Assembly: GCA_902512415.1 (NCBI GenBank)
Contig: CABXJB010000006.1
Location: forward strand, 1-39,354
Source: an uncultured Alphaproteobacteria bacterium
Lineage (GTDB): Bacteria > Pseudomonadota > Alphaproteobacteria > HIMB59 > GCA-002718135
DNA length: 39,354 bases
Reading direction: 5' to 3'
In this document: in pieces, positions 1 to 39,354 of the stretch
Layout: each line of letters opens with the position of its first letter
Numbering within the stretch: the stretch's first letter is position 1
Made by a program: the position numbers and the translations under genes
The notes under the pieces: model-generated
Told to the model about the DNA's origin: nothing
What the model saw: the letters and a program-made list of their open reading frames with translations, nothing else
Databases searched by the model: none

Positions 1-530
1 TGTACAACATTTTGATTTATTAAAACATATGAGTATTCATTATAATGGGTTATTTCTTTAATGGCATAAGATAATCGCAAGTTTATATCTTCTTCATTAT
101 CTCTACCTCTTTTTAAAAGTCTTTTTTTCAATTCTTTTATTGATGGAGGTAAAATAAAAAAATCTATTATATTATTTTTCTCAATTTTTTTTCTTATTTT
201 TCTTGCGCCCTTCCAATCAATATCAAATAATATTTGTTTTTTATTTTTATTAGAAATTTTTAAATTTTTAAAAGGTGAACCGTAATGATTACCAAAATTA
301 ATTGCGGTTTCTATGAAAAAGTTTTTATTTTTTAATTTCATAAACGTTTTTTTAGATACAAAATAATAATCTTTTCCATCAATCTCATTTAATCTTTGAT
401 TTCTTGATGTGTATGAAATTGATAAATTAATATTTTTCATTTTTTTTAATAACAATTTACATAAAGTGGTTTTACCCGCGCCAGATGGAGAGGATATAAT
501 TATAATTTTATTTTTTTGATCTATATTCAT
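1..530 (-). CDS. gmk: Guanylate kinase, 3' end cut off by the window edge
   Basis: Guanylate kinase phosphorylates GMP to GDP with ATP in the cytoplasm, for nucleotide supply. Translating the reverse strand from the ATG at 530 gives an unbroken frame of 176 codons to the window edge. It opens with a P-loop, SPSGAGKTT, at about residues 14-22. Further on come a GMP-binding stretch with SYTSR and DGKDYYFV, then FDIDWKGA, FFILPPS and RLLKRGRD, and near the edge HYNEYSYVLIN, the usual position of the family's (Y)DYV(I)N motif. The family is normally about 200-210 residues, so some 30 C-terminal residues are missing. Its ATG lies 23 bases inside the end of mltG, so the two are translationally coupled at the tail of the fab operon. 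Identification is secure; only the end is unseen. Confidence 0.93.
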   Translation of the reverse strand, partial: MNIDQKNKIIIISSPSGAGKTTLCKLLLKKMKNINLSISYTSRNQRLNEIDGKDYYFVSKKTFMKLKNKNFFIETAINFGNHYGSPFKNLKISNKNKKQILFDIDWKGARKIRKKIEKNNIIDFFILPPSIKELKKRLLKRGRDNEEDINLRLSYAIKEITHYNEYSYVLINQNVV

Positions 531-1458
531 TCAATTTTTCCAAATGATCTTTATAACTTAATGAAAATATATGTTTATTTTCAAAAGAGTTATAAAAATA
601 AAATAAATAATCCGTTTTATAATCTTCAAAAATTAATTCAATTGTTTTATATCCAACATATGAAATTGGCCCTGGAGGCAATCCATAATTGTAATACGTA
701 TTATATGGGTGATTAATTCGCAAATCTTCATATGTTAGCTTTCTATCTAAATTATTATTATCTCTTGTTAAGGAAAATATAACCGTAGCATCTATTTGAA
801 GTTTGATTTTATTATTTAATCTATTCATTATTACTGAGTATATATTTCTTTTATCATTATAATCTAAACCTTCTTTTTCCAACAAAGATCCAATAATTAA
901 TATTTCATTAAATGAATATTTTTTTAATAAATAATGATTTTTGAATTTATTTTCAATCAACAAATATCTTTTATCTAACTGTTTTTTAAATTCATTAAAA
1001 GATGATCCTTCACTAAACATATAAGTGTCAGCAATAATTTTATTATAATCTAATTCAATATATTCATTAAAATTTTTATTAAAAATTTTATTTAAATCTT
1101 TTTTAGACCAACCCTCAACAATAGTAATTTTTTCATATATATTGCTAGGTTGTGATATTTTGCTTAAAATTTTGTTATAAGTATTTTCATTATCTAATTT
1201 AAATTTACCAAAATGTATTTTATTATCTATTAATAAAAAAGCTTTTAATGTTATTTTGTAAATAAATAAATTTAATTGATTATCTATTATATTTGCATCA
1301 ATAATATTTTTATAGTTTACTTTTTTTTCAATTAAAAAATATTCATTTTTTAAAATAATTTCTTTAATAAAAATAATGTAAAAAAAGTATATTATAAAGA
1401 TTAGTAAAAAACTAAATACTCTTGAATAAAAGCGCAGTATTGGTTCCTCCAAAGCCAA
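508..1458 (-). CDS. mltG: Endolytic transglycosylase MltG (YceG-like)
   Basis: MltG is an inner-membrane lytic transglycosylase that cleaves nascent peptidoglycan strands and is thought to end glycan polymerisation. The protein has one N-terminal membrane helix at about residues 14-32 and then a periplasmic YceG domain. The signature is clear: LLEKEGLDYNDK carries the catalytic Glu in EKE, followed by VIMNRL, LQIDATVI and NTYYNYGLPPGPIS, which correspond to the family's INRL, LQTDPTVIY and NTY-GLPPGPI blocks. The start is uncertain. The longest frame opens at a TTG at 1458, 47 bases inside fabF; a second TTG lies at 1452. A GGAGG sequence followed by an in-frame CTG at 1437 could also serve, but that GGAGG also encodes the conserved Gly-Gly-Thr of FabF, so it may be coincidental. 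No in-frame ATG occurs before the catalytic domain. Confidence 0.9.
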   Translation of the reverse strand: MALEEPILRFYSRVFSFLLIFIIYFFYIIFIKEIILKNEYFLIEKKVNYKNIIDANIIDNQLNLFIYKITLKAFLLIDNKIHFGKFKLDNENTYNKILSKISQPSNIYEKITIVEGWSKKDLNKIFNKNFNEYIELDYNKIIADTYMFSEGSSFNEFKKQLDKRYLLIENKFKNHYLLKKYSFNEILIIGSLLEKEGLDYNDKRNIYSVIMNRLNNKIKLQIDATVIFSLTRDNNNLDRKLTYEDLRINHPYNTYYNYGLPPGPISYVGYKTIELIFEDYKTDYLFYFYNSFENKHIFSLSYKDHLEKLNEYRSKK

Positions 1459-2668
1459 AAGAATTACTTAAGGCTAAATGAATATTTTCTTTCAAAGGTT
1501 CTTTTCCAATTAAATTTATATTTCCTGACTCTATAGGATTATCTAAATTTAAAGTTGCTGGTAGTGTATTATTATTTATAGCAAGAATTGAAAATATTGC
1601 TTCAACACTTCCAGCTGCGCCCAGTAAATGGCCAATAGATGATTTTGTTGAACTTACAAAAAGATTTTTATTACTATTAAAAAGCCTTTTTATTGCATTA
1701 AGCTCTATTTGATCGCCTAAAATAGTAGAGGTCCCATGGGCATTAATATAATGAATATCATCTGAGGATAATTTTGCCATTTTTAGAGCTTCGATCATTG
1801 CTCTATAACCACCATCTCCATCTTCTGCCGGTGCAGTTATGTGGTAAGCATCTCCAGACATACCATAACCGATAAGTTCACCATAAATATTTGCTCCTCT
1901 TTTTTTTGCATATTCCATTTCTTCTAAAACTATTATTCCAGCACCTTCACCCATAACAAATCCATCACGATCAATATCCCATGGGCGAGAAGCTTTTTCG
2001 GGATTATCATTATAAGAGGTACTCAGACTTCTAGCTGCACAAAAACCAGCAACACCTAATCTACAAACAGCCGCTTCCGATCCTCCTGCAATCATAACAT
2101 TTGCCGCACCTCTTTTTATCATTTCACCTGCATCACCAATGGAATGTGCCCCTGTTGCACATGCAGTTACAACAGAATGATTAGGACCTTTGAAACCATA
2201 TTTTATAGATATTTGACCTGATAATAAATTTACTAATGACGAAGGAATAAAGAAAGGAGAAAGCTTCCTTGGACCTTTATTTTCCAATGTAAGTGATCCA
2301 TCATAAATAGTTTCCAGCCCACCTATACCGGATCCAACACTAATGCCAATTTTAAGTTTTTCTTTTTCATCAATATCACTTAATCCAGCATCTTCAATTG
2401 CCATTTTTGCAGCAGCAACTCCGTATTGAATAAATCTATCATTTCTTTTAATATCTTTTAATTCTAAATGTATTGATCTATCATAATAATGTGGCTCATT
2501 AATATTGTGAGATATAAATCCAGCAATTTCACAAGTTAATCCCTCTGTATTAAAATGTGATATTTTTTTAATACCAGACTGGCAATTTATTAAGTTATCC
2601 CAGGTATCTTCTTTGTTGTTACCAATTGAAGTAAGTAAACCTATTCCAGTAACAACTACACGCTTCAT
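1412..2668 (-). CDS. fabF: 3-oxoacyl-[acyl-carrier-protein] synthase II
   Basis: FabF condenses malonyl-ACP with acyl-ACP, the elongation step of type II fatty-acid synthesis. The 418-residue length is typical. The Cys-His-His triad is visible: Cys at about residue 170 in VVTACATGAHS, His in NAHGTSTILGD near residue 310, and His in SSIGHLLGAAGSVEA near residue 346. The C-terminal NSFGFGGTNTALLF is the usual glycine-rich end. It lies 11 bases after acpP on the same strand, and its 3' end overlaps mltG. The KasA/FabF type fits better than FabB because of the acpP-fabF pairing and the ACATGAHSIGDA context. Identification is secure. Confidence 0.97.
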   Translation of the reverse strand: MKRVVVTGIGLLTSIGNNKEDTWDNLINCQSGIKKISHFNTEGLTCEIAGFISHNINEPHYYDRSIHLELKDIKRNDRFIQYGVAAAKMAIEDAGLSDIDEKEKLKIGISVGSGIGGLETIYDGSLTLENKGPRKLSPFFIPSSLVNLLSGQISIKYGFKGPNHSVVTACATGAHSIGDAGEMIKRGAANVMIAGGSEAAVCRLGVAGFCAARSLSTSYNDNPEKASRPWDIDRDGFVMGEGAGIIVLEEMEYAKKRGANIYGELIGYGMSGDAYHITAPAEDGDGGYRAMIEALKMAKLSSDDIHYINAHGTSTILGDQIELNAIKRLFNSNKNLFVSSTKSSIGHLLGAAGSVEAIFSILAINNNTLPATLNLDNPIESGNINLIGKEPLKENIHLALSNSFGFGGTNTALLFKSI

Positions 2669-2679
2669 AAATTAAGAAT

Positions 2680-2916
2680 TTATTTTTTACTTTGAATATA
2701 GTCTATTGCATTTTGAACGGTTTGTATTGTTTCAGCGGCATCATCAGGTATTTCAATGCTAAATTTTTCTTCAAAAGCCATAACTAATTCTACCGTATCT
2801 AAACTATCAGCACCTAAGTCATCAATAAATTTAGATTCAGGTGTTACTTTAGCTTCATCTATTCCTAAATGATCCACAACTATTTGTTTAACTTGTGTTT
2901 CAACTTCACTCATCAT
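2680..2916 (-). CDS. acpP: Acyl carrier protein
   Basis: ACP carries growing acyl chains on a 4'-phosphopantetheine arm during fatty-acid synthesis. This is a 77-78 residue acidic helical protein with the modification motif [11 protein letters not shown]; the Ser is residue 38 from the first Met. IEIPDDAAE follows, the family's usual helix III region. Two start codons stand in tandem, at 2916 and 2913. A strong AAGGAGAG ribosome site at about 2919-2926 is spaced better for the second, giving MSEVETQV as in many alphaproteobacterial ACPs, so the true start is probably 2913. The gene has its own promoter in the 52-base gap after fabG, consistent with the high expression ACP needs. Confidence 0.97.
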
Positions 2917-2934
2917 ACTCTCCTTAGTTAGCTG

Positions 2935-2964
2935 TTAATAGAATATTAAGTTAGATAATGTCAA
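2935..2964 (-). promoter_or_regulatory. Sigma-70-type promoter for acpP
   Basis: On the minus strand a perfect TTGACA (-35) at 2964-2959 is followed after 18 bases by TATTAA (-10, four of six consensus matches) at 2940-2935. It lies wholly in the 52-base gap between fabG and acpP. The expected transcription start near 2928 leaves a leader of only about 12-15 bases, just enough for the AAGGAGAG ribosome site. The position explains how ACP can be made in excess of the enzymes encoded upstream. This is a sequence match only. Confidence 0.6.
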
Positions 2965-2968
2965 TACA

Positions 2969-3691
2969 TTATACCATTAACATTCCACCGTTTACATGAA
3001 TGTTTTGACCTGTGATGTATCTTGACTGATCGCTTGACAAAAAGTAAACTAAATCGGCAATTTCATTTGGTTTACCAAATCTTTTCATTGGAATTTTTTC
3101 TAAAATAATATTTTTTTGTTTTTCATTTAATTTATCTGTCATGGGTGAAATAATAAAACCTGGAGATATTATATTAACATTTATATTTCTTGAAGCAACT
3201 TCGAGGGCAATTGATTTATAAAAGCCTATCATCCCAGATTTAGATGCTACATAATTAGACTGCCCAGGATTCCCAGATATTGCAACAACAGAAGAAATAC
3301 CAATAATATTACCTACTTTATTTTTAATCATATTTGGAAGCAGACTTTTTACAATCAAAAAATTTGATGAAAGGTTAGCTTGAATTACTTTATCCCATTG
3401 TTCTACTTTCATTCTTAACAAAAGTGAGTCATCAGTAATTCCTGCGTTATTAACAATTACATTTAAATCAGGATGTTCCTCAGATATTTTTTTTAAAACA
3501 ATTTCAAAATTAGCTGAATCATTAAAATTTAAAACATAATAGTAATGATCACTACCATACTTTTCTTTTAAATTATTTAGAGTTGAGATTGAAGAGGAGG
3601 TTAAAATCATTGTTGAATTTTGCTTTAAAAATTTATCTGCAATAGATGATCCAATACCACCAGAAGCGCCTGTAATTAGAATTTTTTCCAT
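2969..3691 (-). CDS. fabG: 3-oxoacyl-[acyl-carrier-protein] reductase
   Basis: FabG uses NADPH to reduce 3-oxoacyl-ACP to 3-hydroxyacyl-ACP. It is a classical 240-residue short-chain dehydrogenase. The cofactor motif TGASGGIGS is at about residues 7-15, the NNAGITDDSLLLRM block near residues 86-99, and the Ser-Tyr-Lys catalytic set in GISSVVAISG and SNYVASKSG at about residues 136-156. The C-terminal TGQNIHVNGGML is the usual FabG ending. The ATG lies one base beyond the fabD stop, so the two are translationally coupled. SDR sequence alone can be ambiguous, but the position between fabD and acpP settles the role. Confidence 0.95.
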   Translation of the reverse strand: MEKILITGASGGIGSSIADKFLKQNSTMILTSSSISTLNNLKEKYGSDHYYYVLNFNDSANFEIVLKKISEEHPDLNVIVNNAGITDDSLLLRMKVEQWDKVIQANLSSNFLIVKSLLPNMIKNKVGNIIGISSVVAISGNPGQSNYVASKSGMIGFYKSIALEVASRNINVNIISPGFIISPMTDKLNEKQKNIILEKIPMKRFGKPNEIADLVYFLSSDQSRYITGQNIHVNGGMLMV

Positions 3692-3692
3692 A

Positions 3693-4613
3693 TTAATTTA
3701 ATTTTTCTAAATCCTTAATTTTATCAATAGATTTAATATCAAATTTATTAGTGATTCTAGAAATTAAACCAGATAAAACCTTACCTGGACCAATTTCAAT
3801 TATTTGATCAATATCTGTTCCTTCAAGCGTTTTAATACTTTTAGTCCAATTAACTTTATTGGACATTTGATTTTTTAATGCAAATATTACTTTATCTATT
3901 TCAGAATTAATATTTGCATCATAATTTGAAATAATTGGAATAATTTTATTTTTAAAACTAATTTTATCTATTTCATCATTTAACTTGTTTTGTGCATCAT
4001 TCATAAACTTACTATGGAATGCGGCGGATACATTTAACTTTATATATTTCTTAACTCCATTTTGAGAAAAAACATTTTCAGAATTATTAATTGCTTCAAT
4101 TAAACCTGATACAACAACTTGTTTAGGCGAATTATCATTCGCAATAACAACATCTAGATTATTTTTCTTAATTATTTCATCAACAGAAGAAGCATTTTTA
4201 CCAATAATTGCAGCCATACCAGAAATGTTTGGCTCAATAGAGGAATGCATAAGCTCACCTCTTCTTTTTATCAAAATTGATGCTTGTGCAATATTCATAG
4301 AGTTATTTGCAACTAAAGCAGAATACTCTCCAAGAGAATGGCCTAAAAGAAATTTAGGATTTAAAATTTCTTGACCTATTTGATTTAAAAGAGTTTTATA
4401 AATAGCCATTGAAGCAGCAAAAATCGAAATTTGTGTGAAATTTGTTTGGTTTAGACTATCTGATTGATTTTTAGATATTATTTGACGAATATTAATTTTT
4501 GTGGAATCTTCAATTTCTTGAAAAACTTTATTTGCAACTTCAAAACTTTCATTGAAATCCATAGACATATTCAAGTATTGACTACCTTGGCCAGGAAAAA
4601 TTATTGCTGTCAT
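3693..4613 (-). CDS. fabD: Malonyl-CoA:ACP transacylase
   Basis: FabD moves malonyl groups from CoA to ACP, supplying the extender unit for the synthases downstream. The 306-residue protein starts with IIFPGQGSQ, the family's N-terminal motif. It has the nucleophile elbow LLGHSLGEYSALVA at about residues 94-107 and a catalytic His in SAAFHSKFM near residue 200. QIIEIGPGKVLSGL near the C terminus is the conserved GPG(K)VL element. It is the first gene of the leftward fab operon, divergent from rpsF across an 84-base gap that must hold both promoters. Confidence 0.96.
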   Translation of the reverse strand: MTAIIFPGQGSQYLNMSMDFNESFEVANKVFQEIEDSTKINIRQIISKNQSDSLNQTNFTQISIFAASMAIYKTLLNQIGQEILNPKFLLGHSLGEYSALVANNSMNIAQASILIKRRGELMHSSIEPNISGMAAIIGKNASSVDEIIKKNNLDVVIANDNSPKQVVVSGLIEAINNSENVFSQNGVKKYIKLNVSAAFHSKFMNDAQNKLNDEIDKISFKNKIIPIISNYDANINSEIDKVIFALKNQMSNKVNWTKSIKTLEGTDIDQIIEIGPGKVLSGLISRITNKFDIKSIDKIKDLEKLN

Positions 4614-4697
4614 ATTTACTTGATTTATTGAAAATTATAAATATATGCAAGAAATACTTCTCTTGAAATTTAATTTTAAGATATAACCAAGGAGTTT
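4614..4697. promoter_or_regulatory. Divergent promoter region between fabD and rpsF
   Basis: This 84-base AT-rich gap separates the leftward fab operon from the rightward ribosomal-protein operon. On the minus strand TTTCAA and TATATT with a 17-base spacer form a plausible fabD promoter. On the plus strand no well-spaced hexamer pair stands out, but AAGGAG three bases before the ATG at 4698 is a clear though tightly spaced ribosome site for rpsF. No attenuator hairpin or S6:S18 autoregulatory fold could be made out by eye. Confidence 0.35.
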
Positions 4698-5024
4698 ATG
4701 AATAATTTTGAAGCTGTAATACTGCTAAGTCCAGATATATCTAATAAATTAAGAAGTTCTTGTTTAGATAATCTCAATAAAATCATAACCAGTAACTCTG
4801 GAAAAATAATTAACAGTGAGGACTGGGGGCTAAGAGATTTAAGTTACAAAATAAATAATTTTAGTAAAGCTTTTTATAATTTTTATCAAATTGAAATTCA
4901 AGGAAATAAGATTCAAAGTATGTCAAAAACTTTAAACCAAGATGAAAGTTTTATAAGACATTTATTTGTAAGAGTAGAAAAACATCAAGAACTTCCAACA
5001 AAGCTAAATTATGAAAAGAAATAA
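4698..5024 (+). CDS. rpsF: Small ribosomal subunit protein bS6
   Basis: bS6 binds 16S rRNA in the platform of the small subunit as a heterodimer with bS18. The 108-residue length fits the family. Typical features are an N-terminal strand [12 protein letters not shown], the central [26 protein letters not shown] (compare W-G-R-LAY-I in the family), and the late [10 protein letters not shown]. It is the first gene of a tight rpsF-rpsR-rplI operon, and its last 14 bases overlap rpsR. Confidence 0.95.
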
Positions 5025-5289
5025 AAAATTTAAATCTAGGAGTAGAGATGATAACAAAAACTCTCCTTTCGAGGATAGGAAGAAATTCTGTCCATTTAGT
5101 CAAAAAAACTCGCCGAAAATTGATTATAAAGATACAAAATTATTATCAAGATACGTTAGTGAAAAGGGCAAAATTACTCCTAGTAGGATAAGTAATGTAT
5201 CTAGATTAAAACAGTTAGAACTATCTAAAGCTATCAAAAGAGCTCGTTTTTTAGCATTAATGTCATATACTAGTAAAAATTTCTATTAA
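5011..5289 (+). CDS. rpsR: Small ribosomal subunit protein bS18
   Basis: bS18 pairs with bS6 on the 16S rRNA platform. The 92-residue protein has a basic N-terminal tail ([15 protein letters not shown]), then [20 protein letters not shown], then the hallmark [31 protein letters not shown] (compare the family's R-T-G-C-Q-L-AI-RAR-LALLPY). The N-terminal tail is somewhat longer than in E. coli (75 residues), as is common in alphaproteobacteria. It starts inside rpsF and ends one base before rplI. Confidence 0.95.
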
Positions 5290-5290
5290 G

Positions 5291-5734
5291 ATGAGAGTAA
5301 TTTTAACAACTAATATTAAAAAACTTGGGAAAATAGGAGATCTTGTAGAAGTAAAAAATGGATTTGCTAGAAATTTTTTATTGCCAAATAATATGGTTCT
5401 TAGAGAAAATAAAAAAAATCTTGAGTATTATGAAAAAATAAAAGAAGAAATTAAAAATAAAGAAGAGAAAAAACTTGAAGAAGCAAAAAAAGTTATTGAA
5501 AGAATAAAAAATTTAAATATTATATTTTATAAAGAAGCAGATGAAAAAGACCAATTATATGGATCTATTTCAAAGAAAGAAATAATTAATCAATTAAAGA
5601 ATAATGATGTTAATATTCATTCAGATGATATAGAAATGCAAAATCCAATCAGAGAATTGGGAGAGTATGAAATTGCCATAAGCCCTTATTTAAATATCTC
5701 ACACACTCTAAAAATAAAAGTAAATAAAAATTAA
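5291..5734 (+). CDS. rplI: Large ribosomal subunit protein bL9
   Basis: bL9 binds 23S rRNA near the L1 stalk with its N-terminal domain and reaches out with a long helix. The 147-residue sequence starts MRVILTTNIKKLGKIGDLVEVKNGFARNFLLPNN, with the N-terminal GDLVEVK-GFARNFLLP signature of the family. A Lys/Glu-rich connecting helix spans about residues 45-75 and a C-terminal domain containing DEKDQLYGSIS follows. It is the last gene of the ribosomal operon; 101 bases then separate it from dnaB. Confidence 0.96.
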   Translation: MRVILTTNIKKLGKIGDLVEVKNGFARNFLLPNNMVLRENKKNLEYYEKIKEEIKNKEEKKLEEAKKVIERIKNLNIIFYKEADEKDQLYGSISKKEIINQLKNNDVNIHSDDIEMQNPIRELGEYEIAISPYLNISHTLKIKVNKN

Positions 5735-5835
5735 TTAAATTTATACACGTAATTAAAAAGATATTAACTTATTATTTTTTTTTTTTAATTTGTTTTATTG
5801 TTATAAAGGGTAAAAAAATTTAACAATGTTAATTA
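5735..5835 (+). promoter_or_regulatory. Gap before dnaB with possible promoter
   Basis: This 101-base gap holds a run of 12 T at 5775-5786 and a TATAAA at 5802-5807, a plausible -10 element for the dnaB-alr-exporter-cvpA operon about 30 bases ahead of the dnaB start. There is no clear -35 hexamer, no GC-rich hairpin before the T run, and no convincing ribosome-binding site for dnaB. The reading is tentative. Confidence 0.3.
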
Positions 5836-7338
5836 ATGGATCAGAGTCAGGTATTAAATATTTCCAATAAGGATGACAAAATTGAAAAATTTTCAAATAT
5901 AGATGCAGAAGTAGCTCTTATTGGATGTATATTATGGGATAATCGAAATTATGAAAAAATATCAGATTTTTTAGATGAAAGTCATTTTGTTGATCAAAAT
6001 CATCAAATAATTTTCAAACAAATTAAAGAATTATTAAATAAAAACATACTAGTATCCCCAATTACTCTTAAAAATTACCTTTCTGAAAATGAATTTGGAT
6101 TAGAAATAACGAGATATTTAAATCAAATTAAGGACTCATCGCCTTCAACTCAAAATACTCTTCAATATGCAAAAATAATTTATGAATTACATTTAAAAAG
6201 AGCTTTAATTGGTATTGGTCAAAATTTAATTCATGATACTTACGATACAAATACAGAAAATACAGGAGAGGCACTTATAGAAAATGCTGAAAATGATTTA
6301 TACAATTTATCAAATACTGGCAGTTCAGAAAGAAAATATACTAAATTTGGTGACTCATTAAAAGATGCAATAATTATTATTAATGAGGCGTTTAAAAGAG
6401 AAGGTAAAATTGCTGGAGTAGCTTCTGGATTAAAAGACTTGGATAATAAATTAGGAGGTTTACATAAATCAGATTTAATAATAATCGCAGGAAGGCCTTC
6501 AATGGGTAAAACTGCTCTTGGAACCAACATTGCATTTAATGTTGCTCTAAATTTTAAAGAAAAAATTGATGAATTAGGAAGTAAAAAATTAATAGACGGT
6601 GGAAAAGTAGCTTTCTTTTCATTAGAAATGTCATCAGAACAATTAGCAACAAGAATCCTAGCAGAGCAAACAAAAATTTCTGGTGATAAAATGAGAAAAG
6701 CAGAATTATTGAAGGATGATTTTAAAAAAATAGCAAAAGCTTCTTCCGAACTTGAAAACTTAAATCTTTTTATTGATGATAATCCTATATTAACTATTGC
6801 AACCTTAAGAGCAAGAGCAAGAAGGTTACAAAGGTTATATGGAATAGACTTAATTATTATTGATTATTTGCAACTTATGTCTTCAAATAATAAAAATAAA
6901 AATGAAGGTAGGGTTCAAGAAATCTCTGAAATAACTAGAGGGTTAAAAGCAATTGCAAAAGAATTAGATATTCCAATTATTGCACTATCGCAACTATCTA
7001 GACAGGTAGAGCAAAGAGAGGATAAAAGACCTCTATTATCTGACTTAAGAGAAAGCGGAACTATTGAACAAGATTCAGATGTTGTTATGTTTATTTTTAG
7101 AGAAAGTTATTATTTAGAAAGAATGGAACCAATAAAAAAACCAGAAGAAGCTGAAGAAAAATATCTTGAGAGAACAAGTAGATGGCAGGAACTTTGTGAA
7201 AAAGCTCATAACACCGCTGAAATAATTATTGCAAAGCAAAGACATGGGCCAATAGGTACAATAAAAGCACACTTTGAGTCAAATTATACAAGATTCAGTG
7301 ATCTTAATAATAAAGATTATGATAATATAATGGAGTGA
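5836..7338 (+). CDS. dnaB: Replicative DNA helicase
   Basis: DnaB is the hexameric 5'-3' helicase that unwinds DNA at the fork and recruits primase. The 500-residue protein has the two-domain layout. The N-terminal domain (about residues 20-125) contains DAEVALIGCILWDNRNYEKI. The C-terminal RecA-like ATPase has a Walker A, GRPSMGKT, at residues 219-226, KVAFFSLEMSSEQLATR, a Walker B in LIIIDYLQLM, and LRESGTIEQDSDVVMFIFRE. AKQRHGPIGTI near the end is also typical. No intein interrupts the Walker A region, a common insertion site in this family. Its stop overlaps the GTG start of alr by four bases. Confidence 0.97.
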   Translation: MDQSQVLNISNKDDKIEKFSNIDAEVALIGCILWDNRNYEKISDFLDESHFVDQNHQIIFKQIKELLNKNILVSPITLKNYLSENEFGLEITRYLNQIKDSSPSTQNTLQYAKIIYELHLKRALIGIGQNLIHDTYDTNTENTGEALIENAENDLYNLSNTGSSERKYTKFGDSLKDAIIIINEAFKREGKIAGVASGLKDLDNKLGGLHKSDLIIIAGRPSMGKTALGTNIAFNVALNFKEKIDELGSKKLIDGGKVAFFSLEMSSEQLATRILAEQTKISGDKMRKAELLKDDFKKIAKASSELENLNLFIDDNPILTIATLRARARRLQRLYGIDLIIIDYLQLMSSNNKNKNEGRVQEISEITRGLKAIAKELDIPIIALSQLSRQVEQREDKRPLLSDLRESGTIEQDSDVVMFIFRESYYLERMEPIKKPEEAEEKYLERTSRWQELCEKAHNTAEIIIAKQRHGPIGTIKAHFESNYTRFSDLNNKDYDNIME

Positions 7339-8393
7339 TTCAAAGTAACGTAATTTTAGAAATCTCCAAAAATAATATAATTCATAACTACAATTTTTTT
7401 AATGAACTACACAAAAAAAATATTTGTTCTGCGACAATAAAATCAAATGGCTATGGATTAGGTGCTGAAAAAATTTATAGATTATTATTAAATAATGGAT
7501 GTAAACATTTTTTTGTGGCAACAACTGAAGAAGGATTGTCTTTAAGAAAAAATTTTTCAAAGGGTTTTATTTATATACTTAATGGAACGGAATTTAATAA
7601 TTATAAAATTTTTAAAAAATATAATTTAATACCAATTTTATCCAATTTAAAAGATTACAGGAAGATGAAAAACAAATCATTAAATTATGGTATACAGATA
7701 AATACAGGCATTAATAGACTTGGAATGAATTATAATGAATATGAAGAAATTTTATTTAAAGATAAAAATTTAAAAATAATCATGAGCCATTTAGCATGTG
7801 CCGACAATAAACAAAATCCTTATAATGGTTTGCAACTAAATAAATTTAAACAAATTAAAGATCATCATGGAAACAATAAAATAGTTTTTAGTTTAGCAAA
7901 TTCTTTTGGGAGTGTTTTATCAAAAGAATATTTATTTGATATGATCAGGCCGGGAATAAGTATTTATGGAGGCCACTTTAACAATATCATATTAAAAAAA
8001 CATATAAAATCTGTGGTTAAACTTAAAGCCAAAATATTACAAATAAAGTTATTAGATAAAAATCAATTTGTTGGTTACAACCAAACATATAAAACTAACA
8101 AAAAAACATGGATTGCAGTTGTTGGTATTGGTTATGGTGATGGTCTTAATAGAATATTAAGTAATAATGGAATGGTATTTTTAAAAAATACAAAATATAA
8201 TATTATTGGAAGAATATCTATGGATAGTATAATTGTTGATATTACTAAGGGTATATCAAATTTTAAAAATGAAACTTATGTTGATATTATCAATTATAAA
8301 CATGGAATTGATGAATTAGCAAAAAATTGTAAAACAATAAGTCATGAAATATTAACTTCTTTAACAAATAGAGTTGAGAGAAAATTTGTCTAA
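7335..8393 (+). CDS. alr: Alanine racemase
   Basis: Alr is a PLP enzyme that interconverts L- and D-alanine, supplying D-Ala for peptidoglycan. The N-terminal ATIKSNGYGLGAEKI carries the Schiff-base lysine (family pattern V-K-A-(N/D)-AYGHG; here IKSNGYGLG). INTGINRLGMN and RPGISIYGG follow in the TIM barrel, and VGYNQTYKT, VVGIGYGDGLNR and GRISMDSIIVDIT form the second-domain motifs with the catalytic Tyr region. It starts with GTG inside the dnaB stop (GTGA overlap). At 352 residues it is slightly short but complete. Confidence 0.93.
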   Translation: MIQSNVILEISKNNIIHNYNFFNELHKKNICSATIKSNGYGLGAEKIYRLLLNNGCKHFFVATTEEGLSLRKNFSKGFIYILNGTEFNNYKIFKKYNLIPILSNLKDYRKMKNKSLNYGIQINTGINRLGMNYNEYEEILFKDKNLKIIMSHLACADNKQNPYNGLQLNKFKQIKDHHGNNKIVFSLANSFGSVLSKEYLFDMIRPGISIYGGHFNNIILKKHIKSVVKLKAKILQIKLLDKNQFVGYNQTYKTNKKTWIAVVGIGYGDGLNRILSNNGMVFLKNTKYNIIGRISMDSIIVDITKGISNFKNETYVDIINYKHGIDELAKNCKTISHEILTSLTNRVERKFV

Positions 8394-10761
8394 ATTAAAA
8401 TTAACTTTTTTTTCTATATTAGCTATAATAATATTATTTTTATCTGGTTTTTTTATCCAAAATTTTAGAATTGACGCTTCATCAGATACATTAGTTGCAC
8501 AAAATGACGAAGAATTTAAGTATTATAACAGTTATAACAAAGTTTTTAATTCAGATAATTTCTTAGTACTCGCTGTAGAAAAAAAAGGTGAAATTGATAA
8601 AGAGTTTATTAAAAATTTTGAATCAATATCATCAAAGTTATTAAATTTAAAACCCGTTTCCCATGTTTTTAGTTTTATTGACGCCCCTATTCTATTTCTC
8701 AATAATACTACTCTTACAGAGTTGAACAGTAGTAACATTGAAAACTTAAGAAATTCTAATTTAGACTTAAAAGAAGTAATTAAAGAATTTTCTAATAATC
8801 CAGTTTATTTAGATCAAATTATAAATAAGAAAGCTAATGTTTTCTCTATAGTTATTTACCTAAAAGAAAATTTAGAACTAATTACAGCTAAAGAAAATTT
8901 TAAAAATTTAATTATTTCTAAAAAAGAATACCTTTCTATCAAAACCTTTTATGATGAAGAAAGAAATAATCTTATCAAAAACATAAGAAAAATCATTAAA
9001 GGATCAGACACAAAACAATCTTATTATCTAGGTGGTGTTGAAATGATTGCAAGTGATGTAATAAATTTTGTCAAAAATGACATAATTGTATTCAGTATTT
9101 CAGTCATTTTAATAATTACTGCTGTTTTATTCTTTATTTTTAGGCAAATCATATGGGTAATTATATGTTTATTAAGTTCTTCTTACTCAATTGTTGTAAT
9201 ATTTGGTATACTTGGATTTACACAAATTGAAGTTACTGCAATCTCATCAAATTTTTCCGCATTGATATTCATCTTATCGGTGTCAATGAATATACATATA
9301 ATTAATTATTATAGACTGCTTGAATATAATGAGCAAAATTTGTCAATTACATTAAAAAATATGTTTTGGCCCTGTCTTTATACAACACTAACAACAATGG
9401 TTGCTTTTGGATCCCTAATTATTACTGACATCAAACCCATAATAGACTTTGGTTTTATAATGATAATTTCTCTTATTATATCATTATTTTGCTCTTTTAC
9501 TATTCTTCCATTTCTAATTTATATATTTCCGATTAATTTTAGTCTGAATAATAATAAAAATATCTTAAAAATTAATTTCATATCTATAGTTTTAAATCAC
9601 CACAAAAAAATTCTTGTCGTAAGTTTGTTTTTATTCATAGGATCTGTTGTAGGTGCATCTAATTTGGGTGTAGAAAATAGTTTTGTAAATTATTTTAAAA
9701 AAAATACTGAAATATATAAAGGGATGAAGTTAATAGATGATGAATTAGGTGGAACAACTCCCTTAGATATTATTCTAACATTTAATAAAAATGATGAATT
9801 GTCACTAATAACTAATGATAATGATGAAGAGATTATTGATGATTTGGAATTAGAAGAGGATTTTTTTGATGATGATATTTTTTCAGATAATATAAATGTC
9901 AATTGGTTTTCTGAGAATAAAATTGAAATGATATCAATTATACATAAATATTTAGAAAGCAGAGATGAAATTGGTAAAGTGCAATCTATTCTATCACTAA
10001 TTGAATTAGCAAATTTAATTAATAAAAAACCATTAGGTATCTTTGAACTATCTGTTCTATATAAAGAAATTCCTGAAACATACAAAAAGGATCTTATTTA
10101 TCCATATCTCATAATAGATAAAAATATGGCAAAAATTTCTGCCCGAGTAAAAGATTCAGAAAAAATAAATAGAAAAAAAATTATTAAAGAAATAAATCAT
10201 TTTATAGAAAATAATAAAAATACATCTTTAGATGATTATAGGGTGAATGGTTTATTGGTTCTTTATAATAATATGTTAGATTCTTTATTTGAATCTCAGA
10301 TAAAATCATTAGGATTTGTAATTATTTTAATATTTATAATGTTCTTAATATTATTTAGATCTATTAAATTAAGTATATTAGCAATAATACCAAATATTTT
10401 TGCATCTTCTTTTATTCTAGGAATTATTGGTTTTTTATCTATCCCATTAGATATAATGACAATTACGATAGCTGCAATAACTATAGGTATTGCGGTAGAC
10501 AATACAATTCATTATTTGTATCGTTTTACTGAATTTAAAAAAAATAATAAAATGATTGAATCAATAAGTTTAACAAATATGAGTGCTGGTTTAGCGGTAC
10601 TAACAACATCAATGACTATCGCTCTAGGATTTTCAGTTTTGAGTCTTTCTAGTTTTATTCCAACAGTTATTTTTGGAATATTTACATCCATGGCAATGAT
10701 ATTTGCCATGATTGGTGTATTATTTTTTTTACCATCATTATTAATATTATTTGAAAAATGA
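8374..10761 (+). CDS. MMPL/RND-superfamily exporter
   Basis: This is a 795-residue polytopic protein of the RND superfamily (predicted-exporter / MMPL type). One membrane helix at about residues 10-27 is followed by an extracytoplasmic domain, then a block of five helices at about 233-382. A helix near 410-428, a second extracytoplasmic domain and a final five-helix block at about 643-793 complete the duplicated plan. The second block contains TIAAITIGIAVDNTIHYLYRF, with the conserved Asp of the relay helix. Substrate is unknown; relatives move lipids, hopanoids or other hydrophobic molecules. A very acidic segment lies at about residues 480-508. Translation probably starts at a TTG inside alr, and the end overlaps the next gene by four bases, so it is cotranscribed with dnaB and alr. 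The usual occupant of this position in many alphaproteobacteria is radA. Confidence 0.85.
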   Translation: MRENLSKLKLTFFSILAIIILFLSGFFIQNFRIDASSDTLVAQNDEEFKYYNSYNKVFNSDNFLVLAVEKKGEIDKEFIKNFESISSKLLNLKPVSHVFSFIDAPILFLNNTTLTELNSSNIENLRNSNLDLKEVIKEFSNNPVYLDQIINKKANVFSIVIYLKENLELITAKENFKNLIISKKEYLSIKTFYDEERNNLIKNIRKIIKGSDTKQSYYLGGVEMIASDVINFVKNDIIVFSISVILIITAVLFFIFRQIIWVIICLLSSSYSIVVIFGILGFTQIEVTAISSNFSALIFILSVSMNIHIINYYRLLEYNEQNLSITLKNMFWPCLYTTLTTMVAFGSLIITDIKPIIDFGFIMIISLIISLFCSFTILPFLIYIFPINFSLNNNKNILKINFISIVLNHHKKILVVSLFLFIGSVVGASNLGVENSFVNYFKKNTEIYKGMKLIDDELGGTTPLDIILTFNKNDELSLITNDNDEEIIDDLELEEDFFDDDIFSDNINVNWFSENKIEMISIIHKYLESRDEIGKVQSILSLIELANLINKKPLGIFELSVLYKEIPETYKKDLIYPYLIIDKNMAKISARVKDSEKINRKKIIKEINHFIENNKNTSLDDYRVNGLLVLYNNMLDSLFESQIKSLGFVIILIFIMFLILFRSIKLSILAIIPNIFASSFILGIIGFLSIPLDIMTITIAAITIGIAVDNTIHYLYRFTEFKKNNKMIESISLTNMSAGLAVLTTSMTIALGFSVLSLSSFIPTVIFGIFTSMAMIFAMIGVLFFLPSLLILFEK

Positions 10762-11303
10762 TTGAAAATTTTATAATTCCTTTTGATTACATATTATTAG
10801 CTATTTGCAGCTTAGTAATAATTTTTTGTTTTTGGAGAGGTGTCATTGCATCTATTTTAGGATTACTAACTTGGATAGGGTCAATAATAATAACAATTTA
10901 TTTTTACAGTGATTTATCATTTTTTATAAACTCACAACTACTTAATATTAATATATTGAAAGATTATGATCAAATTACAAATATACTTTCAACTTTGATA
11001 TCTATTCCTATAATTTTTCTTATTTCATTATTTATATTAAAAAAAATCAGAAAAATTATATCTTCGGATATTGACAAACAAATTTTAGGAGTAATGATTG
11101 ACAAATTATTTGGTTTTGTATTTGGATTTATATTTAACTATATAATTTTTAGTACAATAATTTATTTTACTAATAATTTTGAGTTTTTAAATTTCTTATA
11201 TGATTGGATGTTAGACAATTCCTATTTACTAAAAACATTAGACGGTTTTAATAATAACTTAATTATTTCTATATTTGGTATGGAGGAACAGGCCACTAAT
11301 TAA
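10758..11303 (+). CDS. cvpA: CvpA-family membrane protein
   Basis: CvpA-family inner-membrane proteins have four predicted helices; in E. coli the protein is needed for colicin V export and affects envelope robustness, but its biochemistry is unclear. The 181-residue sequence starts with IPFDYILLAICSLVIIFCFW, then RGVIASILGLLTWIGSIIIT, matching the family's start (D-I-LL-I--S-I-G--RG-V-E-LSL--WI-A). Hydrophobic segments lie at about residues 10-27, 30-50, 70-92 and 115-140. It begins in an ATGA overlap with the exporter gene. The 3' end overlaps the convergent der gene by eight bases. In many alphaproteobacteria purF follows cvpA; here it does not. Confidence 0.85.
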   Translation: MIENFIIPFDYILLAICSLVIIFCFWRGVIASILGLLTWIGSIIITIYFYSDLSFFINSQLLNINILKDYDQITNILSTLISIPIIFLISLFILKKIRKIISSDIDKQILGVMIDKLFGFVFGFIFNYIIFSTIIYFTNNFEFLNFLYDWMLDNSYLLKTLDGFNNNLIISIFGMEEQATN

Positions 11304-12585
11304 ATGGATTTTTTGCTGAGGTAAAAATCAAATTAACTTTAGAGTCTTCAATTTTAAATGTTCTGATAAAATTATTAACAAGATAAGTTTTATAATTTTG
11401 TTTAATTTCTTTTGAAAAATTTGAGAAAATTTTAATTGTTAATGGTGATGTGTTTATTTGAACTGCATATTTAAATTTTACTGACTTTCTTTTTATTAAA
11501 GGATGAGGTTTATCGTCTGTTGATTTTTTTAAACAAGCATTTAATTTACTAGTGGGTATTTTTTTAATTATTCTTTTAGATTTAATAAATAATGTAGATT
11601 GTAATTTATTAACATTAGATTTATTTTTTGCAGAAATAAATATAATTGATAAATTTTTAGTTTGAGAATATGTTTCTTTTACTATTAGTTTAGTTTCTTT
11701 AATAAATGAATTTTTATTTTTTATGGTATCAATCTTATTAAATACTATAAGAACTGAGCTGGACTGATTAATCAATATATTTAAGATTTTTTTTATTTGT
11801 GAATCAAATCCATTATTTGAATCAATTAGCATTATACATAAATTAATTCTATTAATTATTTCGAGAGACTTTCTTATTGCTTTAAAATTTATGGAGTTAT
11901 TATCAATTTTATTTTTTTTGAAAATACCTGCTGTATCAACTATTTTAAATGATTGTTTTTTATAATTATAAGTATCTTCAACAAAATCAGATGTAGTTCC
12001 AGGGACAGGACTAGTTGTTATTCGATTATAACCTATTAAAGAATTAGCTAATGTACTTTTTCCAGCATTAGGTTTACCAAAAATGGCAATTGAATAAAAA
12101 GATTGATTTTTTGTTTCAATTTCTGCATCAAATTGTTCTAAATATTCATAAAATTCTTCGATTCCAAGATTATGTGCACACGAAATAAAAAATACTTTTT
12201 TAATTCCAAATAAATTTATATTCAAATCTTTTTCATTATTATCATCTTTATTAATTATTAGTATGATCTCTTTATTTAAAACTCGTAATTTATTAATTGA
12301 TTGAATTTCATTATCAAAATTTTTTTCTTTAAAATCAATAAGGTATATAAATTTATCCGCTAAATTAAATAATTCAGCAAAATGAATTTTATTTATTTTG
12401 TCATTTAGGATGACAACTCCTGGAGTGTCATAAATAAATACATTTTTGAAGTCCTTAACACAACTTTTATGCCAATCTCTTGTAGTTCCTTCTTCTTTGT
12501 GTATAATATTATTTCTTCCAGAAGTTAATATATTGTAAAGAGATGATTTCCCAGCATTGGGCTTACCTATCAATAAAAAATTCAT
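11296..12585 (-). CDS. der: Ribosome biogenesis GTPase Der (EngA)
   Basis: Der is a tandem-domain GTPase needed for 50S subunit assembly. The 429-residue protein has two complete G domains. The first has GKPNAGKSS at about residues 7-15, DTPGVV and NKDD; the second has GKPNAGKSTLANSL starting at about 169, TSPVPGTTSDF, DTAGIFKK and FNKIDTI. A C-terminal KH-like domain includes KHPLIKRKSVKFKY-like residues (here KPHPLIKRKSVKFKYAV) and FIRTFKI. The first G domain is compact and has shorter connecting loops than E. coli Der (490 residues). It lies two bases or fewer from the bamB-like gene, in the conserved yfgM-bamB-der order. Confidence 0.95.
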   Translation of the reverse strand: MNFLLIGKPNAGKSSLYNILTSGRNNIIHKEEGTTRDWHKSCVKDFKNVFIYDTPGVVILNDKINKIHFAELFNLADKFIYLIDFKEKNFDNEIQSINKLRVLNKEIILIINKDDNNEKDLNINLFGIKKVFFISCAHNLGIEEFYEYLEQFDAEIETKNQSFYSIAIFGKPNAGKSTLANSLIGYNRITTSPVPGTTSDFVEDTYNYKKQSFKIVDTAGIFKKNKIDNNSINFKAIRKSLEIINRINLCIMLIDSNNGFDSQIKKILNILINQSSSVLIVFNKIDTIKNKNSFIKETKLIVKETYSQTKNLSIIFISAKNKSNVNKLQSTLFIKSKRIIKKIPTSKLNACLKKSTDDKPHPLIKRKSVKFKYAVQINTSPLTIKIFSNFSKEIKQNYKTYLVNNFIRTFKIEDSKVNLIFTSAKNPFN

Positions 12586-12586
12586 T

Positions 12587-13765
12587 TTAAAAAATTACAG
12601 TTTTACCACTTTTAGTATAAACAATAATATTTTGCTTTTCAAAAGATATATTATCAACCTTTCCTACATCTAAATTAGTAATTTTAATTAATTCTTTGTT
12701 GTTTATTGTTAATACATCGCCATTTCTTAAAAATAACTCAATATTTGTTTTATAATTTCTAACTGCAACTATATTAGATTTTTTTGATATTTTATTATCA
12801 TTTATTAGCCAATAGGTTTTACCATTAATAGGATTAATAGCATGAAGATAATTTCCTTCTTTCAAAATAATTGAATTATTAAAAAAAATATTTGATGATG
12901 AGGAATTTATATATTTTTTAAAAAGAATAAATTCATCTTTAAAAATATCTAAAGTATAAAGATAATTTCCTTCATCGATATAGAATAAATAATTATCATA
13001 AACATTAATTTTATCTTTTGTGTTATTTAAAGAACTAATTAATGGCAATTCATCAAATTTAGAATTATGCAATGTACCAAGATTAAGATCAATTGCTCCA
13101 GTACTATTATTAGGTAAAACAAAATACAATATATTAAAAAAGCTTGCTATTTGACCGCCTTTAGCCTGAAAAACTGGAAGGTCCTGGTAAGATTCAGACC
13201 ATATTTCAGTTCCATCTTGTGATAACAAACTTCTAACCTCATCAACATATAATAGAATAATTTGCTCACTAGATAAAATTAAATGTGTATTTAGCATTTT
13301 ATTAGAATCATATTTCCAAATTATTTCTCCATCCAAATTCAATCTTAATATTGTGCCAGATTTAAAAGCTAAAAGAAAAGAATTATCAAAATATTTTAAA
13401 GAAATTAATGGATCTTCATCATTGGTTAATTGTAATTCTTTATAAGAAATTAAATCGCCAGTTTTATAATTAAAATTATATAATTTATTATTTTTGTAAG
13501 CATAGATCTTATCATTTTCAATAATAACATTATTAAAATATTGATTATCATTTTTAAATTTTTTTAATCTTACCTTGTTCTCAAGATTTATTTTTACATC
13601 AATTGTATTGTCAATATTTATTTTTGCACTATCAATACTTTCAATTAGAGGTGCTTCATATTTTTTTATTTGTATTTTTTCATAAACTGTTTTTGTACTA
13701 CAAGAGCTCAGAAAAAAAACAAATGCGATTAAAAAGATACTTCTATTTATTAGAGAAAAACTCAT
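12587..13765 (-). CDS. bamB: BamB-like outer-membrane assembly lipoprotein
   Basis: BamB is a beta-propeller lipoprotein of the BAM machine that inserts outer-membrane proteins. The 392-residue sequence starts with a lipoprotein signal peptide: MSFSLINR, a hydrophobic core, and a lipobox LSSC with the acylated Cys at residue 22. The rest has repeated propeller blades seen as G-x-(I/L)-x-W elements, for example LNLDGEIIWKYD, SQDGTEIWSES and INPINGKTYWLIND, matching PQQ-like repeats. Sequence similarity by eye is moderate, but the placement between a YfgM-like gene and der is the classical context. Its start overlaps the upstream gene's end by 23 bases. Confidence 0.85.
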   Translation of the reverse strand: MSFSLINRSIFLIAFVFFLSSCSTKTVYEKIQIKKYEAPLIESIDSAKINIDNTIDVKINLENKVRLKKFKNDNQYFNNVIIENDKIYAYKNNKLYNFNYKTGDLISYKELQLTNDEDPLISLKYFDNSFLLAFKSGTILRLNLDGEIIWKYDSNKMLNTHLILSSEQIILLYVDEVRSLLSQDGTEIWSESYQDLPVFQAKGGQIASFFNILYFVLPNNSTGAIDLNLGTLHNSKFDELPLISSLNNTKDKINVYDNYLFYIDEGNYLYTLDIFKDEFILFKKYINSSSSNIFFNNSIILKEGNYLHAINPINGKTYWLINDNKISKKSNIVAVRNYKTNIELFLRNGDVLTINNKELIKITNLDVGKVDNISFEKQNIIVYTKSGKTVIF

Positions 13766-14417
13766 GAATTTTATTTACTCTTTCCTTTATGGCAGATGAA
13801 GCAACCTCAGAGTTAATTATACTATTATACATATCGTTAACTTCTTTAAAGTTTTTGTATTCAATATTATTTTTTTCAACTTCTAAAATTTTTGTTAAAT
13901 AAACAAGCTCTAATTTTGTACTTTGATAGGGCACTAATTCATCATTTATATAAGTAATAAAATCATTAATTGCTTGAGAATAATCTAGTGATAAATTAGA
14001 AAAATTTAAATCAATAAATTGATAGGTAGCCCTTGAAGCAATTGCTGATTTATATATTGGATCTAAATTTTTGTTATTTAGGAGATCAAAATATAGAGTT
14101 ATGGCCTCTTGATTGTTTTTTTGTTCAAGATTAACTTTAATTAATTCTAATTTAGAAAGAATACCATAAAAATTATTTTGATTACTGAGCTTAGTGATTA
14201 TATCAGTGATTGCAGTTATATCTTCAAGATTTTGCACTTTAAAAAATGCAATACTATTTTTTTGAATTTTATTAGAAGAGTAATTGGAATAAATTTGAAA
14301 AGACAAGAATAATACAAAACATAATGATACAAAAATAATTATATTTCTTAAATTCGATTTAACTATATTGGTCAATTGTCGTAAAAAATTCATTTTACTT
14401 ATTGTATTTTCATTCAT
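13743..14417 (-). CDS. YfgM-like membrane-anchored TPR protein
   Basis: The 224-residue protein has a cytoplasmic N terminus, one membrane helix at about residues 26-46, and an alpha-helical periplasmic domain containing weak TPR-like repeats (for example QEAITLYFDLLNNKNLDPIYKSAIASR). This layout and the gene order fit YfgM, a periplasmic helper at the SecYEG translocon that works with chaperones; similar alphaproteobacterial proteins are annotated as tetratricopeptide-like or DUF2659. It is followed by, and overlaps, the BamB-like gene, so both likely serve envelope-protein traffic. The assignment rests mainly on context and topology, not on strong motifs. Confidence 0.7.
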   Translation of the reverse strand: MNENTISKMNFLRQLTNIVKSNLRNIIIFVSLCFVLFLSFQIYSNYSSNKIQKNSIAFFKVQNLEDITAITDIITKLSNQNNFYGILSKLELIKVNLEQKNNQEAITLYFDLLNNKNLDPIYKSAIASRATYQFIDLNFSNLSLDYSQAINDFITYINDELVPYQSTKLELVYLTKILEVEKNNIEYKNFKEVNDMYNSIINSEVASSAIKERVNKIHEFFSNK

Positions 14418-14418
14418 T

Positions 14419-14967
14419 TTATTTCCATTTTATGGAACATCCAAAACTATTAAATTGTTTTTTAGGGCCCATGCCTTCATTTTTTATTTTTACCATAGCG
14501 TTATATAATTCTCTATCAATTTCCTTATTATCAGACTTCATTACTCCAGAGTCTATTCTGCCCCTATAACACAATAAATTTTTATTATTAAATGCAAAAA
14601 TATCAGGTGTGCAAACAGCCCCGTATTCTGTTGCTACTTCTTGTGTTTCATCATAAAGATAAGGAAAGTCAAAATCATATTTTTTTGCAAAAATTTTCAT
14701 ATTTTCATATGAGTCATCAGGGTATTGCAGAACATCATTAGACATAATGGATATTGTATTTATAGACAATTTGCTTAATTCTTTTGCTTCTTTACTTAAT
14801 CTTTCTGCAATAGACATAACATATGGACAATGATTACAAATAAAAGCAATTACTGTCCCATTTACTCCAGTAATTGCATTTAACGATAAAATTTTACCAC
14901 TAATATCTAAAAGATTGAACTCAGGAGCTTTCCACCCCAATTTATCATTTGCAGCATTTACAGACAT
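14419..14967 (-). CDS. Thioredoxin-fold redoxin (AhpC/TSA-ResA type)
   Basis: The 182-residue protein has a peroxiredoxin/ResA-like fold signature: APEFNLLDISGK at residues 14-25, the redox motif FICNHCPYV with Cys44 and Cys47 (a C-N-H-C pair), and the cis-Pro region YGAVCTPDIFAF, which is the thioredoxin cis-proline loop. No signal peptide is visible, so it is probably cytoplasmic. Proteins with CNHCP(Y/F)V are widespread in bacteria as 'thioredoxin family protein', but their substrate is not known. The stop lies one base before the YfgM-like gene's start. Its start is only 23 bases from the divergent DUF2794 gene. Confidence 0.85.
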   Translation of the reverse strand: MSVNAANDKLGWKAPEFNLLDISGKILSLNAITGVNGTVIAFICNHCPYVMSIAERLSKEAKELSKLSINTISIMSNDVLQYPDDSYENMKIFAKKYDFDFPYLYDETQEVATEYGAVCTPDIFAFNNKNLLCYRGRIDSGVMKSDNKEIDRELYNAMVKIKNEGMGPKKQFNSFGCSIKWK

Positions 14968-14990
14968 GATTTTTTTGTTATATTAAATTT
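14968..14990. promoter_or_regulatory. 23-base divergent spacer with overlapping -10 elements
   Basis: The spacer contains GTTATATT at 14977-14984. Read rightward it gives TATATT (14979-14984), six bases ahead of the DUF2794 ATG. Read leftward it gives TATAAC (14982-14977), nine bases ahead of the redoxin ATG. If these are real -10 boxes, both transcripts would start at or next to their start codons (leaderless or almost so), and polymerase could not occupy both promoters together. The -35 regions would fall inside the opposite coding sequences. Confidence 0.4.
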
Positions 14991-15326
14991 ATGATTTCAT
15001 TATCATCTACCCATATATCAAACAATAATAATCTTTTTTTTTCTAAATCAGAATTAAGCAAAATACTTAACTGCTATTTTGTCGGGGTATCAAATGGAAA
15101 TTGGAAAGATTATGCTTTGAATTTTAAAAAAAATGAAGCTATTTTTTCATTTTATAAGCATACTCTAGCTTCACCTGATTGCGTTTTAAAAAAATATAAA
15201 GAAAAAAAGAAAAAGAAAACTCTTTTCCAACTGTTAATTAATAACAAAAAGAATAGTAAATTTGAAGATATAGATAAATTAATCTCTTCAATTAAAAGAT
15301 CACAATTATTTATAGTAAATAAGTAA
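14991..15326 (+). CDS. DUF2794 family protein
   Basis: This small basic protein of 111 residues matches DUF2794, a family of unknown function found almost only in alphaproteobacteria. The diagnostic part is GNWKDYALNFKKNEAIFSFYKHTLASPDCVLKKYKEKK, which aligns with the family's GEWRDYAIDFxxxxAVFSxFRRxxExPxYxIEK. The family's later part is degenerate here: a run of lysines (KEKKKKKTLFQLL) replaces the usual linker. It is divergent from the redoxin gene and ends two bases from the convergent guaA. No catalytic motif is recognised. Confidence 0.75.
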   Translation: MISLSSTHISNNNNLFFSKSELSKILNCYFVGVSNGNWKDYALNFKKNEAIFSFYKHTLASPDCVLKKYKEKKKKKTLFQLLINNKKNSKFEDIDKLISSIKRSQLFIVNK

Positions 15327-15328
15327 AA

Positions 15329-16879
15329 CTATTCCCACTCAATTGTACCAGGAGGTTTTGATGTAAAGTCATATAAGACTCTATTTACTTCGTTGACATT
15401 ACTTATAATTTTTTTAGAAATTTCTATTAAATCTTTTTTGCTAAACATATAAAAGTCAGCAGTCATTCCATCAACAGATGTTACAGCTCTTAAAGAAATA
15501 GAATAATTATAAGTTCTCTCATCACCCATTACTCCTACCGATTTAATTGGTAGTAAAACGGCAAAAGCTTGCCATATATCTTTATAAATATTATTCTCTT
15601 TTAAATAGTTTATGAAAATATTATCAACTCTTTGAAGAATATCAATTTTTTTTACATCTACTTCGCCGGGTATTCTAATAGCAAGACCAGGACCAGGAAA
15701 TGGGTGTCTATATAATAATTCAGATCTAATTTTTAATTTTGCTCCTAATAATCTTACCTCATCCTTGAAAAGATCTTTCAGGGGTTCAACAATTTTTAAA
15801 TTCATCTTCTTAGGTAGTCCTCCAACATTATGATGACTTTTGATTTTAGCAGTAGGGCCTCCAAAGAAAGGAATACTCTCTATAATATCAGGGTAGAGAG
15901 TGCCTTGTGCAAGATATTCAACTTCTTTGATTTTTTTTGCCTCTTTTTCAAATACTTCTATAAAAATTTTTCCAATTATTTTTCTTTTCTTTTCTGGATC
16001 TTGAATATTTTTTAATTTTGATAAAAAAATCCTAGAAGCATCAACTCTAATAAAATTATTTCCAAACTTTTTTTTGAAAATTTTTACAACTTCATTTGAT
16101 TCTTTAAATCTTAATAGTCCATGATCAACAAAAATGCAGAATAAATTTTTTTTAATAGCTTTATAAAGCAAAAAAGAGGTAACTGTTGAATCTACACCTC
16201 CTGATAATCCACAAATAACTTTTTTATTTTTTAAATTGCTTTTTAAATCCTTAATTTTATTATTGAGAAAATCTTCCAGCTTAAATTTTTTCTTAACTTG
16301 GCAAATTTTAAAAAGAAAATTTGATAAAATCTTTTTTCCTTCTAAAGAATGATATACCTCAGGATGAAATTGTAAGCCAAAAAGTTTCTTTTTTTTATTC
16401 TCAATTGAAGAAATAACACTTTTACTTGATAATGAAGTTATGATGAAACCCTTAGGTTCTTTTTCTATATGATCACCATGAGACATCCAAACTTGATTGT
16501 TTTTTTTAACACCTAAAAATAATAAAGATTTATTTTTTAAATCAATTAAAGAATGACCATACTCTCTAGAACTTGATTGACCAATTTTTCCATTAAATTC
16601 TTTGCAAAGTAATTGAAGTCCATAGCAAATACCTAATATAGGTATATTTAACTTTAAAATTTTTTTTTCTAACTTAGGAGATTTTTTACCTTTAACAGAA
16701 TTAGGTCCACCAGACAATATTATACCTGATAAATTTTTATTTTCTAAAATGATTGATTTAATTTTATTATAAGGATGAACTAGACAATATACATTTTGCT
16801 CTCTAATCTTTCTGGCAATTAATTGAGTGTACTGAGAACCGTAGTCAATAATTAAAATCATTTCATTAGTTTTTTGCAT
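15329..16879 (-). CDS. guaA: GMP synthase (glutamine-hydrolysing)
   Basis: GuaA converts XMP to GMP using glutamine-derived ammonia and ATP. The 516-residue protein has a class I glutamine amidotransferase domain with Cys85 in GICYGLQLL and the His-Glu pair in LQFHPEVYHS. Next is an ATP-pyrophosphatase domain with the PP-loop GLSGGVDSTV at about residues 220-229. The C-terminal dimerisation domain contains RHPFPGPGLAIRIPGEV and ends in TSKPPGTIEWE, the conserved GMP synthase terminus. rlmE lies immediately upstream with no gap. Confidence 0.97.
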   Translation of the reverse strand: MQKTNEMILIIDYGSQYTQLIARKIREQNVYCLVHPYNKIKSIILENKNLSGIILSGGPNSVKGKKSPKLEKKILKLNIPILGICYGLQLLCKEFNGKIGQSSSREYGHSLIDLKNKSLLFLGVKKNNQVWMSHGDHIEKEPKGFIITSLSSKSVISSIENKKKKLFGLQFHPEVYHSLEGKKILSNFLFKICQVKKKFKLEDFLNNKIKDLKSNLKNKKVICGLSGGVDSTVTSFLLYKAIKKNLFCIFVDHGLLRFKESNEVVKIFKKKFGNNFIRVDASRIFLSKLKNIQDPEKKRKIIGKIFIEVFEKEAKKIKEVEYLAQGTLYPDIIESIPFFGGPTAKIKSHHNVGGLPKKMNLKIVEPLKDLFKDEVRLLGAKLKIRSELLYRHPFPGPGLAIRIPGEVDVKKIDILQRVDNIFINYLKENNIYKDIWQAFAVLLPIKSVGVMGDERTYNYSISLRAVTSVDGMTADFYMFSKKDLIEISKKIISNVNEVNRVLYDFTSKPPGTIEWE

Positions 16880-17470
16880 TTATTTAATAAAGTTTCTTGC
16901 AACAATGAAAATTTCAGATGAATCTTTTCTTGATGAGTCTGGTTTAAAATATGAAACTAATTTAAATTTATTCCTAAGTTTATTAACCAATTCTTTTTCT
17001 TCACTACCTTTCCATATTTTTGCTACAAAATTACCACCATTAACTAAAATTTTATCTTGAAGATCAATTATATCAAATAGCATTATTGATATCCTTAAAT
17101 GATCTGTAGATTTATGACCAGTAGTATTTGGAGCTATATCTGACAGAATTAAATCAAAATAATTTTCCTGTTTATCATAATTAAATTTTAAATAATCTTC
17201 TTTGTAAAAAGCAATTTGAGGATGGTTTATCTTAAGATCTAATAGATCAATAGCTGTAATTTCTATTTTTGGATTTATCTCCAAAACTGCCTGACTCCAA
17301 CCTCCTGGTGATGCACCAAATTCTATTATTTTTTTTGATTCTTCTATAATTCGAAATTTATTCTCAATTTCTATAAGCTTATAAGCAGCTCGACTTAAAT
17401 AGCCTTGCTTTTTAGCTTTTTTTACATAAAGATCTCTGTTTTGACGACTTAACCAATCTTTTGATTTCAT
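16880..17470 (-). CDS. rlmE: 23S rRNA (uridine-2'-O-)-methyltransferase RlmE
   Basis: RlmE (FtsJ/RrmJ) methylates the 2'-O of U2552 in the A-loop of 23S rRNA in nearly mature 50S subunits. The SAM-binding region IIEFGASPGGWSQAVLE is followed by the K-D-K-E catalytic set: Lys in SRAAYKLIEI, Asp in LILSDIAPNTTG, Lys in NFVAKIWKGSEEK, and Glu in SSEIFIVARNF. I chose the ATG at 17470 (MKSKDWLSRQ, about 196 residues), because the upstream extension to a GTG at 17527 adds 19 hydrophobic residues not seen in the family. The stop touches the start of guaA. It is divergent from the efflux adaptor gene. Confidence 0.93.
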   Translation of the reverse strand: MKSKDWLSRQNRDLYVKKAKKQGYLSRAAYKLIEIENKFRIIEESKKIIEFGASPGGWSQAVLEINPKIEITAIDLLDLKINHPQIAFYKEDYLKFNYDKQENYFDLILSDIAPNTTGHKSTDHLRISIMLFDIIDLQDKILVNGGNFVAKIWKGSEEKELVNKLRNKFKLVSYFKPDSSRKDSSEIFIVARNFIK

Positions 17471-17493
17471 TTGTACATACAAGTTAAAGACTA

Positions 17494-17523
17494 TTGTTTT
17501 TTCTAGGTAAACTCTTATATAAA
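17494..17523 (+). promoter_or_regulatory. Candidate promoter for the RND efflux pair
   Basis: TTGTTT at 17494-17499 is followed by TATATA at 17516-17521 (16-base spacer) or TATAAA at 17518-17523 (18-base spacer). It sits in the gap between the divergent rlmE and the adaptor gene, with the ATG at 17540 about 10-15 bases beyond the expected transcription start. No ribosome-binding site is visible in the remaining CATTAATAATAAT leader. No operator palindrome or neighbouring regulator gene was seen. Confidence 0.4.
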
Positions 17524-17539
17524 ACACATTAATAATAAT

Positions 17540-18766
17540 ATGAAAAAATCAATTTTTATAGCTGCTTTTATACTATTACTCGTCGTTGGATGGATAGGCT
17601 CTGGTCAATTTACTAATGTTAACGCTAAAGATGATACATCTAAAAACTCTGAATTAAACAATACAACAGAAAATGTTACAATTGAAGATAATGGCAATAA
17701 AGTAGATATAAAAGAATTCAATTTTAATCAAATTGATCAATCAATTGAACTTCAAGGGCAAACAACTCATAATAAAAAAATTGATGTTAAATGTGAAACA
17801 ACAGGCAATATTACCAACATAACTTTTAATAGGGGGGAGAAAGTATCTAAAGGTGACGAACTAATAAAAATTTCAATAGAAAATAGAAAAGAATTACTTA
17901 ATAGTGCAAAAAAAGACCAGGAACGACTTAAAAAGGAATTAAAACTAAATGAACAAAATAAAGTAAATAGACTATCTCAAAATAAAGAACTGATAAAACT
18001 ATATGAGATTGAATTTGCTTCAGCAAAGCAACTTATCGATAAGGGACTTAGCTCGAAATCAAAATTAAGTTTAGCTTCTTTCAACTTGGCTAATGCTAGA
18101 TCTGACAAAGAAGATATAATGATTAATTTTGAATCTCAAAAATCCAGTATTGAAGCTCAGATAGCAAATGTTAAATCTCAATTAAAAAATATCGAATTAG
18201 ATATTAACAAAACTTCAATTAATTCACCTTTCTCTGGAATCATATCTGATAAAATGGTTGAAGAAAGCGAATATATCACACCTGGAACTCTTCTATTTAC
18301 TATAATTGATCTTAATCCAATAAAAATTCAAGGATATTTATCAGAATTCGATGTAAATAAAGTAAATTTAGGAACTAAAGCAACTATAGAAAATACTAAC
18401 GGTATTAAAAAAGAAGGAGTAATTTCTTTCATTTCACCATCAGCTGAAACAAGCACAAGAACATTTGAAATTACTATAGAAGCTGACAACTCTGATTTAT
18501 CTTTTAAAAGTGGAATTACTACAAAAATTACAATTGCTGGATCTGAATTAAAAGCTCATAAAATTCCACCGTCAATATTAACTCTTCGCGATGATGGAAC
18601 TGTAGGAGTAAAAGCTGTTAATGAAGAAAATATTGTAGTATTTTTCCCTACTATTTCTGTTAAAGATACAATTGATGGTATATGGGTTTCTGGCCTTCCA
18701 GATAAAGTAAATTTAATTGTAACAGGGCAAGAATATGTTGCAGTTGGTGAATCAATAACAAATTAA
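17540..18766 (+). CDS. RND efflux periplasmic adaptor (membrane fusion protein)
   Basis: This 408-residue HlyD/AcrA-type adaptor links an inner-membrane RND pump to an outer-membrane channel. An N-terminal anchor or signal lies at residues 4-20. A lipoyl-like half domain follows (KIDVKCETTGNITNITFNRG, KVSKGDELIKI). A long coiled-coil hairpin, rich in Lys/Glu/Gln, spans about residues 115-215. The second lipoyl half and barrel are marked by SINSPFSGIISDKMVEES, ITPGTLLFTIIDLNPIKIQGYLSE and SFISPSAETSTRTFEITIE. A C-terminal membrane-proximal domain ends the protein. The permease gene starts eight bases after its stop. No TolC-like gene is in the window, so the channel must be encoded elsewhere. 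Confidence 0.9.
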   Translation: MKKSIFIAAFILLLVVGWIGSGQFTNVNAKDDTSKNSELNNTTENVTIEDNGNKVDIKEFNFNQIDQSIELQGQTTHNKKIDVKCETTGNITNITFNRGEKVSKGDELIKISIENRKELLNSAKKDQERLKKELKLNEQNKVNRLSQNKELIKLYEIEFASAKQLIDKGLSSKSKLSLASFNLANARSDKEDIMINFESQKSSIEAQIANVKSQLKNIELDINKTSINSPFSGIISDKMVEESEYITPGTLLFTIIDLNPIKIQGYLSEFDVNKVNLGTKATIENTNGIKKEGVISFISPSAETSTRTFEITIEADNSDLSFKSGITTKITIAGSELKAHKIPPSILTLRDDGTVGVKAVNEENIVVFFPTISVKDTIDGIWVSGLPDKVNLIVTGQEYVAVGESITN

Positions 18767-18773
18767 ATAGAGA

Positions 18774-21700
18774 ATGAATGTAATTGATTTTGCTTTATCT
18801 AAAGCTAGGGTATTCGTAGGTATATTAGTTTTTATTATCGCTTCTGGAGCAGTAACCTATATAACAATACCTAAAGAATCTACTCCTGATGTTAATATAC
18901 CTATTATCTATGTATCCTTAAGTCAAACAGGTATCTCTGCTGAAGACTCAGAAAGATTATTAGTAAAGCCGATAGAAGATGAAGTTAAAAGTGTTGAAGG
19001 GATAAAAGAAGTTAGGTCAACTGCCTATTCTGGAGGTGGTAATGTTCTTTTAGAATTTGATGCCGGTTTTAATGCTGACAAAGCTATGGTGGACGTAAGA
19101 GAGAAAGTTGACCGAGCTAAAGGCGATTTGCCAGATGAAGCAAACGAACCTACTGTAAGTGAGGTTAATATTAGTACTTTTCCAATTTTACTTATTTCAC
19201 TAGTAGGTGATCTGCCAGATAGGTCTTTGCAGGATCTTGCATTAGAATTGCAAGAAGATATTGAAACCATTAGCAGTGTGCTAGAAGCTAAAATTGGAGG
19301 AAAAAGAAATGAACAAGTTGACATTTTAATTGATAAAACTGCACTAGAAAGTTACGATATTGACCTCCAGGCATTAATAAACACAGTTCGAGAAAATAAT
19401 ATGATGGTTTCAGCAGGTGGACAAGATACTGGTGATGGGAGTTTTGATATTAAAGTTCCTGGTTTATTTGAAAACATTGAAGACGTATTAAACACCCCTA
19501 TTAAATCTTCTGGAGATTCTGTTATTACATTTAGAGATATCGCAAAAATTAAAAGGACATTTGAAGACAGACAATCATATGCTAATGTAAACGGATCAAA
19601 TTCAGTTACAATTGAAGTATCAAAAAGAGTTGGTGAAAATATAATTGAAACAATTGAAGAAGTTAAAAGAGTAGTATCAAATGCTTCTTCAGATTTTCCT
19701 CCAACAATTCAAGTATTGTATAGTCAAGATCAATCTAAATATATTAAGACAATGTTAAATAGTCTGCAAAATAATGTCATAGCAGCAATTATATTAGTTT
19801 TAATCATTATACTCGGTGCATTAGGAGTAAGATCAGGTCTTTTAGTTGGTTTATCAATTCCAGGATCTTTCTTATCTGGTCTTCTAGCTCTTTCTGTAAT
19901 GGGTTTTACAATAAATATTGTCGTTTTATTTGCATTAATATTATCAGTTGGGTTGCTTGTTGATGGGGCAATAGTTGTAGTTGAATATGCTGATAGAAAA
20001 CTTAAAGAAGGATTATCAGTTGTTGAAGCTTATGCAGAAGCTTCTAAGAAAATGTCCTTACCTATTATTTCTTCAACCGCAACAACTCTAGCAGCTTTTA
20101 TTCCTTTAATATTTTGGCCAGGATTAGCAGGTGAATTCATGAAGTATTTGCCAATAACATTAATATGTGTTTTGACCTCTTCATTATTTATGGCATTACT
20201 ATTTGTTCCAGTACTTGGTACAGTTCTAAATAATTTAGCAAGAATAGTTCTTCAAATAATAATACCTTTAATTTTTGCTGTTATTGTGTTTAATTTAATT
20301 TCTTATGTATCTAAATTTATTACTATTAATTATCTATCTATTCCATTAACTATTATAAAATACTTATTTCCTATTATTGCTTTTATTTTTATTTTTTCAA
20401 AAATAATTCCAAGAATTTATAAAATGACAGAAAATAAAACAATGAGCTCAGATGAAGTCTCGGAATCAGCAAAGATATTATCCTCAGATTCGAATGTATC
20501 TATTTCAAACATCAAAGGATTTATTGGAATATATGTTAAGATAATTAGTTTTCTCCTAAATCATCCTGCTAAAGTATTAGTTTCTGCAGTGGTAGTGCTA
20601 ATAGCTGTAAACTTTTCCTATACGAGAATTGGCTCAGGTGTCGAATTTTTTCCAAGTGTAGAACCTGATTTAGCAAAGATAGTTGTGTTCGCGAGAGGTA
20701 ATTTATCAGTTGAAGAAAAAAAAGATTATGTAGACAGAGTTGAGAATATTATTTTACAAATACAAAATAGAAACAATGAATTTAAAAGTATTTATTCCTT
20801 AAGCGGAAATGTTTCTGAGCAATCTGAAGCATCTGAAGATTTTATTGGCTCAATAAGCTTAGAATATAATGATTGGAATATGAGAAGACCATCTATAGTT
20901 ATATTAGAAGAAATCCTTAATGCTACAAAATCTATAAAAGGTATTAAGGTTGAAACGAGAGAGCAGGAAGGTGGGCCTTCTTCAGGTAAACCTGTTAATA
21001 TTAAACTTACTAGTAGTAATAAAAATTTACTTATACTTGAATCAGAAAAATTAAAAAAATTTATAGATAATTATCCAGATCTTATGAATATTGAAGATAA
21101 TTTACCTGCACCTGGAATAGAATGGGAAATTAATGTAGATAGAAAACAAGCTTCTAAATTTGGTGTAAATATTAATTCTATTGGTAATGTCATTAAGCTA
21201 GCGACAAATGGACTGAAATTAGGTGAATACAGACCAGATGATTCAAATGATAGTATACCAATGTATTTAAGATACCCAAATGAAGGTAGAACTTTAGATA
21301 CAATCAATAATCTTAGGATATCAACCCAAAATGGTCTTGTACCTATATCTAACTTTGTAGATATTAAAGCTGCAAATACAAAAGGTAATATTGTAAGAGT
21401 TGACTCAAAGAATGCCATTAATATTCAGGCAGATGTAAAACCGGGAGTCTTTGCTGATTTTAAAGTTAGAGAGTTAGAATATGTTCTTGGAATAACAGAT
21501 GAACCTCCTTTTATACGAGGTAAATTAATGTCAGACTTACCAAGATATAGTCTGGATAGAAATATAAGAGCAGAATTAATTGGCGAAAATCAAGATCAAC
21601 AAGAAGCACAGTCATTTCTAACTAAAGCATTCAGTGTAGCTCTGTTTATGATGTTAATGATTTTACTATTACAATTTAACAGTTTCTATAGTGGTTTTTT

Positions 21701-22166
21701 AATACTATTTGCAGTTGTGATGTCTACCGCAGGAGTCTTGATAGGTTTGATGATAACTGGTCAGGCTTTTGGTATAGTTATGACGGGTGTTGGTGTAATA
21801 GCTCTTGCTGGAATTGTCGTTAATAATAATATTATATTAATTGACACTTTTGACTTTCTCAAAAATAAAACTAGTAATGTTAAGGAAGCAATAATTAAGA
21901 CTGGAGCTCAAAGATTAAGACCAGTGTTACTTACTACCACAACAACAGTTTTAGGATTACTACCAATGGTAACAATGACTAACATTGATTTTGTTACTAG
22001 AGAGGTAACAAGAGGATCACCTGATACGCAATGGTGGGTTCAATTGTCTACTGCAATAGTATTTGGACTAATATTCGCTACAATCCTTACACTAATTGTA
22101 ACTCCCTCTGCTTTAATGGTAAAAGAAAATGTAGTTAATTGGTATAGAAAAAGAGTTAACTCTTAA
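18774..22166 (+). CDS. RND efflux permease (AcrB/HAE1-like)
   Basis: This 1130-residue inner-membrane RND permease is the pump partner of the preceding adaptor. It has the duplicated layout: TM1 at about residues 10-30, a large periplasmic domain, TM2-6 at about 335-480, a second half beginning near 597 (NHPAKVLVSAVVVLIAVNF), and TM8-12 at the C terminus. It is longer than AcrB (about 1050) mainly because the linker between TM6 and TM7 (about residues 485-596) is enlarged and holds two or three extra hydrophobic stretches. In TM4 the AcrB Asp pair is replaced by Asp397-Gly398 (LLVDGAIVVVE). In TM10 the AcrB Lys position is Asn1017 (GIVVNNNIILID). Substrate cannot be read from the sequence. 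Confidence 0.9.
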   Translation: MNVIDFALSKARVFVGILVFIIASGAVTYITIPKESTPDVNIPIIYVSLSQTGISAEDSERLLVKPIEDEVKSVEGIKEVRSTAYSGGGNVLLEFDAGFNADKAMVDVREKVDRAKGDLPDEANEPTVSEVNISTFPILLISLVGDLPDRSLQDLALELQEDIETISSVLEAKIGGKRNEQVDILIDKTALESYDIDLQALINTVRENNMMVSAGGQDTGDGSFDIKVPGLFENIEDVLNTPIKSSGDSVITFRDIAKIKRTFEDRQSYANVNGSNSVTIEVSKRVGENIIETIEEVKRVVSNASSDFPPTIQVLYSQDQSKYIKTMLNSLQNNVIAAIILVLIIILGALGVRSGLLVGLSIPGSFLSGLLALSVMGFTINIVVLFALILSVGLLVDGAIVVVEYADRKLKEGLSVVEAYAEASKKMSLPIISSTATTLAAFIPLIFWPGLAGEFMKYLPITLICVLTSSLFMALLFVPVLGTVLNNLARIVLQIIIPLIFAVIVFNLISYVSKFITINYLSIPLTIIKYLFPIIAFIFIFSKIIPRIYKMTENKTMSSDEVSESAKILSSDSNVSISNIKGFIGIYVKIISFLLNHPAKVLVSAVVVLIAVNFSYTRIGSGVEFFPSVEPDLAKIVVFARGNLSVEEKKDYVDRVENIILQIQNRNNEFKSIYSLSGNVSEQSEASEDFIGSISLEYNDWNMRRPSIVILEEILNATKSIKGIKVETREQEGGPSSGKPVNIKLTSSNKNLLILESEKLKKFIDNYPDLMNIEDNLPAPGIEWEINVDRKQASKFGVNINSIGNVIKLATNGLKLGEYRPDDSNDSIPMYLRYPNEGRTLDTINNLRISTQNGLVPISNFVDIKAANTKGNIVRVDSKNAINIQADVKPGVFADFKVRELEYVLGITDEPPFIRGKLMSDLPRYSLDRNIRAELIGENQDQQEAQSFLTKAFSVALFMMLMILLLQFNSFYSGFLILFAVVMSTAGVLIGLMITGQAFGIVMTGVGVIALAGIVVNNNIILIDTFDFLKNKTSNVKEAIIKTGAQRLRPVLLTTTTTVLGLLPMVTMTNIDFVTREVTRGSPDTQWWVQLSTAIVFGLIFATILTLIVTPSALMVKENVVNWYRKRVNS

Positions 22167-22262
22167 TCAAATGCTGTAAATCAACTTATTCATTTAAAAA
22201 TTAAATATCATATTATTAAATAACCAATATTTAATACATGAGATAATACGTTTAAAATTATT

Positions 22263-22814
22263 ATGAAAACAAAATCTCTTACTATTTACTGTTCTGCATC
22301 AAATAAAATAGATAAAAAATTTTATGAAATGGCTAAAGAAGTTGCGCAAATAATATCTAATTATGAAATTAAAGTAATTTATGGTGGAGGCAATGTTGGA
22401 CTCATGGGAATAATAGCACAAACTTTAACAAAACTAAAAAGAGAGATTATAGGGATTATTCCTAAGTTTTTAATAAAAAAAGAAAAAATTAGTTTACAAA
22501 TTACTAATTTAAAAATTGTTCCAAATATGAGAAAAAGAAAAGAATATTTATTTAACTTAGGTGATGCTTTTTTAATCCTACCTGGAGGGACAGGAACATT
22601 AGAAGAGGCAATAGAAGTATTGTCGTGGAAGATACTTAAATTACATAATAAGCCAATTATTATTTTAAACTTTGAAAATTATTGGTCACCATTGATTAAG
22701 CAATTTGAAATAATTATTGAAAAAAATTTTGGAAATAAAAATTTACAAAAGCAATTTCAAGTAATAAAGAAGCCTAGAGAATTAAATAAAATATTACAAT
22801 CATGGATAAAATAA
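22263..22814 (+). CDS. LOG-family (TIGR00730) phosphoribohydrolase
   Basis: LOG proteins hydrolyse nucleoside 5'-monophosphates, releasing the base and ribose 5-phosphate; in plants and some bacteria this activates cytokinins. The 183-residue length is typical. The family signatures are visible: [14 protein letters not shown] near residues 39-52, [34 protein letters not shown] at about residues 87-120, and [10 protein letters not shown]. The PGGTGTLEE motif carries the catalytic and phosphate-binding residues. In a marine heterotroph a housekeeping nucleotide-salvage role is more likely than hormone production. Its last 13 bases overlap icd. Confidence 0.9.
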
Positions 22815-24019
22815 AAGTTAGTAACCCTGTCGTTGAGATGGATGGGGATGAAATGACAAGGATCATTTGGGCATTCATTAAAGACAAATTAATATTACCG
22901 TATATTGATCTTGATATAAAATATTATGATTTAGGTGTTAAAAGCCGTGATGAGACAGATGATCAAATTACTATTGATGCTGCAGAAGCTGTAAAAAAAT
23001 ATGGCGTAGGAATTAAATGTGCAACAATTACTCCAGATGAAGACAGGGTAAAAGAATTTAATTTAAAAAAAATGTGGCGATCACCAAATGGTACAATTAG
23101 AAATATTTTAGGTGGTACGATTTTTAGACAACCCATAATATGCAAAAACGTTCCAAGAATAGTATCAAACTGGAATAAACCTATTGTTGTAGCTAGGCAT
23201 GCTTTTGGTGATCAATATAGAGCAACAGATACCTTAATATCAAAACCAGGAAAACTAAAAATGGTTTTTGAGCCATCAGATGGAAGTCCAGGCTTTACTA
23301 AAGAAGTATATAATTTTGAAAAAAAAGGAATAGCTCTATCAATGTACAATCTAGATCAATCAATTATTGATTTTGCTAGAGCCTGTTTTAATTATGGACT
23401 AGGTCTAGGTTGGCCGGTCTACTTATCAACTAAAAATACAATTTTAAAAGTTTATGATGGGAGATTTAAAGATTTATTTGAAGATATTTTTCAAACTGAG
23501 TTTGCAGAAAAATTTAAAGAAAAAAATATAGTTTATGAACATAGATTAATAGATGATATGGTTGCAACTGCTCTTAAATGGGAGGGTAATTTTATTTGGG
23601 CGTGTAAAAATTATGATGGTGATGTTCAATCTGACTCTGTAGCACAAGGATATGGTTCACTTGGACTAATGACAAGCGTATTGATGTCCCCTGATGGCAA
23701 AACTGTCGAAGCTGAAGCTGCTCACGGAACAGTAACAAGACATTATAGAAATTATCAAAAAGGTTTAGAAACATCAACTAACCCAATAGCATCAATATTT
23801 GCTTGGTCTAGAGGACTGCAATTTAGAGGTAAGTTTGATAAAAATGAGGATTTAATTAATTTCGCTAATAGTCTTGAAGATACCTGTATAAATACAGTTC
23901 AATCGGGAAAAATGACAAAGGATTTAGCAATTCTAATTAGCTCTGATCAAAAATGGCTAAATACTCAAGAATTTCTTGAAACATTAAAAAGAAATTTAGA
24001 AGAAAAACTAAAATTGTAG
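22802..24019 (+). CDS. icd: NADP-dependent isocitrate dehydrogenase
   Basis: This enzyme oxidises isocitrate to 2-oxoglutarate in the TCA cycle and makes NADPH. The 405-residue sequence begins with [18 protein letters not shown] and contains [90 protein letters not shown]. These are the marks of the homodimeric, eukaryote-like type II IDH that alphaproteobacteria use. The start overlaps the LOG gene, and the last 12 bases overlap the convergent alaS. Confidence 0.97.
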
Positions 24020-26680
24020 ATTATCTCTTATTTTATTAATGGCCTGATCTAAATTACTTAGTTGAGTACCTCCAGCTTGAGCTAGATCTTTACGACCACC
24101 ACCACCCTTTCCACCTAACATTACAGAAACTTCCTGAATAATCTTTGAAGAGTCAAATCTCTTAACTAGATCATTAGTAGCACCAAGAACAATTGATAAT
24201 TTGTTATTATTTTTGGATATTATTAAAGAAACACATTTTTCTTTAAATTTATTTTTTTGATCATCTACAAATTGCTTTAATAATTTAGGTGGATAATCTT
24301 CAGTTACTAGATAAACAAACATTATATTGTTGATTTCTTCGCTAATAATATTTTGAGATATATTTTCTGTATTTAAATTTTGTTTCTTATTATCTAAATT
24401 TTTTCTTAATTCTTTAATTTGACTAATTAAACTTTCGTTATTGTTATTAGAATAAGTAAAGTTACTATCTATTTTTTTTATATCTTTTATCAGATGATCG
24501 ATTTTAATTTGATCATCATCATTTTTTTGTTTTTTTAATTGATTTTGTTCATTTTCATATTGTTCAACTGAAATATTAGTTAAAGCTTCTATTCTTCTGA
24601 TACCTGAAGCAACACTTGACTGATTGATAATTTTAAAATCAATTATATCACTTGTATTGTTAACATGGGTTCCTCCACAAAGTTCTTTTGAAAATACTTT
24701 TTCATCCTCTTTAGTTCCCATGGATACAACACGAACTTCATCTCCATATTTTTCTCCAAATAAAGCCATAGCTCCCTCTTCAATTGCTTTATGATGATCT
24801 ATGATTTTTGTATCAACCTTGGAATTACTAGCAATTTGATTTATTACATGTTTTTCAATTTTAATAATATTTTCAGAACTTATGGGGTCATTATGACTAA
24901 AATCAAACCTAAGTTTTTCATTGTTAACCAAAGATCCTTTTTGTGAAACATGATTACCAAGTATTTTTCGAAGAGAGGAATGTAACAAATGTGTAGATGA
25001 ATGGTTGCACTTAGTTAGTTCTCGCTTCTCAGTATCAATTGTTGCAGTTACATTATTATTTTTTGAAAATTTACCACTTAAAACTTTACCATGGTGCAAA
25101 AAAAATGATCCAAATAATTTAGTAGTATCATAAACTTCAAAAATACTATTTTCATAAATAATTTTTCCACTATCTCCAATTTGCCCTCCACTTTCTCCAT
25201 AAAATGGTGTTTGATTCAGTAAAATAATACCTTCATCACCATCTGTTAGAATGTCTGTTTCTGTATCTTTTTTAATAATACAAATAATTTCACTTTCTGT
25301 TTCTGTCTGTTCGTATCCCAAAAATTCAGTAGGACTTAAATTTTCAGTAATTTGAAACCATTTTTTTTGATCTTCTTGATCCCCAGTGCCTTTCCAACTT
25401 TTACGTGCCCTATCTTTCTGTTCTTTCATTTTTATATTAAATGAATCAATATCTACCTCAATTTTTTTTGCTCTAAGATAATCTTGAGTTAAATCTAATG
25501 GGAAGCCATATGTGTCATATAATTTAAAAGCAATTTCCCCATCTAATTTTTTTTTAGAAGTAGAAATTTCATCCTCTAAAATTTTAAGACCTTTTTCAAC
25601 AGCTTCTTTGAATTTTGTTTCTTCATTTAAAAATGTATTTAAAATTAAATCCTTTGCTCTTTCCAGTTCAGGATAAGCATTTTGAAATGTTTCAAGTAAT
25701 GTAGGGAACATTTTATCAAAAATTGGTTCTTTATTTCCAAGAGTGTGTGCATGTCTCATTCCTCTCCTCATAATTCTTCTTAAAACATATCCTCTACCTT
25801 CGTTAGAGGGTGTAACACCATCTGCAATCAAAAATGATGAAGATCTCAAATGATCAGCTATTACTCTATGACTTGGGCTTGAGTTTAAACTTTCATTATT
25901 AAGTAACTGAATTGATTTATTTATAAGAGGGTTAAAAAGATCAGTGTTATAGTTATCATTTGTGCCATTTAATAAGGCAGTTATTCTCTCCAATCCCATA
26001 CCTGTATCAATTGAAGGTTTAGGAAGATTAATCCTTTCGGATGAACTAATTTGCTCAAATTGCATAAAAACTAAATTCCAAATTTCTATAAATCTATCTC
26101 CATCCTCATCAGGACTACCTGGTGGGCCTCCCGGATATTTATCTCCATGATCATAAAATATTTCAGAACAAGGTCCACAAGGCCCTGTATCACCCATTGA
26201 CCAAAAATTATCAGATGTACTTATTTTTATAACTTTATCATCACTTAAACCTGCTATTTTTTTCCATAAATTGTAAGCATCCTCATCCTCATTAAAAACT
26301 GTAACAAATAATTTTGTTTTATCTATACCTAGCTCCTTTGTAATTAATTCCCATGAAAATTTTATTGCATCGTCTTTAAAATAATCTCCAAAAGAAAAAT
26401 TTCCTAACATTTCAAAAAATGTATGGTGTCTTGCAGTATATCCTACATTCTCTAAATCATTATGCTTGCCGCCTGCTCTTACACATTTTTGAGATGTAAC
26501 AGCACGATTATAATTTCTCTTTTCTTTACCAGTAAAAATATTTTTGAATTGAACCATTCCAGAATTTGCAAACATAAGAGTTGGATCATTATGTGGAATA
26601 AGCGGGCTTGAATGAACTATTTCATGTCCATTTTTTTTAAAGTAATTTAGAAATGCCGATCTTATTTCGCTAGAATTCAT
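24008..26680 (-). CDS. alaS: Alanine-tRNA ligase
   Basis: AlaRS charges tRNA-Ala and edits mischarged Ser and Gly. The 890-residue protein has the class II catalytic core at the N terminus ([52 protein letters not shown]). It also has the tRNA-recognition region, an editing domain with the zinc-type motifs [11 protein letters not shown] and [13 protein letters not shown], and a C-Ala domain ending in [16 protein letters not shown]. The coiled-coil before C-Ala is Lys/Asn-rich. It lies downstream of recA, as in many alphaproteobacteria, but a strong terminator separates them, so alaS probably has its own promoter in the 101-base gap. Confidence 0.97.
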
Positions 26681-26720
26681 GCAAGTGTATTATAACTTGA
26701 TTTTTAGTATGTCTAATATA

Positions 26721-26750
26721 AAAAAAAGGGGGAATACCCCCCTTTTTTTA
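26721..26750 (-). terminator. Intrinsic terminator after recA
   Basis: A perfect inverted repeat of seven A and five G (26721-26732), the spacer AATAC, then five C and seven T (26738-26749) gives a 12-bp stem with a five-base loop. Read in the recA direction it is a G/C hairpin followed by a T tract, a textbook rho-independent terminator 32 bases beyond the recA stop. It is symmetrical, so it could stop transcription on either strand. It is the only strong GC-rich hairpin of this kind I found in the window. Confidence 0.85.
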
Positions 26751-26781
26751 ATTCATTTTATAATATAAAAAATATTTAATA

Positions 26782-27870
26782 CTATTCTGTTTTTTCTTCT
26801 TTAGCTTTAGGTTCAACTTCACCTTCCATCATAGCTTTTTCTACTACTCCAGCATTTTGAAGAATCCTATTCTCAATCTCTTGAGCTATAGGTGGGTTAT
26901 CTTTAAGAAAACTTTTAACATTTTCTCTTCCCTGACCAATTTTTTGGTCTTTATATGCGAACCATGAACCTGCTTTATCAATAATTTCAGCCTTTACTCC
27001 AAGGTCTACAAGTTCACCAAGTTTAGAGATACCTTCACCATACATAATATCAAACTCAACAACCTTAAAAGGCGGAGCGACTTTATTTTTAACAATTTTA
27101 ACTCTTGTTTGATTTCCAATAATTTCATCTTTATCTTTAATTGCCCCTATTCTTCTTATATCCATTCTAACGGATGAATAAAATTTTAATGCATTTCCAC
27201 CTGTTGTTGTTTCTGGGCTACCAAACATAACTCCAATTTTCATTCTAAGTTGATTGATAAAAATAACTAATGTGTTTGATTGAGCTATAGAGCTAGTAAG
27301 TTTTCTGAGTGCTTGACTCATTAATCTTGCCTGTAAACCAGGTAAAGAGTCTCCCATATCACCTTCTAGTTCTGCTCTTGGAACAAGCGCAGCAACCGAA
27401 TCAATAACTAGAACATCAATCCCTCCTGATTTTATTAAAGAGTCTGCAATTTCTAGACCTTGTTCACCTGTGTCAGGTTGAGATATTAAAAGTTCTTCTA
27501 GATTCACACCTAACTTCTTTACATATGCTGGATCAAGAGCATGCTCAGCATCAATAAATGCACAGTTACCACCTTTTTTTTGAGATTCAGCCACAATATG
27601 TGTTGCTAAGGTTGTTTTTCCTGAACTCTCTGGTCCATATATTTCAACAATTCTGCCTTTTGGAACTCCACCTATACCTAATGCTATATCTAAACCAAGA
27701 GAACCAGTTGATATTGACTCTATGTCTACATTAGCTTTCGATCCCAACTTCATAATTGAGCCTTTTCCATAGTTTTTTTCAATTAAACTAACTGCAGCTT
27801 CTAATGATTTAGTTCTATTTTCTTCATTCATTGTATTATTCTCTATTACTTTTAATTTAGCCTGAGACAT
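26782..27870 (-). CDS. recA: Recombinase RecA
   Basis: RecA forms filaments on single-stranded DNA for strand exchange, and triggers LexA self-cleavage in organisms with an SOS response. The protein has a Walker [10 protein letters not shown], near residue 65. Other RecA blocks are [79 protein letters not shown] (L2 loop) and [18 protein letters not shown] chose the ATG at 27870 ([10 protein letters not shown], 362 residues), because a GGAG ribosome site sits seven bases before it. The longer reading starts at a TTG that overlaps that same site. The C terminus is acidic ([14 protein letters not shown]), typical of the regulatory tail. Confidence 0.98.
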
Positions 27871-28074
27871 TATTTTCTCCAATATTTGTTAGTTTTTTAT
27901 TAAGATTCTTGCAAATCATGTTTTTTTTGTACACGTTTTGTTCTCATATTAAAAGTTCTATTTTTGTTCTTTTGAAAAAATTAAGATAATATATTGATAA
28001 ATAATAATATTTTTTATTGATATATATATCTTGAATTATAAAATTCTTTTGATAAATCGTTTCGAATTAAAAAA
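27871..28074. promoter_or_regulatory. Divergent regulatory region between recA and dksA
   Basis: This 204-base gap is the longest non-coding stretch in the window without a tRNA. It holds the GTTC-N7-GTTC box described separately, the GGAG ribosome site of recA (rc of 27877-27880), and AT-rich promoter candidates. On the recA side TAATAT (27951-27946) directly follows the box in transcription order. On the dksA side TATAAA at 28037-28042 could be a -10, though a good -35 is lacking (TTTATT at 28013, 18-base spacer). I see no small ORF or structured RNA in it. Confidence 0.5.
27955..27969 (-). promoter_or_regulatory. Alphaproteobacterial SOS (LexA-type) box at recA
   Basis: The sequence GTTCTATTTTTGTTC is an exact GTTC-N7-GTTC direct repeat (GAAC-N7-GAAC read toward recA). 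This is the LexA-binding consensus described for Rhodobacter, Rhizobium and other alphaproteobacteria. It lies 85-99 bases upstream of the recA ATG and immediately upstream of a TAATAT -10 candidate, where bound repressor would block polymerase. A third GTTC at 27940-27943 lies 11 bases from the box. Whether this genome encodes a lexA cannot be seen here. Confidence 0.65.
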
Positions 28075-28482
28075 ATGGCTAAAATATCAAAAAACTACAA
28101 ACCTAAGCAAAAAGAAAAGTTCATGAATGCAAAGATGAAAGAGTATTTTAAACAAAAACTTCTAAATTGGAAAAATGAACTATTAAAAGAATCCAATCAA
28201 ACTCTTAACAATTTGCAATCTGATAATGAGGCAAAGGCAGATATAACTGATAGAGCTTCTGAAGAAATAGATAGATCATTCGAACTAAGAACTAGAGATA
28301 GAGAAAGAAAACTGATCAACAAGATTAATGCTGCACTTCAAAGAATTAAAGATGGCTCGTACGGATATTGCGAAGAAACTGGTGAACCAATAGGTTTAAA
28401 AAGATTAGAGGCACGTCCAGTTGCAACTTTTAGTATAGAAGCTCAAGAGATGCATGAAAAGGCTGAAAAAAGATTAAATTAA
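28075..28482 (+). CDS. dksA: DksA/TraR-family transcription factor
   Basis: DksA-type proteins enter the secondary channel of RNA polymerase and, with ppGpp, adjust rRNA and amino-acid gene transcription. The 135-residue protein has the coiled-coil tip region (about residues 35-80) with DITDRASEEIDRSFELRTRDRERKLI. The acidic tip motif D-x-x-D-x-A-(S) is present as DITDRAS. The zinc-finger segment is YGYCEETGEPIGLKRLEARPVATFSIEAQE: only Cys99 of the usual four cysteines remains, the others being Thr, Ser and Ala. This cysteine-poor form is common in alphaproteobacteria. The first ATG is used here; Met17 is an alternative start. Confidence 0.9.
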   Translation: MAKISKNYKPKQKEKFMNAKMKEYFKQKLLNWKNELLKESNQTLNNLQSDNEAKADITDRASEEIDRSFELRTRDRERKLINKINAALQRIKDGSYGYCEETGEPIGLKRLEARPVATFSIEAQEMHEKAEKRLN

Positions 28483-28509
28483 TCTAAATAATATATAAAA
28501 GTATCTGTA

Positions 28510-28704
28510 ATGGAAAATTACTCTAGCCTTTTTACGCCTGGAATATATGTTATTAATCCTGAAAAGAAAGATGAATGGGGTATTGGTCAAATACAGTCTT
28601 CAATAAATGACTTTATAACTGTGAATTTTGAAAATGTTGGAAAAAAAACAATTAATCTATCTGAAATCAATCTTGAAATAATTAATATTAATGCAACTAA
28701 CTGA
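28510..28704 (+). CDS. DUF3553 family protein
   Basis: This 64-residue protein matches DUF3553, a small alphaproteobacterial family of unknown function with a beta-barrel (CarD/SH3-like) look. The pattern FTPGIYVINPEKKDEWGIGQIQSSINDFITVNFENVGKKTINL aligns with the family's F-PG--V-HP--P-WG-GQVQS------TVNFE-AGK--I. The adjacent DksA gene, an RNA-polymerase-binding protein, makes a transcription-linked role worth considering, but that is only context. The last 14 bases overlap moaA. Confidence 0.8.
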   Translation: MENYSSLFTPGIYVINPEKKDEWGIGQIQSSINDFITVNFENVGKKTINLSEINLEIININATN

Positions 28705-29683
28705 TCAATTTCTTAGAAAAATAAATTACTTGAGAGTTTCTGTTACCGACAGATGTGATTTAAGATGCGTATATTGTATGAAAGAAAAAATGAATTTTTT
28801 ACCAAAAAATGAAGTTCTTAGCCTAGAAGAGATAGAAAGGCTTTGTGATAACTTTATAGATTTAGGGGTTGAAAAAATAAGATTAACCGGAGGAGAGCCT
28901 CTGGTAAGGAAAAATATAATTCATCTTATCAAAAATCTTAATAATAAAAAAACTTTTACAAACTTAAAAGAAATAACCATGACAACTAATGGCAGCTTAT
29001 TAAAAAAATTTGCGAAAGATTTAAAAAATAATGGAATTAACAGAATTAATGTATCATTAGATACAATTGTAAAAGAAAAATATAAAGAAATTACCCGCTT
29101 TGGAAACTTAGATAACGTTCTAGAAGGTATAGAAGAAGCTGTAAAAAATAATATTAAGGTTAAAATCAATACCGTTGTATTTAAAAATTTTAACGATGAT
29201 AAAATTACAGATCTTATAAATTGGGCAAATAATAAATTATTAGATCTAACATTTATTGAAGTTATGCCTATAGGTGATACAGATATGCCAAGGCACATGC
29301 AGTTTGTTAGTTTAGATAAAATTTTTAAAGAATTAAATAATACTTATAATTTTAATAAATCTGATTATCGGACTAGTGGTCCATCAAATTATTACACAAG
29401 TGAAAAATTAAATATAAAAATTGGATTTATAACCCCGTTATCTAATAATTTTTGCGCAACATGTAATAGAGTTAGAATATCAAGTACTGGAAAATTATTT
29501 ATGTGTCTTGGTCAAAATGATTTTGTAGATTTTAGAGAAATTTTAAGATCTGATAGAGGGGATAATTATATAAAAGATAGAATTAGATTTGCATTAAGTG
29601 TCAAACCTAAGCGTCATGATTTTATTATTAACTCAGAAGTAAAACCGTATATTAATAGACACATGAATGAAACAGGCGGATAA
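28691..29683 (+). CDS. moaA: GTP 3',8-cyclase MoaA
   Basis: MoaA is the radical-SAM enzyme that starts molybdenum-cofactor synthesis by rearranging GTP to 3',8-cH2GTP. The N-terminal cluster motif is CDLRCVYC with Cys22, Cys26 and Cys29. The C-terminal [4Fe-4S] cysteines are Cys255, Cys258 (NFCATCNRVR) and Cys272 (FMCLG). LTGGEPLVR and the C-terminal double glycine (NETGG), needed for activity in the family, are present. It is complete at 330 residues. The other Mo-cofactor genes are not in the window. The start lies inside the DUF3553 gene and the stop shares one base with the nadK start. Confidence 0.96.
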   Translation: MQLTDQFLRKINYLRVSVTDRCDLRCVYCMKEKMNFLPKNEVLSLEEIERLCDNFIDLGVEKIRLTGGEPLVRKNIIHLIKNLNNKKTFTNLKEITMTTNGSLLKKFAKDLKNNGINRINVSLDTIVKEKYKEITRFGNLDNVLEGIEEAVKNNIKVKINTVVFKNFNDDKITDLINWANNKLLDLTFIEVMPIGDTDMPRHMQFVSLDKIFKELNNTYNFNKSDYRTSGPSNYYTSEKLNIKIGFITPLSNNFCATCNRVRISSTGKLFMCLGQNDFVDFREILRSDRGDNYIKDRIRFALSVKPKRHDFIINSEVKPYINRHMNETGG

Positions 29684-30441
29684 TGAAATTTCATTTTACA
29701 TCTTCTAATACTAAAGAAGCTATAAATGCTAAAGAAGAATACATAAGTTTATATTCTCAAAATGAACCTGAATTAGCTGATATAATTATTCCAATTGGCG
29801 GTGATGGAATTCTATTAAAATCTCTGCATGACTTTAATGATCTGAATAAGCCATTTTTTGGTATTAATTATGGCTCAGTTGGTTTTTTAATGAATTCAAC
29901 TAAGGACAATAAGCTAGAGGATCTAATAGAAAATTCTAAATTAACAGAATTAAGGCCTCTTAAAATGATTGCAAAAGATGATAGTGATAAAATTCATGAA
30001 TCAATTGCTTATAACGAAGTATCCTTAATGAGACAAAGTCATCAAGCTTCTAAATTTCTAATTAAAATTAACGATATTACGAGAATGAATGAATTAATTT
30101 GTGATGGAGTACTTGTCTCTACTTCTGCAGGGAGTACAGCCTATAATTTATCAGCTCATGGAAGTATACTTCCATTAGACTCAAAATTATTAGCTTTAAC
30201 TCCTATAAGTGCTTTTAGACCTAGAAGATGGAGGGGTGCCCTACTCTCAGAAAAAAACATAATAAAAATTAATGTACTAAATTTCAAAGATAGGCAAGTC
30301 AGTGTCACTGCTGATAATATAGAATTTAGAAATATTAAAGAAGTAACGATCCAATCATCTTCAGATAAAAGTTGTAAAATTTTATTTGATAATAATCACT
30401 CAATTGAAGATAAAATTTTAAATGAACAATTTGAGTATTAA
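29683..30441 (+). CDS. nadK: NAD kinase
   Basis: NadK phosphorylates NAD to NADP. The 252-residue protein is of the compact type. It has IIPIGGDGILLKSLHDF with the catalytic GGDG, FFGINYGSVGFLMN, AYNEVSLMRQSHQASKFLI, ELICDGVLVSTSAGSTAYNLSAHGSILPL (the family's DG---ST-TGSTAY--SAGG--) and RPRRWRGALL. It overlaps moaA by one base (TAATG) and ends three bases from the convergent VOC gene. Supplying NADP agrees with the use of NADP-dependent IDH, though that is not a specific link. Confidence 0.95.
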   Translation: MKFHFTSSNTKEAINAKEEYISLYSQNEPELADIIIPIGGDGILLKSLHDFNDLNKPFFGINYGSVGFLMNSTKDNKLEDLIENSKLTELRPLKMIAKDDSDKIHESIAYNEVSLMRQSHQASKFLIKINDITRMNELICDGVLVSTSAGSTAYNLSAHGSILPLDSKLLALTPISAFRPRRWRGALLSEKNIIKINVLNFKDRQVSVTADNIEFRNIKEVTIQSSSDKSCKILFDNNHSIEDKILNEQFEY

Positions 30442-30444
30442 AAC

Positions 30445-30822
30445 TTAATCAGAACAAAAAGCACATATTTTATTTCCATCGAGATCTCTAAAATATGCAT
30501 AATAATGCTCATCATGTCTCGGACCAGGCTTACCTTCATCTACCGCACCTAGTTTTAAGGCTAAATGATAGAATGAATCAACGCCTTTTTTTGAGTCAAC
30601 GCTAAAAGTAATCATTGTGCCATTGCCAAATGTTGCTTCTTTTTTATTATGAGGCCTCATAAGATAAAATTCAATTTTATTTAGACTTGTTTTTTTTGCA
30701 TATGCTGAAAACCAACCATCTTCATTTTCAACATTAATTATATTTATAGACTCAAGTAGTGTATCATAAAAAGGTTTACTTTTTTTTAGATCATTTGTGC
30801 CAAGAGTAATAAAACTAAACAT
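30445..30822 (-). CDS. VOC-superfamily (glyoxalase/bleomycin-resistance-like) protein
   Basis: This 125-residue single-domain VOC protein has the N-terminal SFITLGTNDLKKSKPFYDTLL block (beta-strand, then helix). It ends with GKPGPRHDEHYYAYFRDLDGNKICAFC, the usual last VOC strand pair containing the second-half metal ligand region (DLDGNKI). Members are glyoxalases, dioxygenases or drug-binding proteins; small stand-alone proteins like this are usually of unknown substrate. It is divergent from the metallopeptidase gene, sharing the control region with the operator-like repeats. Confidence 0.85.
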   Translation of the reverse strand: MFSFITLGTNDLKKSKPFYDTLLESINIINVENEDGWFSAYAKKTSLNKIEFYLMRPHNKKEATFGNGTMITFSVDSKKGVDSFYHLALKLGAVDEGKPGPRHDEHYYAYFRDLDGNKICAFCSD

Positions 30823-30839
30823 ATATAATATTACATATT

Positions 30840-30889
30840 ATCTATCAAAAAGATCAATAAATATCAGTAAAATTCTATCAAAAAGAATT
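30840..30889. promoter_or_regulatory. Pair of operator-like palindromes before the metallopeptidase gene
   Basis: The 13-mer TCTATCAAAAAGA occurs twice, at 30841-30853 and 30874-30886, exactly 33 bases apart, about three turns of B-DNA. Each copy is the centre of an inverted repeat around the same ATCAAAA spacer: ATCT/AGAT at 30840-30854 and AATTCT/AGAATT at 30871-30889. The pair sits in the 116-base divergent gap between the VOC and metallopeptidase genes, just ahead of a TAAAATAAT stretch that could be a -10. It looks like a tandem binding site for a dimeric regulator. No regulator gene is adjacent. Confidence 0.5.
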
Positions 30890-30938
30890 CTAAAATAATC
30901 TTAGAGTGAACTTCTTTATCGTGGTAGAAAAGGATAAA

Positions 30939-32183
30939 ATGAAAAAAACAATCTTCATTATTTGTCTATTTTTTTTATTTTCAACATCGTTGTTATCTAA
31001 AGAAGAAAAAATTTGTGATTGGATAATCACTGATGGAGATTATCAAAAATATCTGGATGATTTACCTAAATCAGACTTTCATTCTGCCTTTCATGTAGTC
31101 GTTGGCAGTGATGGCAAATGTGCATTTGGATGGCAATGGAATTATACACGACAGAACATGAAATCAACCAGAGGAATACAACAAGATACAGTACAGGGAT
31201 CATTTAATAATTGTGAGAAATGGAGGAAAGGATACGGAATCGATGGTGAATGCAAGCCTTATGATATTGATACAGAAATTGTTTGGAACAAGCCTGAGCA
31301 TAAAATACTGAAGTTACTTACAGAATTACTCGATGAAACAGCTCATAAAAAATTACTCGATGAATTTGCAACAACCTCATATCAGTGTTCAAATTCAAAA
31401 GATGTAAGTATGTGGGAGCTTGATTGTATTATTAATTCTAACGATCCATCAACATTGCAAGAAATCATATACATAGGAGAGGAAAAACGCAATATGTTTG
31501 AACCATGGTCGGTAAGAAAAGATAAAAGTCGACGTTTTTTATTTAAAGCTACCCCTTATGTCTTTGATGCTTATTTCGAAAATGGAAAAATTTTTGAAAT
31601 ACTTATATATTTTGAAAAGGAAAAAAATAAAGGAAAGGCTAAAGCTGAATCCCTTGCCAACAGTTATGCTTTTATGATTGGACAAATGCCTAATGTGCTT
31701 TTACAAAGATTAGACGCTGCACATATTTTTGCAGACATAGAAGGGGTTTCAAACGCTGCGGCTCACGATAGAACAATAGATATACATCCTGCGGGTGAAG
31801 GTGGCTATGAGATTGGAAATGCAATTGAAGAACTTTTTATGCATGAACTTGTTCATGCTTCTTTAGATAAACCAATCTATGGAGTTTACAAACCTATGAA
31901 CAAAAAAAGACATAAAAACGAAACCATTGAATCTAAAAAGCTTAGTTGGAGAGATTGGCGCAAAGCTGTGAAAAAGGATAAAAAAAAATATATAAATGAT
32001 TATGCAAAAACCTCAATGCATGAAGATTTAGCAGAAAGTTTTATTGCTTGGGTAGCTTTACGCTATAAAAGTAAAAGACTTCCAAATATCAAAATACAGG
32101 AAATAGAAAATAACATTCCTAATCGTATTATATTCTTTGATAAACAAAATTTTGACATGTATCCACTTACTCTTAATAATTAA
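30939..32183 (+). CDS. Secreted HELVH zinc metallopeptidase, uncharacterised
   Basis: I do not recognise a named family. I chose the ATG at 30939 (414 residues), because AAGGA sits five bases before it and the protein then starts with a normal signal peptide, MKKTIFIICLFFLFSTSLLS, probably cleaved near residue 20. The longer reading from a GTG at 30906 adds 11 residues ahead of the signal. The N-terminal domain has paired Cys and aromatic motifs (CDWIITDGDYQKYL, CAFGWQWNYTR, NNCEKWRKGYGIDGECKPY, EIVWN). The C-terminal domain has a gluzincin-like HELVHASLD at residues 302-310 and a later MHEDLAESFIAW with candidate third ligands Glu362 or Glu366. Between them lies a Lys-rich linker. The gene is visibly richer in G+C than its neighbours. 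It probably acts in the periplasm or outside the cell. Confidence 0.75.
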   Translation: MKKTIFIICLFFLFSTSLLSKEEKICDWIITDGDYQKYLDDLPKSDFHSAFHVVVGSDGKCAFGWQWNYTRQNMKSTRGIQQDTVQGSFNNCEKWRKGYGIDGECKPYDIDTEIVWNKPEHKILKLLTELLDETAHKKLLDEFATTSYQCSNSKDVSMWELDCIINSNDPSTLQEIIYIGEEKRNMFEPWSVRKDKSRRFLFKATPYVFDAYFENGKIFEILIYFEKEKNKGKAKAESLANSYAFMIGQMPNVLLQRLDAAHIFADIEGVSNAAAHDRTIDIHPAGEGGYEIGNAIEELFMHELVHASLDKPIYGVYKPMNKKRHKNETIESKKLSWRDWRKAVKKDKKKYINDYAKTSMHEDLAESFIAWVALRYKSKRLPNIKIQEIENNIPNRIIFFDKQNFDMYPLTLNN

Positions 32184-32238
32184 AATTCTTTTAATCAATT
32201 TATTTTAATATTAGTTAAATAAATATCTTTCTTTTTAT

Positions 32239-32853
32239 TTAAAACAAATAACCAAATCTTAATCGAAATGAATCTAATTTAATAACTTCTAGATAATCAG
32301 TGTCAGAATAATAAAGATCTAAATCAGTTTCAGAAACACTTAATCCAATAAATGTATTCTTTGTAATTTTTCTACTTAATTCTATGCCCTTAACTTCATA
32401 ATCATGTGTTGAGGTGTCTTCATTTGCGTAATCTGACCAATAAACGTTTAAATCACCTGAGCCGTAAAAAACAGAAGCCAGGTTTCTGCCAATTGAATAG
32501 CCAAGTTTTAATTTATATTCAAACAAATCATCGTACAACAGCCAACCATTTAAATTGGGTATAGCCTTATCTTCTCCAACATCATCTTGAAAATTTGTTT
32601 CAATCCCAACAATTATATCTTTGATTGAGTAGTTATATCCTAAAAAAATACCAGAATTATAAATATTCTTATCTGTTGATACATCATATGGATCATCAGT
32701 CCAAGTATCTGATGTTGCACTTGCACTTAATTTATCTTCTGATTTATAGAATCCTAAATAAAAACCTGACCAATCATCCAGAGTGACTATTTCAGCAAAA
32801 GCAAATTTAAAAAAAAAAATATTACATAAAATCAATAAAAAATATTTTTTCAT
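32239..32853 (-). CDS. Outer-membrane beta-barrel protein (Omp25/Omp31-like)
   Basis: The protein starts at the ATG at 32853 with a signal peptide (MKKYFLLILCNIFFFKFAFA); a GTG at 32868 would add five residues. The mature part begins with DDWSGFYLGFYKSED, the W-(S/T)-GFY-G motif of small alphaproteobacterial porin-like barrels. Alternating strands then follow (GIFLGYNYSI, VGIETNF, YKLKLGYSIG, FIGLSVSET), ending in SFRLRFGYLF with the C-terminal Phe that the BAM complex recognises. At 204 residues it could form an eight-stranded barrel. Function is not known. It is convergent with the metallopeptidase gene. Confidence 0.8.
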   Translation of the reverse strand: MKKYFLLILCNIFFFKFAFAEIVTLDDWSGFYLGFYKSEDKLSASATSDTWTDDPYDVSTDKNIYNSGIFLGYNYSIKDIIVGIETNFQDDVGEDKAIPNLNGWLLYDDLFEYKLKLGYSIGRNLASVFYGSGDLNVYWSDYANEDTSTHDYEVKGIELSRKITKNTFIGLSVSETDLDLYYSDTDYLEVIKLDSFRLRFGYLF

Positions 32854-32938
32854 AAATAATTTTACCACTTATGTGTAATAAGAAATAGATAAATTAATTA
32901 TATCTAATAATTCTGCAAAATATTGATTAGAAAATTAT

Positions 32939-33023
32939 TGGTAGCCTCGGCCGGACTTGAACCGGCACTCCCAAAAGGGCAAGGATTTTAAGTCCTTTGT
33001 GTCTACCATTCCACCACGAGGCC
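32939..33023 (-). tRNA. tRNA-Leu (anticodon UAA)
   Basis: The reverse strand folds into a class II tRNA. The acceptor is GGCCTCG with CGAGGCT (the first pair is G-U). The D stem is GTG/CAC around GAATGGTAGA. The anticodon stem is AAGGA/TCCTT with loop CTTAAAA, giving anticodon TAA, which reads UUA. A variable arm CCC-TTTT-GGG, a T stem GCCGG/CCGGC with loop TTCAAGT, discriminator A and an encoded CCA complete it. The 85-base length and variable arm fit Leu. It lies just downstream of the CinA-like gene on the same strand and could be cotranscribed with it. Confidence 0.96.
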
Positions 33024-33041
33024 AATTAAAAAAAAGTATTA

Positions 33042-33788
33042 TCAGACAATAGAGTATTTGCCACCATTAAATTTTATCATCTTAATAATTTCTTTTTCTA
33101 TTTCATCTAAAGAATTCAATTTCCATGAAGAGATAACAATATTAACGCCTCCCTTTTTTGAAATGAAATTGAAATATGGATAACTACCTATTGAGCAATC
33201 AATAAATTGATTTTGAATATCATTTAAGGAAGGTGCTATCTTACTTTCATATAAGTTAGTATTTATAGTTGTAATTTTTTTGGGGTTACCTTTCTTTAAT
33301 TTTATTAAAACATCTTTAAGCATTTGTTCCATAATTTTAGGAACACCAGGTAAAACAAAAACATTATTTATCTTAAATCCTGGAGCTGCTGTCATAGGAT
33401 TATAAATTAATTCCACATCTGAGGGCATTTTAGCCATTCTCTGTCTACTAATATTAAACTCACCTTCAGGATAATATTTTTTTAAAATATTGTAAGCCTC
33501 AGCATTAGTCTCATATTTTTTATTAAAAGCCTCTGCTAAACTTTCTGAAGTAATATCATCATGTGTTGGGCCAATTCCTCCAGTCGTAAAAACATAATTA
33601 TAAGTTTCACTAAAAAATTTTACTGTGTCTATTATAATTTTTTTTTCATCCTGAATTACTCTTATTTCTTCCAGTTTAATTCCGGAAGCAGTTAAATTTT
33701 TGGCAATAAAGTTCGCATTCGTATCCTGAGTTCTTCCTGACAATATTTCATCACCAATTATTAAAATTCCAGCTGTAAAAAGACTCAT
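33042..33788 (-). CDS. CinA N-terminal domain / molybdopterin-binding (COG1058) protein
   Basis: The 248-residue protein has the MoaB/MogA-like fold of the CinA N-terminal domain: AGILIIGDEILSGRTQDTNANFIAKNL at about residues 7-33, VFTTGGIGPTHDDITSESLAEAF at about residues 66-88, and MTAAPGFKINNVFVLPGVPKIMEQM. In full-length CinA a nicotinamide-nucleotide amidase domain (PncC) follows; here it is absent. Stand-alone COG1058 proteins are common and have been linked to ADP-ribose pyrophosphatase activity and nucleotide clean-up. It is divergent from map. Confidence 0.88.
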   Translation of the reverse strand: MSLFTAGILIIGDEILSGRTQDTNANFIAKNLTASGIKLEEIRVIQDEKKIIIDTVKFFSETYNYVFTTGGIGPTHDDITSESLAEAFNKKYETNAEAYNILKKYYPEGEFNISRQRMAKMPSDVELIYNPMTAAPGFKINNVFVLPGVPKIMEQMLKDVLIKLKKGNPKKITTINTNLYESKIAPSLNDIQNQFIDCSIGSYPYFNFISKKGGVNIVISSWKLNSLDEIEKEIIKMIKFNGGKYSIV

Positions 33789-33851
33789 AAAATATTTTTT
33801 TTTATAATTATCCTGTTATTTAGCAAATAAAAACATTAAATAGAACATTAA

Positions 33852-34646
33852 ATGCAATCTGATAATATCCCAATTCATCAAACAAAAGACTTTGAGAAAA
33901 TGCGGAATGCGGGATACTTAGCTGCTCATGTTTTGGATCAACTATATGAATTAATTAAACCTGGTATTTCAACTTTAGAAATAAATGATTTTTGTCACGC
34001 TCTAATTATTAAAAATAATGCTATCCCCGCACCTCTAAATTATAAAGGTTTTCCAAAATCAGTTTGTACATCAGTCAACCATGTTGTTTGTCATGGAATT
34101 CCAAATGAAAACAAAATTCTCAATACGGGAGACATTATTAATGTTGATGTTACAGTTATACTTGATGGTTGGTATGGAGATAGTTCAAGAATGTTTGTTG
34201 CTGGCAAACCAAATAAAAAAAACTTAAATTTATTAAAAACAACTTATGAATGCCTTCAGATAGGTATAAAAGAAGCACAACCTGGTAACACATTTGGTGA
34301 CATAGGGTATAAAATTCAAGAATATGCAGAGAATAAAAGTTACTCTGTTGTAAGAGATTTTTGTGGTCATGGAATTGGCCAACAATTTCACACTCCTCCA
34401 AGTGTGCTTCATTATGGTAATTTAGGGGAAGGAACTGAATTAAAACCAGGAATGTTTTTTACAATTGAGCCAATGATTAACTTAGGTGATTGGAAGGTTA
34501 AGATTTTAAATGATGGATGGACGGCAGTTACGAAAGATAAATCTTTTTCAGCTCAGTTTGAACACACAATAGGAATTACAGAAAAAGGCAATGAAATTTT
34601 TACATTATCAAAAAACAATACAGATTTTCCAATAAATGATTTATAA
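33852..34646 (+). CDS. map: Methionine aminopeptidase, type I
   Basis: Map removes the initiator Met from new proteins in the cytoplasm. The 264-residue protein has all five metal ligands in family context: Asp in INVDVTVILDGWYGDSSRMF (two Asp), His in FCGHGIGQQFHTPPSVLHY, Glu in FFTIEPMINLG, and Glu in SAQFEHTIGIT. Further family motifs are MRNAGYLAAHVLD near the N terminus and FPKSVCTSVNHVVCHGIPN. A TATAAT at 33803-33808 could be its -10. purB starts eight bases after its stop. Confidence 0.96.
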   Translation: MQSDNIPIHQTKDFEKMRNAGYLAAHVLDQLYELIKPGISTLEINDFCHALIIKNNAIPAPLNYKGFPKSVCTSVNHVVCHGIPNENKILNTGDIINVDVTVILDGWYGDSSRMFVAGKPNKKNLNLLKTTYECLQIGIKEAQPGNTFGDIGYKIQEYAENKSYSVVRDFCGHGIGQQFHTPPSVLHYGNLGEGTELKPGMFFTIEPMINLGDWKVKILNDGWTAVTKDKSFSAQFEHTIGITEKGNEIFTLSKNNTDFPINDL

Positions 34647-34654
34647 AAAATAAT

Positions 34655-35947
34655 ATGATACCAAGATACAATAGACCTAAAATAGAAAATATTTGGACAT
34701 TAGAAAATAAATTTAAAATCTGGACAGAAATCGAAATACTTATAGCTGAAAAACTATCAGATATTGGTGTGATACCAAAAATCGCTGCTAAAGAAATAAG
34801 AAAAAAAGCAAAATTTAATGTAGATGAAATTAATGCATTAGAAAAACAAACAAGACATGATGTTAATGCTTACATAGATAACATCAGTAAATATATTGGA
34901 AAGCAATCAAAATATTTTCATCATGGTGTTACATCAAGTGATATAATTGATACAGGTTTCTCTATACAATTAAAACAAACTGGAGAAATAATTACTAAAG
35001 AACTTAAAATTTTATTAAAAAATTTAAAATCTAAATCATTAAAATATAAAAACACTACGATGATAGGGAGAAGTCATGGAATTCATGCAGAGCCAATAAC
35101 CTTTGGATTGAAATTAGCATCATTTTATAATGAATTTAAAAGAAATTTAAAAAGACTAGAACTAGCAATTGGAGAAATAAGTATTTGCTCAATTTCAGGA
35201 CCGGTCGGTACTTATGACAGTATAGATCCTGGAGTAGAAAAATATGTTGCTAAAAAATTAAAATTAAAATCTGAAGACGTTTCTACTCAAATAATTCCAA
35301 GAGATAGACATGCATTCTTTTTTTCTGTTCTTGGCATCATAGGATCTTCGATTGAGCGGTTTGCTGTTGAGATAAGGCATTTACAAAAAACTGAATTACT
35401 AGAAGTTGAGGAAAGGTTTAATCCAAAACAAAAAGGTTCATCTGCAATGCCACATAAAAGAAATCCAGTTTTAAGTGAAAATTTAACTGGGTTAGCTAGA
35501 TACATAAGAAGTGCTGTTATTCCCTCTATGGAAAACATTGTTTTATGGCATGAGAGAGATATAAGTCACTCCAGTGTTGAGAGGATTATGGCACCTGATA
35601 TTACTATAGTATTAGATTTTGCATTAAGCAGATTAAACGAAATTGTTACTACTATGAAAGTTTACCCAGAAAATATGAAAAAAAACTTAAACTTATTAGG
35701 AGGTCTTCATAATAGTCAGAAACTACTACTAAAATTAACAAAAAAAGGATTATCCCGGCAAGAAGCGTATTCCATTGTTCAAAAAAATGCAATGGATGCA
35801 TGGAAAAATAAAAAAAAATTTTATGAATTTCTTGAGAATGATAAAACTTTATTGAAAATTATATCAAAACAAGAACTTAAAAATATTCTGAAAATTGATA
35901 TAAAAAATAGTAAAATAGATTGGATTTTTAAAAATAAAGTTAAATAG
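34655..35947 (+). CDS. purB: Adenylosuccinate lyase
   Basis: PurB acts twice in purine synthesis, cleaving SAICAR and adenylosuccinate, each with release of fumarate. The 430-residue protein has the superfamily signature KGSSAMPHKRNPVLSENL, with the catalytic Ser loop near residue 262. It also has TRHDVNAYI, HHGVTSSDIIDT, GRSHGIHAEPITFG (catalytic His region) and HERDISHSSVERIM. It starts with MIPRYNRPKIENIW, typical of the alphaproteobacterial and Bacillus-type enzyme. It is probably cotranscribed with map. Confidence 0.96.
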   Translation: MIPRYNRPKIENIWTLENKFKIWTEIEILIAEKLSDIGVIPKIAAKEIRKKAKFNVDEINALEKQTRHDVNAYIDNISKYIGKQSKYFHHGVTSSDIIDTGFSIQLKQTGEIITKELKILLKNLKSKSLKYKNTTMIGRSHGIHAEPITFGLKLASFYNEFKRNLKRLELAIGEISICSISGPVGTYDSIDPGVEKYVAKKLKLKSEDVSTQIIPRDRHAFFFSVLGIIGSSIERFAVEIRHLQKTELLEVEERFNPKQKGSSAMPHKRNPVLSENLTGLARYIRSAVIPSMENIVLWHERDISHSSVERIMAPDITIVLDFALSRLNEIVTTMKVYPENMKKNLNLLGGLHNSQKLLLKLTKKGLSRQEAYSIVQKNAMDAWKNKKKFYEFLENDKTLLKIISKQELKNILKIDIKNSKIDWIFKNKVK

Positions 35948-35984
35948 TCTTTATTTTTTATTATTATTAAACTATTTAATTAAT

Positions 35985-36215
35985 ATGCCTTTATCTAAAG
36001 AAGATTTGGAAAATTACATAAAAGAGAGTATTCCTGACTCAACAATAATTATAGATGATTTAAAAGGAGATGGAGATCATTATAGTGCCACTGTTATCTC
36101 AAAATCTTTTGAAGGAAAATCGAAGATAGAGCAACATAAAATGGTATATGACTCATTAAAGGGAAAAATGGGCAATGAACTACATGCATTAATGCTAAAA
36201 ACAAAAACGGAGTAA
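35985..36215 (+). CDS. BolA-family protein
   Basis: This 76-residue protein has the BolA fold: EDLENYIKESIPDSTIIIDDLKGDGDHYSATVISKSFEGKSKIEQHKMVYDSLKGKMG, with G-D-G-DHY and the helix-turn-helix-like Q-H-(K)-MVY--L--. BolA proteins bind a [2Fe-2S] cluster together with CGFS glutaredoxins, and one is encoded right after it (two-base gap). The pair most likely helps cluster transfer or iron sensing. The sequence has the short BolA2/IbaG-like length. Confidence 0.92.
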   Translation: MPLSKEDLENYIKESIPDSTIIIDDLKGDGDHYSATVISKSFEGKSKIEQHKMVYDSLKGKMGNELHALMLKTKTE

Positions 36216-36217
36216 AA

Positions 36218-36565
36218 ATGGAACAGAATAATACAGTTGATGTATCAGAAAATATTAAAAATGAAATTAAATCAAATGATGTAGTTTTATTTATGAAAGG
36301 AACTCCAGTTTTCCCAATGTGTGGTTTTTCAGCTGCTACCGTTCAGGTTTTATCTGATATTGGTGTAAAATTTAGCACTGTAAATGTTCTTGATAGCAAT
36401 GAAATAAGAGAAGGTATAAAAAAATTTTCTAATTGGCCAACTATCCCACAATTGTATGTGAAAGAAGAATTTATCGGAGGTTGTGATATTGTTAAGGAAA
36501 TGCATGAAGCAGGAGAACTCTTAGAATTATTTAATAGTAGAGGTATTGAAGTAAATCCATCATAA
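36218..36565 (+). CDS. grxD: Monothiol glutaredoxin, CGFS type
   Basis: This 115-residue Grx4-type glutaredoxin has KGTPVFPMCGFSAATVQVL, with Cys35 of the CGFS motif. WPTIPQLYVKEEFIGGCDIVKEM follows, with the cis-Pro TIPQLYV and GGCDI glutathione-binding elements. CGFS glutaredoxins bridge a [2Fe-2S] cluster with glutathione and exchange it with BolA. The adjacent bolA gene and two-base spacing indicate an operon. A short ATGGAACAG start follows GGAG at a usable distance. Confidence 0.95.
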   Translation: MEQNNTVDVSENIKNEIKSNDVVLFMKGTPVFPMCGFSAATVQVLSDIGVKFSTVNVLDSNEIREGIKKFSNWPTIPQLYVKEEFIGGCDIVKEMHEAGELLELFNSRGIEVNPS

Positions 36566-36566
36566 C

Positions 36567-37451
36567 TTGAAAACTAATTTTACTAGAGGCATTGTTTATG
36601 TCTGCATAGCAGCACTTTGGTGGGGTATGCCACAACCTCTTTTTTTTGATGAAATAAAATATGTTCCATCACTTGAAGTGGCAATGCATAGAGGAGTATG
36701 GTCGTTTTTTGTGCTTTTCTTATCTCTTCTTTTTTTAAATGAGATCAATGATTTTTTTCTTTTATTCAGATCATCAAAAAAAATTATAATATTATCAATT
36801 ACATCATTATTGATTGCCACAAACTGGTTAGGTTTTATTTACTCTGTAAGTATTAATAAAGTTCAAGATGCTTCCTTAGGTTACTTTCTTACTCCAATGA
36901 TTAGCATTTCACTTGGTTATTTTATTTTAAATGAAAATTTAAATTTAAGAAAAATTATTTCAGTTTCATTAATGATAATTGCATGCTTTATTCTTTTTAC
37001 CAACTTAGATCATTTTCCTTATATTGCTTTGTTGATAGGCACAACCTGGGGTATTTATGGTTTATTAAGAAAACAAATACAAGTTTCTCCAGCTTTAGGA
37101 CTCCTTTATGAGTCTGGATTGATTTCATTATTTGCTTTTCCTTATTTATTATACTTAAGCTATACAAATGTTGGTTACTTTAATATTGATTTTAGTTTTA
37201 TTTCAATAATGTTATTTTTTACAGGCATTGTAACAATTATCCCTTTATTTTTTTTTAATCTTGGACTCAAATACACAACATTAGGCTTAGCAGGTGTGTT
37301 GTTTTATATTGCACCCAGTTTTCATTTTATTACCTCAGTATTTATTCTTGGCGAATATATGGAATTTCAGAAACTTTTAGCTTTTATCATAATATGGATA
37401 GGGGTTATTATTTTTATTTATGATGCAGTAAAAAATTCCAGATTATCTTGA
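36567..37451 (+). CDS. EamA/RarD-type transporter
   Basis: This 294-residue inner-membrane protein has about ten predicted helices in two EamA repeats. It starts with [25 protein letters not shown] and [10 protein letters not shown], resembling the RarD branch of the drug/metabolite transporter superfamily (compare G---A---Y-LWG--PIYFK, HR--WS). Later motifs are [32 protein letters not shown] and [18 protein letters not shown]. RarD proteins are named for a chloramphenicol phenotype but their natural substrate is unknown. Translation appears to begin at a TTG two bases after the grxD stop; no closer ATG precedes the first helix. The 3' end overlaps the convergent rpsD by nine bases. Confidence 0.85.
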
Positions 37452-38063
37452 ATAAAACTCAATAACTAAATTTGGTTCCATTGTAACTGGATACGGGACA
37501 TCATGTATTAAAGGAGCTCTTAAAAACCTTCCTTTAAATTCTTTAATATCAACTTCAATATATTCAGGTATTTCTCTTTCTTGAGAAACAATAGATTCTT
37601 GAACAATATTAATTTCCTTGCTTCCATCTTTTAATGAAATTTCATCACCATCTTTAACTGAATATGAAGGAATATTAACTCTTTTTCCATTTACTTTTAC
37701 ATGACCATGATTAACTAATTGTCTAGCAGCAAAAATTGTTGGAACAAATTTCATTCTATATACTATAGCATCTAATCTTCTTTCAAGTAATTCAATCAGA
37801 ATTTGACTAGTATCACCTTTAATATTTGAAGCTTTTGAAAAAATTCTTCTAAATTGTTTTTCTGTTAAATCACCATAGTAAAACTTAAGTTTTTGTTTTG
37901 CAAATAGTTGATTGCCATAGTCAGATTGCTTTTTACGTAAAGCCATAGCTCCATGTTGGCCAGGTTTTGTATTTCTTTTATTATATGGACTTTTAGGTCT
38001 GCCCCATAGGTTACAGCCTAGTCTTCTGTCAATTTTGTATTTTGCAGATATTCTTTTTGTCAT
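37443..38063 (-). CDS. rpsD: Small ribosomal subunit protein uS4
   Basis: uS4 is a primary 16S rRNA-binding protein that nucleates the small-subunit body. The 206-residue length is standard. It begins with [25 protein letters not shown] and has an S4 RNA-binding domain at about residues 95-155 ([40 protein letters not shown]). It ends in [14 protein letters not shown], as in most bacterial uS4. It is monocistronic here with its own promoter, away from the rpsM-rpoA cluster, as in other alphaproteobacteria. Confidence 0.96.
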
Positions 38064-38075
38064 TAATTTATCGCG

Positions 38076-38103
38076 TATATAGAGATTAATTTATTGATGT
38101 CAA
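38076..38103 (-). promoter_or_regulatory. Promoter for rpsD with a very short leader
   Basis: On the minus strand a perfect TTGACA (38103-38098) is followed after 16 bases by TATATA (38081-38076). The expected start near 38069 leaves only about five to seven bases before the rpsD ATG at 38063, so the mRNA would be nearly leaderless. No ribosome-binding site is visible between them. The match is by eye only. Confidence 0.5.
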
Positions 38104-38113
38104 ACCCATTATT

Positions 38114-38836
38114 TCATGATTTTGGCTGTTTTTTAAGCTTTTTATGCATACCCCATAACATACGAAGTTCCTTTTTAGATAAATCAATTTTATTATAAAT
38201 AGAATAAATATTATCTATCATACTGTCCTTTTTTTCTTCTGGTCGAAAAAAACCATTAGAATCAAGGTCATTAATTAAGAAATTCATAAAATTAGAAAGT
38301 TCAAGTTTATTTATTTTATCCTTATTTAAAGTTTTAATATTTTTAATTGAAACATTATTTGACCGAAATAGCTCATAAGACATTATAGAAACGGCATGGG
38401 ATAAATTCAGTGATTTATTCAAGTTATCAGTTGGGATGGTAAATAAAAAGTTTGCTAATCTAATATCTTGATTGGATAATCCTGAATTTTCAGGCCCAAA
38501 TAATATAGCAATATTTTTAAAATCTCTAATTTTTTTCATTAATAGATTGAAATTATTAAATGATTTTTTTGTCAAAAAACGCTTTCTATTAGAAGTTGCG
38601 ATTACCATGTCAAAATTTGATATTGCATTATCCAAACAATTATAAATTTTAGCGTTACTAATGATTTTATTTGCATGTTTAGCCGAGCTCTCTGCCTTTT
38701 GACTTGGCCAACCATCTCTGGGACTTACAATAGATAGTTTTGAAAAACCAAAATTATCCATTACTCTAGCAGTCATTCCAATATTTTCAGAAAGTTGAGG
38801 TCTTACTAAAACAATAGTAGGGTTTATTTTTTTCAA
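38114..38836 (-). CDS. trmJ: TrmJ-like tRNA 2'-O-methyltransferase (SpoU/TrmH family)
   Basis: TrmJ methylates the ribose at position 32 of several tRNAs. The 240-residue protein has an SPOUT fold with the three SpoU motifs: NPTIVLVRPQLSENIGMTARVMDNFG (motif 1), IAILFGPENSGLSNQDI (motif 2), and FTIPTDNLNKSLNLSHAVSIMSYELFR (motif 3). LSIVSPRDGWPSQKAESSAKHA is the TrmJ-type helix region. A C-terminal helical extension is also typical. Only one base separates it from cimA upstream, so the two are probably cotranscribed. Confidence 0.92.
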   Translation of the reverse strand: MKKINPTIVLVRPQLSENIGMTARVMDNFGFSKLSIVSPRDGWPSQKAESSAKHANKIISNAKIYNCLDNAISNFDMVIATSNRKRFLTKKSFNNFNLLMKKIRDFKNIAILFGPENSGLSNQDIRLANFLFTIPTDNLNKSLNLSHAVSIMSYELFRSNNVSIKNIKTLNKDKINKLELSNFMNFLINDLDSNGFFRPEEKKDSMIDNIYSIYNKIDLSKKELRMLWGMHKKLKKQPKS

Positions 38837-38837
38837 T

Positions 38838-39354
38838 TTACTTATTTAAATCATTAAATAACTTATACGTAATACTATCATAGATAGCATTGTAAGATGC
38901 ATCAATAATATTTGAAGATACACCAACAGTTGTCCAGTGCTTTTTACTGTCATCAGTTGATTCTATGTGAACTCTGGTGATAGCACCAGTACCCTTTTCA
39001 GATGATAAAATCATAACTTTATAATCTGTTAGAGTTAAGCCTTTTAGAGTTGGATAGAAATCGATAAGAGCTTGCCTTAAAGCACTATCTATTGCATTTA
39101 CTGGACCATTACCAACCCCAACAGTCATTTTTTCTTCATTCTTTATTTCTAAATGAACAGTTGCTTCTGAGTCTGTAACTAACTTACCTTTTGCGTTCCA
39201 TCTTCTTTCATCAGTAACTCTAAATTTGTGAAGATTAAAATATTCTTTTATTTGTCCAATGTGTCTTCTAACAAGCAGCTCAAAACTTGCTACAGCAGTA
39301 TCATAAGAAAAGCCCTCAGTTTCTTTTTGTTTAATTAATTCTAGTATTTGATTA
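38838..39354 (-). CDS. cimA: Citramalate synthase CimA, C-terminal part (5' end outside the window)
   Basis: The frame stays open from the window edge to the stop at 38838 (172 codons). The edge-proximal part reads LIKQKETEGFSYDTAVASFELL, FNLHKFRVTDERRWN and KLVTDSEATVHLEI. It then reads GVGNGPVNAIDSALRQALIDFYPTLKGLTLTDYKVMIL, GTGAITRVHIESTDD and WTTVGVSSNIIDASYNAIYDSITYKL. This is the LeuA-type regulatory domain in its CimA form (EG-(A/S)YD-A-ASFELL is diagnostic against LeuA). CimA makes (R)-citramalate from pyruvate and acetyl-CoA for isoleucine synthesis. The catalytic TIM barrel lies beyond the edge. Confidence 0.9.
   Translation of the reverse strand, partial: NQILELIKQKETEGFSYDTAVASFELLVRRHIGQIKEYFNLHKFRVTDERRWNAKGKLVTDSEATVHLEIKNEEKMTVGVGNGPVNAIDSALRQALIDFYPTLKGLTLTDYKVMILSSEKGTGAITRVHIESTDDSKKHWTTVGVSSNIIDASYNAIYDSITYKLFNDLNK

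What the first reader, a model, noticed from the sequence alone, without database searches (positions are those of the whole stretch)
30939..32183. Uncharacterised secreted HELVH metallopeptidase with a shifted base composition
A signal peptide, a Cys/Trp-rich N-terminal domain and a HELVH-ASLD plus EDLAESF C-terminal domain make a plausible extracytoplasmic zinc peptidase that I cannot place in a named family. The HExxH followed some 60 residues later by an E-D-x-A-E helix recalls the lethal-factor / Pro-Pro endopeptidase type of gluzincin, but this is only a pattern resemblance. Hand counts of two adjacent 60-base lines give 45% and 37% G+C (31081-31200), against about 23% for a line in nadK (29701-29760), suggesting recent transfer.
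Basis: partly seen in the sequence, partly recalled or inferred. Interest (0 to 1): 0.6.

Follow-up and report, generated by a model that had tools for sequence, protein, structure and literature searches.

The report
Secreted zinc protease on mobile cassette
A free-living marine bacterium appears to carry a recently exchanged gene for a secreted zinc protease of a family that no reference library used here names, shaped like the catalytic part of some bacillus and clostridial proteases and related to protease domains that phages and a type VI secretion protein carry.

Summary
Window 30939-32183 encodes 414 residues: signal peptide, four-Cys N-terminal domain, and a C-terminal domain with HELVH (302-306) and EDLAE (362-366). 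Pfam, NCBIfam, PHROGs and PDB sequences do not place it. Relatives show a modular family: secreted stand-alone enzymes, MORN fusions, giant proteins, a weakly lectin-like fusion, a PAAR protein. Sixteen columns never vary in 20 aligned sequences. Models of this protein and of a stand-alone relative (pLDDT 91.5) align best to anthrax lethal factor and PPEPs (best Z 8.0, 8.1), with zinc Glu and catalytic Tyr at similar spacings; Foldseek alone saw nothing significant. So an LF/PPEP-like gluzincin is supported as fold and likely mechanism, not as family membership. Transfer is supported, but hardly by G+C: from about 30400 the DNA is 91-97% identical, gene by gene, to MarineAlpha5_Bin5 against 74-82% for flanking genes; 23 of 29 other nadK loci show the site without cargo and none shows the gene; the neighbouring outer-membrane protein occurs in the same 2 of 101 genomes; a tRNA-Leu abuts. 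A phage contig encodes a secreted member, and phage head proteins carry distant versions. Substrate and role are unknown. A new family of a known kind of enzyme.

The parts
30939..32183 (+). secreted gluzincin-type peptidase gene, 414 aa (PEP)
   Evidence: no family hit
30939..30998 (+). signal peptide (about residues 1-20), read from sequence
   Evidence: sequence pattern (KK, hydrophobic core); no signal-peptide program was run
31002..31292 (+). N-terminal domain (about residues 22-118) with four Cys (26, 61, 92, 105) invariant in 7 rows
31419..32180 (+). peptidase domain (about residues 161-414)
31842..31856 (+). HELVH, residues 302-306: two zinc His and general-base Glu (inferred)
   Evidence: invariant H, E, H
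31887..31940 (+). 18-residue insertion (317-334) absent from the other 22 rows of A5, but shared with the MarineAlpha5_Bin5 copy (not in A5)
32001..32003 (+). Tyr355, invariant; equivalent of the PPEP oxyanion Tyr (inferred)
32022..32036 (+). EDLAE, residues 362-366; E362 the likely third zinc ligand (inferred)
32118..32126 (+). PNR, residues 394-396, invariant near the C terminus
32239..32868 (-). small outer-membrane beta-barrel-like protein, co-transferred partner gene
   Evidence: Pfam OMP_b-brl E 1.2e-4, 22.8 bits, below the cut-off of 28.7; matched in 2 of 101 genomes, G000 and G060
30445..30822 (-). glyoxalase-fold protein, left part of the high-identity tract
30401..32571 (.). tract of 91-97% nucleotide identity, gene by gene, to MarineAlpha5_Bin5 (two 200-base bins dip to 81% and 87%), starting in the 3' end of nadK; right end unseen because that contig ends
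32939..33023 (-). tRNA-Leu(UAA), 3' end facing the cassette

Best explanation
The gene encodes an exported zinc endopeptidase. After Sec export the C-terminal domain, folded like the catalytic domains of anthrax lethal factor and the Pro-Pro endopeptidases, holds zinc with H302, H306 and E362; E303 activates water and Y355 steadies the transition state; a protein substrate lies along an edge strand just before the active helix. The four-Cys N-terminal domain is an accessory (anchor, inhibitor or substrate-binding) module reused by another, M61-like peptidase in the same genus. The enzyme moved, with a neighbouring outer-membrane barrel gene, as a two-gene cassette into a variable site beside tRNA-Leu, most likely by homologous recombination. 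Shown by computation: domain layout, conservation, nearest fold, sites without the gene, identity step. Inferred: zinc, catalysis, export, substrate outside the cytoplasm. Role (my bet): acting on surface proteins of neighbouring cells, phages or the cell itself rather than feeding.
For: No family match (4-7, 19-21) but a coherent family with invariant HExxH...Y...EDxAE...PNR. Two models: full length, 19 of 26 ten-residue blocks from residue 161 on at pLDDT 77 or more, and stand-alone relative L003, mean 91.5. VIA-align: in the first, rows 1-18 and 20-26 are LF or PPEP-1, best Z 8.0 (178 aligned, rmsd 4.6); in the second, rows 1-46 are PPEP-1/2/3, LF or Certhrax (LF-related as recalled), best Z 8.1 (152 aligned, rmsd 4.3); aminopeptidases come at about Z 6. 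PPEP-3: His153/His157, Tyr190, Glu197, that is Tyr to Glu 7 and second His to Glu 40; LF: His690 to Glu735, 45; this family: Tyr to Glu 7-8 by alignment column, second His to Glu 35-39, and 56 with the insertion. Transfer: nadK 74%, moaA 76%, dksA 82% against glyoxalase 97%, PEP 91-96%, OMP 94% nucleotide identity to MarineAlpha5_Bin5; dS 1.06-1.63 against 0.03-0.11; step at about 30400; 23 of 29 other nadK loci have glyoxalase next to cinA and none of the 29 shows the gene; OMP matched in G000 and G060 only, of 101.
Against: Z about 8 is in the range that models without a clear match reach by the tool's own note. Lugdulysin, an M30 peptidase, stands at rank 19 with Z 7.1 (50), tied within 1 with the LF rows; LF leads the aminopeptidases by only about 2 Z. 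Some LF rows (1jky, 1pwq) align to residues about 32-254, not the catalytic part. No zinc, activity or export was measured, and no active-site geometry. The MarineAlpha5_Bin5 copy is frame-broken after about residue 349, and its OMP also reads in two frames, so the gene may be decaying there or misassembled. The tract lies at the end of that MAG contig, so a chimeric contig end is possible. No clear repeat was found at the edges.
Confidence: 0.7

Rival explanations
1. It is a polymorphic, conflict-type effector peptidase: one toxin-like domain reused in secreted proteins, a PAAR (type VI) protein and phage head proteins, here aimed at competitors, with the barrel protein as partner or protection.
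For: PAAR-peptidase L030 (E 7.3e-9; PAAR motif E 2e-10) with a 134-residue ORF that begins with a hydrophobic segment within 10 bases after it. A secreted member at 46% identity to L003 on a phage contig with RNA polymerase, terminase and head genes. Of 7 phage ORFs scanned, 5 match head-and-packaging families ahead of the peptidase part (4 head morphogenesis, minor head or maturation-protease families, 1 portal). BFVD: 2 of 822 matches at E <= 0.001, one named minor capsid protein (E 1.7e-7). Profile-profile probability 98.5. dN/dS 0.83 over residues 1-348 against 0.20 for glyoxalase in the same tract (rounded counts, Fisher p 0.03).
Against: The phage ORFs were picked by the active-site pattern; with its seven residues masked, 4 of 130 stay at E < 0.001, and with L030 also left out of the profile 2 of 130. 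The N/S ratio in the fast segments is about neutral, and one copy is frame-broken. No immunity gene was identified here. PADLOC gave nothing for 6 proteins at E <= 0.1.
Confidence: 0.3
2. A true Pro-Pro endopeptidase that cuts proline-rich surface proteins, as PPEP-1 does.
For: PPEP-1 is among the top rows of the first structural comparison and PPEP-1, -2 and -3 among those of the second.
Against: No sequence match to a PPEP in the PDB sequence searches. LF, which is not Pro-Pro specific (recalled), fits equally well (Z within 1). Specificity elements (S-loop, diverting loop) were not tested. The adjacent OMP, if it were the substrate, has no Pro-Pro.
Confidence: 0.1
3. An ordinary scavenging protease for peptide nutrition.
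For: A signal peptide by eye; stand-alone relatives exist.
Against: Patchy: 16 of 162 genomes of the order, own included (many are incomplete), with MORN, PAAR, weakly lectin-like and giant-protein partners, unlike a core nutritional enzyme.
Confidence: 0.15
4. A catalytically dead or decaying gene.
For: The MarineAlpha5_Bin5 copy is frame-broken; dN/dS 0.83.
Against: The window copy is intact with every invariant residue; residues 301-330 and a 64-codon C-terminal piece differ from the other copy by about one silent and one replacement change each.
Confidence: 0.08

Closest known systems
Anthrax lethal factor catalytic domain (Pfam PF07737 ATLF; MEROPS M34 as recalled)
   Same: Best fold row of the full-length model (Z 8.0, 178 aligned, 16% identity); HExxH, then a Glu on a later helix (His690 to Glu735, PMC5668564, passages).
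   Different: No PF07737 hit in 9 of 9 peptidase domains at E <= 10. No receptor-binding or translocation part seen. Encoded by a marine bacterium; substrate unknown.
Pro-Pro endopeptidases PPEP-1, -2, -3
   Same: Best rows of the stand-alone model (Z 8.1, 152 of 194 residues); similar Tyr/Glu spacing (PMC12828418, passages); small secreted enzymes.
   Different: 17% identity or less in the rows shown; from Firmicutes as recalled; Pro-Pro specificity untested.
MuF polymorphic toxins and polyvalent phage proteins with zincin-like metallopeptidase domains (PMC5576092, PMC5512222, passages)
   Same: Phage ORFs found here carry a related domain behind MuF-like, head or portal domains; PMC5576092 reports a metallopeptidase domain in 20% of 191 putative MuF toxins.
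   Different: The window protein has no phage or secretion-system domain; it has a signal peptide.
VgrG2b C-terminal effector of Pseudomonas aeruginosa (PMC6899460, passages)
   Same: A gluzincin that is toxic in the periplasm; PAAR relative L030 suggests a parallel.
   Different: Relatives are annotated as DUF4157 there; no DUF4157 hit here.
Lugdulysin (M30 peptidase, PDB 7bb8)
   Same: Rank 19 for the full-length model, Z 7.1, 147 aligned.
   Different: 6% identity; not among the 50 rows of the stand-alone model.

Membership tests
MA(E) gluzincin zinc peptidases | HExxH plus a Glu zinc ligand on a downstream helix | tested here: met
   motif residues invariant in 20 rows; helices 296-314 and 360-376 in the model. 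Metal binding itself is not testable here
Pfam PF07737 ATLF / lethal-factor family | sequence match to the family model | tested here: not met
   no hit for the window protein at E <= 1 nor for 9 members at E <= 10; one phage relative, L231, has a sub-threshold hit, 19.3 bits against 27.4
Lethal-factor / PPEP fold group | catalytic-domain fold | tested here: inconclusive
   top VIA-align rows for two models, but Z about 8, M30 at 7.1, and no significant Foldseek match
Pro-Pro endopeptidase | catalytic Tyr 7 residues before the zinc Glu | tested here: met
   7 in the window protein; 8 in most relatives, read from the alignment column
Pro-Pro endopeptidase | cleavage between two prolines | not testable with these tools
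   needs an enzyme assay
MuF / PAAR polymorphic toxins | delivery domain (MuF, PAAR, VgrG) in the same protein | tested here: not met
   window protein has none; distant relatives do
MuF / PAAR polymorphic toxins | cognate immunity gene | not tested
   no functional test; the OMP is only a candidate partner
DUF4189 (N-terminal domain) | match at Pfam's cut-off | tested here: not met
   4 of 7 N-domain rows hit weakly, best E 7.2e-4; the window's own has no hit at E <= 1; L007 scores 15.8 against 25

The most novel reading that the evidence does not exclude
The peptidase is one branch of an unnamed superfamily of LF/PPEP-like effector peptidases that moves between phage genomes (as a secreted protein and inside head proteins), a type VI spike-tip protein and free secreted enzymes of ocean bacteria, where it is exchanged between species, with an outer-membrane barrel partner, at a tRNA-Leu hot spot as a weapon or surface-remodelling tool. 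It would put lethal-factor-type domains in streamlined marine bacteria with no known animal host.
Probability: 0.3. Interest if true: 0.7.

Novelty: new variant of a known kind. Interest (0 to 1): 0.52.

Why it matters
It defines a peptidase family absent from Pfam, NCBIfam and PHROGs as searched here, with a recognisable signature and domain partners, in an uncultured-rich ocean order. It suggests that the fold best known from anthrax and clostridial secreted proteases is a general conflict or surface-processing tool in free-living bacteria and their phages. The stand-alone members of about 250 residues make its specificity directly testable in a laboratory strain.

Tried and rejected
Base composition as the argument for transfer: rejected as weak; replaced by the identity step and the sites without the gene. 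Sequence placement by Pfam, NCBIfam, PHROGs, PADLOC and PDB sequence: nothing usable for the window protein (best PDB hit E 0.058 for the protein and 0.16 for the profile, judged chance). Phage and plasmid record searches by protein: no match (window domain in phages; L003 in plasmids; L160 in phages). IMG/VR scans by peptide patterns: no relative with the window protein or A3; with L160 only itself. Foldseek against the PDB: no useful match. The N-terminal domain could not be placed: model about pLDDT 35-71 per block, weak DUF4189 and Staphopain_pro hits. Peptide nutrition and Pro-Pro specificity are kept as rivals. A positive-selection claim was rejected: fast segments (121-210, 271-300) have near-neutral N:S counts and do not differ from the rest (p 0.29). 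A repeat at the cassette edges: only an 11-mer, judged chance in AT-rich DNA. The tree of 23 peptidase domains leaves the window row unplaced on a long branch. Sigma-70-like sites in 30700-33100: 11 found against 14.6 expected, so uninformative. Papers: in ten searches none of the titles and abstract starts listed describes this family; the lists were cut. Passages were read of PMC12828418, PMC11460543, PMC5668564, PMC6899460, PMC8879329, PMC10734472, PMC3482391, PMC5512222 and PMC5576092, no paper in full. PMC8610288 is not held.

Full report
What is there. Window 30939-32183 (+) encodes 414 residues. The ATG follows AAAAGGAT. Neighbours are moaA, nadK and a glyoxalase-fold gene on the left, and an outer-membrane barrel, tRNA-Leu(UAA), a MoCF protein that I call cinA, an M24 peptidase gene and a gene that I call purB on the right (the names cinA and purB are from recall). 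The genome is 925 kb in 55 contigs, 61.6% complete. Its relative G060 has a contig of the same length and sequence match as PTKZ01000023.1, titled MarineAlpha5_Bin5; HIMB59 and MarineAlpha5 are called related taxa in PMC8879329 (passages).

No library names it. The full protein has no hit in Pfam (E <= 1), NCBIfam (E <= 10) or PHROGs (E <= 10). Nine peptidase domains have no NCBIfam hit and only scattered Pfam hits of E 0.11 or worse. PDB sequences give nothing below E 0.058.

The family. The protein finds 19 of 101 genomes, own included, and the matches split into two modules. Residues 1 to about 118 are shared with proteins of 444-450 residues; the one scanned, L007, has an M61-like domain behind it (Pfam E 1.5e-5, 25.8 bits against a cut-off of 22). 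The N-domain is in 24 of 162 genomes of the order (one at E 7.8e-4) and 2 of 190 of the class. The peptidase domain is in 16 of 162 genomes of the order, 4 of 385 of the class, 6 of 398 of the phylum (one at E 9.3e-4) and 1 of 229 of the class of G543; own or centre genome included each time. Architectures: stand-alone with a signal peptide by eye; N-domain plus MORN repeats plus peptidase in 3 genomes (MORN by Pfam in the two scanned); peptidase near the N terminus of open frames of 1536 and 2271 residues without a confident Pfam domain behind it; a peptidase followed by a weak ricin-B-like region (E 0.01, 16.9 bits against 25.6); a PAAR protein. Sixteen columns are invariant in 20 rows: G, P, E, H, E, H, W, D, Y, E, D, A, E, P, N, R. 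An 18-residue insertion between HExxH and the conserved Trp sets the window row apart from the other 22 rows of A5; the MarineAlpha5_Bin5 copy, not in A5, has it too.

Fold. The full-length model has mean pLDDT 69.3; blocks before residue 161 lie at 35-71, and 19 of 26 blocks after it at 77 or more, with a dip to 49 at the insertion. The stand-alone relative L003 gives 91.5. VIA-align puts LF first for one (Z 8.0) and PPEP-1 first for the other (Z 8.1). The tool warns that Z about 8 can be a common arrangement. Foldseek alone saw nothing below E 0.03 in the PDB, and no LF or PPEP row among the 50 shown in either search. What tips the balance for me is the agreement of two models, coverage of most of PPEP-1 (152 of 194), and layout: in PPEP-3 His153, Glu154, His157, Tyr190, Glu197 (PMC12828418, passages), in LF His686, His690, Glu735 (PMC5668564, passages), here His302, Glu303, His306, Tyr355, Glu362. 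These assignments are inference from alignment and spacing.

Phage relatives. BFVD gave two matches at E <= 0.001, of 822, for the L003 model, one named minor capsid protein. Of 14,068 ORFs in them 22 reach E <= 0.001 with the family profile; of the 130 ORFs with the in-frame pattern, 4 stay below 0.001 when the seven pattern residues are masked, and 2 when L030 is also left out of the profile; one of them, L160, stands at 205 bits. L160 is a member with a signal peptide by eye, 46% identical to L003 over 236 residues and 29% to the window protein, on a contig with RNA polymerase beta, terminase, head maturation protease and virion genes. Of seven phage ORFs scanned, five match head-and-packaging families, one of them a portal. 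Profile-profile comparison of nine family members with six phage domains gives probability 98.5; the phage rows were chosen by motif, so this is supportive only. L231 has a sub-threshold ATLF hit, but it is not among those that survive masking. Metallopeptidases in MuF and polyvalent phage proteins are already described, so the phage link extends known biology.

Transfer. Against MarineAlpha5_Bin5, nucleotide identity is 82% (dksA), 76% (moaA) and 74% (nadK), then 97% (glyoxalase), 95% (intergenic), 96% (N-domain), 91% (peptidase), 91% (intergenic) and 94% (the 333 bases of OMP that align there); two 200-base bins inside dip to 81% and 87%. dS falls from 1.06-1.63 to 0.03-0.11. The step is at about 30400, inside nadK. 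nadK was found in 50 of 61 genomes and 30 loci were kept. Of the 29 that are not the window, 23 have glyoxalase followed by cinA at once, 4 have other DNA there, and 2 from another family have no glyoxalase match; none shows the gene in the stretch seen. Three of the four were read further: three other genes, one gene that looks like agmatine deiminase (from recall), and 545 bases without an ORF of 60 residues. The barrel protein was matched in G000 and G060 only, of 101. tRNA-Leu was found in 9 of 10 such loci scanned; the cassette faces its 3' end, while in two relatives the cargo lies on its other side. I saw no clear repeat at the edges, so homologous recombination fits best, as proposed for HIMB59 islands (PMC10734472, passages); the right end of the tract is unseen. 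Caveat: both genomes are drafts, and the tract ends with the G060 contig.

Verdict. An exported zinc peptidase of an unnamed family, LF/PPEP-like in fold and probable mechanism, not a member of ATLF by sequence, recently exchanged with a barrel partner. Its substrate and role are open; the conflict-effector reading is the most interesting that survives.

Noticed in passing
L030 1008-1409 (-) beside L030 1420-2745 (-): A PAAR-peptidase fusion is followed within 10 bases by a 134-residue ORF starting with a hydrophobic segment, a candidate immunity gene.
   Followed up: partly
L354 6001-7035 (IMGVR_UViG_3300037010_001482): A phage contig, jumbo-phage-like by its RNA polymerase subunit gene (inference), encodes a secreted-looking member of this peptidase family.
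   Followed up: partly
L007-L009, L011-L017, L050-L067: Proteins of 444-450 residues join the same four-Cys N-domain to an HEYFH peptidase domain, M61-like in the one scanned; two different peptidases share one accessory module.
   Followed up: partly
L010, L047, L048: Fusions of the N-domain, MORN repeats and the peptidase domain; L010 and L047 are near-identical but differ in length, apparently by MORN repeats.
   Followed up: no
L106, L107, L108, L091: The glyoxalase-tRNA-Leu-cinA gap is a variable site with different cargo in relatives; in L108 ARAGORN finds no tRNA-Leu.
   Followed up: partly
L021 / L109 (G060): Both cassette genes are frame-broken in this MAG at or near the contig end, either decay or assembly error.
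   Followed up: partly
window 1801-2400: The 600-base bin with the highest G+C of the window (38%), inside the ORF 1412-2668.
   Followed up: no
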